Below are positions 1 through 64,000 of a stretch of 64,000 bases of DNA, piece by piece (positions within the stretch are counted from its first letter, which is position 1; every line of letters starts with the position of its first letter). The translations under genes were made by a program, and so were the position numbers. Under the pieces are notes generated by a model. The model saw only the letters and a program-made list of their open reading frames with translations, did not search any database and was not told the origin of the DNA. Source of the DNA: Firmicutes bacterium AF25-13AC (GTDB taxonomy: Bacteria > Bacillota > Clostridia > Lachnospirales > Lachnospiraceae). The stretch covers positions 43,439 to 107,438 of the forward strand of contig QUFP01000013.1 in the NCBI GenBank assembly GCA_003478935.1, read 5' to 3'.

Positions 1-1
1 T

Positions 2-94
2 GTTGTTAATATTGAAAAGAGTAATTTGAATAAGCGCATTCCGGCTTTTTTGAAGGCAAAATTTTTGAATAAAAAATATAGCGGCAGCTTTTAA
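2..94 (+). CDS. 3' end of an unidentified CDS (partial)
   Basis: An open frame enters from the left edge and ends at a TAA at 92-94, giving about 30 C-terminal residues that are basic and end in KKYSGSF. It lies 27 bases upstream of the first glycosyltransferase in the same direction, so it is probably the preceding gene of the same glycan operon. Too little is present to name a family. Confidence 0.5.
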   Translation, partial: VVNIEKSNLNKRIPAFLKAKFLNKKYSGSF

Positions 95-121
95 AACTGT
101 TAGCGGAAAAGAGAACAGCAA

Positions 122-1180
122 ATGAGATATAGTATTGTAATGCCAGTATATAATGTTCAAAATTATTTGAAGGACTCGGTGGCTGATATAAAAAAACAGT
201 CTTTTTCGGATTTTGAACTCATACTAGTAGATGATTGTGCAACTGATTCATCTGGAAAATTATGTGATGAGTTGGCGAAACGTGATAGCCGCATTCAGGT
301 TCTTCATCTTGCGAAGAATGGTGGGCTTAGCAATGCAAGAAATCAGGGAATGGCAGCAGCAAAAGGAGAATATATTCTGTTTCTTGATCCAGATGATCGA
401 TATGACGTAAGACTCTTGGAGCAAATCGAAAAGAGCCTTAAAAAAAATAGTGCTAAGGTTGTTTTGTTTGGTCTTACTGAGGAGTATTACGATCAAAATG
501 GCAAGATTGAGTATACGAAACAAATTACGCCGAAACAGGGATATTTTGATTCTGAGCAGAATGTTAGAGATCAGGTGTTGTCATTAGAGTGTCAGACATT
601 ATTTGGTTATGCATGGAACAAGGCATATCAGCTAACTTATTTAAGACAGATTGGTGTGCAGTTTAAGAAGATAACGATGATAGAGGATGTACTGTTCAAT
701 ATTGAAGTATTTAGAACAATTGATTCCTGTAATCAAATTGCAAAATCATTATATCGTTATGCGATTCGTAAAAAGGGTAGCTTGACAACGAAGTATCTTC
801 CAGATTATTTTGAACTGCATGAAAGACGTGTTGAGAGTATGTGTCAGCTTTACCAAGATTGGAATATGGAAACACCAGAAGAATTAAAGAGTCTAGGAAG
901 TATTTATTGCCGCTATTTTTTATCTGCACTGCAAAGAAACTGCAGCAGTGCGGCTAAGATGAGTCATTCAGGAAGAAAAAAATGGGTAAAGAAGCAGTTT
1001 ATGAGTTCTACTTATCAGAAATTGAAGGCATTTCTGCATCCTGATAATCGTTTGCTGAAATTGTTAGCTTGGGGTATTCGCACTGAAAAGGCTGAATTTT
1101 GCCTGATTATGGGACGTGGGATTTATATTGTAAAGGAAAAATGCCCTGGTATTTTTTCAAGATTAAAGCAAAATAGGTAA
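122..1180 (+). CDS. Family 2 glycosyltransferase (surface glycan)
   Basis: This is a 352-residue GT-A fold enzyme predicted to transfer a sugar from a nucleotide-sugar donor onto a cell-surface glycan precursor at the cytoplasmic face. The N-terminus shows the family hallmark YSIVMPVYNVQNYL, followed by ILVDDCATDSS and the metal-binding DxD-type motif FLDPDD near residue 90. The remaining two thirds is an unassigned C-terminal region without clear membrane segments. It is the first of three consecutive GT2 genes in the same direction. Acceptor and sugar cannot be told from the sequence. The ribosome binding site (gagaacag) is weak. Confidence 0.9.
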   Translation: MRYSIVMPVYNVQNYLKDSVADIKKQSFSDFELILVDDCATDSSGKLCDELAKRDSRIQVLHLAKNGGLSNARNQGMAAAKGEYILFLDPDDRYDVRLLEQIEKSLKKNSAKVVLFGLTEEYYDQNGKIEYTKQITPKQGYFDSEQNVRDQVLSLECQTLFGYAWNKAYQLTYLRQIGVQFKKITMIEDVLFNIEVFRTIDSCNQIAKSLYRYAIRKKGSLTTKYLPDYFELHERRVESMCQLYQDWNMETPEELKSLGSIYCRYFLSALQRNCSSAAKMSHSGRKKWVKKQFMSSTYQKLKAFLHPDNRLLKLLAWGIRTEKAEFCLIMGRGIYIVKEKCPGIFSRLKQNR

Positions 1181-1239
1181 GACTTATTAAAGCCAGAGAC
1201 GGCAGGATTAAAAGTTGAGGAAGGAATAAATATATAAGA

Positions 1240-2334
1240 ATGGAGAAGCAAGCAAAAGTCAGCATTATCGTTCCTGTTTATAATGCGGAAGATTATATAA
1301 AAAAGTGTATTGGCAGTATATGTACACAGTCTGTGAGTGAACTTCAAATTATTCTTGTGGATGATGGGAGCACGGATAACAGTTTGGAAATCTGCAGGCA
1401 GCTGCAGAAAAATGATAATAGAATAGAGGTATTTCATCAGGAAAATCAGGGTGCATCTGCTGCAAGAAACAAAGGAATGCAGTTGGCAAATGCCGAGTGG
1501 GTTATGTTTGTTGACAGTGATGACTGGCTTGAAGAGAATGCAGTGCAGACACTTTGCGAAGAAGCATCTCATGCAGATAGTGATATAATAATGGGGATGA
1601 TTGTGAATAATTATTCTTTTTCAGATGAAGATGCCGCAGTAATGAAGAAAAAGGTATATCGTTATGATATGGCTAAATATCGCGTCGCTTTTTGGGGTGG
1701 CTGTACGATTGAACCACAGGTATTTGCATCAGTATTTCCAGAGAAGATGAAGCATTTGCCGTTTTTAGGAAGTCCATGCGCAAAAATTTATCGAAGAGAA
1801 CTTTTGCAGAAAAGCAATGCGGCATTTTTGGACAATATTCACTATGGAGAAGATACTCTATTTAATATGGAAGTGTTAAGTATGGCTAGAAGTGTTTATT
1901 ATGTGAGTGCTCCAGTATATCATTACCGTATGAGAGCAGGATCCCTTAGTACTGGAAAAATTGAAGATAAGTATAAACAATATATGGATTATGTGAAAGA
2001 ATCTGAAAATAGTATCCGCAGATTAAGAATCCCTCAATCAGAGGAATTTCTAACATATCGTTCACTAGATCTGGTCCAGATGATTTGGGAGCTTGCAGAG
2101 ATGTATGGAATGGCAATGAAGTCACTGCAGGAATTATCATCATATAAAAGGCTGCTAAAAAGCTTTTCAGAAAATATGGCATGCAAAAAAGCAATGGATC
2201 ATTTGAAATTAGAACAGCTTCCAGACAAAAAACATAAACTTATGGTGGCTGTATTAAAAAGAAGAATGTACGCTGTATCAATTTGTGCATGCGGACTTTT
2301 TTATAAAGTGTTTGCAAGCAAAAAACGTATATAA
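1240..2334 (+). CDS. Family 2 glycosyltransferase (surface glycan)
   Basis: This 364-residue GT2 enzyme has the canonical start VSIIVPVYNAEDYI, the nucleotide-binding stretch ILVDDGSTDNS and the DxD motif FVDSDDW near residue 90. The C-terminal half resembles that of its neighbour in length but not obviously in sequence. A good AGGAAGG ribosome binding site precedes the ATG. It sits 59 bases after the previous glycosyltransferase and 29 before the next, which fits one operon that builds a surface polysaccharide or teichoic-acid-like polymer. Donor and acceptor are unknown. Confidence 0.92.
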   Translation: MEKQAKVSIIVPVYNAEDYIKKCIGSICTQSVSELQIILVDDGSTDNSLEICRQLQKNDNRIEVFHQENQGASAARNKGMQLANAEWVMFVDSDDWLEENAVQTLCEEASHADSDIIMGMIVNNYSFSDEDAAVMKKKVYRYDMAKYRVAFWGGCTIEPQVFASVFPEKMKHLPFLGSPCAKIYRRELLQKSNAAFLDNIHYGEDTLFNMEVLSMARSVYYVSAPVYHYRMRAGSLSTGKIEDKYKQYMDYVKESENSIRRLRIPQSEEFLTYRSLDLVQMIWELAEMYGMAMKSLQELSSYKRLLKSFSENMACKKAMDHLKLEQLPDKKHKLMVAVLKRRMYAVSICACGLFYKVFASKKRI

Positions 2335-2363
2335 AAAAATAGAGGAGTAATATAAGCATAAAC

Positions 2364-3350
2364 ATGGAAAAAATATTGACATTTTCAATAGCTGCATATA
2401 ATGTAGAAAAATATTTGGACAAATTACTGAAAACAATCATTTGTGTTCCTAACAATGAAATGGTTGAGGTATTGGTTGTTAATGATGGATCTAAGGATAG
2501 TACTGCTCAGATAGCAAAGGAATATGAGAAAAATTATGCTGGAGTTGTGCGTCTGATAGACAAAGAGAATGGTGGTCATGGATCCACTATTAACAGAGGA
2601 ATAAAAGAAGCAAAGGGAAAGTATTTCAAGGCAATTGATGGTGATGACTGGGTAGATAGTGAGGCGCTTGAAAAATTGTTAAATGATCTGACACAAATTG
2701 ACAGCGATCTTGTTCTGATGGATTATAAGACATGTTATGAGGGTGGTGATGATGTCCTAGAGAAGACAGCGAAGCTTGAACCACAAAAGACAATTGATTT
2801 TGAAAGCGTAATTTCAACAATTGATTATATGAGATATCATGCAGTTATTTATAGGACACAGATGCTTCAAAAAAATAAAATTCGTTTAGATGAGCATTGT
2901 TTCTATGTGGATTCGGAGTTTATGCTGTTTACAATTCCATTTATCAAAACTATTACTTATGTACCATATCCATTGTACTGTTATCGCATTGGTTTAGGAG
3001 AACAGTCTGTAAGTGCGGCAGGACGCAGAAAACATATTACAGATGGAGATCGAGTAGAAGAAAGACTTTTGAAGTTTTATCGAAAGCTTCCTGAAAATAT
3101 TTCACAGGGAAGAAAAGAGTATATTGAAAATGGAATAGCAGCTCATTGTACATTCCATATTAATTCGTTAATGATGTGCGAGGAAAGTAAAGAAAATAAG
3201 AAAAAGATTATTGAGTGTGATAAGAAAGTTAAAAGAACGTCAGTTCAAATTTACAATGATATGAATAGAATGTCACGTACAGTTGTTATGTTAAGACGCA
3301 CATTTTATCTTTCTTATACGTTTTTACAACGATATAAAGAAAAAAAATAA
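2364..3350 (+). CDS. Family 2 glycosyltransferase (surface glycan)
   Basis: This is a 328-residue GT2 protein. Visible motifs are FSIAAYNVEKYLDK at the start, VLVVNDGSKDST, and AIDGDDW as the metal-binding DxD near residue 90; NGGHGSTINRGI is typical of one bacterial GT2 subgroup. No membrane segments are evident, so the enzyme is probably cytosolic or membrane-associated. AGAGGAG precedes the ATG. It follows two similar enzymes, so each may add one residue of a repeat unit; this is inference. Confidence 0.92.
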   Translation: MEKILTFSIAAYNVEKYLDKLLKTIICVPNNEMVEVLVVNDGSKDSTAQIAKEYEKNYAGVVRLIDKENGGHGSTINRGIKEAKGKYFKAIDGDDWVDSEALEKLLNDLTQIDSDLVLMDYKTCYEGGDDVLEKTAKLEPQKTIDFESVISTIDYMRYHAVIYRTQMLQKNKIRLDEHCFYVDSEFMLFTIPFIKTITYVPYPLYCYRIGLGEQSVSAAGRRKHITDGDRVEERLLKFYRKLPENISQGRKEYIENGIAAHCTFHINSLMMCEESKENKKKIIECDKKVKRTSVQIYNDMNRMSRTVVMLRRTFYLSYTFLQRYKEKK

Positions 3351-3432
3351 CGAATAATTAAAAATATTTCGGTAAATAGTGTATAAATTCACATACAAAA
3401 ATGCTAGAATTATAGACAAATGGAGTTTGCTT

Positions 3433-4965
3433 ATGCAAAATATAAAAATACAGGAAGACGATAAAAGGCAAGGGGATGATTGCAAGAAAAAATCGAATGT
3501 GAAAAAGCATTGTGGGAGATTGTTAAAGGTAGTGGTATTCGTATTGATGATTGCGATTGCTGCAGGAAATTTGGGAGAAGTGCTTGCCTATAAGCATGAT
3601 GAATACGACGCGAACAATTACTTTGACTTTGATTATTTGTATGATCTTCCAAAAGATTCATTAGATGTGGTTTATCTAGGGACGAGCCAGTTTCATATGG
3701 GAATTACACCACTTGAGATTTGGAAAAAATATGGAATTACTGGAGCAAATTTTACTTCGTCAGCGAATCGTGCCTGGTTGGCTTATTATATGTTGGAGGA
3801 AATATTAAAATACCAGAATCCAAAGGTTGTTGTGATGGATGCAGCGCTGATACGCGGAGGCAATAATAATGTTGTGGGAAATAGAAGAATCATTAGCCAG
3901 TTTCGATTTTCTCCATTAAAACTAGAGGCATTATATAATTGTCTGGAATTAAAGGGAAAGTCAATTGATGAAATGATAAATATTTCTTCTGAATTTTTTG
4001 CCTACCATGATAGATGGGATAGTTTAACCCAGTATGATTTCGCTGATGATGTATCCTCATATGCGTATCAGAAAGGATATTTGTTATCAACTTCTTCTAC
4101 ACCACATTCCAATATTGATTATGAAGAATATCATACACCAGTGATTTTTAAAATAGAAGAGCAAACCAAGCTCTATATGGAAAAAATTAAAAAACTTTGT
4201 GATGAAAAAGAAATTGAAATTATGGTTACAAAGCTTCCAAGCGAAATGTGGAATCCAACTTATTCTAAAATCGTAGAAGACTGGGCAGATGAGAATCAAG
4301 CACTTTTCTTAGATATGACGCAAAAAAAGATTCTTCGCAAGATGAATTTTGATCTGGAAAAAGATTATCTTGATTTTAACCATATAAATTATTCAGGTGC
4401 AGAGCTTGTTTCTGATTATCTGGGAAGCTATTTGACTGAAAATTATGAGTTTGATGAAAAATCTGAGGAAATTGAGGCAGCATGGGATGCAGATTATAAA
4501 AAGTATGAAGACTATCGATCTACTTATATGTTGAAATTGGCAAACAACCTTACCGATTTTATTGAACTTGCAAAACAACCAGATTACGTCATCTGCTTTA
4601 GCATTAAGGATGAGGCAACGCAGGGGCTTACGGATCAGGAATTGGAAGAGTTACAAAGCTTAGGAATCAATATTGACTTTGCACAAAATTATCGTGGAAG
4701 TATGGTTGCGATCGTCGATAATGGGGAGACTGTGATTCAAAACTTTGGACAGGAAGAACAGATCTGCGAATATCATCCTTACGAAAATCTTGAAATTGAA
4801 ATGATCAGCAAAGGTTATAATGCTGGCAACCAATCAAGTATCGTAATTAATGGCCAAGAATATTCAAAAAATCTGCGAGGGATGAATGTAGTTGTCTATG
4901 ACAAGAAAAAGAATGAAGTCATCTGTAGTAGTGTATTTGATACATGGACAATAGAAGGCGAATAA
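3433..4965 (+). CDS. SGNH-hydrolase-like membrane-anchored protein (DltD/AlgX-like partner of MBOAT)
   Basis: About 510 residues. An in-frame GTG at 3379 exists, but the ATG at 3433 has a proper GGAG seven bases upstream and is preferred. A basic N-terminus leads into one membrane segment (about residues 33-50, VVVFVLMIAIAAGNLGEVL), so most of the protein should lie outside. YLGTSQFHMGI carries the GxS nucleophile block and DFNHINYSGAELVSDYL carries a DxxH pair, together the signature of SGNH-type acyl esterases/transferases such as DltD, AlgX and PatB. The last 130 residues are a separate unassigned domain. The next gene is an MBOAT O-acyltransferase, the usual partner, so this protein probably completes acyl transfer onto the exported glycan. 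Confidence 0.75.
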   Translation: MQNIKIQEDDKRQGDDCKKKSNVKKHCGRLLKVVVFVLMIAIAAGNLGEVLAYKHDEYDANNYFDFDYLYDLPKDSLDVVYLGTSQFHMGITPLEIWKKYGITGANFTSSANRAWLAYYMLEEILKYQNPKVVVMDAALIRGGNNNVVGNRRIISQFRFSPLKLEALYNCLELKGKSIDEMINISSEFFAYHDRWDSLTQYDFADDVSSYAYQKGYLLSTSSTPHSNIDYEEYHTPVIFKIEEQTKLYMEKIKKLCDEKEIEIMVTKLPSEMWNPTYSKIVEDWADENQALFLDMTQKKILRKMNFDLEKDYLDFNHINYSGAELVSDYLGSYLTENYEFDEKSEEIEAAWDADYKKYEDYRSTYMLKLANNLTDFIELAKQPDYVICFSIKDEATQGLTDQELEELQSLGINIDFAQNYRGSMVAIVDNGETVIQNFGQEEQICEYHPYENLEIEMISKGYNAGNQSSIVINGQEYSKNLRGMNVVVYDKKKNEVICSSVFDTWTIEGE

Positions 4966-5007
4966 AAAGATAGGTAGTTTTGAATAATACGAAAGAAAGT
5001 GGAAAAA

Positions 5008-6597
5008 ATGGCTTTTCATTCATTTGAGTTTTTGTTTTTTTTGGGAGCAGTATTAATTGTTTATTATATTCTTCCAGGTGTATGTAGAAGATGGGTGTTG
5101 CTAGGGGCAAATCTTCTATTCTATTTATATGTAGGATGGGAAAAACTAATTTTTTTTGTCGTAACATCGCTGATAGCATATTGTTGTTCTGTTTTTATGG
5201 GAAAGCAATATGAAAAAATGCAGGAAAAAATTCGAACAGAGGAGATAAAAGGAAAGGAAAAATCACTTCTTCAGACAAAGTATAAGAAAATATGCAAAAA
5301 ACCTCTTATCGCTAGTGTTATGGTGATTCTTGGTGTATTGATCTATTGTAAGTATACCAATATGTTGATTGACTTTATCAATCAGGTGTGTGATCTTGCA
5401 CAGGGCAGCCAGATTAATTCGGTGAAGGTGATTGTGCCACTAGGTATTTCCTATTATACATTTTCATCAGTGGGATATTTGCTTGATATTTATTGGAGAA
5501 AGAAAAAGTATGAAAAAAATTATATTGACTTTTTTGTAAGTATGAGCTTTTTTCCACAGATGGTTCAAGGACCAATTGCCCGTTATCCAAAGGTGATTGA
5601 GCAGGTAAAACAGTTAAAAGGCTTTGGATATCAGCGCTTTTGTATGGCACTTCAGCTTATGCTGTGGGGATATTTTAAGAAAATGGTAATAGCAGACCGT
5701 ATGTCTGTATTTGTAAATCAAATTTTTGGACATATCGGATATTATCGTGGACTTGTTTTTGTTGTAGCGCTTGCAGGAAGTGCAGTACAGTTGTACGCAG
5801 ATTTCTCAGGATGTATGGATATTGTAGAGGGTGTTGCTGAGTTGTTTGGCATCACACTTGATAAAAATTTTGACCTTCCATTTTCTTCTCAAAGCACTGC
5901 AGAATTTTGGAGAAGATGGCACATCACGCTGGGTGCATGGTTTAAAGATTATGTTTTTTTCCCAATGTCTACATCCAGCTTTAATATCAAAATAAGCCGA
6001 TTCTTTAAAAACAAGTTTGGAACACGGGCAGGAAAGACGGTGACGTCAATTATTCCGTTGATTGTGGTTTGGCTTCTAACTGGAATTTGGCACGGTACTG
6101 GAATGAATTATGTTGTATGGGGATGTTACTATGGCTTGATTATTATTTTGTCATCTGTTTTTCAGCCAGAGTTAAAAAAAGTAACTTCTTTTCTCCGAAT
6201 TGACACAGAAACAATCGGCTGGAAGTATTTTTGCCGATTCCGTACATTTATAATTTTTTGCGGAGGGCGCCTTTTAACAGTACCAGGATCACTTGAGAAT
6301 ACGGGTTTGGTCATTAAAAATGTATTCGCGCAATGGAATCCGTGGATTTTCTTTGATGGAACATTGTTTGGATTTGGATTAAATGCACCAAATGTATGGC
6401 TGCTTTTATTGTCAATTGGAGTATTGGGTTTCGTGAGTCATTTACATGCAAAGAATATAAAAATTCGCGAGACCATTGCAAAGCAGCATATTGTAGTGAG
6501 ATGGGTCATCTATATTCTTGCTATTTTTGCAGTATTAGTGCTGGGTATGTATGGTGCAAATTATCACGGAAATGAATTTATCTATGCAGGTTATTAA
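5008..6597 (+). CDS. MBOAT-family O-acyltransferase (AlgI/DltB-like)
   Basis: A 529-residue multi-pass membrane protein. A GTG at 4999 is possible, but MAFHSFEFLFFLGAV from the ATG at 5008 is the usual N-terminus of the family. The core shows PLGISYYTFSSVGYLLDIYW, MVQGPIARYP, and the two conserved histidines in WRRWHITLGAWFKDYVF (about residue 305) and TGIWHGTGMNYVVWG (about 362). These enzymes move an acyl group across the membrane for attachment to extracellular polysaccharide or teichoic acid. Its neighbour is an SGNH partner, and a carrier protein with an adenylating enzyme lies 4 kb downstream. Together these resemble a dlt-type acyl relay; that link is inference. Confidence 0.9.
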   Translation: MAFHSFEFLFFLGAVLIVYYILPGVCRRWVLLGANLLFYLYVGWEKLIFFVVTSLIAYCCSVFMGKQYEKMQEKIRTEEIKGKEKSLLQTKYKKICKKPLIASVMVILGVLIYCKYTNMLIDFINQVCDLAQGSQINSVKVIVPLGISYYTFSSVGYLLDIYWRKKKYEKNYIDFFVSMSFFPQMVQGPIARYPKVIEQVKQLKGFGYQRFCMALQLMLWGYFKKMVIADRMSVFVNQIFGHIGYYRGLVFVVALAGSAVQLYADFSGCMDIVEGVAELFGITLDKNFDLPFSSQSTAEFWRRWHITLGAWFKDYVFFPMSTSSFNIKISRFFKNKFGTRAGKTVTSIIPLIVVWLLTGIWHGTGMNYVVWGCYYGLIIILSSVFQPELKKVTSFLRIDTETIGWKYFCRFRTFIIFCGGRLLTVPGSLENTGLVIKNVFAQWNPWIFFDGTLFGFGLNAPNVWLLLLSIGVLGFVSHLHAKNIKIRETIAKQHIVVRWVIYILAIFAVLVLGMYGANYHGNEFIYAGY

Positions 6598-6656
6598 GTG
6601 TATGGTTTGAACGAAATCGTACATGAAAAAATACAAAGAAAGATTGGAGAGAGGAT

Positions 6657-7598
6657 ATGGACAAGATAGCAGTTTTAATTCCTTGTTATAACGAGGAAAA
6701 GACAATTCAAAAAGTTGTTACGGACTGGAAAAAAGAATTACCAGAAGCAGTAATATATGTTTATGATAACAACTCCAGTGATAAAACAGCTGAGATTGCG
6801 AAGAACGCAGGGGCAGTAGTGAGACATGAATATCGTCAGGGAAAGGGAAATGTCATCAGAAGTATGTTTCGTGAGATCGATGCAGAATGCTATCTGATGA
6901 TTGACGGAGACGATACCTATCCTGCGGAATATGGAAGAAAAATGGTTAATTTGGTACTTGAAAAGCAGGTAGACATGGTTGTGGGAGATCGACTGTCATC
7001 TACATATTTCGAACAAAATAAACGACCATTTCATAATTTTGGAAATAGTCTTGTGAGAGCTAGTATCAATCGATTGTTTAAAAGTAATATAAGAGACATT
7101 ATGACTGGATACAGAGCATTTAGTTATGCCTTTGCAAAAACTTTCCCAGTTCTTTCAAAAGGCTTTGAAATTGAAACAGAAATGAGTATACATGCGGTTG
7201 ATAAGAATATGTTAATCGAAAATGTAATCATTGACTACAGAGATCGACCAGAGGGCAGTGAATCAAAATTAAATACCTATTCAGATGGATTAAAGGTGTT
7301 AAAAACAATTGGAAGATTATATAAGAACTATAAACCATTACAGTTTTTTTGTGGTCTTGCGGCTCTGCTTTTGGTGATTGCAGCCTGTATGTTTGTGCCG
7401 ATTTTAGTAAAGTTTATCAATACAGGGTTGGTACCGAACTTACCGACATTGATTGTAAGCGGTTTTGTAGCCTTAGCAGCAATTGTTTCATTTTTCTCAG
7501 GAATGATTTTGAGTACGATTGCGGAAAAGAGTAGGCAGCAGTTTGAGTTCAATCTTAATTTGATAGAACTTTATAAGAAGAATGGAAAAAATAAATGA
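6657..7598 (+). CDS. Polyprenyl-phosphate glycosyltransferase (DPM1/GtrB-like GT2)
   Basis: 313 residues. The N-terminal GT2 domain starts AVLIPCYNEEKTIQKVV and contains VYDNNSSDKT and the DxD MIDGDDTYPAEY, as in dolichyl/undecaprenyl-phosphate sugar synthases. GYRAFSY and FEIETEMSIHA are further subgroup motifs. Two hydrophobic segments near residues 225-250 and 260-285 anchor the C-terminus in the membrane. It is predicted to load a hexose from a nucleotide sugar onto undecaprenyl phosphate. It overlaps the downstream DUF6020 membrane protein by four bases (ATGA), suggesting the lipid-linked sugar is used by that protein. Confidence 0.88.
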   Translation: MDKIAVLIPCYNEEKTIQKVVTDWKKELPEAVIYVYDNNSSDKTAEIAKNAGAVVRHEYRQGKGNVIRSMFREIDAECYLMIDGDDTYPAEYGRKMVNLVLEKQVDMVVGDRLSSTYFEQNKRPFHNFGNSLVRASINRLFKSNIRDIMTGYRAFSYAFAKTFPVLSKGFEIETEMSIHAVDKNMLIENVIIDYRDRPEGSESKLNTYSDGLKVLKTIGRLYKNYKPLQFFCGLAALLLVIAACMFVPILVKFINTGLVPNLPTLIVSGFVALAAIVSFFSGMILSTIAEKSRQQFEFNLNLIELYKKNGKNK

Positions 7599-9451
7599 AA
7601 AGTATAAGGTTAATAGATGGGAAAAAGTTAACGGTAAAAATACTTTCTTTCGTTAGCGCATGTATGGCAACTTTGGGATTAGCAGTTACATTGGGTTCTG
7701 CCGGGCAGAACAAGTTGCTTCAGGGAGAGTTGTTTTTCATTCCGATTTGCGTTATTTGGTATGTTTTGTATAAAAAACGATATATGCGTAAGCATACAGT
7801 TCCTTTCTACATCTTTACAATTGTATTTTCGCTCCTCTTTTCTTCTTCCTTTATATTAGGAATATACTTAGACCAAAATCGATTGGGAGGAACATTTCAC
7901 ATAATCGTTAAGTCTATTTTACTTACAACATTTTGGTATCCGCTGATAGCGTTTTTGACAGATTGGATAGAAAACGGATCCGAAAAGTATGTAACTAGTT
8001 TACAGATGGAGAAGAAAAAACTGTATATTTGCTTTTTTCTTGTTGCTGTCATATGGTTTATTGGATGGCTTGCCTTGTTTCCGGGAGTATATGGTATTGA
8101 TGCGCCAACTTGGTATGAAATGTGGAGTCAAACGGATGCTCCTGTGTCTTCCCAATGGTCTGTTTTAATAAGTGGCCTATTTTATTTCTTTACATCACTG
8201 GGGGTTCGCTATTTCGACAGCCCAGAAATTGGATTTGGAATTTATAGTTTCCTTCAAATGACCTTTGTTTTATTTGTAGTGTGGAAGATTCTTTTGTTTT
8301 TAAACGAAAGATTGGGAAAAAAAGCAGTTATTGTTGGTGCTATCTTTTTTGCCTTTGTTCCGACTCATATGATTATGGCAGTCTCTGCTGCTCAGGATGC
8401 ACTATTTGCCGCTTGTTTTGCGATGTGTTGTATCGAACTATTTCACATATTTGAGAAGCCAGATGAATATTGGAAAGAGAAAAGAAATATTGCTCGATTC
8501 TTATTTTGGATGTCTCTGATGTGTATCATTCGAAACAATGGACTCTATGCAATTTTTGTTATGGCGGTATTGGCAGTCTTTTTTTTGAAGCACAGCACAA
8601 AGTTTTTCTTTGGCTCAATTGCTATTGTAACGATCATTGTGTTTCTGTATCAAGGACCTGTTTACAATCTGCTGCATGTGCAAAAAGGAACTGCGATTCG
8701 AGAAATGCTTAGTATACCGCTTGAACAAATGGCTGCTGCATATAACTATGATGATAGTCTTTCTGATTCTTTAAAAGAACAGATGGAACAATATGTGAGC
8801 GAAGAAAATATGTATAAATATGCATTAAAGAATTCTGATCCGATAAAGAATAATTTTAATGTGGAAAAGCTTAATGAAAGCCCAGTCGACTTTGTAAAAT
8901 TATATTTTCAAGTTGGGATTGCAGCACCGAAATCTTATATTTATGGAGCATTGATGCAAACATATGGATTATGGTATGCGGATAAAGAATATCCAGATGC
9001 ATTGATATGGCATCCATATATCAATTATATTTGTATTGATGCAAAACAGATTTGGGGAGAAAATGCATTAGAGATAAAGCGAGAAAGCCTTTTTCCAGCA
9101 TATGAGAGAGTTCTTAGAAAATTATTTGGATATGGAGAGGACACATCTGGATATGGTGGTAGTCTTCAAACTGATTTTGTAAATATTCCTTTCTTATCTA
9201 CAGCATGTAGAATGGGAACTTATTTTTGGATTGTTATATATATTGCAGGATATGGACTCTATAAGAAGTGGAAAGAACAATATTTAATTGTGCTATTGGC
9301 AATTGGATTAACACTGACTGTGTTGTTGAGCCCTTTAATGTATTATCGATATTATGCACCAGTTATTTTCTCAATGCCAGTTATTCTTACCTTATTGTTC
9401 AGGTCAAAGAAGAACAATGAAAGTACGATACCGCAGGAGGATGCTCTTTAA
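7595..9451 (+). CDS. DUF6020-type polytopic membrane protein, possible lipid-sugar-dependent glycosyltransferase
   Basis: 618 residues with roughly 12 hydrophobic segments. Conserved-looking soluble motifs are FPGVYGIDAPTWYEMW after the fourth segment and an extracytoplasmic loop around residues 380-490. I recognise it as the DUF6020 type common in Lachnospiraceae, which has no proven function. The acidic/Trp-rich loop after an early membrane pair resembles GT-C glycosyltransferases that use polyprenyl-phosphate sugars. Its four-base overlap with such a synthase supports that role by inference. A strong terminator follows, ending the operon. Confidence 0.65.
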   Translation: MKSIRLIDGKKLTVKILSFVSACMATLGLAVTLGSAGQNKLLQGELFFIPICVIWYVLYKKRYMRKHTVPFYIFTIVFSLLFSSSFILGIYLDQNRLGGTFHIIVKSILLTTFWYPLIAFLTDWIENGSEKYVTSLQMEKKKLYICFFLVAVIWFIGWLALFPGVYGIDAPTWYEMWSQTDAPVSSQWSVLISGLFYFFTSLGVRYFDSPEIGFGIYSFLQMTFVLFVVWKILLFLNERLGKKAVIVGAIFFAFVPTHMIMAVSAAQDALFAACFAMCCIELFHIFEKPDEYWKEKRNIARFLFWMSLMCIIRNNGLYAIFVMAVLAVFFLKHSTKFFFGSIAIVTIIVFLYQGPVYNLLHVQKGTAIREMLSIPLEQMAAAYNYDDSLSDSLKEQMEQYVSEENMYKYALKNSDPIKNNFNVEKLNESPVDFVKLYFQVGIAAPKSYIYGALMQTYGLWYADKEYPDALIWHPYINYICIDAKQIWGENALEIKRESLFPAYERVLRKLFGYGEDTSGYGGSLQTDFVNIPFLSTACRMGTYFWIVIYIAGYGLYKKWKEQYLIVLLAIGLTLTVLLSPLMYYRYYAPVIFSMPVILTLLFRSKKNNESTIPQEDAL

Positions 9452-9462
9452 AAAATTTCAAT

Positions 9463-9507
9463 AAAACAGATGCTATTTACAAGAGTTTGAAAATAGCATC
9501 TGTTTTT
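9463..9507 (+). terminator. Rho-independent terminator of the glycan operon
   Basis: A 16-bp stem (AAAACAGATGCTATTT paired with AAATAGCATCTGTTTT) with a 12-base loop runs into a T tract. The symmetric A/T flanks mean it can also stop the convergent gene on the minus strand. Confidence 0.9.
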
Positions 9508-9519
9508 GCATGGGCAGGT

Positions 9520-10637
9520 TTATTTGGAGTCACGATGTAAATTATGATTGATGCGATGAACTGGTTTTACTCCTAAAACAATACGAAGCCCAGGAATGTA
9601 AGTGAAAGGTTCGGTTATGACAATAGCAATAACTAGGATAATAAGACTTCGTAACAAATGAACAAGTGCGCCGGCAGGTGGATTAGGAAAAGAATATGAA
9701 TACCAGAAAGCCAGAAACATATGGACAACATAGATGTTCATAGTGCGTTGGGAGATAAACGAAAGCAACTGTCGAAGACGAAGTGGAATCGATTTTGGAA
9801 ATATTGCTAGGCCAAACAAACCGATTGCAGCAAGAAGTGTCGCAGTGCGTTCATAATCTCCGCTGATCGTAACCCATTCTCCACTGAGAACACCGACTTG
9901 AAGATAGCGCTTTAAAATTAATAGTCCACAGCCAAAAAGCGCAGAGAATAGGATTGTTTTTTTCGTGCGAGCAGAAAGTTTTTTTTCATAGAGCTTTTCA
10001 TGCAAAAATGGTCCAATAAGAAAATAAAACAAATATTCACAATTATTCAGCGGCTGGAGGTTTCCTCGTAGAGTATCAAGTGAATAAGAATCGATTCCAA
10101 ACACGCGGGATATTAGACCAACAACAGCATTAAAATCAACTGTAAAGAAGCTAAAGAAGAATAATATTGCCATTAAGAAAACCAATATAGATCGATTGGA
10201 AGAATCATAACAGACTTTCAGTACCGGAAAAATTAGGTAGATGCGTATTAATACATAAATATACCAAAAATGTTCAGCAGGTATGTAAGGGTCTGTTAAA
10301 TTGTCACCACACAAATATTGGAACAACATTTGAAAGGATACGGTAGACCAATCAAGTTGGTAAAAAGCAAGTGTAACCGCAAGATAAATCAATTTCCAAG
10401 CAGAAACAGAAATGAAAAGAAAAAGCGTTTTCTTAAGATGTTTTTCAATTGAAAGGGTCTAGTGAATAGCAAAGCACCATTTGCCATTAAAAATAATGGT
10501 ACAGCAACAGCGCATAATTGCTCGGTAATATGAGAAAATATTGATGTGCCAAGTGTAGATAAATAATGGCAGTAGATTACACCGAGAATTGCGACTGATT
10601 CTATCAGGTCAATGTATACGATATGAGATTTTTTCAT
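9520..10637 (-). pseudogene. Acyltransferase family 3 (OafA-like) gene, frameshifted
   Basis: Two minus-strand frames (10637-10389 and 10392-9520) are halves of one roughly 372-residue integral-membrane acyltransferase-3 protein. The first begins MKKSHIVYIDLIESVAILGVIYCHY, with the family His in YCHY, and stops after the second hydrophobic segment. The other frame continues directly as KKTLFLFISVSAWKLIYLA. Restoring one base in the T5 run at 10441-10445 (A6 on the coding strand) joins them in frame. Such proteins acetylate or succinylate surface sugars. The gene is convergent with the glycan operon. Either a real single-base mutation or a homopolymer sequencing error explains the break. Confidence 0.8.
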
Positions 10638-10736
10638 AATGATACCTTTCTTTAATTTAGCATTATTTCTATTATATCTTTACTCCAATCCATTGTCAAT
10701 ATTTTCTTTCGACCATAGAAAACAGTTGATAATTAC

Positions 10737-10765
10737 TTGCGTAAAAAAAAAAGCTATAGTATAAT
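10737..10765 (+). promoter_or_regulatory. Sigma-A-type promoter for the ACP/adenylation operon
   Basis: TTGCGT (10737-10742) and TATAAT (10760-10765) are separated by 17 bases and lie 44 bases before the ATG of the carrier protein gene, whose ribosome binding site is GAAGGAG. Confidence 0.75.
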
Positions 10766-10809
10766 AAGAAAAACTGCACATTTCTAGCAGAGAAAGAAGG
10801 AGAATAGAC

Positions 10810-11037
10810 ATGTACGATAAGGTATTAGAATTATTACAGGAAGAATATCCGGAGATTGATTTTACAGGATCTGATGAACTGGTAGATGATGGAATTTTGG
10901 ATTCATTAACACTGACAGGAATTATCGCTGCACTCTCTATGGAATTTGATATTGAGATTCCTTATGATGAAATTATTGAAGAAAACTTTAATTCAGTTGC
11001 TGCAATGGCAGAAATGGTAGAAAGACTGCAGGCATAA
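10810..11037 (+). CDS. Acyl/peptidyl carrier protein
   Basis: A 75-residue acidic protein of the usual carrier size. The phosphopantetheine attachment site is the DSL motif in DDGILDSLTLTG (Ser32). The rest fits the four-helix carrier fold, with EFDIEIPYDEI before helix 3. It would carry an acyl group as a thioester on a 4'-phosphopantetheine arm. Its stop codon is two bases before the ATG of the adenylating enzyme, so the two are translationally linked and that enzyme is the likely loader. It resembles DltC in size and arrangement, but the partner is not a typical DltA. Confidence 0.92.
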   Translation: MYDKVLELLQEEYPEIDFTGSDELVDDGILDSLTLTGIIAALSMEFDIEIPYDEIIEENFNSVAAMAEMVERLQA

Positions 11038-11039
11038 TC

Positions 11040-13139
11040 ATGGTAAAAAAAACGATAATTGCAGATTTAGAGAAATATGCACAGAAGCTGCCGGATAAAC
11101 CTGCAGTTTCTGATAAAAAAGTGCAGTTGACTTACAAAAAACTATTTGAAAAAGTTCAGACAGAAGCAGCTATTTTACAGGAGCATGAGGTAGGATGTTC
11201 CGATAAAATAGCTGTTTTAGCTGTATCTAGAGTAGATTATGTGATTGCATATTTGGCAGTACAGTATTTGGGTGCAGTTAGTGTTCCGATTGATAAATCA
11301 CTTGGATTAGCAGCAATTGAACAAATTTGTGAGCAGACACAGTGTAAATTATTTATTGGTGATGAAAAGCAAAAACCAGATTCTATTTTGTTTGTATCAT
11401 TAAAGAATTTGACGAAACAGGTACTTGCAGAAGATTGTGTAAAGACAGTTTCTTTGGCTCGAATAGAAGATCCAGAACAGCCATCTGAGATGCTGTTTAC
11501 AAGTGGTACAACAGGAATTCCGAAAGGAGTTGTACTTTCCTATCGTGCAATTGCAGCGAGCATGGAAAATACCTCAAACGGAAATGGATTGAAACAAGAG
11601 GATACGATGCTGTTGCCACTGCCATTAGGCCATTCATTTGGTATGCGAGTATTAAGAGCATGCATTCATACTGGTGCATCAATTGTATTGCAGAATGGCT
11701 TTGCATTTGCAAGAGATACACAGATAAGTATCGATAAATTTTTCTGTACAGCAATGGCATGTGTGCCAGCTTCTTTTGGTGTAATGGAATTGCAGATGAA
11801 GGAGCAATTACCAGAGATTCTTGGAAAATTGCGTTATATTGAGTTTGGAGCAGGATCATTAAGTCCACAGAAAAAAAGAGAACTGATGGCCAATTTGCCG
11901 AATACAGAGATTCACAATACTTGGGGATCAACTGAGACGGGTGGTGCCATTTTTTTGAATTTAGCATCTAATTCAGACAAGTATACGTCAATTGGAAAAC
12001 CGCTTGAAAGCGTGACAGTGAGCATATACAAAGAAGATGGCACACAGGTGATCGGATATGGACCTGAAGAGGTTGGAAGAATGCGCCTAAAGGGAGATTT
12101 GGAAATGTCCGGTTATTGGAAAAGAGAGCCAGAGACAGCTGCTGCACTTGTGGATGGTTGGCTAGTGACAAATGATTTGGTATATCGTGATGAAGATGGC
12201 TTCATTTATATGTTGGGGCGTGCAGATGATATGATTAACACTGGTGGTGAGAAAGTGTCTCCAGTTGAGGTTGAAAATATCGCATCCGGTTATGAGCAGG
12301 TAAAAGAATGTGCTTGTGTGGGCGCACCAGATCCAAAGGGGATTTTAGGAGAAATTCCAGTATTATTTGTTGTGTCGAAGTCAGGCCAATTTGACGAAAA
12401 TGGCATGACAAAGTATTTGTCTGAACGAATTGAGCGTTTTAAACTTCCGCAGGCATATGTTATGCTGGAAGAATTGCCAAGAAATCGAATGCAAAAATTG
12501 GATCGTCGAGAATTGCGCACGATCTGGAAAGAAAAGACGAGTAAGCGGGATACGGATAAAACAACACAAAAATCGAATGAAACAGGAATGAAACATCCAG
12601 ATACGAGCATTGGAAGTGAACTGATTCGATGCATCAAAAGTAGACATAGTGTTCGTCACTTCGAAGATCGCCCAATTCTGAAAGAGATTCTAGAGAGTAT
12701 TGCTGAGTGCGGTATCTATGCACCCTCTGGAAAAAATATGCAGACTTGGCGTTTTACTATATTAGATGATGCAGGTCAGATCAAACAGTGGAAACAGCTT
12801 ATTTTAAATCAGGCTGCAGAGCGAAAAGTTCGTGTCAGTGGTTTTGAAAATCCAGCGGCATTGATTTTGATTTCCAATGATATTCGGAACAAAAATGGAG
12901 AGAAGGATTCCTCCTGTGCAGCAGAAAATATCATGCTTGCAGCAACAGCATATGGTATTGGAAGTGTATGGATTAATGCATTGTCAACAATGTGTGACGA
13001 TGAAACGATCCGTGAGCAACTAAGACAATGGGAGATTCCAGATCGTCATCAGGTATATGCAATGATTGCACTGGGGTACCCAGAGGGAGAGGTAAAGTCA
13101 CCAAAGCGCAATTTGAATGTCGTTCATTATGTCAAATAA
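11040..13139 (+). CDS. Fusion protein: class I adenylate-forming ligase + nitroreductase
   Basis: 699 residues in two domains. Residues 1 to about 500 are an ANL-superfamily ligase: ATP-binding loop FTSGTTGIPKGVVLS (about 152), NTWGSTETGG (about 297), GRADDMINTGGEKVSP (about 394) and a C-terminal catalytic lysine in NRMQKLDR. These favour a fatty-acid, aryl-acid or amino-acid activating enzyme. After a polar linker, residues from about 529 form a nitroreductase-like FMN domain: IKSRHSVRHFEDRPI, YAPSGKNMQTWRFTI, and AAENIMLAATAYGIGSVWI. The enzyme probably activates an acid, passes it to the upstream carrier protein, and oxidises or reduces it with flavin. Substrate unknown. The fusion is uncommon. 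Confidence 0.85.
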   Translation: MVKKTIIADLEKYAQKLPDKPAVSDKKVQLTYKKLFEKVQTEAAILQEHEVGCSDKIAVLAVSRVDYVIAYLAVQYLGAVSVPIDKSLGLAAIEQICEQTQCKLFIGDEKQKPDSILFVSLKNLTKQVLAEDCVKTVSLARIEDPEQPSEMLFTSGTTGIPKGVVLSYRAIAASMENTSNGNGLKQEDTMLLPLPLGHSFGMRVLRACIHTGASIVLQNGFAFARDTQISIDKFFCTAMACVPASFGVMELQMKEQLPEILGKLRYIEFGAGSLSPQKKRELMANLPNTEIHNTWGSTETGGAIFLNLASNSDKYTSIGKPLESVTVSIYKEDGTQVIGYGPEEVGRMRLKGDLEMSGYWKREPETAAALVDGWLVTNDLVYRDEDGFIYMLGRADDMINTGGEKVSPVEVENIASGYEQVKECACVGAPDPKGILGEIPVLFVVSKSGQFDENGMTKYLSERIERFKLPQAYVMLEELPRNRMQKLDRRELRTIWKEKTSKRDTDKTTQKSNETGMKHPDTSIGSELIRCIKSRHSVRHFEDRPILKEILESIAECGIYAPSGKNMQTWRFTILDDAGQIKQWKQLILNQAAERKVRVSGFENPAALILISNDIRNKNGEKDSSCAAENIMLAATAYGIGSVWINALSTMCDDETIREQLRQWEIPDRHQVYAMIALGYPEGEVKSPKRNLNVVHYVK

Positions 13140-13229
13140 TAAAAATTAATGAAAAGATCGTGGTGGTATTGATGGCGTCAGTTCACTTGCCTGGCCCTGA
13201 ACACAACAATCCATCGATAAAATGTTACT

Positions 13230-13526
13230 TACGAAAACGCAGTGATGTCGTGCGCATTCGAATCAATCCAACTGCGTCGGCAATACCTCAACCAATTGGA
13301 CAATTAATCCAGCGAAAATCACATACAGATAGTCTCTTATGCCGCCAATTACGTCGGATGGCACCTGCAAGAACGACAAAATGGGCTCCATAAAAAGATA
13401 GCCGATTGATAGACGATTCCATTGACAAGTAGGGTAATAACCGCAATCAACACAAAAGCGTGCCAAATAGAAGGAAATGAGAAATCTTTCCCTTGATAAG
13501 ATCGTGATACATAAAAAAACTCCAAA
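13230..13526 (-). pseudogene. MATE-type multidrug transporter remnant
   Basis: On the minus strand, one frame reads SRSYQGKDFSFPSIWHAF then a hydrophobic stretch to YQSAIFL. A second frame takes over near 13385-13390 with MEPILSFLQVPSDVIGGI and DYLYVIFAGLI. Joined, this matches the order of features around membrane segments 2-4 of MATE exporters (polar loop, helix, xxPxxV, YLxIxFxGL). No start, no N-terminal part and no continuation can be found, so it is a fragment about 90 residues long. Family call is tentative. Confidence 0.45.
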
Positions 13527-13528
13527 GT

Positions 13529-13580
13529 AAAAAAAGATTGTAAATGGCAGCCACAACGAAGTGACTGCCATAGATTTTTT
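13529..13580. terminator. Likely bidirectional terminator
   Basis: The stem ATGGCAG (13544-13550) / CTGCCAT (13565-13571), extended inwards by CAC/GTG, is flanked by an A-rich run on the left and T6 at 13575-13580 on the right. It lies between the end of the rhamnosidase gene (minus strand) and the transporter remnant. Confidence 0.6.
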
Positions 13581-13602
13581 GTAAGCTCAAAAATCAAATG
13601 GA

Positions 13603-16600
13603 TTATTTGTCAATATCAAACTGATAGCTTCCGCTTACAAGCTCAAACTGGCTCATTCCAGAAGCAGAAGGAAGTGTCAAAAGGGCGGTTGTGTTGGCTG
13701 GAATGGTGCAGCGATAGCAAATGGAATTTTCTGTTTTCTCCCAGCTAGAAGCAACCTTTCCAAACGGTGTCTCTTGTTCACCTTTTGCAAAGCTCAGAGC
13801 GCCACCCCAGGAAGGTGTCAAGAAAATTCGATGATAGCCAGCCTCGTCTTTTTCTTCTCCTGTCTGAATACCGAGAACGGTGCGGTAGAGCCACTGTCCA
13901 ATTGAACCATATGCATAGTGGTTGAACGAATTCATTGAAACGTCACCGAATGTGCCTGTTTCTGCAATGTAAGAGTTCCAACGCTCCCAGATAGTAGTTG
14001 CACCATTTATAACGCTGTAAAGCCATCCTGGATTACCTTTTTGCTCTAAGAGCGCAAAAGCAAGCTCATTCTGTCCACATTTTGTCAGTGCAGGAAGCAG
14101 GTGACTGATTCCAAGGAAACCAACAGAAAGATGATTGTCTCTTCTATGGATCGACTCGACAAAATAATGGGTTGTCTGCGCCATTGTTTCTTCAGGCATG
14201 AGATTAAAATCAATCGCAAGTGCATAGGCTGTTTGGCTTGGATGATGGGTGCTGTATGTATTCTCACAATAGCGTGTCTGATTGATAATAGTACCATCTG
14301 CCTGCGGTGTGCCCTTGCTCATCTCACCCCAGTAAGCTAAAGAACCGTCTGGCTGAACCCAAGCCTCACGAAAGGCAGTGCGAATATCCTCGAACCGTTT
14401 TTGATAAAGGGCGGCATCATCTGTTTTTCCTAAAATTCGTGCAATGCGAGCCATCAGGTCAGCAACATAAGCGGCATAAGCAGTTGCTGTCAGGATAAAT
14501 GGAGTAGATTCATCAAATGTCAGATGATCGCCTCGGCTTTGCTGAACCTGAATAAAAGGTTTAGAAGAAAGATCGGACTGATCATGTCTTTGTACACCAT
14601 CGACAGTGCGAAGACCGCAGTTTTGGCGTGAATCAAGACTTTGGTAAGCAATCCAACGCGCCATGCACTCATAATTTTCTTCAAGAACACGAGTATCGCC
14701 GTAGGCCAGATACATTTCCCAAGGAACAATTACAGAAGCATCTGCCAACCGGCACATCCGGCAGGACGGTTATCGCCGCCAAGAGGTGCCGTATCCGGGA
14801 CAGCTCCCTGACGATTATACATTAGCTGACCGTCGCGCACATCAAGAAGCCATTTATTCATAAATGACTGAACATCCATGTTAAAGGCAGCAGTCGGTGC
14901 GAAGACCTGTGCATCACCAGTCCAGCCCATACGCTCATTTCGCTGTGGGCAATCGGTGTACACAAGAAGAGAATTGCCGCGCTGTCCCCATTGAATGTTA
15001 CTCTGAAGCTGATTGACTAACGGATCGGAACACTCAAAGCTTCCAGTTGTGTTTGGTGTGTTGCAAAGAACAAGACCTTCTAAACTTGTTACACAGCTGA
15101 TATCGGAAAGCTCACAGCCATTTCCTGTGATTTCCACATAGCGAAAACCATGTGATGTAAAGGAAGGAACAAAAGTTTCTCCGTTTTCATCACCGCTAAA
15201 GGTATAGGTGTCAGTATTGGCAGCGGAGCGGATATTCTTGATGTAGATTTCGCCGTTTGCATAGCTCATTTCTCCGTAGCGAAGTTTAATTGAAAGACCA
15301 CGTTCACCCTTTAAGTGAAGGCGAACTGTTCCGACCATGTTCTGACCAAGATCGTAAACAAAATGACCAGTCGGAATTTCATGCATAGAGATAGGAGTCA
15401 GCACACGCTCAATCACAGCGGACGGGCCTTCTTGTGCTGTAAGTTCAAATTTTACAGGATTAGTAAATGTTCCATTTGTAGGAACTGGCTTGCTTGGCCA
15501 TGGAAGAACGCCACATGCTTTCCAACGTTTGTCACTATTATCAATATGAGACAAATCCTTTGGAAGCAGGCGCGCATCATAATTTTCACCATCAAGATAG
15601 TCAGAGTCAACTACAGCGCCCTTATCAGTAAAAAGCCATGAATTATCGGTCACAAGTTCATCCTTGCTTCCATCGGTGTAGGTAACGATCATGCGTCCCA
15701 TAAAAGAGTTTTGCTCGCCATATTTCATAGGACCGCTGTAACCGCAGTAACCATTGTAATAACCCTTGCCAACGGTAGCCAAAAGCTGATTTTCGCCCTC
15801 ATGCAGCAGATTTGTCACATCATATGTCTGATAGAAAATGCGAAGGCGATAATCAGTAAAGCCTGGTGCGAAAAAGCTGCCATCGGCGTCAATGCCATTT
15901 ACTTTTACACGGTAGGAACCGCGTGCTGTTGCATATAGACGGGCAGAGGCAATCTTTTTGGATGGGTTTGCATGGAAAGTACCAAGCAGATTTATAGCTG
16001 GAACAGGGCAAGCCAGTTCAAACTGATTTTTTACAGTCAAGATGCCATCATTACAGGAACCAAGAACAGAGAAAATACCAGATTCATCTGAGAAGCTTTC
16101 ATTCTGGAAAACAGTGTTGGTTTTCGGGTCAGAAATAACAAGATTGTCATAGTAAGCAGTACTGCCTAACTGCTTAAAGCCTATAGAGAACAGACATCCA
16201 CGGCGCGGAACAAAAAATCCGGCATTTGGCATCAGGTCAGCTTCTTTTTGAATTATGGTCACATTATTGATAGAAACAGAAAGCTCTCGGTTATTTACTG
16301 TAATAGAGATTTTATTCCAATCATGCTCTAAGCCCTCAGAAACTGCATCCTTACTAATTATGTAGCCAACTTTGCTGCCAAGAATAGTCACAGTTGGAAT
16401 ATGGCCTTCTTTGGTGCTGCCATCCCAAGCGTTATCGCAATATTCGTAAATCATAAGTGTGCGGTTATCCATGTCCACATCAAATAATACGTAGTTATCC
16501 TTATTTCGGGCAGAGAGTACAATTCCAGCTTTATTACCGATGTCAGTTTTAAAATCAACGTTCATCTGATAGGAGTACAGGCAGGCGGTATTAGTTGTTT

Positions 16601-16982
16601 GCTTCGGTGAGCCAATCCACTGTGCATTGTTCCACACGGAAGCGTCCTTTCCCATAAGCCCAGTCTCAAACCATGTAACTTCGCTTTCATGCATCATATT
16701 TTCTTCATCCCACACGAAGACTTTCCAATAGTAGCGTGTGGAAGGCTCAAGTTTGGTGCAGTCAGCCGTTAACGCGGTGTGCTGTATATAACTCTTTACA
16801 ATATTACTGTCCCAGATAATGGGAGTCATAGTCTTATCTTTAGAAACGATGATGCGATAAGCGCTCTGCTTAGCACCTGTTCGTGAAGCAGCCATTTGCC
16901 AGGAAAACATAGGTGTTTCGCAGTCAACGCCAAGCGGTGTAATTTGTGCCTGTGTGCGGCATTTTACAATAGAAGTGCTCAT
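13603..16982 (-). pseudogene. GH78 alpha-L-rhamnosidase gene, single frameshift
   Basis: Two overlapping minus-strand frames (16982-14730 and 14757-13603) encode one protein of about 1126 residues. In order: an N-terminal Ig-like domain, an inserted concanavalin-like domain (about 150-330), a rhamnosidase N-type beta domain with GKGYYNGYCGY, and an (alpha/alpha)6 catalytic domain with the GH78 acid motif CPQRNERMGWTGD. The break follows GGDNRPAGCAGW. Adding one C in the CC at 14745-14746 restores ADASVIVPWEMYLAYG. There is no signal peptide, so it would release terminal L-rhamnose from imported glycosides in the cytoplasm. The single missing homopolymer base suggests the gene may really be intact. 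Confidence 0.88.
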
Positions 16983-17092
16983 TATGTCGATCTCCTTTTG
17001 CTATTTATTTATCTTTTGGTATCATAGCACAAAAATGGGGGAGTAGCAACCTATGAAGGGTTGTCTGGTCACTAAAATCATGCTATTATAAT

Positions 17093-17287
17093 TATAGTTC
17101 ACGAATAGGCTGATATTTACGGCATAGCCCTAAGGTGAATGGATTTCACGAGCCGGACACTTGAAGCAGGTCTTTCAAAGTAATGTATAATAAAAATGAA
17201 CATAAAAGGAGCCTGCGGAGTTTGGTCCGGCGACGAAACCATTGCACCGAAGGGCACTCGTTGTAACATCAGGGTCGAAATCGTGAC
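17093..17287 (+). repeat. Structured intergenic element, family A copy 1 (degraded ends)
   Basis: This copy matches the reverse complement of 60557-60747 over most of its length. Nested stems: GCCGGAC (17152-17158) with GTCCGGC (17225-17231), and GCAGG (17166-17170) with CCTGC (17212-17216). Outside these, GGATTTC pairs with GAAACC around an ACGAG/CGAC internal loop. The apical part holds CTTTCAAA and TATAATA. TTGAAG (17161) and TATAAT (17186-17191), 19 apart, look like a promoter aimed at the C69 peptidase gene. The terminal repeats are eroded (TATAGTTCACG on the left). With the rhamnosidase start region it fills the 342-base gap 16983-17324. Confidence 0.8.
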
Positions 17288-17324
17288 TCAAAGTAAAAGA
17301 TAGCAATTTTAGGAGGAGATAGAT

Positions 17325-18809
17325 ATGGCTTGCACAACAATATTAGTTGGAAAAAATGCTTCATATGACGGTTCAACAATGATCGCACGAAACGATGATT
17401 CAGGAGCCGGACACTATATGCCGAAAAAATTTGTAGTAGTTCATCCAGAGGATAGACAAAAAGTTTATCGCTCTGTGATTTCTCATGTAGAAATTGAACT
17501 GCCTGACAATCCACTTCGCTGTACATCCATGCCAAATGCAGTTGATGGAGAAGGAATTTGGGCAGCTAGTGGTGTGAATGCGAAAAATGTTGCAATGACA
17601 GCAACAGAGACAATAACTTCAAATCCGCGTGTGCTTGGTGCAGATCCACTTGTAGTTTACGAGCCTGCAAAGGATGGAAAAGAAGAAAAAGCGGGTGGTA
17701 TCGGTGAGGAAGATATCGTTTATATAGTGCTTCCATACATAACAAGTGCGAGAGAGGGTGTAAAGCGTCTGGGCAGTCTTCTTGAGACATACGGTACATA
17801 TGAGATGAATGGAATTGCATTCCAGGATAAGGATGAAATCTGGTGGCTGGAGACTATCGGCGGTCATCACTGGATTGCAAGAAGAGTGCCGGATGATGTT
17901 TATGTAGTAATGCCAAATCAGTTTGGAATGGATGAATTTGACTTAGAGGATGCCTATGGTGAACAGAAAGGTTTTATGTGCTCAGCGGATTTAAAAGAAT
18001 TTGTCGAGAAAAATCATTTAAATCTTTCTCAGGATGGAAGCTTCATTCCGCGTGATATTTTCGGAAGTCATGATGACTCAGATCATGTGTACAATACACC
18101 TCGTGCATGGTATATGCTTCGCACATTAAATCCTCAAACCTTTACATGGGATGGACCAGATGCTGATTATACACCACTTTCCGATGACCTTCCGTGGTGC
18201 CTGATTCCAGAAAAGAAGATTACAGTGGAAGATGTGAAATATGTACTGTCCTCACATTATCAGGGAACACCATATGATCCATATCTTTCATATGGCGATA
18301 AGTCTATGAAGGGTGCATATCGTTCAATCGGTGTAAATCGAACTGATTTCCTTTCTGTTATTCAGATGAGAGCAGATCACGAGGATGACAGCCGCGCAAT
18401 TGAATGGGTAGCATTTTGCTCCAATGCATTTAATACACTGCTTCCATTCTATGCAGATGTCGAAAAAACACCAGATTATGTAGCAAATACAGATAAAAAC
18501 GTGTCCACTGATAATTTCTACTGGACAAGCAGGTTAATTGCAGCGATGGCAGATGCATCTTACAAGAGTTCTCTGTTCCATGTTGAGCGTTATCAAGGTC
18601 ATGTTATGGCAAAGAGTCATGCGCTGATTGCAAAATATGATGCAAAATTAGCACAGACTGCAGATAAGGCGGAGCGACTTGTCATTAAGAATGAGGCAAA
18701 TGAGGCAATTGCACAGATGGCAAAGGAAGAAGCACTTGCAACACTTGAAAAGGTGCTTTCTGAATTGACCAATCAGATGAAGAATGCATATTCCAGATCA
18801 GATGCATAA
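17325..18809 (+). CDS. C69-family dipeptidase (PepD-like)
   Basis: 494 residues, the normal length for peptidase family C69 (U34) dipeptidases. The N-terminus MACTTILVGKNASYDGSTMIARNDD carries the presumed catalytic Cys3, an Ntn-hydrolase nucleophile. TENITSNP-like TETITSNPRV, EMNGIAFQDKDEIWWLETIGGHHW and RADHEDDSRAIEWVAFCSNAFNTLLPFYADV are family blocks. There is no signal peptide; the enzyme would cleave dipeptides of broad specificity in the cytoplasm. TAGGAGGAG is a strong ribosome binding site. It stands alone behind repeat element A1, which may supply its promoter. Confidence 0.93.
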   Translation: MACTTILVGKNASYDGSTMIARNDDSGAGHYMPKKFVVVHPEDRQKVYRSVISHVEIELPDNPLRCTSMPNAVDGEGIWAASGVNAKNVAMTATETITSNPRVLGADPLVVYEPAKDGKEEKAGGIGEEDIVYIVLPYITSAREGVKRLGSLLETYGTYEMNGIAFQDKDEIWWLETIGGHHWIARRVPDDVYVVMPNQFGMDEFDLEDAYGEQKGFMCSADLKEFVEKNHLNLSQDGSFIPRDIFGSHDDSDHVYNTPRAWYMLRTLNPQTFTWDGPDADYTPLSDDLPWCLIPEKKITVEDVKYVLSSHYQGTPYDPYLSYGDKSMKGAYRSIGVNRTDFLSVIQMRADHEDDSRAIEWVAFCSNAFNTLLPFYADVEKTPDYVANTDKNVSTDNFYWTSRLIAAMADASYKSSLFHVERYQGHVMAKSHALIAKYDAKLAQTADKAERLVIKNEANEAIAQMAKEEALATLEKVLSELTNQMKNAYSRSDA

Positions 18810-18827
18810 GAATTCAGGATTTATTAA

Positions 18828-19769
18828 TCATTCGGGAAAACTATTTTCCGCTAACGCCTTAATAGAAGATGAATATTCTGTTGGCGTCATTCCTGTAAGA
18901 TTCTTAAACTGACGTGAAAAATATTGAACGGACTGATAACCAAGTCCGGCAGAAATCTGTGTGAAATTGAGACGGCCGCTTCTTATTTGCTGCTTGGCCG
19001 TCTCAATTTTTAATTGGTGAAAATAATTGATGGCGCCCGTGTTAAACTGCTCTTTCATAAGCTTTTGTAGCTGAGTGCGTCCAATTAAATTGTCGTGACA
19101 AATTTGCTCAAGTGTAATCTGTTCATGAATGTGCTGCTTTAGGTAGTTTGTGATCAGATCAAGTATTTCTTCCGTGTTTTTTAATTTATAGGAAGCAGGT
19201 TTTTTATCAAGTCCAATACTTTGAGCATTCTCAAAACGGCGCAGCAGATGAAGCAGAAATTCTTCCAGATATAGGCGAATGAGCTGTCCGCTGCCAAGCG
19301 GCATAGTTTGCTTAAGAGGCATGGCAGCTAAGTAGGGATCATCAAGGCGGCAGTCAAAGCTTTGCTTTGCTTCTTGAATAATAGAAGCAAGTAAGCGCCG
19401 TTCTGTCTGGTCAATGCGAAGAATGCGGTTCGAGAGTGCAAAAAGCTGTTTTTCAGCTAAAAGATGTAAATTGGCTTTGTTTGATGCGGAAAGATCAAAT
19501 GATATGACAATCAGATTCGGTGCAATTTGTCCATCAGAGCGCACGGCATGAAATTCATTTGGCTTATGAAAATAAAGTTCGCCTGCCTTTAGCCGAAATT
19601 CAGTTTGATCACTTGTAATAATAGTCTCGCCTTTATCTGCATAAACAAACTCCCAGAAATCATGTGTTTCTCCAGAAAAAGTAAAATCGGTACGGTACTC
19701 ATAGTAGTGAATGCTATATATGGTTCCGATAGAAATAGATGTTTGAAAATCAATACCTGGATAATACAT
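18828..19769 (-). CDS. AraC-family regulator with N-terminal cupin
   Basis: 313 residues from the ATG at 19769, chosen because AAGGAGG lies just upstream; a longer reading frame upstream has no such site. Residues 20-110 form a cupin sensing domain (HDFWEFVYADKGE, LKAGELYFHKPNEFH). The C-terminal 100 residues contain the two AraC helix-turn-helices (ITLEQICHDNLIGRTQLQKLM and ISAGLGYQSVQYFSRQFKNLTGMTPTEY). It is divergent from the NahK-like kinase gene, and paired TGTATACA sites lie between them, so it probably controls both. The ligand is likely a sugar. Confidence 0.9.
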   Translation of the reverse strand: MYYPGIDFQTSISIGTIYSIHYYEYRTDFTFSGETHDFWEFVYADKGETIITSDQTEFRLKAGELYFHKPNEFHAVRSDGQIAPNLIVISFDLSASNKANLHLLAEKQLFALSNRILRIDQTERRLLASIIQEAKQSFDCRLDDPYLAAMPLKQTMPLGSGQLIRLYLEEFLLHLLRRFENAQSIGLDKKPASYKLKNTEEILDLITNYLKQHIHEQITLEQICHDNLIGRTQLQKLMKEQFNTGAINYFHQLKIETAKQQIRSGRLNFTQISAGLGYQSVQYFSRQFKNLTGMTPTEYSSSIKALAENSFPE

Positions 19770-19837
19770 AAGTCGCCTCCTTAGCATATTCATATACCTT
19801 ATTATGGATATAAAGAAGCTTTTTTTCAAGTATGTTT

Positions 19838-19866
19838 TGTATACAAATATCTTCACTATGTATACA
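19838..19866. promoter_or_regulatory. Paired operator-like palindromes TGTATACA
   Basis: The 8-bp palindrome TGTATACA occurs at 19838-19845 (extended to TTGTATACAA) and again at 19859-19866, centres 21 bp apart, i.e. two DNA helical turns. They lie in the divergent gap between the AraC-type regulator and the kinase gene, upstream of the kinase promoter. A dimeric regulator binding one helix face is plausible. Confidence 0.55.
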
Positions 19867-19891
19867 ATCGTCCGTTTAGCTCAAAGCCATC

Positions 19892-19920
19892 TTGCTTCCT
19901 ATTTTTTGTCATGCTATATT
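19892..19920 (+). promoter_or_regulatory. Promoter of the NahK-like kinase gene
   Basis: TTGCTT (19892-19897) and TATATT (19915-19920) with a 17-base spacer, 28 bases before the ATG. Confidence 0.6.
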
Positions 19921-19948
19921 GAAGAAAAAAGGAAACGAGGTATTTTTT

Positions 19949-21076
19949 ATGGAAAAGAAATTTGAAGTAAGTGAATTTGCGCTTGAAGCAGTGCGCCATT
20001 TTGAATTCAGCGGTACATTGACAGATGTTCGTCCATTTGGAAACGGTCATATCAATGATACTTACCTGGCAGAGTATGATATTTTTGGAATGGGTCAGGT
20101 AAAGGTGATCATTCAGAGAATGAATCGTAATGTATTCAAACAGCCTGAAGAACTTATGGAAAACATTGTAAATGTAACGGAATTTTTGAAGAAAAAAATT
20201 GAAAAAAATGGAGGAGATCCATCAAGAGAAACATTAAATATTATTTCTTCTGTTTATGGAAAACCATTTTATGTAGATTCACAGGGAGAGTATTGGCGTG
20301 CATACAAGTTCATTACAGGAGCATCCAGTTATGATCTTCCAGAGAATCCAAAGCAGTTTTACGAGAGTGCGTATGCATTTGGTCATTTCCAGCAGTTGTT
20401 GTCTGATTATCCGGCAGAAACATTGCACGAAACTATTGTAGATTTTCATGATACAAAAAAGCGTTATCAGACATTTGAGCGTGCAGTGGCAGAGGATGTT
20501 TGTGGACGTGCAGCAAGTGTACAGCGCGAAATTGAATTTATCAGACAGCATAAGGCAGTAGCTAGTGAATTTATGGATCGTCTTGAAAGCGGTGAGCTTT
20601 CACTTCGTGTTACACACAATGATACTAAATTAAATAATGTTATGATTGACGATCTCACAGGAAAGGGAATCTGTGTAATTGATCTTGACACTGTTATGCC
20701 AGGCCTTGTGATGAATGATTTTGGTGATTCTATTCGTACTGGAGCCAGCACAGCAGAAGAGGATGAAACTAATTTAAGCCTTGTTTCCTGTAGTATGGAA
20801 TTGTTTGAGACATACACAAGAGGATTTTTAAAGGGTTGTGGCAATTCATTAACACCGCTTGAGGTAAGCCTTTTGCCGATGGGTGCAAAAATGATGACAT
20901 ATGAAAACGGTATTCGTTTCCTGACTGATTATCTGCAGGGAGATGTATATTTTAAGATAGCAAGAAAAAAGCACAATCTGGATCGTTGCCGTACACAGTT
21001 AAAGTTAATTGAAGATATGGAAGCAAAGTGGGATCAGATGCAGGAGATAGTGCAAAAAGTCAGCGCTGAAGTCTGA
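19949..21076 (+). CDS. Aminoglycoside-phosphotransferase-fold sugar kinase (NahK-like)
   Basis: 375 residues from the ATG at 19949, which has an AACGAGG site upstream; an in-frame upstream ATG-less extension to 19892 overlaps the promoter and is rejected. FGNGHINDTYLAEY is the nucleotide-binding N-lobe motif of N-acetylhexosamine 1-kinases. VTHNDTKLNNVMI holds the catalytic Asp, and CVIDLDTVMPGLVMNDFGDSIRTG holds the Mg-binding Asp. The enzyme probably phosphorylates a sugar at C1. In a sugar-utilisation region with its own AraC regulator this fits salvage of hexosamines, but the actual sugar is not proven. Confidence 0.85.
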   Translation: MEKKFEVSEFALEAVRHFEFSGTLTDVRPFGNGHINDTYLAEYDIFGMGQVKVIIQRMNRNVFKQPEELMENIVNVTEFLKKKIEKNGGDPSRETLNIISSVYGKPFYVDSQGEYWRAYKFITGASSYDLPENPKQFYESAYAFGHFQQLLSDYPAETLHETIVDFHDTKKRYQTFERAVAEDVCGRAASVQREIEFIRQHKAVASEFMDRLESGELSLRVTHNDTKLNNVMIDDLTGKGICVIDLDTVMPGLVMNDFGDSIRTGASTAEEDETNLSLVSCSMELFETYTRGFLKGCGNSLTPLEVSLLPMGAKMMTYENGIRFLTDYLQGDVYFKIARKKHNLDRCRTQLKLIEDMEAKWDQMQEIVQKVSAEV

Positions 21077-21083
21077 AATAGTC

Positions 21084-21112
21084 TTGGCATAATCGAAAAA
21101 AAGTAGTAAAAT
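21084..21112 (+). promoter_or_regulatory. Promoter of the two-component system
   Basis: TTGGCA (21084-21089) and TAAAAT (21107-21112), 17 bases apart, lie 32 bases before the kinase ATG. Confidence 0.5.
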
Positions 21113-21144
21113 AGGAGAAAAGTTGCAAAAAGGGGTGGCAATGG

Positions 21145-22932
21145 ATGAAAAAGGTAAGACAGCTGGCTCATCATTTCTTCTATAATATAGCATTTGTCAA
21201 GAAGATGATCTTCTTATTTTGTATCGGTATTTTGGTTCCGATGATTTTTCAGCAGACAGTTTATTATTTAGAGACAGAACGTGGAATAAAAGAACGTATG
21301 TTAGCAACGGTTAATGAGGCACTAGACGATAAAACATTAAAAATAACGTCAGTGCTTTCAGAGACCGCTGCATTAGAAAAGCGATATTCAACAAACGAGA
21401 CGCTGTATCAGTGTCTGGATAAAAAGTATACAAAGGATCTCGACTATCTGATTCAGTATCAGGAAACGTTTCAGGTACTTTTTTCAGAAACAAATCTGTA
21501 TCCTTATCATATTAGAATGGTTAGATTGTATACAGACAATCCGACACTGATGAATGGCGCCTATGTGAGAAAGACATCCGATATGGAATTAGAATCGCTT
21601 GGTGAAACTCTTGATTATGTCAATTTGTATCCAGTGAAGGATCAGACAAATACATATATTCGGACTTCTCATGAAACAAGAAGAATTGTAGGAACATCTG
21701 ACAGCAGAAGTCTTAGCTTAATTCGTGTGTTTGATTATTATAAACAGCATGATGCATATCAAAAATTAATTCGCGTTGACATAGAATGTGATGATCTGCT
21801 TGCAATTTTGCAGGAGACAAACTTATTTGAAAATATGATATTGACTGATTCTAATAATCAGGTTGTCGTTGCGCTGAATAGTTATGCGAACAGTGGAAAA
21901 ATGGTGCAGATAAATCCAGAAAAAATAGCGGACAGCGGCAAGCTTTTATTATCACGCGAGCTTTCAAATTTTGGTCTTACGTTATACGGGCTTTATGATA
22001 TGAGCTCTATTTCAAAGGAGTTTCAAACAAGCAGAATTCAGTCATTTTTTTTGGCAACTGCCAGCATTTTATTTGCACTTGGCTGTGTATATCTTGTGGC
22101 AGGAAATATTAGCAGACGGCTAAATCGTCTTGTCACGCAGGCCGATGAGATTGCGCAGGGCAATTTTATCAAAAAGGCAGAATCAAGTACGGCACAGGAT
22201 GAGTTTGGTGTGCTTGAAAAAAGTATGGATCGTATGAGTGCTCAGCTGGAGGAATTGATTGAGCGTGAATATAAAGCGCAGGTACAGCAGGCACAATTAG
22301 AAAGGGAAACAAATCAGGCGCGTTTTTTAGCACTTCAAAGTCAGGTAAATCCACATTTCATGTTTAATGCACTTGAGAGCATTCGATTAAAGGCATGCGT
22401 GAAGGGGGAGATTGAGACAGCTCAGATGATCAAATATATGGCAAAAATGTTTCGTAATTTGATTGAGTGGGATGATAATATCATTACAGTTCGTGAGGAG
22501 ATTGCCTTTTTAGACGAGTTTCTTCATATTCAAGAGTATCGTTTCGAGGATGAGTTTTCCTATGAAATTCATGTGCAGGATGAGGCCTATGAGTGTAAAA
22601 TTCCGAAGATGATTTTGCAGCCGCTTGTTGAAAATGCATGTGTGCATGGCCTTGAGGCGATCGAGGATAAGCGCCTGGTATGCATCAGCGTAGTAGCCGA
22701 CTTTACAAAAAATATGCTTTATCTTCAAGTTGAGGACAATGGAGGCGGTATGACAGCAGAGAAGCTTGAGGCGTTAAAGGTTTCTTTTCAGGAAAAGGAT
22801 GAAAAAGGAAAAAGTGTTGGTTTAAAAAATGTATATCGAAGATTGTCATTATATTATGGGGATCGTATGACATTTGATATTGAAAGTGTCGTAGGAAGGG
22901 GGACAATATGCAGGATATGTATACCGTTATGA
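21145..22932 (+). CDS. Sensor histidine kinase, YesM type
   Basis: 595 residues. A first membrane segment (about 17-36), an extracellular sensing domain of about 260 residues, a second segment (about 300-320), and a HAMP linker (RRLNRLVTQADEIAQGNF). The His-kinase block QVNPHFMFNALESIRLKA holds the phosphoacceptor His. The ATPase domain shows LVENACVHGL (N box), VEDNGGGM and VGLKNVYRRLSLYYG. This is the class that senses extracellular oligosaccharides beside Gram-positive sugar ABC importers. It overlaps the response regulator gene by 25 bases. An overlapping ATG lies four bases upstream out of frame. Confidence 0.95.
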   Translation: MKKVRQLAHHFFYNIAFVKKMIFLFCIGILVPMIFQQTVYYLETERGIKERMLATVNEALDDKTLKITSVLSETAALEKRYSTNETLYQCLDKKYTKDLDYLIQYQETFQVLFSETNLYPYHIRMVRLYTDNPTLMNGAYVRKTSDMELESLGETLDYVNLYPVKDQTNTYIRTSHETRRIVGTSDSRSLSLIRVFDYYKQHDAYQKLIRVDIECDDLLAILQETNLFENMILTDSNNQVVVALNSYANSGKMVQINPEKIADSGKLLLSRELSNFGLTLYGLYDMSSISKEFQTSRIQSFFLATASILFALGCVYLVAGNISRRLNRLVTQADEIAQGNFIKKAESSTAQDEFGVLEKSMDRMSAQLEELIEREYKAQVQQAQLERETNQARFLALQSQVNPHFMFNALESIRLKACVKGEIETAQMIKYMAKMFRNLIEWDDNIITVREEIAFLDEFLHIQEYRFEDEFSYEIHVQDEAYECKIPKMILQPLVENACVHGLEAIEDKRLVCISVVADFTKNMLYLQVEDNGGGMTAEKLEALKVSFQEKDEKGKSVGLKNVYRRLSLYYGDRMTFDIESVVGRGTICRICIPL

Positions 22933-24437
22933 TTGTAGATGATGAGAAAGCAATTCGTGATAGTCTGCCAGTTGTGATTAATTTTGAAATGTATGGTTTT
23001 CGCATTTGTCAGACAGCGAGAAATGGGCAGGATGCACTCGAAAAAATACGGCAGGAGCACCCTGATGTACTGCTTCTTGATATTCGTATGCCAATTTTAG
23101 ATGGTCTTGGACTTTTAAAAGAGTTGTCAGAGCAGATGAAGGAGTATCATCCATTTGTCATTATGCTGTCTGGCTACAGCGATTTTGAGTATGCAAGAAC
23201 AGCGATTCGCTACGGCGTGAAGGCTTATCTGACTAAGCCGCTAGATGAGGATGAATTGATAAAGGAGTTGGAAGAACTAAGGGAAGAACTTGACAAGCGT
23301 CATGCATATCGGGCAAATGAGAAGCTTTTAATGCAGGCAGATGTAGTAAAAAATATGCTTTACAGCGAAAAGCCAGGGATGCGGGATTTGATGAAAGGCA
23401 CTTTCTTAATGCACTGTGTGATTTTAAATGATGAATCCCGGAGAGAGCAAAGGGATCCGTATGAGGCGATACGAAGCTGTATTGAAATGGAGTTTGAGTC
23501 CGAACAATGCATATTTGTGCGAAGCAGAGGGTGCGTATTGACCTATCTGGTGGCAGAGAATTGCTTGAATGCATATCAGTCAAGTGTGAGTTTGTTGGGA
23601 CGTCATCTGCGCCATCGGATGAAATCACAGGGTATTAGCTGTGCTATTTTGTTGGACGAGCATATTTTTGACCTTTCTGCAAATCAATTTCGCAGTGAGT
23701 ACGACAGTCATCTGTATGAGCTGATGACGCGTGTATTTTGGAGCGAAGAAAAAGTAGTGAGCGATCTTAAAGTATCTGAACAGGCACAGTTTCTTGAGCA
23801 GGAAAAAGAAGGATTTGAGGCAATTCGCGCTGCATTTTCACAAAATGATAAGGAGGCGGCCGTGCACAGTATGGAGGCACTTATTTCACAGGCTGTGCAG
23901 AAAAAATTAAATATTGTCATGATTCAGGAGCTTAATTATCGCTTCTTTTATCTGCTGCAGGATTTACTGCAAAAGGCACAAAATACGCAGATTTCTCTGA
24001 CAACATTTGACTGGAGAGAAAGTACATGGTATATGCGTCATGAGGAGTGGGAGAAAGCAGTGAAGCATCAGTTTTTAATGGCGGCAGATTGTCTTACGAC
24101 AGGAAATGTAGATGAGCAGGGAACTGCGTCACAGATCCTGTCTTATATAAAGAAACATTTCAAAGAGCCGCTTTCGGCAAAAGAGGTGGCAGCACGCTTT
24201 TTTATCAGTCCGGTATATGTAGGACGCGTAATACAGCAAGCATCTGGAGAAACCTTCAAGCAGTATGTGAATCGTCTTAAAATGGAGGAAGCCAAGCAGC
24301 TTCTTAGTTCATCAGACCAGCTTGTCTATGAGATAGCAGAAGAGCTTGGCTTTAAAGACAGCAAATATTTTATTTCACGTTTTACAGAAGAAACGGGGAT
24401 GAGTCCGGCTGAGTATCGTAGGAAAAAAGGAAACTAA
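22908..24437 (+). CDS. Response regulator with AraC output domain, YesN type
   Basis: 509 residues. The receiver domain (1-120) has VMIVDDEKAIRD, phosphoacceptor Asp58 in LLLDIRMPILDG, and the switch lysine in YLTKPLDEDEL. A variable middle region follows, then a C-terminal AraC DNA-binding domain (about 405-509) with EVAARFFISPVYVGRVIQ and IAEELGFKDSKYFISRFTEETGMSPAEYR. It is predicted to activate the importer genes that start 170 bases downstream when phosphorylated by the overlapping kinase. Confidence 0.95.
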   Translation: MQDMYTVMIVDDEKAIRDSLPVVINFEMYGFRICQTARNGQDALEKIRQEHPDVLLLDIRMPILDGLGLLKELSEQMKEYHPFVIMLSGYSDFEYARTAIRYGVKAYLTKPLDEDELIKELEELREELDKRHAYRANEKLLMQADVVKNMLYSEKPGMRDLMKGTFLMHCVILNDESRREQRDPYEAIRSCIEMEFESEQCIFVRSRGCVLTYLVAENCLNAYQSSVSLLGRHLRHRMKSQGISCAILLDEHIFDLSANQFRSEYDSHLYELMTRVFWSEEKVVSDLKVSEQAQFLEQEKEGFEAIRAAFSQNDKEAAVHSMEALISQAVQKKLNIVMIQELNYRFFYLLQDLLQKAQNTQISLTTFDWRESTWYMRHEEWEKAVKHQFLMAADCLTTGNVDEQGTASQILSYIKKHFKEPLSAKEVAARFFISPVYVGRVIQQASGETFKQYVNRLKMEEAKQLLSSSDQLVYEIAEELGFKDSKYFISRFTEETGMSPAEYRRKKGN

Positions 24438-24514
24438 AAGCAATATTTGCAAAGAGAGCAAGATATACAAATAAAAATGGTTTAAAAAGTGGAATAAAAG
24501 CGAAGCTTTCTGGA

Positions 24515-24543
24515 TTGAGGATTGTGAAAAATCACGGTATAAT
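24515..24543 (+). promoter_or_regulatory. Promoter of the sugar importer operon
   Basis: TTGAGG (24515-24520) and TATAAT (24538-24543) with a 17-base spacer, 67 bases before the binding-protein start. Probably the target region of the adjacent YesN-type regulator. Confidence 0.65.
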
Positions 24544-24610
24544 GATGCCATCAAACAAGTTAAGAGAAACCACACAAGACGAGAAAGTGGTTTCAGAAAG
24601 AGAGGCATTT

Positions 24611-26308
24611 ATGAAAAAGCGTGGAATGTTAACAATGGTTTTGGCATCAGCAATGGCGGTCAGCAGCTTAGCAGCGATCCCAGCAATGGCAGATGAGACT
24701 TCAGCAAGTAGTCTTGATATCTATGGTGGATTAACACCAATGGAAGATGCAGACGACCCGATTACCTATACAATTTTTGTACGTGACCCTGGTGTGGCAC
24801 CAGCTGACGACAATCCGGTAATCAAAAAGATTCAGGAATTAACCGGTGTGACATTAAAGTTTGAGTATTTAGTAGGTGATCTGGATCAGAAGCTTGGTGT
24901 TATGATTGCCGGTGGCGACTATCCAGATGCGATATTTGCAGGAGATGCAGCTACAAAGCTGATGGATGCAGGCGCATTTATTCCACTTGAGGATGAGATT
25001 CCAAAGTATGAAAATCTGAATGCAATGTACTCTCAGGTAATGGATTATCTGACTCAGGAAGATGGTCATATGTACAATATGGAAATTTACGGAACCATGA
25101 AGAACGATGTGACAAAGAATGCACCAGGATTTGAGTGCGGACTTGGATTTTTTGTTCAGAAGGCAGTTCTTGAAGAGGCAGGCTATCCACAGATTCATAC
25201 AGTAGACGAGTATTTCCAGATTATTGAAGACTATATGGCAAAGCATCCTGAGATTGATGGCGTTAAGACAACAGGGTTTGAGATTTTGGCAGATGGTTGG
25301 AGAAACTGGGCACTGTTAAATCCAGTTCAGAATCTGCTTGGTGCAGGAAATGATGGTGCGATTTTTGTAGACCAGAATACATTTGAGACATCCTTCTTCC
25401 AGATCAGTGATGATGCATATGATTTCTACAAGAAGTTAAACGAAGAATATCATAACGGTGTAGTTGATCCAGATACGTTTACTCAGGATTATGACCAGTA
25501 TATTGCAAAGCTGACAACAGGAACTGTTCTTGGTTTCTATGATCAGAACTGGAACTTCAGTAGTGCAGTGAATCTGTTAAAGGCAGATGGAAAATATGAT
25601 CGTACTTATGTAGCACTTCCAATCACCAACCCAGGTGTGACAGACGGCTATATGGATCAGTCGAATGGTATTCCGACAGGAACCAATGGTATCGGAATTA
25701 CGATCAATTGTGAGAATCCAGATCGACTGCTTCGATTCTTTGACTGGATGCTTCAGAGAGAGGTACAGGATTACTTACAGTGGGGCGAGGAAGGAACCGA
25801 CTGGGTTTACAATGAAGAGGGAACAGGAAGATTATTGACAGATGAGCGTCGTGCAATCAATTATGATACTGCACAAAAGCGTGATAAGACTGGTTTCCCA
25901 CTGTGGAACTACTGCCCGAAGTGGACAGGACTTTACACGGAAGATGATATGCCATGTGGACCAGACGAGTCAGCTGATGAGTATCTGGCAGCGCAGTCTG
26001 ATTATGATCAGAGCTTCTTAGAGGGTTATGGAATCAAGTATCCAGCAGAGATGTTCTCCGATCCGATCATTCGTCCAGCATACTATCCAGTATGGGCAAT
26101 GTCACTTGAAGATGGCAGCGCAGCTGCAGTTGCAAGCACAAAGATTACGGACGTGACCATGAAGTTTTATCCAAGATTAATCCTTGCTTCTGATGAGGCA
26201 GAATATGACTCTATCTGGGAAGATTTCTTAAGTGAGTTCAATGCAATTGATCTGGATGCATATCAGACTGAGATCGACAGACAGATTGAATTAAAGATGG
26301 GCAAGTAA
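24611..26308 (+). CDS. Extracellular oligosaccharide-binding protein (ABC importer, LplA type)
   Basis: 565 residues from the ATG at 24611, placed after AGAGAGG. A longer frame upstream would bury the signal peptide and run over the promoter. MKKRGMLTMVLASAMAVSSL with a likely cut at AMA-DE is a type I signal sequence; no lipobox cysteine is visible, so anchoring is unclear. The mature part has the family 1 solute-binding layout with LDQKLGVMIAGGDYPDAIFAG. It precedes two LplB/LplC-type permeases, so it captures an oligosaccharide for import. Substrate inferred only from the nearby hydrolases. Confidence 0.9.
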   Translation: MKKRGMLTMVLASAMAVSSLAAIPAMADETSASSLDIYGGLTPMEDADDPITYTIFVRDPGVAPADDNPVIKKIQELTGVTLKFEYLVGDLDQKLGVMIAGGDYPDAIFAGDAATKLMDAGAFIPLEDEIPKYENLNAMYSQVMDYLTQEDGHMYNMEIYGTMKNDVTKNAPGFECGLGFFVQKAVLEEAGYPQIHTVDEYFQIIEDYMAKHPEIDGVKTTGFEILADGWRNWALLNPVQNLLGAGNDGAIFVDQNTFETSFFQISDDAYDFYKKLNEEYHNGVVDPDTFTQDYDQYIAKLTTGTVLGFYDQNWNFSSAVNLLKADGKYDRTYVALPITNPGVTDGYMDQSNGIPTGTNGIGITINCENPDRLLRFFDWMLQREVQDYLQWGEEGTDWVYNEEGTGRLLTDERRAINYDTAQKRDKTGFPLWNYCPKWTGLYTEDDMPCGPDESADEYLAAQSDYDQSFLEGYGIKYPAEMFSDPIIRPAYYPVWAMSLEDGSAAAVASTKITDVTMKFYPRLILASDEAEYDSIWEDFLSEFNAIDLDAYQTEIDRQIELKMGK

Positions 26309-26324
26309 ATTCGTGACTTTTGAT

Positions 26325-26357
26325 AAGAGGAGGGTGCAACTTCCCTCCTCTTGTTTT
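26325..26357 (+). terminator. Intra-operon terminator/attenuator
   Basis: AAGAGGAGGG (26325-26334) pairs with CCCTCCTCTT (26343-26352), followed by GTTTT. A partial terminator here would give more binding protein than permease, a common arrangement. Confidence 0.75.
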
Positions 26358-26390
26358 ATAAAAAAGAGCTGTGAGAAAGGGGTCGTGTCG

Positions 26391-27329
26391 ATGAAACAGA
26401 AAAAACAAAAACAGCCGTTAAGTAAGACATTCAAAAAAATTGCAACAAACAAAGTTCTCTATATTATGCTGGTTCCTTGCATGATATATACCTTTATTTT
26501 TTCGTATTATCCATTAACTGGATGGATTATGGCATTTGAAAATTACAAACCGGCAAAGGGCTACTGGGGATCTAAATTTGTCGGATTTGATCAGTTTCGA
26601 TTTTTATTCGAAGATATAGAATTCTGGAGAAGTATGCGAAATACATTGGCTATGTCCGTGATGAATCTGATATTTAGCTTTTTATTTGCAATTGTGTTTG
26701 CACTTCTTTTAAATGAAATTAAGTCTCTTCCGCTCAAAAAGATTACACAGACAGTGTCATACCTTCCACATTTTTTGAGCTGGATTATTGTGTGTTCTTT
26801 GATTTCCAAGATGCTTTCCACAAACGATGGTGCAGTCAATAACGTACTTATGAAACTGGGATTGATTAAAGAGCCTTTATTATTTTTAGGTGATCAGAAG
26901 TATTTTTGGTGGATTACTACATTTGCTAATATCTGGAAGGAAACCGGATGGAATTCGATCATTTACATAGCAGCAATTGCTGGAATAGATCAGTCTCTTT
27001 ATGAGGCAGCAGAGCTTGATGGTGCAGGACGTTTCCGCAAGATGTGGCATGTCACACTTCCAGGAATCAAGTCCACCATTATCGTATTGTTAATTATGAA
27101 TCTTGGCTGGGTTATGAATGCAAGCTTTGAGGTTCCGTATATCTTAGGAAGCGGACTCTTACAGGATGTATCTCAGACAATTGATATTTTCGTTTTGAAA
27201 TATGGTATGAATATTGGAAACTATTCGCTTGCAACAGCAGCTGGTATTTTCAAATCAGTGATCTCGCTGTTTTTGGTATTCTCAACCAACGCAATAGCAA
27301 ATAAGATGGGCGAGAGCAGTTTGATGTAA
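26391..27329 (+). CDS. Sugar ABC transporter permease (LplB type)
   Basis: 312 residues from the ATG at 26391 (AGAAAGGGG upstream; the longer frame would overlap the terminator). Six membrane segments are visible. The ATPase-docking EAA loop reads EAAELDGAGRFRKMWHVTLPGI. YTFIFSYYPLTGWIMAFENYKP is typical of this CUT1 subfamily. It pairs with the next permease to form the channel. No ATPase gene is present in the cluster, so a shared MsmK-type ATPase encoded elsewhere is expected. Confidence 0.93.
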   Translation: MKQKKQKQPLSKTFKKIATNKVLYIMLVPCMIYTFIFSYYPLTGWIMAFENYKPAKGYWGSKFVGFDQFRFLFEDIEFWRSMRNTLAMSVMNLIFSFLFAIVFALLLNEIKSLPLKKITQTVSYLPHFLSWIIVCSLISKMLSTNDGAVNNVLMKLGLIKEPLLFLGDQKYFWWITTFANIWKETGWNSIIYIAAIAGIDQSLYEAAELDGAGRFRKMWHVTLPGIKSTIIVLLIMNLGWVMNASFEVPYILGSGLLQDVSQTIDIFVLKYGMNIGNYSLATAAGIFKSVISLFLVFSTNAIANKMGESSLM

Positions 27330-27335
27330 GGAGGA

Positions 27336-28276
27336 ATGAATATGATACGAAGAAGAAGACCACGCAAAAAATTTCATATTAATAAAAGAGACTTGCGTCC
27401 AGAAAATATAATCTTTACATGTGTCAATACACTGATTATGCTGTGTGTGATTGTTGTTATGCTATATCCGTTCTGGAATACAGTTGCTGTATCCTTTAAT
27501 GATGCGCAGGATACGCTTCGCGGTGGCATCAAGCTATTTCCAAGAGTTTTTTCTATGTACAGCTATCAGAGCGTATTTAAAAATAAGCTGATGCTAATAG
27601 CGGCGATCAATTCTGTGCTTCGAACCCTGATTTCAACTGTACTTGGCGTTATCATTGGCTCAATGATTGCTTATGTATTATCAAGAAAAGAGCTTGTGGC
27701 AAAGAAATTTATCACATCATATTTTCTTGTTACGATGTATATTTCAGCAGGACTGATTCCGAATTATTCTTAATGAAGGATTTAAAGATGTTAAATAGCT
27801 TTGCTGTCTATGTTGTTCCGGGACTTGTAAGCGTTTATAATATCATTGTTATTCGTTCATTTATTCAAGGTCTTCCAGAAAGCTTAACGGAGGCAGCTAT
27901 GGTGGATGGTGCAGGTCATTTTCGCTGCTATTGGCAGATCGTGCTTCCATGCTGCAAGCCAGTTTTGGCAACAGTTGCACTGTGGTGTGCAGTAGGCGCA
28001 TGGAATCAGTGGTTTGATACGTTCCTTTATTGTTCAAGCAAAGAAAACCTGACCACGCTTCAGTATGAGATGATGAAACTTTTATCATCGGCCACACAGT
28101 CAGGACGAGATCTGTCTAGTGTATATGGAAATGGACAGCAGGTAGCAAACACAATCACACCAACCTCGATACGTGCAGCTGTAACAATTGTTGCTTCTGC
28201 TCCAATCTTAGTTGTATATCCATTTTTGCAAAAATATTTTGTAAAGGGCGTAACGCTTGGTGCAACGAAAGGTTAA
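27336..28276 (+). pseudogene. Sugar ABC transporter permease (LplC type), single frameshift
   Basis: Two abutting frames (27336-27773 and 27773-28276) make one roughly 313-residue permease. The first ends YISAGLIPNYS; adding one T to the TT at 27767-27768 reads IPNYFLMKDLKMLNSFAVYVVPGL and continues in the second frame. The EAA loop is EAAMVDGAGHFRCYWQIVLPCC, and the C-terminus VVYPFLQKYFVKGVTLGATKG is canonical. It is the second transmembrane half of the importer. The gene is probably functional if the missing base is a sequencing error. Confidence 0.88.
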
Positions 28277-28319
28277 TCATAAAAGAAGAATGGTTGCTTG
28301 CCAAGTGGCAAATTCGTTG

Positions 28320-29267
28320 TCAATTTGATGAAAATTGCTTTCGATACGCACTCGGTGTGCAACCAATTTCTTTTTTGAAACTTCGGTTAAAGGAAGAAAC
28401 ATCGTGAAAACCGCAGGCAAGAGCAATTTTACAGATAGCATCATTCGTTTCGACAAGAAGTTGGGAGGCCTTCTTTAAACGAATTTGGTTTATGTAATCC
28501 CAGTAGGTATGTCCAGTACAGTTTCGAAAATGTCTGGCAAAATAAAATTTTGAGATGCCAGTCTGTGTGGCAGCTTCCTCAAGTGAGGGAATGTGTTCAA
28601 AGTCTGTTTCAATTTTAGATAAAAGTGTCTGAATGGCAGTTTTGTGATCTGAGTTTGCTAACTGACTTTGTGCATTGGAACTAATTTTACCAGCAAGAAA
28701 ATTTTGCGTGTAACAAATGAAAAACTGCAGCAAGAGAGAGTATATTTGTAAAATTCGAATAGGGCTGTCACTCCAGTATACTTCTGCACATTGCATGAGA
28801 ACTGTAATTTCATGCTCATATATATCAGGACAAGTTGTCTGGTTTATCAAAACAGCATTAGAAAAAGCACTGCGTACAAAGCGAAAATCATACATGGAGT
28901 TAAAGATTGTCAGCTCAAATAAAAAGATAAAGCGATATCCTTCACCTTTTGGATTTCCTTGTATGGAGTGCAATGCACCAGGGGGAACGACAAGAATATC
29001 ACCAGGTTGAAGATGAAAAATCTGGTTTTGTACTGTTACGGTGTAGCAGTTCTCCAGTGCAACAATCATTTCAGTGGCATTATGCCAGTGCGTCATATAG
29101 CGATCAGGCTGTTCATTGTACCACAGACGAAGAGCCGCGTTTTCAACAAAAGGTGGATGCTCGTACTCTTCAGGCTCACTTATTTGACGGCCTTGTGCAA
29201 GATCAGGCTGATTGCGATATAAAGCGCGCTTTGATTCGGAAAGAGAAAAAAGATAGCTAGGATTCAT
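28320..29267 (-). CDS. AraC-family regulator with cupin domain
   Basis: 315 residues. The cupin part shows HWHNATEMIVALENCYTVTV and LQPGDILVVPPGALHSI. The C-terminal HTH pair shows IPSLEEAATQTGISKFYFARHF and ICKIALACGFHDVSSFNRSFKKEIGCTPSAYRKQF. AAAGGAGCT precedes the ATG. It is divergent from the GH8 gene and stands between importer and hydrolase genes, so it probably controls the hydrolases in response to an intracellular sugar. It is not closely alike to the other AraC regulator at 18.8 kb. Confidence 0.92.
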   Translation of the reverse strand: MNPSYLFSLSESKRALYRNQPDLAQGRQISEPEEYEHPPFVENAALRLWYNEQPDRYMTHWHNATEMIVALENCYTVTVQNQIFHLQPGDILVVPPGALHSIQGNPKGEGYRFIFLFELTIFNSMYDFRFVRSAFSNAVLINQTTCPDIYEHEITVLMQCAEVYWSDSPIRILQIYSLLLQFFICYTQNFLAGKISSNAQSQLANSDHKTAIQTLLSKIETDFEHIPSLEEAATQTGISKFYFARHFRNCTGHTYWDYINQIRLKKASQLLVETNDAICKIALACGFHDVSSFNRSFKKEIGCTPSAYRKQFSSN

Positions 29268-29353
29268 ATGGCAGCTCCTTTCAGGGCGAAAATAAAGACT
29301 TTTTATAGTATAGCACAGAAAACGGCGAAAAGAAAAGATCAGGAGGAAAAAAC

Positions 29354-30556
29354 ATGGAAGAACGAATCTATCGAAATATTTGGAAAGAGATAGGAATCAG
29401 CGATGCGCAAGTAGAAGAACGCCTGTCACAATTGATTTCTACATTTTTTTACGATGAAAAAGAACGGCTGTATTTCCCAGTGGGGGATGATATGGCGTAT
29501 ATTGAAGATACAGGAAATAATGATGCACGTACAGAGGGCATGTCTTATGGAATGATGCTTTGTGTGCAGCTAGATATGAAAGAGGAATTTGACCGAATCT
29601 GGAAATGGGCAAAAACATATATGTATATGGAAGAAGGCGAAAATGAAGGCTATTTTGCTTGGTCATGCCAGACAGATGGTACGAAAAATTCTTATGGCCC
29701 GGCTCCAGACGGTGAGGAATATTTTGCCATGGCTTTGTTTTTTGCATCACACCGTTGGGGGGATGGAGAAGGTATTTTTGCATATGAAAAAGAAGCAAAA
29801 GAGCTGCTTCGCGCCTGCATTCATAAAGGAGAAAATGGCAGACCAGGAGAGCCCATGTGGAATCGTGAAAATAAGCAGATTTTGTTTGTGCCAGGATCAC
29901 CATTTACTGATCCATCGTATCATTTGCCTCATTTTTATGAGTTGTTTGCAAAGTGGGCGTATGAGGAAGATCGTCTGTTTTGGGCAGAGGCTGCGAAAGT
30001 CAGCCGTGAATTTATGAAGAAGTCAAGTCACCCAAAAACAGGTATGTCGCCAGAGTATGCAGAGTTTGATGGCTCACCTGTAACAAAGGTATTTGAATGG
30101 GGCCGTCACGACTGGTTTTACAGTGATGCCTATCGCACAGCAGCGAATATCGGACTTGACTATTCATGGTTTCAGACAGATGTAGGTCAGACACAGGCGG
30201 TTTCTCGTTTACAGTATACACTTGGCGTGGTAAATAAAGAAAATCCATATATGACATATGAGGTAGACGGTACAGTTTTAGATCAGGAGGCACTTCATCC
30301 GGTAGGACTTCTTGCGACAACGGCAGAGGGAAGTTTGGCGGTGTTAAAGAAGCCATTAGACTTAGATTTGCAGCAGTTGGCAGGAAATTTCTTGGAGGAT
30401 AGGTCAATTTGTGAATCAGATGAGGAAAGGTTAGCTCTCTGGTGGATTAAAACATTTTGGGAGACTCCACTTCGAACTGGAAAACGTCGCTACTATGACA
30501 ACTGCCTGTATATGTTTGCATTTTTGGCGCTGGCCGGAAAGTATCGAATTTGGTAA
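29354..30556 (+). CDS. GH8 reducing-end xylose-releasing exo-oligoxylanase (Rex-like)
   Basis: 400 residues, typical for Rex enzymes. The GH8 acid motif is NNDARTEGMSYGMM with Glu61 as general acid. WKWAKTYMYM, YGPAPDGEEYFAMALFFASHRWGDG and FEWGRHDWFYSDAYRTAANIG are further conserved blocks; the Asp in FYSDAY is the likely base. No signal peptide, so it works in the cytoplasm, removing xylose from the reducing end of imported xylo-oligosaccharides. CAGGAGG is eight bases before the ATG. It is the best substrate marker in the locus and points to xylan. Confidence 0.92.
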   Translation: MEERIYRNIWKEIGISDAQVEERLSQLISTFFYDEKERLYFPVGDDMAYIEDTGNNDARTEGMSYGMMLCVQLDMKEEFDRIWKWAKTYMYMEEGENEGYFAWSCQTDGTKNSYGPAPDGEEYFAMALFFASHRWGDGEGIFAYEKEAKELLRACIHKGENGRPGEPMWNRENKQILFVPGSPFTDPSYHLPHFYELFAKWAYEEDRLFWAEAAKVSREFMKKSSHPKTGMSPEYAEFDGSPVTKVFEWGRHDWFYSDAYRTAANIGLDYSWFQTDVGQTQAVSRLQYTLGVVNKENPYMTYEVDGTVLDQEALHPVGLLATTAEGSLAVLKKPLDLDLQQLAGNFLEDRSICESDEERLALWWIKTFWETPLRTGKRRYYDNCLYMFAFLALAGKYRIW

Positions 30557-30611
30557 TCTATTGGACTGTGATAGTATGACAACTAATCTATAAATTTGTC
30601 GCAAAAATGCA

Positions 30612-30700
30612 GTGACATTGCAAAAAAATGCGCTATAATCATCTGTAGAAGTTTAAATCGTGTGCTTTCGGGGTCTGGGGTCAGTTCTGCCTGACCCCAG
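30612..30700 (+). promoter_or_regulatory. Promoter and leader hairpin ahead of the GH95 gene
   Basis: GTGACA (30612-30617) and TATAAT (30634-30639) are 16 bases apart. The leader then has a perfect 10-bp hairpin, CTGGGGTCAG (30675-30684) / CTGACCCCAG (30691-30700), with loop TTCTGC and no T tract. It may act as an RNA stabiliser or regulator target rather than a terminator. Confidence 0.55.
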
Positions 30701-30753
30701 TCTCTAAATAGGATAGGAAACGGCAACAAAATTTGCAAAAAGGAGAGAGGAAC

Positions 30754-33096
30754 ATGGAAAAATTATGGTATCAAAAGCCAGCAGATGAGTGGGAAGAAGC
30801 GCTACCACTTGGCAACGGACGACTTGGCGCAATGGTATTTGGTCAGATCCAAAAAGAACAGATTCAGGTTAATGAGGAGAGTATTTGGTATGGAAAAAGA
30901 CGGGAACGAATCAATCCAGATGCCAAGGAAAATTTGCCTAAAATCCGAGAATACATTCGAAATGGTCAGATTCAAAAGGCACAGAAACTTATGAGTCTTG
31001 CAATGACTGGATGCCCATATGGCGAACGAATGTATCAGACGCTTGGTGAAATCTCGATTGAGATGGATTTGCCGGAGGAAAAGATAGAAAAGGATGCAGA
31101 TTCTGCTATAAATACAACTTACTATAGAGAGCTTGACCTGTCAAAAGCCGTGTGCCACGTGCAGCATACTTGCGAAAAAATCGAATGCAAAACGATGAAG
31201 ATTGAGCGCACTTATTTTATCTCACATCCAGATGACTGCATGATTGTTCATATGAAGGCAAGCGGCGGTCAACTAAGCTTTGTCGCAAAATTGGACTGTG
31301 ATAAATATTTTGATTCGGTTGGAAAATGCGATGATCACACAATTTTTCTAAGCGGAAATCTCGGAAAAGATGCACCTGAATTTGCAATGTGCCTTCGGGC
31401 AAAAGTCGTTGGTGGAAGCGTGAAAACGATTGGACAAAGTTTGCTAGTGGAGAAGGCAGATGAAGTGATTTTATATTTTGGCGCAGATAGTAGCTTCCAT
31501 TACTCAGAGGAGGAAGTGAAAGAATGGGCAGATCCACAGCAAAAATTGGTGGAAAAGTTAATTGCTCATTTGGATCTGGTAATGGAAAAAGATTATGAAA
31601 AAGTATTAATGGCACATATTCAAGATTATCAGTCTCTGTACAATCGTGTGTCATTTCAATTAAAAGAAGAGAAAAGCATAGAAGCACTTGCAACTGACGA
31701 GCGACTTTTGAGAGTAAAAGACGGCGGTGAAGACATTGGACTTTCAAAGCTTTTGTTTGATTATGGTCGATATCTATTGATTTCGTGCAGCAGACCAGGT
31801 ACGCTTCCAGCGAATCTTCAAGGAATCTGGAACAAAGAATTTCGCCCAGCTTGGGACAGCAAATATACGATCAATATCAATACAGAGATGAACTATTGGC
31901 CAGCTGAAAGTTGTGCTCTTTCTGAGTGTCATCAGCCACTATTTGATCATCTAGAGAGAATGAGAAATCATGGACGAAAGGTAGCAAGAGAAATGTATGG
32001 CTGCAGAGGTTTTGTGGCTCATCACAATACTGATATCTATGCAGACTGTGCACCGCAGGATAATTGCATGTCGTCCACATTTTGGGTGATGGGCGCTGCA
32101 TGGCTTTGCACTCATCTTTGGACTCACTATGCGTATACAAAAGATCAGGACTTTTTACTCAAAGCGTATCCGATCATGGCAGAGGCAGCTTTATTTTTCT
32201 TAGATTATATGGAAGAAAAGAACGGAGATCTTGTCACGAATCCGTCTTCATCACCGGAAAATACTTATATTATGCCAAATGGAGAGAGCGGCTGTGTATG
32301 CATCGGTTCTGCCATGGATATGGAAATTCTTCGTGATCTATTTACAGAATGTTGCGAGGCAGCTAAAATCTTGAAAGAAAAGATAAATACTTGTGTAATT
32401 CCAAGTGTGACTAATGTGTCACTTCTTCAAGGCCAGATTGAGGAAGCTTTAAAAAAGATTCCACCGATTCGCATTGATTCAACTGGACGAATCATGGAGT
32501 GGATGGAGGAGTATGAGGAAAAAGAGCTGGGGCATCGCCATATGTCTCATCTGTATGCATTGTACCCGTCGGATCAGATCAGTGTCGATCATACACCAGA
32601 GCTTGCAGAGGCTGCAAAGAAAACACTAAAAATGCGTTTGTCACATGGTGGTGGTCATACTGGATGGAGCCGTGCATGGATCATTAATTTTTATGCAAAG
32701 CTTCGAGATGCAGAGAGTGCAGCAGAAAACATTCGCCTGATGCTTACAAACTCGACTTATCCAAATCTGTTTGATCGTCATCCACCGTTCCAGATTGATG
32801 GAAACTTTGGTGTGACAGCAGCGATTGCGCAGATGCTTGTTCAGAGCGGAGAAAACGAGATCATTTTGCTTCCATCATTGCCAAGGCAGTGGGCAGACGG
32901 AAGCGTGAAAGGACTTCGTGTAGTAGGAAATGCTTCGGTTGATTTGGCATGGAAGGATGGAAAATTGGTTGAATTTGCAATCTATGCAGACAGTGAATAC
33001 AACGGAACACTTGTTTATGGGAAAAAGAAGAGTTTGATTTACATTGAAAAAGGAAAAAGCATTCAAGTAAATGGGCAGCTTGAGCAGAAAAAGTAA
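30754..33096 (+). CDS. GH95 alpha-L-fucosidase/galactosidase
   Basis: 780 residues from the ATG at 30754 (AGGAGAGAGG just upstream; a TTG at 30733 is less likely). WYQKPADEWEEALPLGNGRLGAMVFG is the GH95 N-terminus. WNKEFRPAWDSKYTININTEMNYWPAE contains the substrate-binding Asn pair, EWMEEYEEKELGHRHMSHLYALYP the acidic catalytic region, and QIDGNFGVTAAIAQML the second catalytic Asp. It is cytoplasmic (no signal). The family removes alpha-1,2-L-fucose, or L-galactose in some members known from complex xylans. In this context the second is worth considering. Confidence 0.92.
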   Translation: MEKLWYQKPADEWEEALPLGNGRLGAMVFGQIQKEQIQVNEESIWYGKRRERINPDAKENLPKIREYIRNGQIQKAQKLMSLAMTGCPYGERMYQTLGEISIEMDLPEEKIEKDADSAINTTYYRELDLSKAVCHVQHTCEKIECKTMKIERTYFISHPDDCMIVHMKASGGQLSFVAKLDCDKYFDSVGKCDDHTIFLSGNLGKDAPEFAMCLRAKVVGGSVKTIGQSLLVEKADEVILYFGADSSFHYSEEEVKEWADPQQKLVEKLIAHLDLVMEKDYEKVLMAHIQDYQSLYNRVSFQLKEEKSIEALATDERLLRVKDGGEDIGLSKLLFDYGRYLLISCSRPGTLPANLQGIWNKEFRPAWDSKYTININTEMNYWPAESCALSECHQPLFDHLERMRNHGRKVAREMYGCRGFVAHHNTDIYADCAPQDNCMSSTFWVMGAAWLCTHLWTHYAYTKDQDFLLKAYPIMAEAALFFLDYMEEKNGDLVTNPSSSPENTYIMPNGESGCVCIGSAMDMEILRDLFTECCEAAKILKEKINTCVIPSVTNVSLLQGQIEEALKKIPPIRIDSTGRIMEWMEEYEEKELGHRHMSHLYALYPSDQISVDHTPELAEAAKKTLKMRLSHGGGHTGWSRAWIINFYAKLRDAESAAENIRLMLTNSTYPNLFDRHPPFQIDGNFGVTAAIAQMLVQSGENEIILLPSLPRQWADGSVKGLRVVGNASVDLAWKDGKLVEFAIYADSEYNGTLVYGKKKSLIYIEKGKSIQVNGQLEQKK

Positions 33097-33129
33097 GAAT
33101 ATATTTGAAAAAGGAAGAAGAAAAAGAGA

Positions 33130-34692
33130 ATGGAAATGAAAAAAAAGATAACAGCAAAAAATCCCATTATTGATTCCGATTTTCCAGATCCAGATATCAT
33201 ACGAGTTGGAGACACCTACTATATGGCTAGCACAACGATGCATTTTATGCCGGGTTGTGTGATCTTGCGTTCCTACGATCTGGTAAGATGGGAAATTCTG
33301 TCACATGCCTATCAAGAACTTGACAATACGCCACGCTATTATATGGAAGGAAACCAAAATATTTATGGTGAAGGCATGTGGGCACCTACATTTCGATACC
33401 ATAAGGGTACCTATTATATTGTATTTACTGCGAACGACACTCATAAGTCTCATCTGTTAACAGCGAGTGATCCAAAAGGACCGTGGGAAAATCGAACAAT
33501 TGAGGGTTGGTATTATGACAGTGGCTTATTCTTTGATGACGACGATCAAGTTTATATTGTGCATGGACAAAAAACACTTTTTTTAACTCAGTTAAATGAA
33601 GATTTGTCGGGACCAAAGGAAAATGGCTTAAAACGAATCGTGGTACAGGATAGAGAAGATGCCGATCTTGGCTACGAGGGTTCTCATATGTATAAAAGGA
33701 ATGGAAAATACTATATTTTTACCTGTCATATGGAAAAAGGAAAGAAAAAAACTGAGGACTGCTTCGTGTCAGATTCTCTTACAGGAGAATTTATCGGAGG
33801 CTGCGTTATTGACGATGATTGCGGCTACCATGGCCTTGGCGTAGCGCAGGGAGGTATGATTGATACGCCGAATGGAGATTGGTATGCATTTATGTTTCAG
33901 GATCGAGGTGCGTTAGGGCGAGCTCCTGTGTTAATTCCGATGCAGTTTGAACGGGATTTTCCTGTAATTGGAGAAAAAGGAAAAGTTCCAAAAGAGATTC
34001 AAGTGCCAGATACAGGTCACATTTATGAGAAGCTCAATGGAAGCGATGATTTTTCCTATCTACCAGATGAAAAAGGCGAGGTCCATTTGAAATGCTTTTG
34101 GGAATGGAATCACCAATCAATTGATACGGCTTGGTCAGTTACAGAAAATCCAGGGCATCTTCGGCTACATTCAAAGAAGATTTCCCCAACTTTATTTCAA
34201 GCATATAATACGCTAACCCAGCGCACGGTTGGACCTAAATGTGCAGCAGAGGTAACAGTTGATTTCTCACAGATGAAAGATGGCGATGTGGCAGGAATTA
34301 GTACATTTATTGGAAACTACGGTTTTATCGGAGTAAAAAAAGAAAAAGACCAGTATTATTTAATTATGATGGGGCGTCCGGCGAAGGACACCAGCGTGTT
34401 TGGACAGTTTGAATATGAAAATCCAGGCATTGAATATCAGAGGGTTCCAATAAGCGATACATCAGTTTGTCTTCGCGCAGAGGCCGACTTTACTGACAAG
34501 AAAGATTTGGCATCCTTTTTCTATAAAAATCGAGAAGGTTGGCAGAAGCTTGGCATTGACCAGCCAATGTATTTTAAGATGGATTTGTTTACTGGATGCC
34601 GTTTTGGATTGTTTTATTATTCGACAAAGAAAACTGATGGATTTGTAGACTTTTCTAAATTCCAATTTTTTGAGCCAAAGGAGGAAAGATGA
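33130..34692 (+). CDS. GH43 beta-xylosidase/alpha-L-arabinofuranosidase
   Basis: 520 residues. The five-bladed propeller domain (about 1-300) begins NPIIDSDFPDPDIIRVGDTYY, with the likely base Asp20. YYDSGLFFDDDDQVYIVHG has the pKa-modulating Asp, and LGYEGSHMYKRNGKYYIF the acid Glu. The C-terminal 200 residues form a beta-sandwich (FSQMKDGDVAGISTFIGNYGFIGVKK) typical of GH43 subfamilies acting on arabinoxylan. No signal peptide. The stop overlaps the next gene by four bases (ATGA). A second ATG six bases downstream is an alternative start. Confidence 0.92.
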   Translation: MEMKKKITAKNPIIDSDFPDPDIIRVGDTYYMASTTMHFMPGCVILRSYDLVRWEILSHAYQELDNTPRYYMEGNQNIYGEGMWAPTFRYHKGTYYIVFTANDTHKSHLLTASDPKGPWENRTIEGWYYDSGLFFDDDDQVYIVHGQKTLFLTQLNEDLSGPKENGLKRIVVQDREDADLGYEGSHMYKRNGKYYIFTCHMEKGKKKTEDCFVSDSLTGEFIGGCVIDDDCGYHGLGVAQGGMIDTPNGDWYAFMFQDRGALGRAPVLIPMQFERDFPVIGEKGKVPKEIQVPDTGHIYEKLNGSDDFSYLPDEKGEVHLKCFWEWNHQSIDTAWSVTENPGHLRLHSKKISPTLFQAYNTLTQRTVGPKCAAEVTVDFSQMKDGDVAGISTFIGNYGFIGVKKEKDQYYLIMMGRPAKDTSVFGQFEYENPGIEYQRVPISDTSVCLRAEADFTDKKDLASFFYKNREGWQKLGIDQPMYFKMDLFTGCRFGLFYYSTKKTDGFVDFSKFQFFEPKEER

Positions 34693-37295
34693 GAGAGTGT
34701 CGTTTATTAAATAACAATTGGAAATTTACCTATGGAGATCAGGTAACTGCCACAAGTGAAGAGATTGCAAGCTGGCAGGACATTGGACTGCCGCATTCAT
34801 TTGGTATTCCATATTTTATGGAAAAAGAATTCTATGTTGGATATGGAACTTACTCAACATGGATTTCATTGTCGGAGGAAGACTGTAAAAAAAGACTTCG
34901 ATTGGAATTTTTAGGTGTTTTTCAAAAAGCGCGTGTTTATTTAAATGGAGAAAAAGTTGGGGAGCATAGAGGTGGTTACACACCATTTTTGGTAGAACTT
35001 ACAAATGTGGCTCGTCCAGGAAAAAATCATTTGATTGTCAGCGTGGACAATCTGTGGGATGCGAGGCTTGCTCCGCGTGCAGGAGAGCATCAATTTAATG
35101 GCGGTATTTACCGTGATGTGCAGCTGATTGTAACAGAATTTTGCGGCATTGACGAATACGGGGTATTTGTACAGACAACGAAGCTTGAAAGAGAAAATGA
35201 AGATCAGAATGGATGGAATGCAACAGTAAAAATTGAGACGCAGGTATTTGATCAGCGCTCTGATATTGGAGAATATCAAAACAATGGGCTATCCCAGATG
35301 CAAGAACCACTTTTTCTTGAAACTTGCATTTTGGATGGAGAAACTGTGCTGGCAAAAGAAATCTCACGAATCAACATGAAAACGGAAGGAGAGATTGATT
35401 CTGAAAAGAAGGATCGTAACAGTACTTCAAGTCTGAATTCGAAGACAATTACTCAGCAAATTTCATTGTCAGGTATACAACCGTGGTCACCGAATTTGCC
35501 TAAATTGTATACAGTAGTCAGCCGTGTGAGCTACAATGGAATTTTAGTTGACTGTGTGCAAACAAAATTTGGCATTCGAACAGTACGATTTGACAAAGAC
35601 AATGGATTTTTCTTAAATGGAGAGCATTTTGCCATTTTAGGAGCCAATGTGCATCAGGATCATGCTGGATGGGCCGATGCTGTTACGCGTGCCGGTATTC
35701 GAAGAGATATTCGTATGATAAAAGAGTGTGGCATGAACACGATTCGCGGTTCTCACTATCCACATCATCCATATTTTGCACAGGTTTGCGATGAGGAGGG
35801 AATCCTATTTTGGTCTGAGATGTGTTTCTGGGGAACTGGTGGTGACAAAAGAGATGGCTTTTGGGTATCAAGCGCCTATCCTCCAAAAGAGGAGGATCAA
35901 AAAGACTTTGAGAAAAGCTGCTTAGATCAGCTAGAGGAGATGATCCAGTCTCAGCGCAGTCATCCATCTATTATCTGCTGGAGCATGTGCAACGAAGTTT
36001 TCTTTACCGATGCACCAGTAAAAGATAAGGCAAAAGAACTAATTCGAAAAATGGTAGAGCGTTCTCATGAGCTTGATCCATCAAGACCAGCAGCAGTGGG
36101 CGGTGCGCAGAGAGATGGATTTGACGTGCTAGGAGATCTGGCAGGTTACAATGGGGATGGAGCTGCATTGTATCATGATCCAGGCTTTCCGAATTTGGTT
36201 TCTGAATATGGAAGCAGCATAGAGACGCGCCCAGGAAAATTTGAGCCGCGATTCACCGATGGAACTGAGATTGACTATCCGTGGCGAAGCGGAAAGATTT
36301 TGTGGTGCGGCTTTCATCATGGAAGTATTTTTGATGGCATGGGTTCAATGGGAATGATCGATTATTATCGTTTGCCGCTTGATTGCTGGTACTGGTATCG
36401 AGAGCATCTGGCAGGGAAAAAGGCGCCAAAGTCAAAGAAAAAAGGCACTCCTTATCAGATCCGTCTAAGCAGCGATGTTAATAGATTTCGTGCAAACGGA
36501 CAGGAGGATGCATGGATTTGTGCAGAACTTTTGGATCAAGAAGGAAATCCAATCTCAAATGAAATCGAGCTGACGTTCACAGTGGAAAAGGGAGACGGTA
36601 TTTTTCCAACTGGAAAGACAATCACGTTCTCACCAGAAAAGAAAAATATGATAGATGGCCTTGCAGCAATTGAATTTCGAAGCTGGTATGGCGGTGAAAA
36701 TGTGATTTGTGCAACAGCAGATGGTGTAAAATCTGCAAAGATTTGTATTTGGGCAGATGGAGAGCCAAAGCCCAAGAACACGGTATTAAATCCGATGCTT
36801 CCACCGCCATATACAGTAGGAGAGCCGAAGCCAAAGGAAACGTATGATGAGGCAAAGAGACGTCCAGTATTTGCTGATAGCTTTGAGATCGGGCATGAGC
36901 CTTATTTTGTGACGGCAGAGGAAGAAGGCAATTGGCTGCCAAAAATGACAAATTCATTAAAGCATTTGTCAGAACAGACGCATTGGGTTATGGTTGACCT
37001 TGAAGGTGTCAGACGGATCAACCAACTAGAGGTTATCTTTGAAGATGAGCCAGATGCACTGGAAAAATCAAAAAAGAACTTGCCACAGACAATTGTGGCA
37101 GAACTTCGCTCAGATTTAGAGTGGGAGAAGGTTATATTAAAAAGGAAAAAAGAAAATCAGAAAGGAAACGATTGCAAAGAGTGCTATCAGGCAGAGGGAA
37201 TCTACTTTACTCGCTATTTTAGAATTGACTGGAATCAAACCAAACTGCCTGTAGCGCAAATCCATCTTTGGACAGGAGGAGAAGAGAATGAATGA
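34689..37295 (+). CDS. GH2-family glycoside hydrolase
   Basis: 868 residues. Sugar-binding and immunoglobulin-like domains occupy about 1-290 (LNGEKVGEHRGGYTPFLVELT). The TIM barrel (about 300-590) has RGSHYPHHPYFAQVCDEEGILFWSE. The acid/base is Glu in CWSMCNEVFF and the nucleophile is Glu in NLVSEYGSS. A later Ig-like region and a C-terminal discoidin-like domain (HWVMVDLEGVRRINQLEVIF) follow. Activity could be beta-galactosidase, glucuronidase or arabinosidase; the sequence does not decide. AAAGGAGG precedes it, inside the GH43 gene end. Cytoplasmic. Confidence 0.9.
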   Translation: MRECRLLNNNWKFTYGDQVTATSEEIASWQDIGLPHSFGIPYFMEKEFYVGYGTYSTWISLSEEDCKKRLRLEFLGVFQKARVYLNGEKVGEHRGGYTPFLVELTNVARPGKNHLIVSVDNLWDARLAPRAGEHQFNGGIYRDVQLIVTEFCGIDEYGVFVQTTKLERENEDQNGWNATVKIETQVFDQRSDIGEYQNNGLSQMQEPLFLETCILDGETVLAKEISRINMKTEGEIDSEKKDRNSTSSLNSKTITQQISLSGIQPWSPNLPKLYTVVSRVSYNGILVDCVQTKFGIRTVRFDKDNGFFLNGEHFAILGANVHQDHAGWADAVTRAGIRRDIRMIKECGMNTIRGSHYPHHPYFAQVCDEEGILFWSEMCFWGTGGDKRDGFWVSSAYPPKEEDQKDFEKSCLDQLEEMIQSQRSHPSIICWSMCNEVFFTDAPVKDKAKELIRKMVERSHELDPSRPAAVGGAQRDGFDVLGDLAGYNGDGAALYHDPGFPNLVSEYGSSIETRPGKFEPRFTDGTEIDYPWRSGKILWCGFHHGSIFDGMGSMGMIDYYRLPLDCWYWYREHLAGKKAPKSKKKGTPYQIRLSSDVNRFRANGQEDAWICAELLDQEGNPISNEIELTFTVEKGDGIFPTGKTITFSPEKKNMIDGLAAIEFRSWYGGENVICATADGVKSAKICIWADGEPKPKNTVLNPMLPPPYTVGEPKPKETYDEAKRRPVFADSFEIGHEPYFVTAEEEGNWLPKMTNSLKHLSEQTHWVMVDLEGVRRINQLEVIFEDEPDALEKSKKNLPQTIVAELRSDLEWEKVILKRKKENQKGNDCKECYQAEGIYFTRYFRIDWNQTKLPVAQIHLWTGGEENE

Positions 37296-38832
37296 AGTGA
37301 TTCAAAAAAACATTCAAATTGAAGAAAACAAAGAATATGTATTCCGTAATCAGGTAGATTTCTGCATTGGAACAGGACGAATGGGACTTGCGCTGACAAA
37401 AGAATATCAGGAGCAGCTGTCACTTGTACAAAAGGAGATTGGCTTTTCTCATATCAGAGGTCATGGACTATTTTGTGATGATATAGGTATTTATCAGGAA
37501 ACGCCAGAAGGTGAGTCAGAGTACAATTTTACATATCTTGACCGTGTGATGGACAGCTATATCTCGCTTGGTTTGCGTCCATTTTTGGAGCTTGGCTTTA
37601 TGCCGCAGAAAATGGCATCAGGAACGCAGACTATCTTTTACTGGAAGGGAAACACAACACCGCCAGCAAGCTACAAGAAATGGACTGATATGGTAACGGC
37701 GCTTTTGTCTCATCTTTGTGAGCGCTATACCACCGATGAAGTTGTTACTTGGCCAATTGAAGTATGGAATGAGCCAAATCTGCCAGGATTCTGGGAAAAT
37801 GCAGATATGCCTGAGTATTTCAAACTGTTTCATATAACATTTGATGCAATAAAAAAGTTAGACAGCAGATTTTTAGTTGGCGGACCAGCTGTGTGCGGAG
37901 GAACCGATGAAGTGTGGATCCGTTCCTTTATGGAATATTGTGAAACAAATGATCTTGCCGTAGATTTTGTAACAAGACATCACTATACCTCCGAGCCACC
38001 AAAGACACAAGGACATTACAGCTATATTGAGCTGATGGATCCAGAGGATGGCTTTGCCAATCTTCATACGACAAGAGAGATTATTGACAGTTTCCCTCGC
38101 TTTAAGGGACTGCCAATTCACATTACGGAGTTTAACACTTCATATGTGCCAAACTGCCCAATTCACGATACAAATCAAAATGCAGCATACATTGCGCATC
38201 AGCTTTCGCGCCTTGGTGATGATAACGAATCATATTCATACTGGACGTTTGGTGATGTATTTGAAGAGTTTGGTGTACCGTTTACTCCATTTCATGGCGG
38301 TTTTGGCCTTGTCGCAAACGGCTGTATTCCAAAGCCAACTTTCTGGACATTTGCTTTCTTTAAAAAGTTAAAAGAGAAGAAAGGTATCTGTGTCTACAAG
38401 GATGAAACTTGTGTTGTGATGAAATATGAAGATGGTTCTTACAGGGGAATTGCATGGAATGCGACGAGGAATCGTTCTGGAAAAGATCTTTGTTTAAATC
38501 TGACGATACCAACCACTCAGTCAGCCTCCACGGATGCATATCTATTTCTGACGCAGACAGTCGATGAAGAGAACTGTAATCCGCTAAAGGTATGGCATGA
38601 TCTTGGTGAACCGGCAAACCCGACAAAAGATCAGATTGATCTTTTAAAGCAGACAGCCCGTCCACAGATTCACACCGAGCGTATGGTACCTGTATCAATG
38701 CCAGAATCACACATTTCGATTGAACTAAATATCAAGGAAAATGGTGTTGTTTACTTTTCTATTGAACCAAAACCACTTCATCCAGATCGTGGCTACTCAT
38801 ATGAGCTCGTAATGCAGTATGAAAAAAGATAA
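37288..38832 (+). CDS. GH39 beta-xylosidase
   Basis: 514 residues. The TIM barrel carries acid/base Glu in PIEVWNEPNLPGFWEN (about residue 160) and nucleophile Glu in LPIHITEFNTSYVPNCPIHDTN (about 280). YWTFGDVFEEFGVPFTPFHGGFGL is a family block. A C-terminal beta-sandwich follows. No signal peptide, so it trims xylose from the non-reducing end of imported oligomers, complementing the GH8 enzyme. It overlaps the GH2 gene by eight bases, and GGAGGAGAAG is its ribosome binding site. It is the last gene of the hydrolase operon. Confidence 0.93.
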   Translation: MNEVIQKNIQIEENKEYVFRNQVDFCIGTGRMGLALTKEYQEQLSLVQKEIGFSHIRGHGLFCDDIGIYQETPEGESEYNFTYLDRVMDSYISLGLRPFLELGFMPQKMASGTQTIFYWKGNTTPPASYKKWTDMVTALLSHLCERYTTDEVVTWPIEVWNEPNLPGFWENADMPEYFKLFHITFDAIKKLDSRFLVGGPAVCGGTDEVWIRSFMEYCETNDLAVDFVTRHHYTSEPPKTQGHYSYIELMDPEDGFANLHTTREIIDSFPRFKGLPIHITEFNTSYVPNCPIHDTNQNAAYIAHQLSRLGDDNESYSYWTFGDVFEEFGVPFTPFHGGFGLVANGCIPKPTFWTFAFFKKLKEKKGICVYKDETCVVMKYEDGSYRGIAWNATRNRSGKDLCLNLTIPTTQSASTDAYLFLTQTVDEENCNPLKVWHDLGEPANPTKDQIDLLKQTARPQIHTERMVPVSMPESHISIELNIKENGVVYFSIEPKPLHPDRGYSYELVMQYEKR

Positions 38833-38866
38833 GGCAAAAAGGTAAAAATACCGTAAAAATCGCATA

Positions 38867-38924
38867 TTGTCAAAAAAAACTCCTTTGCTGTATAATGAAC
38901 AATGTAAAAAACAGCAAAGGAGTT
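38867..38924 (+). promoter_or_regulatory. Promoter with a 14-bp perfect inverted repeat before the ABC exporter
   Basis: TTGTCA (38867-38872) and TATAAT (38891-38896) are 18 bases apart. AACTCCTTTGCTGT (38878-38891) is the exact reverse complement of ACAGCAAAGGAGTT (38911-38924), with 19 bases between. One arm lies in the promoter spacer, the other covers the ribosome binding site (AAAGGAG). This looks like an operator for a dimeric repressor; a read-through transcript could also hide the ribosome binding site. Confidence 0.7.
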
Positions 38925-38930
38925 GAATTT

Positions 38931-40676
38931 ATGAAAGATATGAAGCGACTGTTCGGGTATATGGGGCCTTACAAAAAGGACATGATTCTCGGCGCGCTGT
39001 TTGTCATGATCGAGACTGGTTTTGAGCTGTTTATCCCGATCATGATTTCAAACTTGATTGATATCGGAGTGGCAAATCACGATGTCAATTATATTTATGT
39101 AAAGGGAGTCCAGATGGCACTGCTTGCACTTGGAGCACTTGTCACTGGTCTTTTGTATGCCCATTTTTCAGCAAAGGCCTCATATGGATGGGGTGCAGAG
39201 ATTCGAAAGGCAGAATATGCAAGAGTACAGCAGTATGCATTTTCTAATCTTGATCATTTTGTGACATCATCTTTGATTACAAGAATGACAACAGATGTTA
39301 ATGTACTTCAAAACATGATAATTTCAGGCTTTCGTCCGATTACTAGAGGTCCGTCACTTTTGATCATGGGAATTGGTCTTTCCTTCTATATGAATCCGAA
39401 GCTGGCGTTTGTTTTTGTGGTGTGCACACCGATTTTAGCAATCATTCTTTTTTTGATTGTGCGTAAGGTTGCACCGATGTACACCAGACTGCAAAGCATT
39501 ATGGATCGATTAAATCAGGTTGTGCAGGAAAATCTTACAGCAATTCGTGCTGTCAAGGCATTTGTCCGTGACGAGTATGAAGAGGACAAATTTGAAGAGG
39601 TAAACCGTGATATGGCAAAGTCAAGTGAAACTACGTTTCACTATGCGGTGTTGAATCTTCCGGCTTTTCAAGGAATTATGTACACTACGATTGTCATGAT
39701 TTTGTGGTTTGGAGGAAATATGATCTTAAAATCTGAACTTGCAGTCGGAAATCTGACTGGCTTTTTAAGTTATGTTATGCAGGTCATAAATTCCCTAATG
39801 ATGCTTGCAAATGTGTTTCTTCTATTGACACGTTCCCTTGCAAGTGCTCATCGTATTGCAGAGATTCTTGACGAAAATATTGTTCTGACCTCACCAGAAA
39901 ATGGTGAGAAAAAAGTCAAGGATGGAAGCATTGATTTTGAAAATGTGTCATTCAAATATCGTGAGGATGCTCGCGAGTACGCATTAGAGAATGTGAATCT
40001 TCATATTCCGGCAGGTCAGACGATTGGTGTTATCGGAACGACAGGATCGGCAAAGACGACACTTGTTCAGCTAATTCCGCGTCTGTACGATGCGACAACG
40101 GGCGTTGTTCGTGTTGGCGGTGTCAATGTGCACGATTATGATTTGAGTGTACTTCGTGACAGTGTAAATATTACTCTACAGAAAAACGTACTGTTTTCAG
40201 GAACTGTGCGTGAAAATTTGAAGTGGGGAAATCCTTTCGCAGATGATGAAACAATATGGAAGGCATGCCGTGCAGCATGTGCCGATGAGTTTTTAAGTCG
40301 TATGCCAGATGGTCTTGACACGATGCTGGAGCAGGGGGGAAACAACCTTTCAGGTGGCCAGAAGCAGCGCCTTTGTATTGCACGTGCACTTCTTGGAAAT
40401 GCTAAAATTTTGATTTTTGATGACTCTACCAGTGCAGTTGATACAGCCACAGAAAAGAAAATTCGAAAAGCGCTTGCCGATTACAAAGATGTGACAAAAA
40501 TCATCATTGCACAGCGCATTACCTCCGTTATGAATACTGATCAGATTGTGATTCTCGACGATGGAAAAGTACACCGTGTCGGAACGCATAAGGAACTGCT
40601 TGCGAATGATCCAATCTATCAGGAAATTTATGCATCACAGATGAAGGGAGGCAATGACGATGGCTCAGAAGAATAA
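38931..40676 (+). CDS. ABC exporter half-transporter, subunit 1 (degenerate ATPase site)
   Basis: 581 residues from the ATG at 38931 (AAAGGAG upstream). Six membrane segments precede a nucleotide-binding domain. Walker A is GTTGSAKTTL with Ala in place of the usual Gly, the signature is LSGGQ, and Walker B is LIFDDSTSAVD with Asp instead of the catalytic Glu. Such changes mark the degenerate half of heterodimeric exporters of the BmrC/TM287 type. The partner follows directly and overlaps it. Substrate may be a drug, lipid or peptide. Confidence 0.92.
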   Translation: MKDMKRLFGYMGPYKKDMILGALFVMIETGFELFIPIMISNLIDIGVANHDVNYIYVKGVQMALLALGALVTGLLYAHFSAKASYGWGAEIRKAEYARVQQYAFSNLDHFVTSSLITRMTTDVNVLQNMIISGFRPITRGPSLLIMGIGLSFYMNPKLAFVFVVCTPILAIILFLIVRKVAPMYTRLQSIMDRLNQVVQENLTAIRAVKAFVRDEYEEDKFEEVNRDMAKSSETTFHYAVLNLPAFQGIMYTTIVMILWFGGNMILKSELAVGNLTGFLSYVMQVINSLMMLANVFLLLTRSLASAHRIAEILDENIVLTSPENGEKKVKDGSIDFENVSFKYREDAREYALENVNLHIPAGQTIGVIGTTGSAKTTLVQLIPRLYDATTGVVRVGGVNVHDYDLSVLRDSVNITLQKNVLFSGTVRENLKWGNPFADDETIWKACRAACADEFLSRMPDGLDTMLEQGGNNLSGGQKQRLCIARALLGNAKILIFDDSTSAVDTATEKKIRKALADYKDVTKIIIAQRITSVMNTDQIVILDDGKVHRVGTHKELLANDPIYQEIYASQMKGGNDDGSEE

Positions 40677-42498
40677 TAAGCGTCCTGAAAACCTTAGACA
40701 GACGCTTCGTGTGTTTTTATCATATTTAGGACGCCATAAGCGAATGCTATTTGTTGTAGCAGTTCTTGTCAGTGTAAGCGCAACTGCCAATCTTCTTGGC
40801 ACTTATATGATTCGCCCTGTTGTAAACAATCTTGCAGACGGCAAGGTATCTACACTTATTGCAGGTGTGGCAATAGCCGCTGTAATTTTTGGAATTGGTG
40901 CGCTTTCTGCCTGGGGCTATTCCCAGACAATGGTTAAAGTAGCTCAGCGCGTGATTTACGATATTCGTCACGATTTGTTTGCACATGTACAGAAGCTTCC
41001 GCTTAAGTTTTTTGATACAAGAAAGAATGGAGATATCATGAGCTTATTCACAAATGATATCGACACGATTTCCGATGCACTTAATAACAGCTTTGCAATG
41101 GTAATTCAGACATTTATACAGATGGTCGGAACACTGTTGATTCTCTATATTTTAAACTGGAAATTGTCCCTAATCGTAACAGCCTGCTATGCTTTTATGT
41201 TCTGGTATATTCGTTTCAGCGGTGCTAAGAGTAAACAATACTATGGAAAACAGCAGGCAAGCCTTGGTGAGTTAAACGGCTACATCGAGGAGATGATAAG
41301 CGGACAGAAAGTCATCAAGGTATTCAATCACGAGCAGAAAAGCTTTGAGGAATTCTGTGCAAAGAACGAAGAACTGAGAAAAGCAGGAACTGGTGCACAG
41401 GGCTATGCGGCAACGATGGTTCCTATGGTAGTAAGCATTTCCTATATCAATTATGCGATTGTCGCTGTGCTTGGTGGCCTGTTAGCCTTAAATGGTCATA
41501 CTGATTTAGGAAGTCTGGCAAGTTATCTTGTATTTGTGCGTCAGGCAGCGCTTCCAATCAACCAGTTTACGCAGCAGAGTAATTTCTTACTTGCTGCACT
41601 CGCCGGAGCAGAGCGAGTATTTAAAGTAATGGATATGGAGCCAGAGATTGACGAAGGAAAGACAGATCTTATTAGCGTGAAAAAGGAAAATGGAGTGCTG
41701 GTTCCATGCAAGGAAAAAACAGGTCTTTGGGCATGGAAAAAGAACGATGGCACTCTTGTTGAGTTAAAAGGTGATGTGCGCTTTGACCATGTAGACTTTG
41801 GATACGATGATGATCGCATGATATTAAAGCAGATCAGTCTGTATGCAAAGCCAGGGCAGAAGATTGCATTTGTGGGTTCTACAGGAGCCGGAAAAACTAC
41901 AATCACGAACTTGATCAATCGTTTCTATGATGTGCAGGGTGGCTCTGTCATTTATGATGGAATCGACGTGCGCGACATCAAAAAAGATGCGCTTCGCCGT
42001 TCCCTTGGCATAGTTCTTCAGGATACACACTTATTTACTGGCACTGTTGCCGAAAACATTCGCTTTGGAAAGCTTGATGCGACGCAGGAGAAAATTGAAA
42101 AGGCTGCAAAGATCGCAAATGCCGATTCCTTTATCCGTCGTCTTCCACATGGCTATGATACACTTGTTACGGCAGATGGTGCCAATCTGTCACAAGGTCA
42201 GCGTCAGCTTCTTGCCATTGCGCGTGCAGCCGTAGCTGATCCGCCGGTGCTCATTCTTGATGAGGCAACCTCATCAGTCGATACACGTACAGAGGCATTG
42301 ATTGAGCGCGGAATGGATCAGCTGATGGAGGGACGAACTGTATTTGTCATTGCCCATCGTCTTAGTACTGTACGCAATTCTAATGCAATTATGGTTCTAG
42401 AGCAGGGAAAGATCGTCGAGAGAGGTGATCACGACGATCTTTTAGAGCAGAAGGGAAAATATTATCAGCTGTATCACGGTATGTTTGAGTTGAGCTGA
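40660..42498 (+). CDS. ABC exporter half-transporter, subunit 2
   Basis: 612 residues. The ATG at 40660 is favoured over 40654 because AGGGAGG then has normal spacing. The membrane domain is followed by an ATPase with a complete Walker A (GSTGAGKTTI), signature LSQGQ and Walker B LILDEATSSVD with catalytic Glu. A stretch of about 40 residues between the two domains (LISVKKENGVLVPCKEKTG) is extra. It forms a heterodimer with the preceding gene; the start lies inside the end of that gene. Confidence 0.92.
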   Translation: MAQKNNKRPENLRQTLRVFLSYLGRHKRMLFVVAVLVSVSATANLLGTYMIRPVVNNLADGKVSTLIAGVAIAAVIFGIGALSAWGYSQTMVKVAQRVIYDIRHDLFAHVQKLPLKFFDTRKNGDIMSLFTNDIDTISDALNNSFAMVIQTFIQMVGTLLILYILNWKLSLIVTACYAFMFWYIRFSGAKSKQYYGKQQASLGELNGYIEEMISGQKVIKVFNHEQKSFEEFCAKNEELRKAGTGAQGYAATMVPMVVSISYINYAIVAVLGGLLALNGHTDLGSLASYLVFVRQAALPINQFTQQSNFLLAALAGAERVFKVMDMEPEIDEGKTDLISVKKENGVLVPCKEKTGLWAWKKNDGTLVELKGDVRFDHVDFGYDDDRMILKQISLYAKPGQKIAFVGSTGAGKTTITNLINRFYDVQGGSVIYDGIDVRDIKKDALRRSLGIVLQDTHLFTGTVAENIRFGKLDATQEKIEKAAKIANADSFIRRLPHGYDTLVTADGANLSQGQRQLLAIARAAVADPPVLILDEATSSVDTRTEALIERGMDQLMEGRTVFVIAHRLSTVRNSNAIMVLEQGKIVERGDHDDLLEQKGKYYQLYHGMFELS

Positions 42499-42510
42499 TG
42501 AAAATTGGAT

Positions 42511-42569
42511 AAAAAAATATAGGCATTGCGATTCGAGTAAATTCTTGAATCACAATGTCTATTTTTTTA
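42511..42569. terminator. Bidirectional terminator
   Basis: AAAAAAATATAGGCATTGCG pairs with the region ending AATGTCTATTTTTTT through the GATTC/GAATC top, with A and T tracts on either side. It serves the exporter (plus) and the symporter (minus). Confidence 0.85.
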
Positions 42570-42573
42570 TACA

Positions 42574-43971
42574 TTAATTTTTCGCACCCTCACCAGCAAA
42601 ATATTCTTTGGTTAATCTTACCACCGTACCAGAGAGCAGGAACAGTGCAATTAAGTTAGGGATTGCCATTAAACCATTGAAGGTTTCTGCGATACTCCAC
42701 ATCAGTCCAAGATTTGCTGTTGCACCAAGGATTGCAACGAGAGAATATGCTACCATGAAAGGTTTAATGACTTTCTCTGAGAATAAAAATTCAATGCAGC
42801 GGGCACCATAGAGTCCCCATCCAAGAATAGTAGAAAAGGCGAAGCAGCACATTGCAATTGCGGTAAAGATGGAAACCCAGCTTCCGTAAACAGATGTGAA
42901 TCCAGAAATGGTAAGCTCAGCACCAGCTGCAGCTCCATATTCAATCGTGGTGCCGCTGCAAAGAATAACAAGAGCAGTCAAAGTACAGATAACAATTGTA
43001 TCAGTAAATACTTCAAATATACCAAACATTCCCTGCTTTACAGGTTTTTTTGTGTCTGCACATGCATGAGCTATGGAACCAGTACCAAGTCCAGCCTCAT
43101 TAGAGAAGATACCGCGGGAAACTCCTTTTTTCATACTGGTAAACATGCTTCCGACAATGCCGCCGGTTACGGCAGATGGTTTAAATGCACCTTCAAAAAT
43201 AGAAGCAAATACTGTAGGAATTGTGCGGATATTGATTACGATAACACCGACAGCAAGAACGATATATAATAATGCCATAAAAGGAACAAGCTTTTCTGTT
43301 ACTTGTCCGATACGTTTTACACCGCCCAACAAAATGAGTGCAACAAGTACAGCCATTACAATACCAATGATTAAATTAGAAGTTGACACAGCATCATTAG
43401 AGATTACGTGAAAATCAATAAGAGCTGAATTAATAGCAGTGGTGATTGTGTTAACCTGTGTTGCGTTTCCAGTTCCGAATACAGTCAGTACACCAAAGGC
43501 GGCAAAAAGATAAGCAAGCCACATCCAACGTTTTCCAAGACCATTTTTTATGTAATACATTGGACCGCCGACCAGATCGCCATCAGCATTTTTCTCACGG
43601 AAATGAACGGCAAGTGTTACCTCAGCAAATTTAGTGCACATGCCAAGAATAGCAGAGATCCACATCCAAAAGATAGCTCCAGGTCCGCCTATTGCAATCG
43701 CACCGGCAACACCGGCAATATTTCCAGTACCAACAGTTGCAGCAAGCGCAGTACATACAGCCTGAAATGGTGTCAAAGCACCATCAGATGCGTTCTTTTT
43801 GCGGAACATTCGTCCGATTGTTGTTTTAATTGCATAAGGAAATTTGCGTATCTGGAGAAAACGTGTGCGAAGACTCAAATAAAGGCCAACGCCAAAGATG
43901 CAAACCATAGCCGGAACACCCCAGATGAAATTGTTCACGGCCGAATTGACGGTCTCAATAAATTGAAGCAT
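42574..43971 (-). CDS. Sodium:alanine symporter (AGCS family)
   Basis: 465 residues with about 11 membrane segments. Family blocks are FQAVCTALAATVGTGNIAGVAGAIAIGGPGAIFWMW, FREKNADGDLVGGPMYYIKNGLGKRW and GIFSNEAGLGTGSIAHACADTK. It imports alanine or glycine with sodium. It has its own promoter about 45 bases upstream and a structured repeat (family B) behind that. It is convergent with the ABC exporter. Confidence 0.95.
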   Translation of the reverse strand: MLQFIETVNSAVNNFIWGVPAMVCIFGVGLYLSLRTRFLQIRKFPYAIKTTIGRMFRKKNASDGALTPFQAVCTALAATVGTGNIAGVAGAIAIGGPGAIFWMWISAILGMCTKFAEVTLAVHFREKNADGDLVGGPMYYIKNGLGKRWMWLAYLFAAFGVLTVFGTGNATQVNTITTAINSALIDFHVISNDAVSTSNLIIGIVMAVLVALILLGGVKRIGQVTEKLVPFMALLYIVLAVGVIVINIRTIPTVFASIFEGAFKPSAVTGGIVGSMFTSMKKGVSRGIFSNEAGLGTGSIAHACADTKKPVKQGMFGIFEVFTDTIVICTLTALVILCSGTTIEYGAAAGAELTISGFTSVYGSWVSIFTAIAMCCFAFSTILGWGLYGARCIEFLFSEKVIKPFMVAYSLVAILGATANLGLMWSIAETFNGLMAIPNLIALFLLSGTVVRLTKEYFAGEGAKN

Positions 43972-44013
43972 AAAAAATCCTCTTTCTTGTTAGTTCAAAA
44001 TTTTACAAAGGAC

Positions 44014-44042
44014 ACTATAACACGATATAATTTATGGTTCAA
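44014..44042 (-). promoter_or_regulatory. Promoter of the alanine symporter gene
   Basis: On the minus strand TTGAAC (44042-44037) and TATAGT (44019-44014) are 17 bases apart, 43 bases before the ATG. Confidence 0.65.
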
Positions 44043-44099
44043 GCGTTATTTTAAAAGTTCAACATATTGAACTTAGGGGCGAAACCCGAAAGTCTTACG

Positions 44100-44230
44100 A
44101 AAGGCGGATTCGACGAGGTCTTTGTCGGCGTCTCTTTTCCGCGGGTACCTGTTACACTATCTATTATCATATATTGTTTTGAAAGTCCCGCTACAACGTT
44201 CCGCCTCGTAAAGAACCATCGTCTCACCGC
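44100..44230 (-). repeat. Structured intergenic element, family B copy 1
   Basis: Shared with 62343-62500. Nested stems (plus coordinates): GACGAGGTCTTT (44112-44123) with AAAGAACCATCGTC (44210-44223), GGCG (44127-44130) with CGCC (44202-44205), and GCGGG (44141-44145) with CCCGC (44187-44191). On the minus strand the apical part reads CTTTCAAAAC then TATGATAATA. TTGTAG and TATGAT, 19 apart, would point at the alanine symporter gene. It occupies the middle of the 411-base gap 43972-44382. Confidence 0.75.
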
Positions 44231-44305
44231 CAGCTAGGTAACGATGATGAGTCCCAAAGTAGAACTGTATAATCAAAATAATAAGTATTTTTTCCTAAAT
44301 ATTTA

Positions 44306-44334
44306 TTGAAATATTAGAATTGACGCATTATACT
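44306..44334 (+). promoter_or_regulatory. Promoter of the TauE/SafE gene
   Basis: TTGAAA (44306-44311) and TATACT (44329-44334), 17 bases apart, 48 bases before the ATG. Confidence 0.6.
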
Positions 44335-44382
44335 ACTAAACAACATTAAAATAAAGGAGAGACATATAAGGAGAAAGAACCT

Positions 44383-45099
44383 ATGATACTATGGATCATC
44401 GCGGCAATCTGCGCCTTTTTTATAAAGGGATTGTGTGGATTTGCAAACACGCTTGTTTTTACAAGTATTTTAAGTTTTGGAGTAAATAATGCGTCGATTT
44501 CTCCGGTAGAATTATTGCTAGGTTACCCGGGAAATCTGCTTTTGGCATGGAAAGAACGAAAAAAAATCAATTGGAAGATCTGCGGATCACTATCTGCACT
44601 TGTTATGCTTGGCAGCATACCGGGTGCCTTCTTTTTGAAAAATGCAGATACGACAGTAATTAAAATGATTTTCGGTATTGTAATTATTTTAATCGGAGCA
44701 GAAATGCTTCTTCGTGAATTTCATCCACGTCCGATGAAACAATCGAATGGTTTTACCATTTTAATTGGTGTATTGTCAGGAATTCTCTGTGGCCTTTACG
44801 GAGTAGGAGCGTTACTTGGAGCATACCTTAGCCGTGTCACAGATGACAGCCATGCTTTTAAGGGCAATATCAGTGTTGTCTTTTTTATAGAGAATACCTT
44901 TCGAATTATTTTGTATAGCTGTTGGGGTATTATTAAGCTTGATACTGCAAAGCAAGTAGTAATATTATTGCCGTTTATGTTAGGCGGTCTTGGCCTTGGA
45001 ATTTTTGCAGGAACACATATTCCAGAGCGCACCGTCAAGAGAATAGTTATTGTTTTGCTGATGATTTCTGGCGCCGCGCTGATTTGGCAGAGTATATAA
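44383..45099 (+). CDS. TauE/SafE-family membrane transporter
   Basis: 238 residues with about eight membrane segments in two repeats. FIKGLCGFANTLVFTSILSF near the start and GVLSGILCGLYGVGALLGAYL in the middle are the two repeated glycine-rich motifs of the family. Members export sulfite, sulfoacetate or other small organic anions; the substrate here is not predictable. Monocistronic: own promoter before it, and a family A repeat follows eight bases after the stop. Confidence 0.88.
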   Translation: MILWIIAAICAFFIKGLCGFANTLVFTSILSFGVNNASISPVELLLGYPGNLLLAWKERKKINWKICGSLSALVMLGSIPGAFFLKNADTTVIKMIFGIVIILIGAEMLLREFHPRPMKQSNGFTILIGVLSGILCGLYGVGALLGAYLSRVTDDSHAFKGNISVVFFIENTFRIILYSCWGIIKLDTAKQVVILLPFMLGGLGLGIFAGTHIPERTVKRIVIVLLMISGAALIWQSI

Positions 45100-45107
45100 G
45101 ATTTTTA

Positions 45108-45180
45108 GTTACAGTTCATGGATAAGCCAATATTGCGGCAAAGCCCGAAGGTGAATGGCTTTCGTAGCATGAACTGTAAC
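45108..45180. mobile_element. Short family A element (73 bp) with 8-bp target duplication
   Basis: Terminal inverted repeats GTTACAGTTCATG and CATGAACTGTAAC bound a 73-bp element. It is flanked on both sides by GATTTTTA (45100-45107 and 45181-45188), a perfect 8-bp direct repeat. Its left 57 bases match the left arm of the 191-bp copy at 60557 (reverse complement), so it looks like an internally deleted derivative. It codes for nothing: a MITE-like non-autonomous element. Confidence 0.8.
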
Positions 45181-45287
45181 GATTTTTATAGAATACTAGA
45201 AATGAATGCTTTACATTACTTAGGAAAATTGGTATCCTTAATAATACACGCAAAAAATATTTTGAAGAAAGGGAAGAAAAAGATACT

Positions 45288-45824
45288 ATGGTAGAATTAT
45301 TAAAATTTGAAGACTTTGATCAGATGTATTCAATAATGGAACAAAGTTTTCCATATGATGAATATAGAGGATATGAGGGCCAGAAACAATTATTTGAGAA
45401 TCCAGAATATAAGGTGTTTATACATAGAAATGAAGAAACAAAAGAAATAGATGGATTTTTATCTGCCTGGGAGTTTGATGATATCTTATTTTTTGAGCAT
45501 TTTGCAGTAAGCAGCAAAGTACGAAATGGTGGTATCGGAGGACGCATGTTAAGAGAGGTCCTTACTCAGGTAAATAAAATGACATGTCTTGAAGTTGAGC
45601 TGCCAGAAGGAGAACTTGAAAAAAGGCGTATTAGCTTTTATGAAAGAAATGGATTTTGCTATAATCCATATCCATATACCCAGCCATCAATTGCTCCAGG
45701 AAGAAAACCGATTCCACTTCGTATTATGACCTACCAGAGAACAGTTACTGAAGCTGAATACCAGAAAATAAAAAATCTGCTGTACCGACGTGTATATCAC
45801 GTATCAGAACAGCAGATGAAATAA
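45288..45824 (+). CDS. GNAT-family N-acetyltransferase
   Basis: 178 residues. The acetyl-CoA binding loop is SSKVRNGGIGGRMLREVL, preceded by the beta strand FFEHFAVS. ISFYERNGFCYNPYPYTQPSI is the usual C-terminal GNAT element (YERxGF). Acceptor unknown. AAAGGGAAG precedes the ATG. The last 20 residues after LRIMTYQRTVTEAEYQKI form a charged tail. It is convergent with the metallohydrolase gene six bases away. Confidence 0.9.
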   Translation: MVELLKFEDFDQMYSIMEQSFPYDEYRGYEGQKQLFENPEYKVFIHRNEETKEIDGFLSAWEFDDILFFEHFAVSSKVRNGGIGGRMLREVLTQVNKMTCLEVELPEGELEKRRISFYERNGFCYNPYPYTQPSIAPGRKPIPLRIMTYQRTVTEAEYQKIKNLLYRRVYHVSEQQMK

Positions 45825-45830
45825 ATAATA

Positions 45831-46718
45831 TTAGAAGACATCCAAATCGCGTCCGTTTACGGTATAACCTTCATACCCAGCGGTCTTAATCTCTTCCAGG
45901 ATTGCCTCATCGCGCCGAGCCATTTCAGCAGCCAGATTGATGTGGTTATCCTGGATATTCATATGGTAAATTCGGTGGTATGTAACAAGAAGCTTAGGCT
46001 GAGCCTTTTTTGCTACCCATGCCAGATCCGTGCTTAATGTATGCACTTCTCTGTGATATTTCTGCCACTTTGGTTCGCGTGCAGAGATACCAGCTGAATA
46101 TTCTACTTCATGCAGTAAAATGTCGCATCCAGAAGCTTTTTGGGCCACCAGTTCAAGAGGAGCTGTGTCGCCGCTTATTACAATTGTGCGATCGGCTGTC
46201 ACGAATTTATAGCCATAGCAGGTTAGTGTGCCGTGGCTGACAGGAAATGCCTCCACGCTTACATATTCATCCTGGAAGATAATGCCAGGATTTTCTTCAT
46301 TTTCAATTTCGGTCACATCCACCTTATAACCATTTTCATTTGCTTTTTCAAATCCATGAATGCGAAAATCAATATCTGTGGAATATGCTTCTAAAATATG
46401 GTCAGTCATATGACGCAGTCCCTTTGGACCAAAAACCTTGAGTGGTGTATTGCGTTCAAGCACCCATGGAGTAAAAATAAGATCTGAATATCCGGCAGTG
46501 TGATCAGTGTGCAGATGGGTACAAAATGCAGTGCATAAAAGATCTGGGCGAAGTGCATCAATCCCGTTAAAATAAGCCTTGGAAGCCTGACGGACAACGC
46601 CCGGTCCAAAATCAACCAGATACGCACGATTCCCAACAACAACTGCGGAAGATGGACCGCATGCATTTGGGCATGCATTAGGCGTTCCCGTTCCAAGAAG
46701 AACAAGTTTTGTTTCCAT
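45831..46718 (-). CDS. MBL-fold metallohydrolase (RNase Z-like)
   Basis: 295 residues. The metal site HxHxDH is seen in CTHLHTDHTAGYSD (about residue 67). Other ligands are in SHGTLTCYG, VISGDTAPLE and LVTYHRIYH near the C-terminus. The fold is that of RNase Z/arylsulfatase-type enzymes, but the long exosite of tRNase Z is missing, so an uncharacterised esterase or phosphodiesterase is as likely. AAAGGAG precedes the ATG. Divergent from queH. Confidence 0.88.
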   Translation of the reverse strand: METKLVLLGTGTPNACPNACGPSSAVVVGNRAYLVDFGPGVVRQASKAYFNGIDALRPDLLCTAFCTHLHTDHTAGYSDLIFTPWVLERNTPLKVFGPKGLRHMTDHILEAYSTDIDFRIHGFEKANENGYKVDVTEIENEENPGIIFQDEYVSVEAFPVSHGTLTCYGYKFVTADRTIVISGDTAPLELVAQKASGCDILLHEVEYSAGISAREPKWQKYHREVHTLSTDLAWVAKKAQPKLLVTYHRIYHMNIQDNHINLAAEMARRDEAILEEIKTAGYEGYTVNGRDLDVF

Positions 46719-46804
46719 ATATATAAAGAACTCCTTTCTTTTTTCATGGAGTTTATTATAATGGAGTTATAGAAAAAAGACAAGAAAGGAACCAAACGAA
46801 ATTT

Positions 46805-47437
46805 ATGAATAAAATTAATTACCAAAAGCGTCTGGAAGAGACGATAGATAAAGAAACAAAGGCCGGGCATGTTCCGACACTTTTTTTGCACAGCTGTTGT
46901 GCACCGTGCAGCAGCTACGTGTTAGAGTATCTGTCCAATTACTTTAAGATTACTGTATTTTATTATAATCCGAATATTACAGAGGAGGCAGAGTACAAAA
47001 AGCGTGTCGCAGAACAGGCACGTCTAATTTCGGAACTTGATACAGTTTATCCGATTCAGCTTGTGGAAGGAACATATGCCCCACAGCGCTTTTATGAGAT
47101 CACGAAAGGAATGGAGCAGATGGACGAGGGCGGTGAGCGCTGCTTCGCCTGTTATAGGCTGCGTTTAGAGGAAGCTGCGAAGTTAGCAGCAGATGGTGGG
47201 TTTGACTATGTTACAACGACACTTTCCATAAGTCCAATGAAAAACGCTGAGAAATTAAATGAGATAGGGGCGGAAGTGGGAGCCAAATATGGCATCACCT
47301 GGTTGTTTTCAGATTTTAAGAAAAAGAATGGCTATAAGCGTTCTGTGGAGCTGTCAAAGGAGCATGATTTGTACCGCCAGAGCTATTGTGGCTGCGGCTA
47401 CTCAAAGGCACAGGCAAAAAGAGAGGGGCGGATCTGA
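46805..47437 (+). CDS. queH: Epoxyqueuosine reductase QueH
   Basis: 210 residues, the length of QueH (formerly DUF208). LHSCCAPCSSYVLEYL supplies the first cysteine set, ERCFACYRLRLEEAA the second, and YRQSYCGCGYS the third. These ligate an Fe-S cluster and metal for the last step of queuosine formation in tRNA. TTTLSISPMKN is another family block. GAAAGGAACC is the ribosome binding site. Its TGA overlaps the ATG of the next gene by one base. Confidence 0.95.
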   Translation: MNKINYQKRLEETIDKETKAGHVPTLFLHSCCAPCSSYVLEYLSNYFKITVFYYNPNITEEAEYKKRVAEQARLISELDTVYPIQLVEGTYAPQRFYEITKGMEQMDEGGERCFACYRLRLEEAAKLAADGGFDYVTTTLSISPMKNAEKLNEIGAEVGAKYGITWLFSDFKKKNGYKRSVELSKEHDLYRQSYCGCGYSKAQAKREGRI

Positions 47438-48489
47438 TGGAACAGCAAAAAACAAAAGAGAGTAAGAAACGCTATTTTGCCTATGATTTTATGCGTGCGG
47501 CTGCCATGCTTTTGATTGTATTTTATCATATGAACTGCGAGTGGAGTGCGCGCCTTATGGAAAGCCCGCTTGTCGTAACGAAAATTGGCGCGCAAGGGTA
47601 TCTTGGCTGGCAGGGAGTATCGTTATTTATTCTTGTATCAGGTGCTGCACAGTGCATTTCCTACGAGCGCTGCAGTGACTTAAAAACTTACTATAAAAAG
47701 CGCTGGTGGAGCATTTTTCCATCATTTTATATGGCATACTTTGTATGCTACTTGATGGGCGGATTTGGCGGCGGAGTTAAACTTTTTGATTTGTCATTTT
47801 TATGGACTATTACCGGACTTGATGGCTATGCATCATTGTTTGGTATTCAAAGCCACTACCTTGTCGGAGAATGGTTTATCGGAATGATTCTTGTCCTTTA
47901 CATCGTCTTTCCGGTATTGTATGCACTGGTTAAGCGCTATCCAAAGCCAACACTAATCGCAGCGATTCTTTATTATCTAGTGATGGTACAGCTTCTTGGA
48001 AATACGGGAAGAGTGGACAAGGATATCTTATTAAATGTAGTTGTTTTTATGGCGGGTATTTATCTGTATCGCTATATGAAAAACGTGTCACTTCGCACAG
48101 GTGTGGCAGCAGCTGTAGTGTTGTGCCTGGTTGTGTTTGTCCCGCTTCCAGAGCGTGTAACATGGTATTTATTTGCAGTCGAAGGCATTTTGTGGTATCT
48201 GATTTTTATGGCAGCAGGAAATGCGCTGGATCGGATAAAAAATTTGCCGTGCGTGATTCTGAAAAAACTTGTCGGTGTGCTTTCAAAGTATTCATATGAG
48301 ATATTTTTACTGCATCATGTACTTATAACTGTATCGTTATCACCATATGAGCAAAATACATATTATTCGGTGGGACAGTATCTGCTTTGGGCGCTGCGTG
48401 CGCTTGCTGTAATAGGAATTGCATCATGGATGATTTATCCTAGATGGAAGCCAAAGACAACGAAAGTGCAGGCAACAAAAACACAGTAA
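47437..48489 (+). CDS. Acyltransferase family 3 membrane protein
   Basis: 350 residues with about ten membrane segments. The start MEQQKTKESKKRYFAYDFMRAAAMLLIVFYHMNCEW has the family RxxA and active His (YHM). GWQGVSLFILVSGAAQ and HYLVGEWFIGMILVLYIVFPVL are typical. It probably adds an acyl group to a surface glycan or lipid. The start at 47437 (TGATG overlap with queH) is preferred over an upstream extension. It is the intact counterpart of the broken family member at 9.5 kb. Confidence 0.88.
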   Translation: MEQQKTKESKKRYFAYDFMRAAAMLLIVFYHMNCEWSARLMESPLVVTKIGAQGYLGWQGVSLFILVSGAAQCISYERCSDLKTYYKKRWWSIFPSFYMAYFVCYLMGGFGGGVKLFDLSFLWTITGLDGYASLFGIQSHYLVGEWFIGMILVLYIVFPVLYALVKRYPKPTLIAAILYYLVMVQLLGNTGRVDKDILLNVVVFMAGIYLYRYMKNVSLRTGVAAAVVLCLVVFVPLPERVTWYLFAVEGILWYLIFMAAGNALDRIKNLPCVILKKLVGVLSKYSYEIFLLHHVLITVSLSPYEQNTYYSVGQYLLWALRALAVIGIASWMIYPRWKPKTTKVQATKTQ

Positions 48490-48503
48490 ACTAAATGGCA
48501 TGG

Positions 48504-49649
48504 TTAATGTGATGTAAGATGCAGACTGCGCTCATAGGCTTCTCGGCTTAGGCTGCATACCTGACTGCGAAGTGTTTCCCAGTAGCCAGAAGAAATCGGA
48601 TGATCACAAGCGGCAGAAAATGCCTGATTGCCAAGCTCACTTTCGATAACTTCATAAAAGTATTCAACTCCTCGTTCGAGTATGCCGCCTTTTGTGGCGG
48701 CATTTTTTGTATCCTGCTCCAACTCCTCTTTTGTTTTTACTGCAATAGCAATCGTGTTTAGTGCGTAGGAATAGACATCAAGAGACAATGCTTCTTCATC
48801 CGACACACAGACAGGCATTGAGGTTGTAAAATCGTGAAGACCACTAAACCAGGTATCAGAAAAATGCTGCATAAATTCTAACAATGCAGACGGCAGAAGA
48901 TCATTACGGCGAAGAGATGGAACTGGATCATCGAAAAATTTCGTAAATGATCGCTGGGCATACTGAAATGCCTTTCCGATATCATTTAGCGTAACTGAAA
49001 GACCAGCCTTTTGTGCGGCTTCGTGAATGCAAAAGCAGGCTTCACAGCAGACATGGCTTGTGATTTTTCCAGCAAGAAAGATCAGTGCCTGAGAGGCAGA
49101 TAAAGAAACTGTTTTTCCATAAGGGGTAAGCAGAATGTCAAGCAGTACACGGCGGTTAGAGTGCTTAAAAGCAGGTGTTGGGGATATGGTATTGATGCCG
49201 ACACTTGTGATATCAATTCCATGAACGTCAGTAAAAATATTTGGAAGAATTTTAACGATAGAAACGTCGTTTCCGAGAAGATTCGCATACCAGTTTTCAT
49301 CTGGTGTTGGAGTAAAGGAATATAAATCTGGCAGTGGCTGTGAGGCGGCACGAAGCGTATTATAATAGGGAAGAAGTATGGTTTTTGCAATATCGACAGA
49401 GACAGTCGGCGGTACTGCGACTATGAGAATTGTAGGATGGAACTTGAATAATACAGAGTCAATTGGATCTGTACAAAGCACACAATCCTTTAATATATTA
49501 GTACGCGAAGCTAATTTTTCTGGATGTTTTCCGATGGCACACACATTTCCTACCATTGGTTGTCTTAATTCTGAAAAAAGATAATGAAGTCCCCTGTTTA
49601 AATAGCCTGCTATAAAACCAGTTCCAAGTATGACAATGTTTTCCTGCAT
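48504..49649 (-). CDS. NAD(P)-binding protein related to pyrroline-5-carboxylate reductase
   Basis: 381 residues. The dinucleotide loop is IVILGTGFIAGYLNRGL at the N-terminus. LIVAVPPTVSVDIAKTILL and VKILPNIFTDV match the ProC Rossmann domain. ATKGGILERGVEYFYEVI near residue 330 matches the ProC dimerisation motif (TxGGxTxxG-like). It is about 100 residues longer than normal ProC and has an extra C-terminal region, so the substrate may differ. AGGAGG precedes the ATG. Monocistronic. Confidence 0.65.
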   Translation of the reverse strand: MQENIVILGTGFIAGYLNRGLHYLFSELRQPMVGNVCAIGKHPEKLASRTNILKDCVLCTDPIDSVLFKFHPTILIVAVPPTVSVDIAKTILLPYYNTLRAASQPLPDLYSFTPTPDENWYANLLGNDVSIVKILPNIFTDVHGIDITSVGINTISPTPAFKHSNRRVLLDILLTPYGKTVSLSASQALIFLAGKITSHVCCEACFCIHEAAQKAGLSVTLNDIGKAFQYAQRSFTKFFDDPVPSLRRNDLLPSALLEFMQHFSDTWFSGLHDFTTSMPVCVSDEEALSLDVYSYALNTIAIAVKTKEELEQDTKNAATKGGILERGVEYFYEVIESELGNQAFSAACDHPISSGYWETLRSQVCSLSREAYERSLHLTSH

Positions 49650-49805
49650 TGAAAAAACCTCCTGTTAATATCATGTTTGCTCTCGCTTTCTTATGATGCA
49701 GTGTAACACAAAACTAAGAGGACGTAAAGAAAAAAGAAAAATAAATGCAACTCGATATAAGAACATCCTATAGCAAAATATAGGAAAAATCCTTTTCTGA
49801 TTTTG

Positions 49806-49893
49806 TTGACAGAAAAAAATAACATGGTATGATAGAACTCAAGCAGTTAAGCTGTTATGAGGGTTTGCAAGTATCCGCATCTAGCATGATGCG
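49806..49893 (+). promoter_or_regulatory. Promoter and repeat-like leader of the peptide importer operon
   Basis: TTGACA (49806-49811) and TATGAT (49828-49833), 16 bases apart. The leader then holds a diverged family A end: GTTAAGCTGTTATG near 49846 and GCGTGAACTGTAAC at 49880-49893. The rest of the 328-base gap 49650-49977 shows no other structure to me. Confidence 0.55.
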
Positions 49894-49977
49894 TGAACTG
49901 TAACTGCAAAATAAAGTTTCCCTGTTGATGGGCGAGAAAAAAGTCTGTTTCGGGGAATGGAAGGGCATGGTACGATT

Positions 49978-51513
49978 ATGAGAAAACATCACATTCTTAC
50001 AGCAGTAGCGGCGGCAGCCGTTTTCAGTCTTGGAGCTAGTACATTGGCTTTAGCAGGCGAGGAGTCAACATCTGGTGGAACTTTCACTTATGCCAGATCT
50101 GATTCTACGACCTCTTTCGATCTTCATCAGGAAATTACAGAAAATAATGCCTTTGCAATTGATAAGGTGTTTGAGTCACTTGTGACTTTTGATAACGATG
50201 GAAATATTATTGACTGGCTGGCAGAAGATCATAAGATCAGTGATGATGGTCTTGTGTATACCTTTACGCTTCGTGATGGTTTAAAGTTTAGCGATGGCAC
50301 AGATGTGACAGCAGAGGATGTTAAGTTTTCCATTGAGCGCCATCTTGAAGTTGGAGGTTCACTTCCAATTGAGGCAGATGTAAAATCTGTTGAGGCAGTG
50401 GATGAAAAGACAGTAGAGATTACACTGGGAACAGCTTACACACCATTTCTTTCAGAGCTTGCCAATTTCTCAAATGGAATTATTCCAAAGGATTTTGGTG
50501 GAAAGACTGAGGAGGAGTTTTTCAAGAATCCAGTTGGTACAGGTCCATTTGCCGTATCCGAGTGGGATCCATCTGGAGATTTGACTTTTGTAAAGAATGA
50601 ATATTACTGGCAGGAAGGAAAGCCATATATTGATGAGCTGGTATATAAAGTAGTAGATGATGACAATCAGGCACTTAATCAGCTGCTTGCAGGTGAGATT
50701 GACGGAATTGAGGATTTGTCACTTAGCAATGCATCAAATGTAGATGGAAATGCTGATACGAAGACAGCAACCAGTTTTAGCTACAATGTAGAAGAACTGT
50801 TCTTTAATACGCTTGATGAGCACTTCAGTGATGAGCATGTACGCCGTGCACTTGCAATGGCAATTGACAGAGAGTCACTGACAAAGGCATTAACCTTTGG
50901 CTATGCAGAGATAGCAAACACTGTTCTTCCGCGTGCGCTTTTGTATCAGACAAATGATACGGTAAATGCGCTTTCGTATGATATTGACGCTGCAAAGGAA
51001 GAATTGGCACAGTCTGCATATCCTGATGGCTTTGACACTACGATCAGCATCGCATCTGGAAATAATACACGTCTTCAGGAGGCACAGATCATTCAGGCAG
51101 CAGGTGCACAGATTGGAATCAATATTGAAATTAATGCACAGGAAATTTCAACATTCCGTTCAGATTTCCGCGATTTAAATTTCTCTATGATGATCAACAG
51201 TGCAACAGCTGATTATCCGGATGCAAACTCTATTTTTGCATTTCAGGTCGATCCAGATGGATGGAGCAAGTGCTACTGGACTTCTTATAACAATGAAACA
51301 GCAGCAGATTTGATGAGAAAAGGACAAGTGACACCAGACGGAGATGAGCGTGCCGCAGTTTACGAAGAGCTGCAGCAGATTTTAGCAGATGAAGTTCCAT
51401 ATATTCCACTGTATAATTCAGAGAATGTAGTTGGACTGAGAGATAATGTAGAGGGCTTTACTGTATTGCCGAATGGAAGTGTCCACTTTGAGGATGTTTA
51501 TTTTGAAGAATAA
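49978..51513 (+). CDS. Peptide/oligopeptide-binding protein (DppA/OppA type)
   Basis: 511 residues from the ATG at 49978, which begins the signal peptide MRKHHILTAVAAAAVFSLGA, likely cut after TLALA; an ATG at 49957 would add seven residues. The mature part is an SBP_bac_5 domain with LAEDHKISDDGLVYTFTLRDGLKFSDGTDVTAEDVKFS, a classic motif, and VRRALAMAIDRESL. No lipobox is visible. It captures peptides for the permeases and ATPases that follow. Confidence 0.93.
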   Translation: MRKHHILTAVAAAAVFSLGASTLALAGEESTSGGTFTYARSDSTTSFDLHQEITENNAFAIDKVFESLVTFDNDGNIIDWLAEDHKISDDGLVYTFTLRDGLKFSDGTDVTAEDVKFSIERHLEVGGSLPIEADVKSVEAVDEKTVEITLGTAYTPFLSELANFSNGIIPKDFGGKTEEEFFKNPVGTGPFAVSEWDPSGDLTFVKNEYYWQEGKPYIDELVYKVVDDDNQALNQLLAGEIDGIEDLSLSNASNVDGNADTKTATSFSYNVEELFFNTLDEHFSDEHVRRALAMAIDRESLTKALTFGYAEIANTVLPRALLYQTNDTVNALSYDIDAAKEELAQSAYPDGFDTTISIASGNNTRLQEAQIIQAAGAQIGINIEINAQEISTFRSDFRDLNFSMMINSATADYPDANSIFAFQVDPDGWSKCYWTSYNNETAADLMRKGQVTPDGDERAAVYEELQQILADEVPYIPLYNSENVVGLRDNVEGFTVLPNGSVHFEDVYFEE

Positions 51514-51523
51514 TAGTTATAAA

Positions 51524-52453
51524 ATGATGACAAGAGCGCTTATTAGGGCAGCTCTTGTCATTGCGCTTGTTACAGCAGCAGTTTTTTTACTGATTCGTCT
51601 CGTGCCAGGAGATCCAGTTGTTATGGTTCTTGGAGAACATGCGACAGATGAGGCAGTAAATCAATTAAGAGAGCAGCTGCATTTAAATGATTCACTGGGG
51701 CAGCAGTTTCTCATTTTTCTGCAAAACGTATTTTTACATGCAGATACGGGCAATTCAATTAAATATGGCGTATCGTGCCGCAGTCTGATTTTACAGTATG
51801 CACCAGTGACACTTTTGCTTGTTGTCATGTCAATGACTATTTCAATTGTTATATCACTGCTTCTTTCATTTACGGCAGCCACACATAAAGATGGCATTGC
51901 AGACCATTTAATTAGGATTATTCCTATTATTGCGCATGGTATGCCTGTTTTTTGGATCGGACTAATTTTGATTCTTATTTTTTCTGTCAATTTGAAGTGG
52001 TTTCCAGTTGGCGGTCTGAAAAAAGGGACAGCAGGCATGATTTATAGTTTGATTTTGCCATCAATAACTGTATCATTTGGGCAGATTCCGCCGCTTGTGC
52101 GTTCACTTAGAGAGCAATTGATAGAAACACTTGATGCAGATTTTGTGCTTACGCTTTGTGCAGCAAAGCTTCCAAGACGTGTAATTTTATGGAAACATGT
52201 GCTTCATAATGCAGTAGTGCCAACATTGATGCTGCTTTCTGTCAATTTGTCTTATTTAATAGGCGGAACACTTGTGGTTGAGCAGGTATTTGCTGTAAAA
52301 GGAATTGGAAAGCTATTATTTGAGGCAATATCCAATCGTGATTTTCCACTTGTAGAGGGAATCACGCTGTACTGCGCATTTTTTGTTGTCATTATTAGCT
52401 TGATTGTTGATTTGATTGCAAAGAAGATTGATCCGCGAATGGCAAAAGTGTAA
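51524..52453 (+). CDS. Peptide ABC permease (DppB type)
   Basis: 309 residues. The start MMTRALIRAALVIALVTAAV at 51524 (or 51527) is chosen, since the longer frame runs inside the binding protein gene. LIRLVPGDPVVMVLGEHATDE is the conserved N-terminal periplasmic block. The EAA-like loop is ETLDADFVLTLCAAKLPRRVILWKHVLHNAVVP. Six membrane segments. Its ribosome binding site is poor (GAAGAA), suggesting coupling to the upstream gene. Confidence 0.93.
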   Translation: MMTRALIRAALVIALVTAAVFLLIRLVPGDPVVMVLGEHATDEAVNQLREQLHLNDSLGQQFLIFLQNVFLHADTGNSIKYGVSCRSLILQYAPVTLLLVVMSMTISIVISLLLSFTAATHKDGIADHLIRIIPIIAHGMPVFWIGLILILIFSVNLKWFPVGGLKKGTAGMIYSLILPSITVSFGQIPPLVRSLREQLIETLDADFVLTLCAAKLPRRVILWKHVLHNAVVPTLMLLSVNLSYLIGGTLVVEQVFAVKGIGKLLFEAISNRDFPLVEGITLYCAFFVVIISLIVDLIAKKIDPRMAKV

Positions 52454-52509
52454 AAATTGCGACAGTATAACATATTAAGTAAAATGAAAGGGCAAAGGCG
52501 CATATTGTT

Positions 52510-53333
52510 ATGAAACAGGCAAAAAGAAAAAAATTAAAAAAAACACATGCGCCGACATTGTGGATCGGTCTTTTTATGATGGGTCTACTGATAGTTTTAG
52601 CTGTACTGGCGCCTGTGATCTGCCCATATGATCCGCTGGAACAAAATCTTGCAGAGTTTCTCCAGGCACCTGGGGCAAAGCACTTGTTTGGAACAGATCA
52701 ATTAGGGCGTGATTTATTCACAAGAACGCTGTATGCTGCGCGAACTGATCTATGGATTATGGTTATGGCTGAGATAGCACCATTTATAATAGGTATTTTT
52801 CTTGGAATGGCAGCAGGATATTTTGGAGGTGCGATTGACTGGCTGGTAGGAATGGCATCAGATACATTTATCGCATTTCCCTTTTATTTGCTTGTCATTG
52901 TGATCGCATTTGCATCTGGTGCAGGTTCGCACGGTATCTTTATCACATATTTGTTAGTTGGATGGCTTATTTACTGCAAGGTAGCACGAGGACAAAGTGC
53001 AGCACTTAAAAATTCAGAGTGGATTGCTGCAGCAAAGATTCTTGGATACTCTGATATTCGAATTTTATTTTGTGAATTGCTCCCCAATATTATTCCGCAG
53101 GCAATTGTCCTTTTAATGACAGATATGGTTGGACTTCTCGTCATTATTGTAACGCTTGGATACTTGGGCATTGGAATTTCACCACCCACACCAGATTGGG
53201 GTACCATGATCTCAGAGGGACAAACCTTTATGACAAGTGCTGGTGGCTTTCAGTTTTGCCTGGTATGTTTGTCGTATATACAGGAGTGGCGCTCTCATTT
53301 ATAGGAGATGGGCTTGCAGATCGTTTTCGTTAA
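52510..53333 (+). pseudogene. Peptide ABC permease (DppC type), single frameshift near the 3' end
   Basis: About 274 residues when joined. One frame runs 52510-53304 and ends with an abnormal tail after FMTSAGG. Adding one G to the GG at 53242-53243 gives SAGWLSVLPGMFVVYTGV and then ALSFIGDGLADRFR, stopping at 53333, which is the expected end of this family. GTDQLGRDLFTRTLYAARTDL is the DppC signature. EWIAAAKILGYSDIRILFCELLPN is the ATPase-docking loop. The missing base is in a short homopolymer, so the gene may be intact. Confidence 0.88.
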
Positions 53334-53358
53334 GAAAAAGAAAGGATGTAAGAATTTT

Positions 53359-54153
53359 ATGGAAAAGCAGACTGATTCAGTTGAAACAGTGAAATCCATA
53401 GCATCAGATTTAAAAGCAGTAGAACCGATTGTATCAGTAAAAAATTTAATAGTGACTGGAAAAGATGGCCGACTTCTTGTCGATCATCTTTCTTTGCAGT
53501 TAAAGCGAGGAGAGACGCTTGGTCTGGTTGGAGAATCAGGTTCAGGAAAGACACTTACATTAAAAAGCCTGATAGGACTGCTTCCTAAAAATCTTTCAGA
53601 GAGCTATGAAGAAAAAAAGATTAACGGAAATGTGGCAATGATTTTTCAAAATCCGATGAGTGCACTCGATCCGCTATGTCCTGTTTTTGCACAGCTCATT
53701 GAGGTTGTTATGATAAGGCAAAATGTGAGCAAAAAAGAAGCGGTATGCCGCGCTAATGAGCTAATTGAGCGCCTTGGTTTACCGAAAGAGCTTTCTAAAA
53801 AGGATCGCCTTCCATCAGAGCTTTCCGGTGGACAATGTCAGAGAATTTTGATTGCCATGGCACTTGCCTGTAACCCAGATGTGCTTTTATGTGATGAACC
53901 GACCACGGCGCTTGATGTTACTGTTCAAAAGCAGACACTTGATTTGATCTTGTCGCTGCAAAAAGAGATGAATTTTGCCATATTGTTCGTCACTCACAAT
54001 TTGGCAGTGGCAGCAGGCATATGCAGTCATCTTGCTGTGATGCATCATGGAAAAATTGTGGAAAGAGCTGCGACAAAGGAGATTTTATTAACGCCTAAGG
54101 ATGAGTATACGAAAATGCTTTTGTCAGCAATTTTGCGTATCCCACATAGATGA
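53359..54153 (+). CDS. Peptide ABC transporter ATPase (DppD type)
   Basis: 264 residues from the ATG at 53359 with AAAGGA upstream; a longer frame overlaps the end of the permease gene. Walker A is GESGSGKTLT, the signature LSGGQCQRI, and Walker B LLCDEPTTALD followed by VTHNLAV. It energises peptide uptake with the next ATPase. Shorter than typical DppD (about 320): it lacks the C-terminal oligopeptide/iron-sulfur extension. Confidence 0.92.
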   Translation: MEKQTDSVETVKSIASDLKAVEPIVSVKNLIVTGKDGRLLVDHLSLQLKRGETLGLVGESGSGKTLTLKSLIGLLPKNLSESYEEKKINGNVAMIFQNPMSALDPLCPVFAQLIEVVMIRQNVSKKEAVCRANELIERLGLPKELSKKDRLPSELSGGQCQRILIAMALACNPDVLLCDEPTTALDVTVQKQTLDLILSLQKEMNFAILFVTHNLAVAAGICSHLAVMHHGKIVERAATKEILLTPKDEYTKMLLSAILRIPHR

Positions 54154-54195
54154 CCCCAACATAATAACATATTATTAAGAAGGAGCGGCAGCAAA

Positions 54196-54972
54196 ATGCA
54201 AAAAAGTGATGTACTTTTAGAAATTAGAAATATTCAGGCATCATACAAAGAATACCCTGCATTAAATAATGTCAGTCTTGATATTAAAAAAAATACAGTA
54301 CTTGGTCTTGTTGGAGAATCAGGTTCAGGAAAGTCAACACTGGCAAAGGTTATCACTGGGCTTTTGCAGGCTGATACGGGAGAAGTTGTATTTGATGGAG
54401 AAATGCTTTATAGCAAGAAAAAGCATTTGCATCGCAAGCAGCAGTGTAAACAAATTCAAATGGTATTTCAAAATCCAGAAGGTTCATTAAATCCAAAGCA
54501 CACAATAGAAAAAATACTTTCTGATGCAATGTTGTTTCATAAAGTTACAGACAGGGTACATGTAAAGGAAAAATGTCAGGAATGGGTACAGCGTATGGAA
54601 CTTCCAGAAGATACACTTTCACGTTTTCCATCATCTTTTTCCGGAGGGCAAAAGCAGCGAATTGCACTTGCAAGAGCGCTCTGTGTTTCACCAAAATTTT
54701 TGATTGCAGATGAGCCAACTAGTGCTTTAGATGTTTCAGTGCAGCTTCGTATGCTGCAATTAATCAAAGAACTTAAACGGGAGATGGGGCTGACAATTCT
54801 TTTCATCTCGCATGATATGGGTGTTATTTATGATATCTGTGATGAGGTGGCTGTCATGAAGGATGGAAAAATTGAAGAGACAGGAGAAAAGGAAGCTTTT
54901 TTTGCGAATCCTAAAACAGAGTATGGAAAACTTCTGCTTGACAGTGTGCCAACTCTGCCGTATTTGGAGTGA
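54196..54972 (+). CDS. Peptide ABC transporter ATPase (DppF type)
   Basis: 258 residues. Walker A GESGSGKSTL, signature FSGGQKQRI, Walker B LIADEPTSALDVS, switch ISHDMGVIYD. AAGGAG precedes the ATG by nine bases. Second ATPase of the Dpp-type importer; slightly short at the C-terminus. A 42-base gap separates it from DppD. Confidence 0.92.
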   Translation: MQKSDVLLEIRNIQASYKEYPALNNVSLDIKKNTVLGLVGESGSGKSTLAKVITGLLQADTGEVVFDGEMLYSKKKHLHRKQQCKQIQMVFQNPEGSLNPKHTIEKILSDAMLFHKVTDRVHVKEKCQEWVQRMELPEDTLSRFPSSFSGGQKQRIALARALCVSPKFLIADEPTSALDVSVQLRMLQLIKELKREMGLTILFISHDMGVIYDICDEVAVMKDGKIEETGEKEAFFANPKTEYGKLLLDSVPTLPYLE

Positions 54973-55027
54973 AGAAGTGGACCGTGAAAGATGAGAGAAA
55001 AGTCAATGAGAGGAAACGGAAGAAACC

Positions 55028-56081
55028 ATGGAAAAGAGAGCAGATTGGATAAAAGAAATTTATGTAGATCAGGCAGATAATTTAAACAAGTTAAAAGCAC
55101 AAACAGATGTGACCGATTCAAAAGTGTAGATGGCATCAGTCAGATACAATATGAAATTCCAGGTTTTGTAGATTTCCACCTCCATGCAGGATGGACTGAT
55201 TTTGATCATGATGATCAGGAAAGAGAAGTAGCTTGGATGTAGAAGGGCGCATTAAGCGCTGCCTTAATGAACTTGTTGCTATGGGTTTTCGTATAGTTCG
55301 CGATGCAGGTGGGCTAGAGTGTATCAAGGCAGATGCATGGAAACAAAGCACTAAAGAAAATGCGCTTTCTGTTGTCGAATGCTCTGGAATGGTGAATGGT
55401 GAAAATGCTAAAGACAGTGCTTTTCAGAATTGTATAAAAAAACGAAACAGTCTGTGGGTAAAGATTTTTGCAACAGGCGGTGTCGGTGCACCACCAGAGA
55501 AAGTACTGATTCCAACAATGAAAAAAGAAATATTTTTCAAGCTGGTACAAGACTATCATGCGGCTGGAAAACTTGTCATGGTTCATACATGGGGCGGAGA
55601 CAGCCTAGACTGGTGCATTGAGGCAGGTGTGGATTCAGTCGAGCATGGTATTTACATGAATCAAAGACAGGCATATGAATTATCATCAAAAAACATACTC
55701 TACGTTCCGACAGCAGCAATTTATCAGCTGCTTGCCGATAATGATAATCCACTGCAGGTCGCATCATTTTTTGCAGAGCATGCGCGCCCAGCTGTTATAG
55801 CACATCAAAAAGCAGTGGAATATTGTGTAAAAGAAGGTGTTCGCATGACTTGCGGAACTGATTTTTATTCTGATCCAAAGCTGTTGGCTCACGAATATGA
55901 GGAAGTTTTTGCATTGCAGCGCTATGGTGTGCCTAAAGAGGAAGCTTGGGCGGCATTTTGTGGACAGACCCTTACAAAAAAAGAGACAGGTGCGTGTCTT
56001 CATTCGACAATCCGATTAAACCGCCATCCGTATGAGATTACTTCACCAGAAGAATTAAAAGCTGCGATTTGCAGAATGTGA
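55028..56081 (+). pseudogene. Metal-dependent amidohydrolase gene with two frameshifts
   Basis: The ATG at 55028 opens MEKRADWIKEIYVDQADNL but stops at 55130. A second frame reads IQYEIPGFVDFHLHAGWTDF, the HxH metal motif, to a stop at 55239. The third frame gives LDVEGRIKRCLNELV and runs to 56081 with KIFATGGVGAP (bridging Lys), VHTWGGDSLDWCIEAGVDSVEHG (His ligands) and CGTDFYSDP (Asp). Joined, this is a roughly 350-residue amidohydrolase of the imidazolonepropionase/Xaa-Pro dipeptidase type. Breaks are near 55111-55120 and 55228-55233, each a net loss of one base. It follows a peptide importer, so a peptide-like substrate is likely. Confidence 0.8.
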
Positions 56082-56092
56082 AGAATAAGTTC

Positions 56093-56121
56093 TTGACATA
56101 TACCTGAAAATACGCTATAGT
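56093..56121 (+). promoter_or_regulatory. Promoter of the ABC-2 exporter operon
   Basis: TTGACA (56093-56098) and TATAGT (56116-56121) with a 17-base spacer. Confidence 0.75.
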
Positions 56122-56139
56122 AAAAGTCCTTTTGCAAAA

Positions 56140-56310
56140 GAATGTACAGCATGTACTAGAACGGACAAACCCTAGAACGGACGGGCCCGAAGACGGGACA
56201 AACCGGATCAGATAGGTATTTTATGGCAAAATCCATAAAAGGCAGACCTACTTGGCAAGATACAGTTCACACATAAGTGAGAACCGTGATAGTTTTTGTA
56301 TGACTACCAG
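56140..56310 (+). promoter_or_regulatory. Structured leader ahead of the ABC-2 exporter
   Basis: The leader has several foldable parts: GTAC/GTAC at 56145-56157; a duplicated TAGAACGGAC (56157 and 56173); a long hairpin TAGGT-A-TTTTATGG / CCATAAAA...ACCTA (56213-56250); and GTTCACAC ATAA GTGAGAAC (about 56265-56284) followed by TTTTT at 56293-56297. The last can act as a terminator. The arrangement resembles an attenuator or riboswitch, but I do not recognise a class. Confidence 0.45.
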
Positions 56311-56321
56311 GAGGAAGTACG

Positions 56322-57110
56322 ATGATTACAGTACAAAATTTATGTAAGACCTATAAGGTCGCAAAGAGAAAAGCAGGCATGAGAGAAGCCTGCCGCAGCT
56401 TATTTCGGCGTGAATATGAAGAAATTCACGCACTTGATCACATCAGTTTTCAGATTGAGGACGGAGAGACAATCGGCTATATTGGCCCAAACGGAGCTGG
56501 TAAGAGTACTTCAATTAAGGTACTCAGCGGCATTTTAACGCCAGATGAGGGAACTTGCGTTGTCAATGGAAAAATTCCATGGAAGGATCGCATTTCATAT
56601 GTAAAGGATATCGGTGTTGTGTTTGGACAGCGAAGCCAGCTTTGGTGGGATGTGCCAGTAATTGACTCGTTTGAACTTTTGCGGGATATCTATTCTATTC
56701 CACAGGCAATGTATAAAAATAATCTTGAAGAACTGACAGAACTTCTAAACTTATCAGAGCTATTAAAAACACCGGCAAGACAGCTCTCACTTGGACAGCG
56801 AATGCGCTGTGAGATTGCGGCATCGCTTCTTCACAGTCCAAGCATTCTTTTCTTGGATGAGCCAACGATAGGACTTGATGCAGTGTCTAAACTTGCCGTG
56901 CGTGATTTTATTAAGCAGCTCAATCAAATCCACAAAACAACAGTAATATTGACTACTCACGATATGCAGGACATCGAAGCAATTACGCATCGTATTATGT
57001 TGATCGGAAAAGGGCGTATCTTGATGGATGGTAGTCCGCAGGAGTTAAAACAGGGTGCATCATCCATGGACGAGGCAGTTGTAAAGCTGTACCGCAGCCT
57101 TGAGATTTAA
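56322..57110 (+). CDS. ABC-2 exporter ATPase
   Basis: 262 residues. Walker A is GPNGAGKSTSIKVLSGIL, the Q-loop region VVFGQRSQLWWDVPVIDSF, the signature LSLGQRMRCE, and Walker B LFLDEPTIGLDAVSKLAV. The RSQLWWD block is typical of the COG4586 group, which works with two ABC-2 permeases. AGGAGG precedes the ATG by eight bases. Substrate unknown; such systems export antibiotics, lipids or glycans. Confidence 0.93.
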   Translation: MITVQNLCKTYKVAKRKAGMREACRSLFRREYEEIHALDHISFQIEDGETIGYIGPNGAGKSTSIKVLSGILTPDEGTCVVNGKIPWKDRISYVKDIGVVFGQRSQLWWDVPVIDSFELLRDIYSIPQAMYKNNLEELTELLNLSELLKTPARQLSLGQRMRCEIAASLLHSPSILFLDEPTIGLDAVSKLAVRDFIKQLNQIHKTTVILTTHDMQDIEAITHRIMLIGKGRILMDGSPQELKQGASSMDEAVVKLYRSLEI

Positions 57111-57127
57111 GAGGGGAGATGAGTCAA

Positions 57128-57931
57128 ATGAAAAAGTATCTCTCTTTTTTTCGCATGCGCTTTTTGATGGGATTACAATATCGCGCAGCGGCAGCAGCTG
57201 GTGTTATCACCCAGTTTACATGGGGATTTATGGAACTTCTTGTCTTTAGAGCATTTTATCAGGCAGATGCGTCTGCTTTCCCAATGAGCTTTGAAGCTGT
57301 CGTCAGCTATATTTGGCTGCAACAGGCATTTTTGGCGCTGTTTATGGCATGGATGATGGAACCTGAGATTTTTTCGTCTATTATGGATGGAAATATTGCG
57401 TATGAGATGTGCCGCCCTGTCCATATTTATTCCATGTGGTTTGCAAGAAGTGTCGCGAACCGTGTGTCAAAGGCATTGCTTCGCTGTGCACCAATTTTAG
57501 TTGTGGCACTATTTTTGCCAAAGCCATATCGATTGATGCTTCCACAGGATCCAATGACGCTTTTCTTATTTTTTCTGACAATGATACTTGGAACATTAGT
57601 AACAGTTGCAATCGGCGTGATTATTTATACCAGCTGCTGTTTTACGATTTCTGCCCAAGGCATTCGCATTTTTTATGCATCAGCGTGTGAGCTTTTGTCA
57701 GGTCAGATCGTGCCGCTTCCATTTATGCCAGAGGTGGTACAGCGTGTGTTAAAGGTGCTTCCGTTTGCCGCTATGCAGAATGTGCCATTTCGAATTTATT
57801 CAGGCGATTTATCAGGCCACGCCAGGGCAGAGGCAATTTTTCTTCAAATATTTTGGCTCATTGTGCTTGTTGGAGTTGGATGGCAATTTGCTAAGCTTGC
57901 CGAAAAAAAGCTAGTTGTGCAGGGAGGGTGA
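57128..57931 (+). CDS. ABC-2 type permease, subunit 1
   Basis: 267 residues with six membrane segments. The ATG at 57128 is preferred to 57119 because GAGGGGAG has better spacing. YRAAAAAGVITQFTWGFMELLVFRAFYQ is the typical N-terminal part, MEPEIFSSIMDGNIAYEMCRPVHIY the conserved cytoplasmic loop (GNIAYEL.RP). It belongs to the PF06182-like ABC-2 group and pairs with the following gene. Confidence 0.88.
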   Translation: MKKYLSFFRMRFLMGLQYRAAAAAGVITQFTWGFMELLVFRAFYQADASAFPMSFEAVVSYIWLQQAFLALFMAWMMEPEIFSSIMDGNIAYEMCRPVHIYSMWFARSVANRVSKALLRCAPILVVALFLPKPYRLMLPQDPMTLFLFFLTMILGTLVTVAIGVIIYTSCCFTISAQGIRIFYASACELLSGQIVPLPFMPEVVQRVLKVLPFAAMQNVPFRIYSGDLSGHARAEAIFLQIFWLIVLVGVGWQFAKLAEKKLVVQGG

Positions 57932-57934
57932 GTC

Positions 57935-58809
57935 ATGGAAGATAAAATAAAAAACAAGAATGGAAAGTTAGAAAAGACAAATAAGAAAGAAAAGATGGAG
58001 AAGTTGCATAAAAAGGACAAAAAAGTTTCTGCATTAAGATTGTATTGCCATTATATTAGCATTCATGTGCGAAGTACTATGCAGTATAAGACATCCTTTT
58101 TCCTGACAACACTTGGACAATTTTTATTTTCTTTTAATGTATTTGTGGGAATTACATTTATGTTTCAGCGTTTTCATGAAGTTAAAGGTTTTACATACAG
58201 CGAAGTTTTGATTTGTTATGCGCTTGTGCTAGTCGAATTTTCTCTGGCAGAAATGTTTGCCAGAGGCTTTGACAGTTTTTCAGGCATGGTGCGCCATGCC
58301 GAATTTGACCGTGTGCTAGTACGGCCGAGAAACGAAGTCCTCAGGTTCTTGGAAGCAAATTTGAGTTGTCAAGATGCGGACGCGCCTTTCAGGCGGTGAT
58401 TTTGTTTATATATGGTGTCATGACTGTACAGATAGATTGGAATCTGACGCGTGTGTTAACAGTTATTTTTATGTTGATCGGAGGAGCCGCTGTATTTTCA
58501 GGATTGTTTATGGTGTATGCAGCGCTTTGCTTTTTTACACTTGATGGTCTTGAGTTCATGAACATACTAACAGACGGAGCAAGAGAGTACGGCAAATATC
58601 CAATTGGTATTTATGGAAAGCGTATGCTTTTATTTTGTACACTCATTGTTCCGTATGCGCTGATTCAATATTATCCGCTCTTATATTTGCTGGGAAGAAC
58701 CACTTCTCTCTTGAACATGGTGATGCCACTATTTGCTGTTCTTTTTTTGATCCCGTGTTATGTGTTGTGGCGCGTTGGCGTGCGCCACTACAAGTCTAGC
58801 GGATCGTAA
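57935..58809 (+). pseudogene. ABC-2 type permease, subunit 2, single frameshift
   Basis: Frames 57935-58399 and 58366-58809 belong to one gene of about 290 residues. The basic N-terminus (KKDKKVSALRLYCHYISIHVRSTMQYK) leads into membrane segments and the loop FDSFSGMVRHAEFDRVLVRPRNEVL. Adding one T at 58341 turns LRFLEANL into LQVLGSKFELSRCGRAFQAVI, the known continuation in this family. The C-terminus has four more membrane segments. It is the second half of the ABC-2 channel. Confidence 0.87.
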
Positions 58810-58847
58810 GAAATTCTGAATAGCTACAAAATTTATCGTAAAAGTAC

Positions 58848-58878
58848 TTGACTGAAGTTAACTTTAGGTTTGTATAAT
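58848..58878 (+). promoter_or_regulatory. Promoter of the DUF362 gene
   Basis: TTGACT (58848-58853) and TATAAT (58873-58878), spacer 19 bases, 45 bases before the ATG. Confidence 0.55.
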
Positions 58879-58923
58879 ATGGTTAGACCTTTTTGGAAAT
58901 CACGAAAAAGAGGAGAAAAAACG

Positions 58924-59790
58924 ATGGCAAAAGTATTTTTTACAAGAGAAATTACACCTGAAAAAGTAGTAAAGTTATATGAGATGGCTGGCAAGGAATT
59001 GACCGGAAAGGTTGCAGTGAAACTTCATTCCGGTGAGAAGGGAAATCAGAACTTCCTTGGACCAGATTTCTGGCGTCCGGTAATCGAGAAGGTTGGTGGA
59101 ACTGTTGTTGAGTGTAACACCGCATATGATGGTGCGAGAAACACAACCGAAAAGCACAGACTGTTGATGAAGGAGCATGGCTGGGATCGCTATTTTGATG
59201 TCGATCTGATGGATGCAGAGGGACCAGATCTGGAACTGAGCATTCCAAATGGAAAGATGATCAAGAAGAACTTTGTTGGAAAGAACATGGCAAATTATGA
59301 TTCCATGCTTGTATTGTCACACTTCAAGGGTCATCCGATGGGCGGATACGGCGGAGCATTAAAGCAGCTTTCCATTGGCTGTGCATCTTCTTTTGGAAAG
59401 GCCTATATCCACGGTGCAGGTGTGCCTGAGGAGAAGTGGACTGCGGATCACGATTCCTTTCTGGAATCTATGGCAGATGCTGCATCCTCTGTTGTTGAGT
59501 ATTTCAAGGGCAATATTGTCTATGTCAATGTTATGAAGAATATGTCTGTAGACTGTGACTGTTGTAGCGTAGCAGAGGATCCGTGCATGAAGGATATTGG
59601 TATTCTTGTATCCCTTGATCCGATTGCAATTGATCAGGCTTGCATTGATCTTGTTTATGCGGCAACCGACGATCCGGGTCAGAAGCATTTTCTGGAGCGT
59701 GTCGAGAGCAGAAATGGTGTTCATACCATCGAGGCTGCGGCAGCACTTGGATACGGCAGCAGAGAGTATGAGCTTGTGACCGTTGAGTAA
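58924..59790 (+). CDS. DUF362 domain protein
   Basis: 288 residues from the ATG at 58924 (AGAGGAG upstream); a longer frame reaches back over the promoter. GKVAVKLHSGEKGNQNFLGPDFW at the start and LVLSHFKGHPMGGYGGALKQLSIGCASSFGKAYIH in the middle are DUF362 blocks. VDCDCCSVAEDPCMKDIGILVSLDPIAIDQACIDLV follows, with cysteines that could bind a cluster. Unlike many relatives it has no C-terminal ferredoxin domain here. Function unknown; monocistronic, ended by a strong terminator. Confidence 0.88.
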   Translation: MAKVFFTREITPEKVVKLYEMAGKELTGKVAVKLHSGEKGNQNFLGPDFWRPVIEKVGGTVVECNTAYDGARNTTEKHRLLMKEHGWDRYFDVDLMDAEGPDLELSIPNGKMIKKNFVGKNMANYDSMLVLSHFKGHPMGGYGGALKQLSIGCASSFGKAYIHGAGVPEEKWTADHDSFLESMADAASSVVEYFKGNIVYVNVMKNMSVDCDCCSVAEDPCMKDIGILVSLDPIAIDQACIDLVYAATDDPGQKHFLERVESRNGVHTIEAAAALGYGSREYELVTVE

Positions 59791-59837
59791 GTAACGTATT
59801 AAACACATAAAGAAACAGAAAGAGTATAAAGAAGCAT

Positions 59838-59905
59838 GAAAAGCATCCGAATTGTGACAAGCGAAAAAATGTTGTCTGGTTTAAGTCGGATGCTTTTCTT
59901 TTTTT
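59838..59905. terminator. Rho-independent terminator
   Basis: GAAAAGCATCCGA (59838-59850) pairs with TCGGATGCTTTTC (59886-59898), followed by T7. It ends the DUF362 gene; it lies 30 bases past the stop of the convergent minus-strand gene. Confidence 0.9.
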
Positions 59906-59935
59906 GACTTCTTGATTTTTTGAATTATCAATAGT

Positions 59936-60397
59936 TCAGATGGTGGTGTCTTCTTCGTGATAGTTCACATTTCGGTCATAATGATGGAACTGCGTTAGGC
60001 GGTCTGTCTTATGACCATCTGGACAACAAGCAGTAAGTTTTGCCTTTAGTTCATCCATTTCAGCAAGGCTAAGCTTTGTGTAACTACCTTCTGGGCGGCG
60101 CACATAGTAGCGAAAAGAGAAAAGATCACGCTTCTCCTCGGAAGCTTCTTCTGTCGTCCAGAACTCATGGAACGAAGTAAAACGCTTGTCGTAGAAATCT
60201 TTTTCAAAGCGGTCAAAGCCGGTTTGATTTTCATAGAAATAATGGCGGTTTCCATCCTTATATATCACTTCAATATAAGAAAAGACCTCCTCAGTACCTT
60301 GCCCCGGGCAGCAACATCCAAGGTTAAACACGATATCATTCATAACATGGCCCTCACGCCATGCAGAAACGTTTTCTGGTGATAAAGAAAAATCCAT
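59936..60397 (-). CDS. Conserved-looking hypothetical protein, Cys-containing
   Basis: 153 residues, family not recognised. AGGAGG lies just before the ATG, so it is real. The N-terminal part has a hydrophobic strand ending in a cysteine triplet (VFNLGCCCPGQGTEEVF), then IEVIYKDGNRHYFYENQTGFDRFEKDFYD. Another CC pair appears in KAKLTACCPDGHKTDR. The C-terminus is His/Asp-rich (FHHYDRNVNYHEEDTTI), which could bind metal. No membrane segment or signal. Upstream are a small hairpin and a family A element whose promoter-like core points at this gene. Confidence 0.75.
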   Translation of the reverse strand: MDFSLSPENVSAWREGHVMNDIVFNLGCCCPGQGTEEVFSYIEVIYKDGNRHYFYENQTGFDRFEKDFYDKRFTSFHEFWTTEEASEEKRDLFSFRYYVRRPEGSYTKLSLAEMDELKAKLTACCPDGHKTDRLTQFHHYDRNVNYHEEDTTI

Positions 60398-60418
60398 AGT
60401 AAGACCTCCTCATAATGA

Positions 60419-60453
60419 GTTACTGTTCACAGGGCTTTGCCGTGAACTGTAAC
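60419..60453. repeat. Minimal hairpin related to family A ends
   Basis: GTTACTGTTCAC (60419-60430) pairs with GTGAACTGTAAC (60442-60453) except for one T/T mismatch, leaving an 11-base loop AGGGCTTTGCC. The arms equal the terminal repeats of the larger element next to it. No exact target duplication is seen. It lies 22 bases upstream of the minus-strand hypothetical gene. Confidence 0.7.
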
Positions 60454-60556
60454 ATTAAATGAACCTGTTATTTTTGTATTATCATATCATATATTGACAA
60501 AACGGGCAACAACTAGTAGACTTAATTGGAAACGTTGGAAAATAATAGAAGTAAAG

Positions 60557-60747
60557 GTTACTGTTCATGCGTAATGTAACGAAAGCCCTTCGGTGCAATG
60601 GTTTCGTCGACGGACCAAACTCAGCAGGTTCCTTCTATGTTCTTTCTTATTATACATTATTTTGAAAGACCTGCTTCAAGTGTCCGTCTCGTGAAATCCA
60701 TTCACCTTCGGGCTTGCCGCAATATTGGCTTATCCATGAACAGTAAC
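60557..60747 (-). mobile_element. Full family A structured element (191 bp) with 8-bp target duplication
   Basis: Terminal repeats GTTACTGTTCATG / CATGAACAGTAAC bound 191 bp, flanked by perfect AAGTAAAG on both sides (60549-60556, 60748-60755). Read on the minus strand it folds as one long hairpin: AAGCCC/GGGCTT, a symmetric GAA/GAA internal loop, GGTG/CACC, AATGG/CCATT, GACGGAC/GTCCGTC, then GCAGGT/ACCTGC. The apical region contains CTTTCAAAAT and TATAATA. No open reading frame. It fills most of the 377-base gap 60398-60774. Confidence 0.85.
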
Positions 60748-60774
60748 AAGTAAAGAGGAAGAGAGGAAAACACT

Positions 60775-61293
60775 ATGCAGGCAAAACAGGAAAAATGGGA
60801 CTTATATGATCAGCAGGGCAGAAAAACAGGAAAGACCATTCAGGCAGGCGAGAATGTTCCGCAAGGATATTGTCTGTACTGTGTTGGTATCTGGGTAATT
60901 GACAGCGAGAAGAAGATTTTGCTCACAAAGCGAAGCAGTCAGAAACGTTATGCACCTGGTAAGTGGGAGAACACAGGTGGTCATATGATTTCAGGAGAGA
61001 CAAGCAGACATGCCATTGTGCGTGAGCTTAAGGAAGAAACAGGCATTCAGATTGAAGAAAATGAGCTGATTGAGCTTGGAGATAATCATATTGGTCAGTT
61101 CCTTGGCGATAATTATGCCGTTTTTAAAGATGTGGCACTTGATGAGGTTCATCTTGAAGAAGGAGAGACAGAGGATGTTATTAAGGTAACACTTCCACAG
61201 CTTGAGGAAATGGCAGAGAAGAAGATGCTTAGTCCTGCAGTGTGGGATCACATGGCTGGATATAAGGATGAGTTTTATCGTTTGTTCGATTAA
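60775..61293 (+). CDS. NUDIX hydrolase
   Basis: 172 residues. The Nudix box is complete: GGHMISGETSRHAIVRELKEETGI (Gx5Ex7REUxEExGU) near residues 68-92. The preceding WVIDSEKKILLTKRSSQKRYAPGKWENTGG is the usual N-terminal half. The start LYDQQGRKTGKTIQAGE resembles isopentenyl-diphosphate-isomerase-like Nudix proteins (YfcD type). Substrate is some nucleoside- or prenyl-diphosphate. GAGGAAGAGAGGA precedes the ATG. Confidence 0.92.
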   Translation: MQAKQEKWDLYDQQGRKTGKTIQAGENVPQGYCLYCVGIWVIDSEKKILLTKRSSQKRYAPGKWENTGGHMISGETSRHAIVRELKEETGIQIEENELIELGDNHIGQFLGDNYAVFKDVALDEVHLEEGETEDVIKVTLPQLEEMAEKKMLSPAVWDHMAGYKDEFYRLFD

Positions 61294-61371
61294 GCAGATA
61301 TTAAAAACAAAGCCAATACAAGTATATTTGCAGAATAGGCTTTGTAATGAAAACGAAGAAAGAGGTGCGGC

Positions 61372-62343
61372 ATGAGTCAGCTGTTAATAAAGTCACAGGA
61401 CATTCGCTATACAAAGCTTACATTTACAATCGAATTTACAGAGGATACCATGCTGCCGAAACAGAAAGTTTCCGCTATACGTGGCGGAATTGGTGAAATG
61501 CTGCTGCGTGCTAATTGCGTGCGAGGGCGCGAATGTGAAAAATGTGATTTTGCAGATGAATGTATCGTGCAGCGCATCATGTATTCTAAATATGAAAAGA
61601 AGCCATCTTTTGTGACAACAGGCGAGAGCGTAGGCTATGTGCTTGAATGTGATAATTATAAGGAAGAGTTTTATCAGGGAGATCAGTTAAGCTTTCAGCT
61701 AATTCTCTTCGGAAAAAATATTGTTTACTTTAATCAATATCTTCAGGCAATCAGCATGCTCGGAGCATCAGGTCTTGGCAAGCATCAGGCACATTTTATT
61801 ATTGTTTCTGTTAAAAATCAGTATTGGCAGGATATTCTTGTAAATAACAGCATTCAAATGGGAAATTATCAAATTTCCACGCTGGGAGAATATATTGATT
61901 ACCGAATGAGACAGCTGCAAAAAGTACAACAGGGAAGTTTGTCTAAGGTAAGTGACGCTTGCTATTCAGGGATGTTGACGTTTCATACACCATTTACGGT
62001 AAAATATCAGGGAGAATTTATTCGTGATCTTCAAATGGATCCAATCATCGCGTCCATTCGCCGCCGCCTTTACATGCTGGACTGCTTTGAAGGCATCGAA
62101 GCAGAAATATTTTGGGAAGAAACGCCAGAGACAGCTGTTACTACGCGTCAGCAGTCAAGATTAGAAGGAGTCAATCGCTATTCAAATAGAAAAGACAGCG
62201 CAATGACACTTCGTGGAATCAAAGGAAAAGTTTGGTTTAATGATGCAAATGAAGATACAATGAAACTGCTGTTTGCAGGAGAATTGCTTCATATTGGAAA
62301 AAACAGCAGCTTTGGATTTGGGGAGTATCAGGTGATGTGGTAA
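61372..62343 (+). CDS. cas6: CRISPR-associated endoribonuclease Cas6
   Basis: 323 residues, RAMP superfamily. The N-terminal part has a likely zinc site of four cysteines (C49, C55, C58, C64) in NCVRGRECEKCDFADEC, as seen in the PF10040-type Cas6 proteins. LQAISMLGASGLGKHQAHF is a conserved block in the middle. The C-terminus GELLHIGKNSSFGFGEYQV is the glycine-rich RAMP loop. It would cut the CRISPR transcript at the base of the repeat hairpin. No other cas gene is in the window; a CRISPR array starts 1.56 kb downstream beyond rsgA. AGAGGTG precedes the ATG. Confidence 0.88.
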   Translation: MSQLLIKSQDIRYTKLTFTIEFTEDTMLPKQKVSAIRGGIGEMLLRANCVRGRECEKCDFADECIVQRIMYSKYEKKPSFVTTGESVGYVLECDNYKEEFYQGDQLSFQLILFGKNIVYFNQYLQAISMLGASGLGKHQAHFIIVSVKNQYWQDILVNNSIQMGNYQISTLGEYIDYRMRQLQKVQQGSLSKVSDACYSGMLTFHTPFTVKYQGEFIRDLQMDPIIASIRRRLYMLDCFEGIEAEIFWEETPETAVTTRQQSRLEGVNRYSNRKDSAMTLRGIKGKVWFNDANEDTMKLLFAGELLHIGKNSSFGFGEYQVMW

Positions 62344-62344
62344 T

Positions 62345-62500
62345 GAATTTTCCACCTGAAGTTTCACGAAGGTGGCTTCGGCGAAGTGTTTGTCGGCGTC
62401 ACTTTTCCGCGGGTACCTGTTACACGCCTTATTATCATATGTTCTTTGAAAGTCCCGCTACAACGTTCCGCCTCGTAAATCACATTCGCCTCAGTCACCA
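62345..62500 (-). repeat. Structured intergenic element, family B copy 2
   Basis: Same architecture as 44100-44230: GGCGAAGTGTTT (62380-62391) with AAATCACATTCGCC (62477-62490), GGCG (62395-62398) with CGCC (62469-62472), GCGGG (62409-62413) with CCCGC (62454-62458). An added hairpin CCACC/GGTGG lies at 62352-62375. On the minus strand the core has CTTTCAAAG then TATGATAATA. It begins right after the cas6 stop codon, and its promoter-like core points back into cas6. Confidence 0.75.
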
Positions 62501-62535
62501 TTTACGTAGTGAAGGGGGCACCACAAGAGTTCTGC

Positions 62536-62564
62536 GTGGTAACAGCCCGCGAGGGCATTAGAGC
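62536..62564 (+). ncRNA. CRISPR-repeat-like hairpin behind cas6
   Basis: The hairpin GCCC-GCGA-GGGC (62545-62556) followed by ATTAGAGC matches the array repeat's GCCC-GAGA-GGGC plus ATTGACAC: 21 of 29 positions agree, and the 16-base core AGCCCGNGAGGGCATT differs at one loop base. It may be an orphan degenerate repeat or a Cas6-bound guide-like RNA. Confidence 0.5.
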
Positions 62565-62684
62565 AAAAATAAATGGAAAAATTCTCGGGACGCCTGTAAT
62601 ATTGACATAGACAAGTTGAATTTCTATAATCTTTTTAAAAACAGAGGTCATTAGCCTCTGGCATAAAGACAGGGGAGATTAGAA

Positions 62685-63719
62685 TTGAAAGAAAGAAAAG
62701 AAGAATATCATCAGACAGAAGAAGGCAGAAATAAGCTGGAAGTATTTGATGAACAGTGCCTGCACACAGAGCGAACAGGACGTATCAGTGAAGTGCAGAA
62801 AAATAGTTACCTAATTCGATATTTGGAAAAGGAGATTCCGGCAAAATTAAGTGGAAAATTTTATCGGGAAGAAACTGTGTTTCCAGTAGTTGGAGATTAT
62901 GTGACTTTTCGTTACAATCCAAAAGGCGATTCAAAAATTATAGAGATTTGCGAACGAAAAAATTTCCTGACGCGTCCAGATACGGCAAAAAGTATGAAAG
63001 AACAGCCAATGGCAGCAAATATTGACTATGCCTTTCTTGTCATGTCATTGAATGACAATTTCAGTGTCAATCGTGCAGTGCGCTATGCGGCAACTGTTTT
63101 GCAGGAAGGCGTACAGCCGATAGTAATTTTAACTAAAGTGGATTTATGTCCAGATGTGGAAAAACTGAAAGAACAGCTTAAAGAAATGCTTCCGCAGATA
63201 GAAGTTCATGCGGTCAGTGCTTTGACAGGTGATGGGATGGATAAATTACAGGTGTATCTGCAGCCAGGAAACACAATTGCACTTCTAGGATCTTCAGGTG
63301 TGGGAAAATCAACACTTGTCAATGCGTTAGCAGGAACAGAGATTATGAAAACAGGTGAGATTCGTGAAAAAGATGCGAAAGGACGCCATACAACAACATA
63401 TCGAGAAATGATTGAACTATCGAATAATGTTGTAATAATAGATACACCGGGAATGCGGGAGATCGGACTTTGTGATGTAGACGAAGGAATTGATGATACC
63501 TTCGAAGATATTGCAGAGTTGGCTGCGCAGTGTAGGTTCCGTGACTGCACGCATACAAATGAACCGCGCTGCGCAGTAAGGCAGGCATTGGAGAATGGCC
63601 AATTATCAAAAGAGCGTTTTGAACTGTATCGTTCACTTCATGTCGAAAGCAGAAAAAGTGCAGATATGAAGGCAATAGCAAAGGCAAGGAAAGCGTTGAA
63701 TAAGACAAGAAAAAGATGA
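62685..63719 (+). CDS. rsgA: Ribosome small-subunit-dependent GTPase RsgA
   Basis: 344 residues from a TTG at 62685 with AGGGGAGA upstream. An N-terminal OB fold (GRISEVQKNSYLIRY) precedes a circularly permuted GTPase: NIDYAFLVMSLNDNFS, G4 ILTKVDL, G1 LLGSSGVGKSTLVNAL, G2 GRHTTT and G3 DTPGMREIG. The C-terminal zinc site is in CRFRDCTHTNEPRCAVRQAL. It helps mature the 30S ribosomal subunit. Its place between cas6 and the array seems accidental or due to an insertion. The N-terminal 25 residues are an unusual charged extension. Confidence 0.95.
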   Translation: MKERKEEYHQTEEGRNKLEVFDEQCLHTERTGRISEVQKNSYLIRYLEKEIPAKLSGKFYREETVFPVVGDYVTFRYNPKGDSKIIEICERKNFLTRPDTAKSMKEQPMAANIDYAFLVMSLNDNFSVNRAVRYAATVLQEGVQPIVILTKVDLCPDVEKLKEQLKEMLPQIEVHAVSALTGDGMDKLQVYLQPGNTIALLGSSGVGKSTLVNALAGTEIMKTGEIREKDAKGRHTTTYREMIELSNNVVIIDTPGMREIGLCDVDEGIDDTFEDIAELAAQCRFRDCTHTNEPRCAVRQALENGQLSKERFELYRSLHVESRKSADMKAIAKARKALNKTRKR

Positions 63720-63906
63720 AAAAATAGGATGACAATAGCTGTATTTAGTGTTATACTTAATTCAGTGTCAAAGGTAAGTATACCTCGTTAAATATGTCCA
63801 AATTGTTAACATGCACGAAAAACAGCTATTGTCAGAATATTCTGATAAATACCTGCAAAAACAGGCTCTGGAAATCGCATAAAACCTAGGTTTTTGAAGG
63901 GGTACT
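63720..63906 (+). promoter_or_regulatory. CRISPR leader region with several perfect dyads
   Basis: This AT-rich 187-base stretch precedes the first repeat. It holds a 13-bp inverted repeat TGACAATAGCTGT (63730-63742) / ACAGCTATTGTCA (63822-63834), a 14-bp palindrome TCAGAATATTCTGA (63832-63845), a CCTG/CAGG hairpin (63852-63865) and a second 14-bp palindrome AAAACCTAGGTTTT (63881-63894), which ends 12 bases before the repeat. Confidence 0.6.
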
Positions 63907-64000
63907 GTAGAAATGAGGTACTAGCCCGAGAGGGCATTGACACGAGTTGCACGCAGCTCATTATCCCAGCCCGGGAAGTCAAGTAGAAATGAGGTACTAG
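63907..64000 (+). CRISPR. Start of a CRISPR array (first repeat, spacer, part of second repeat)
   Basis: GTAGAAATGAGGTACTAG occurs at 63907-63924 and again at 63983-64000, where the window ends, a period of 76. The deduced repeat is 37 bases (63907-63943): this 18-mer, then the hairpin with stem GCCC/GGGC and loop GAGA, then ATTGACAC, which matches the usual 8-base Cas6-made handle (ATTGAAAC type). The spacer is 39 bases (63944-63982). Orientation: transcribed to the right, leader on the left. Only one full repeat is visible, so the call rests on structure, handle and the nearby cas6. Confidence 0.75.

Follow-up and report, generated by a model that had tools for sequence, protein, structure and literature searches.

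A new MITE family in a Lachnospiraceae genome whose core is conserved in its fold

The 191-bp element at 60557-60747 of a 64,000-nucleotide stretch of Firmicutes bacterium AF25-13AC (contig QUFP01000013.1; the whole stretch is called the window below) represents a new MITE family, family A, with a core that is conserved in its fold. Direct reading of the sequence showed that the coordinates and the length of 191 nt given in a preliminary description were exact, and that the terminal repeats are perfect over 13 nt. The element is flanked by an 8-bp duplication, AAGTAAAG, which that description did not mention. We scanned the whole window for GTTRCNGT ends spaced 20-400 bp apart and bordered by an 8-bp duplication, with base-shuffled windows as a control. 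Exactly two elements were found, at 60557-60747 and 45108-45180, and 50 shuffled windows contained none. No part of the 191-bp element lies in an ORF of at least 60 aa. Family A, which comprises two A copies and one shell form in the window (Table 1), has the properties that define a MITE: terminal inverted repeats, a target duplication of fixed length, a short size, no transposase gene and several copies. No known MITE turned up in a comparison with Rfam and the literature, and a search of the literature on MITEs, small mobile repeats, structured RNAs and these end sequences retrieved, within its limits, no description of the element.

Bacterial MITEs usually resemble gutted transposons. Family A is like those known, e.g. 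MITEAba12 (in the part of PMC6382973 available to us), in being short and non-coding, with terminal inverted repeats, a fixed-length duplication and several copies. What sets it apart is an interior that forms a nested hairpin, conserved in its fold and with stems that covary; no partner insertion sequence was found for it. Its cargo is a fold that evolution has kept while the letters change, and this fold was unmatched in the RNA catalogue searched.

The inner 137 nt of the second A copy (17093-17287) are 92% complementary to the 60557 copy; no target duplication was found around it. The preliminary description had also listed a copy at 45 kb with a swapped terminal pair, GTTACAG...CTGTAAC instead of the GTTACTG...CAGTAAC of the 60557 copy. 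Both the ends and the swap are present at 45108-45180, but this 73-bp form is an outer shell without the core and not a full copy. By eye, it appears to have lost the sequence between two direct repeats, GAAAGCC and GAAATCC, through a deletion. Two diverged relatives of the core, B1 and B2, were seen by blast and by a profile scan of the window, and no clear target duplication was found for either. A lone half-site, TGAACTGTAAC, at 49892-49904 adjoins a small palindrome and may be the decayed remains of an element with these ends. Outside the window, matches to the 191-bp element were found in four scaffolds from human faeces that are catalogued as 'Bacteriophage sp.' (L001-L004); in two of them the match covers at least 80% of the query. 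None of these copies has an intact end pair, and the one in L003 is cut by the contig end.

Table 1. Family A, its parts and its relatives in the window
Feature	Position	Strand	Remarks
Family A element	60557..60747	+	191 bp; terminal inverted repeats GTTACTGTTCATG/CATGAACAGTAAC; direct reading, scan for ends and duplication, fold z score
Left 8-bp target duplication, AAGTAAAG	60549..60556	.	identical to right flank
Right 8-bp target duplication, AAGTAAAG	60748..60755	.	identical to left flank
Fold-conserved core	60577..60717	+	nested helices, conserved internal loops, apical loop of about 40 nt; model R1, covariation counts
Internal loop 1, 5' side on + strand, TTC (minus strand: GAA)	60589..60591, partner 60707-60709	-	minus-strand readings of the copies
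Internal loop 2, 5' side on + strand, GTC	60606..60608, partner TCGT 60689-60692	-	GA/GA on minus strand
Second family A copy	17093..17287	-	degraded ends
73-bp shell-only form (terminal repeats without core)	45108..45180	- relative to 60557 copy	scan for ends and duplication
8-bp target duplication of the 73-bp form, GATTTTTA	45100..45107, right copy 45181-45188	.	exact
Relative B1 of the core	44095..44233	+	different outer arms; model R1, E 8.9e-16
Relative B2 of the core	62364..62501	+	different outer arms; model R1, E 3.5e-16
35-bp hairpin with the same terminal repeats	60419..60453	.	no target duplication seen; position 6 not complementary

We compared the fold energies of the copies with those of dinucleotide shuffles. 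The z scores on the two strands were -8.0 and -9.0 for the 60557 copy and -6.5 and -6.2 for the 17093 copy, with 0 of 200 shuffles as stable in each case. As single sequences, B1 and B2 folded no better than their shuffles (RNA z -0.8 and +0.2), and part of B1 folded as DNA gave a z of +0.9. Because both strands of the A copies beat the shuffles while B1 and B2 do not, the fold energies are not decisive between RNA and DNA. The helices of B1 and B2 can be re-paired by hand. The covariance model envisaged in the preliminary description (R1) was built from five A copies, with B1 and B2 kept outside. It recovered both of these diverged relatives in the window (E values in Table 1). R1 also gave matches on the reverse strand of the A copies (E 8.5e-7 to 8.3e-4), a result to be expected of a hairpin.

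The compensatory changes between copies that had been described earlier are real. The example then given, GACGGAC/GTCCGTC in the 60557 copy against GCCGGAC/GTCCGGC in the 17093 copy, is present on direct reading. Covariation was counted against two controls, shuffles and partners slid by 1-3 columns. In the five A copies, double changes were seen in 4 of the 34 pairs (mean of the shuffles 1.7, with 14 of 500 as high). With B1 and B2 added, this number rose to 17 of 34 (shuffled mean 6.5; 0 of 500 as high). How large the effect is remains uncertain, because the structure guided the fitting of the alignment used (A5) and because there are no more than seven core copies, which amount to two or three lineages. 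The same seven copies contained 28 double-changed cells (shuffled mean 7.6; 0 of 500 as high), and once the partners were slid the counts did not exceed 4 pairs and 5 cells. Further pair types, the fifth measure, amounted to 21 in the seven copies vs 17.3 in the shuffles (33 of 500 reached 21); the value for the five A copies alone was reached by 187 of 500 shuffles. Double changes include the transversions A-T to C-G and A-T to T-A. Between A and B, identity was 72% at unpaired positions and 54% at paired ones.

The internal loops were read on the minus strand. In loop 1, GAA, UAA or UGA stands opposite GAA in the six copies that have both sides; B1 carries extra letters there, and L003 has GAG on the sole side present. 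The GAA/GAA loop of the preliminary description is therefore found as such in the 60557 and L001 copies, the others having UAA/GAA or UGA/GAA, one with extra letters. Loop 2 has GA opposite GA in 7 of 7 copies. Both loops are in line with the tandem sheared G-A pairs that had been suggested.

Stems that are re-lettered yet paired point to selection on the folded shape. Such selection, on an RNA or a DNA hairpin, had been proposed before, and it is supported by the covariation of the seven copies and by loops that are more conserved than stems. We consider it likely that family A is a MITE moved in trans by a DDE-type transposase, and that its core is under selection as a folded hairpin, with some correction between the arms. 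Under this proposal, helices would change sequence and keep their pairing, and the internal and apical loops would keep their sequence, as seen on the seven copies. Selection on the folded hairpin, i.e. on single-stranded DNA or RNA recognised by a protein, would be the most likely reason. Template correction from arm to arm probably helps and would explain why the pairs are nearly all Watson-Crick.

Both an RNA and a DNA hairpin are possible. Conserved purine-rich internal loops lean towards RNA, or towards a protein that reads the folded strand. That the A/B core is a functional non-coding RNA, e.g. a regulatory or protein-binding one, spreading inside a mobile element seems to us somewhat doubtful. 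Such an RNA would account for the 72% vs 54% identity of loops and stems, for the invariant GA/GA of loop 2 on the minus strand and for the possibility of re-pairing the helices of B1 and B2 by hand, but the strand signal is not consistent and wobble pairs are scarce. Among the 215 paired cells of A/B we counted 4 G-T and no A-C, as compared with 9 G-U in 90 for four tRNAs from fetched loci, which are a small yardstick (Fisher p 0.003). This scarcity, and double changes for which a wobble step is not required, are easier to reconcile with a constraint on the pairing of DNA, or with correction between the arms, than with an ordinary RNA. A match to Rfam is also lacking: the comparison, which the preliminary description had left to be made, gave no known family. 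With Rfam 15, the whole window gave no match at the gathering threshold, and positions 60500-60800, searched at E up to 10, matched only three eukaryotic families, with E 1.6 or worse.

The covariation could also have arisen with no selection at all, if the palindrome folds during replication and one arm templates the repair of the other, so that both arms change in one event. This would readily produce double changes that include transversions, pairs that are almost exclusively Watson-Crick, and a position 6 of the terminal repeats that takes all four pairs (see below). It leaves unexplained the higher conservation of unpaired than of paired positions from A to B, as well as the conserved internal loops, and we regard it as unlikely. 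Family A is a clean system for asking whether a mobile hairpin is kept by RNA function, by DNA movement or by template correction alone.

The ends of family A belong to a wider system than the window element. Hairpins of the form GTTACNGTTCA...TGAACNGTAAC, with 3-32 nt between the arms, were found at 37 places in 12 of 200 Lachnospiraceae genomes, while the reversed pattern, used as a control, occurred in 3 genomes, at one place each. We inspected 17 of these hairpin loci: 3 had an exact 8-bp duplication, 3 more had a 7-of-8 match, and 11 had neither. One genome, G117, contained 215 half-sites vs 0 for the control. In 1.56 Mb of this genome, exact 8-bp flanking repeats bordered 28 of 163 candidate end pairs (chance expectation 0.0025), and any other repeat length from 4 to 15 gave at most 1 case. 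When the ends were slightly relaxed and a single mismatch was tolerated in the duplication, we counted 47 elements: 22 were 26 bp long, 7 measured 51-54 bp, 7 had 132 bp, one had 244 bp and 10 were of other sizes.

Position 6 of the terminal repeats is T, A, G or C. At this position the two arms were complementary in 33 of the 39 hairpins compared (three from the window and the remaining 36 from the 37 places in Lachnospiraceae genomes), the expectation being 27.0 on shuffling within genomes (p 0.002) and 15.4 on shuffling overall; this is suggestive and not a strict test, because copies within a genome are related.

The 26-bp elements of G117 (L090-L169) have the sequence GTTACTGTTCACACGTTCACAGYAAC and variants of it, and some are identical to the left end of the 132-bp element. 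They may be deletion products or ultra-short mobile units. Under our proposal, short forms would mostly be internal deletions between direct repeats brought together by the hairpin. It is also conceivable that the hairpin is itself the substrate of transposition, with a transposase acting on the folded single strand and thereby letting units of 26 bp move. Of the 47 duplication-flanked elements of G117, 22 are exactly 26 bp long, and a duplex of that length would be too short to form a loop with both of its ends bound. On the other hand, a deletion in the 132-bp element, between its direct repeats ACAGCAAC and ACAGTAAC, can also yield the 26-bp form, and the enzyme is putative; we find a hairpin substrate quite unlikely. 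The very small mobile repeats described from cyanobacteria (Elhai et al. 2008) are reportedly also very short units that appear mobile. Those repeats have other sequences and other hosts, and the 26-bp unit described here is bordered by 8-bp duplications and could have been produced by a deletion.

An 8-bp duplication combined with short inverted repeats is the mark of a DDE enzyme. A putative DDE-type transposase, supplied in trans, would recognise the GTTACNGTTCA ends and make a cut with an 8-bp stagger; mobility is indicated by the duplications. REPINs and REP sequences, by comparison, are not known to have a target duplication. Family A resembles these elements in being a mobile palindromic hairpin located outside genes and in showing compensatory changes between arms, which have been reported for REPINs (PMC3116915; see also PMC3733652, both as far as their available parts go). 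It nevertheless seems extremely improbable that family A is REPIN-like and owes its movement to a tyrosine (RAYT/TnpA) transposase: its 8-bp target duplications point to a DDE enzyme, and its GTTAC...GTAAC ends carry no GTAG or CGTC tag.

We searched for the partner transposase among several candidates, none of which could be linked to GTTAC ends at the loci checked. IS66, the first of them, was chosen for its 8-bp duplications and GTAA ends. It was present in 6 of 12 hairpin-bearing genomes, and at 18 loci the gene was never enclosed by GTTAC ends with a duplication. IS256 (3 of 6 genomes, 4 loci) had no GTTAC ends, its own ends not being located; for IS66 and IS256 this test of the ends is weak because the true ends of most copies were not located. 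PF13610 proteins (6 of 11 genomes, 6 loci) also lacked GTTAC ends. An IS6-like protein, whole or in pieces, gave matches in 22 of 230 genomes. The ends that could be read (14 of 30 loci) were GGTAGTGT, GATAGTGT or GGTACTGT and not GTTAC, the likeness being only partial. Among these IS6-like insertion sequences, those of about 1.9 kb (L083:692-2590, L176:1343-3241, L179:1328-3210) have GGTAGTGTCAA-like ends, 8-bp duplications and a DDE protein of roughly 500 aa, which scores above the cut-off for PF13610 and below that of the NCBIfam IS6 model. No GTTAC-ended element of 600-8000 bp was seen within single stretches of the 1.56 Mb of G117 that were scanned.

A second structured core, family C, is found in G117. 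The 244-bp GTTAC element of this genome (L064:1501-1744; duplication TAATGATC) has a core that is different from that of family A and is interrupted by extra sequence. The family C core consists of CGCTCTCGCT...CGCAGCGGACRCTAAGCTCG...CCTCGCTAAGYGCCGGCG (e.g. L209:1515-1592, L121:5409-5488 and L207:1515-1594), and in G117 we read five copies that lack GTTAC ends. A DNA search, in which at most 3 candidates were scored per genome, found family C in 21 of 220 Lachnospiraceae genomes including G117, several of the matches being weak and near the limit. In 13 copies, 14 of 19 pairs were double-changed, with 49 double-changed cells vs 15.0 in the shuffles (0 of 500 as high); further pair types showed no excess (22 vs 23.6). 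G-U made up 2 of 231 paired cells, and the outer stems remain paired although they vary from copy to copy. In the loci tested, family C had no match in Rfam 15. The presence of this core in a GTTAC element indicates that a structured core inside such elements is not a one-off.

A homology between the A core and family C, suggested by eye from TGAAANACCT-GCT..AAGTG-CCG, was not borne out. The model R2 did not find A or B at E 10, and the scores of local alignments with family C were matched by 55, 9, 13 and 194 of 200 shuffles for A1, A2, B1 and B2, respectively.

One may speculate that Lachnospiraceae harbour self-spreading structured cores (A/B and C), carried in GTTAC elements or other hairpins, neither of them matched in Rfam, whose pairing is policed as DNA and whose folded single strand, rather than an RNA, is recognised by a DDE transposase. 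We hold this to be rather improbable; if true, such reading of a DNA-policed fold would let 26-bp units move with an 8-bp duplication.

Further copies of the core were looked for in several collections. Plasmid records had no match to the 191-bp element, no phage record matched B1 or B2 used as queries, and core patterns (three in IMG/VR) retrieved nothing from IMG/VR or from GTDB contigs. The 191-bp DNA query matched 0 of 6, 1 of 397 and 0 of 116 genomes, only few candidates per genome having been scored in the sets of 397 and 116; the sole match, in G372, was a chance match of 24 bp. A covariance-model search of the 397 Lachnospiraceae genomes with strict filters did not find the core, a result that is weak because there was no positive control among them.

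The two short scaffolds with the best A-like copies also contain Clostridiales-1 RNA (RF01699; L001:1258-1398 and L002:1172-1340), a structured family of Clostridiales and the human gut according to the part of PMC2864571 available to us. It is structured like family A and does not match the element at 60557.

The nearest proteins to those of the window in genome contigs were from Lachnospiraceae, with 55-57% identity, and the best identities for the protein at 62685-63719 were 59% in the 397-genome sample. The NUDIX protein beside the element shares 99% identity with a cluster of 670 sequences; across 40 matches with E up to 1e-30, identity fell from at least 84% to about 45%. These values indicate that the species is commonly sampled and that its relatives are distant or unsampled. 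A gene with a Cas6 domain (PF10040) occupies 61372-62343, a position that separates the A element from B2. The repeats of at least 30 nt in the window included no CRISPR array. Two other genes, for an alpha-L-rhamnosidase (13603-16982) and an ABC-2 permease (57935-58809), are each split over two overlapping frames. Their domain matches continue across the frames, which suggests frameshifts or sequencing errors.
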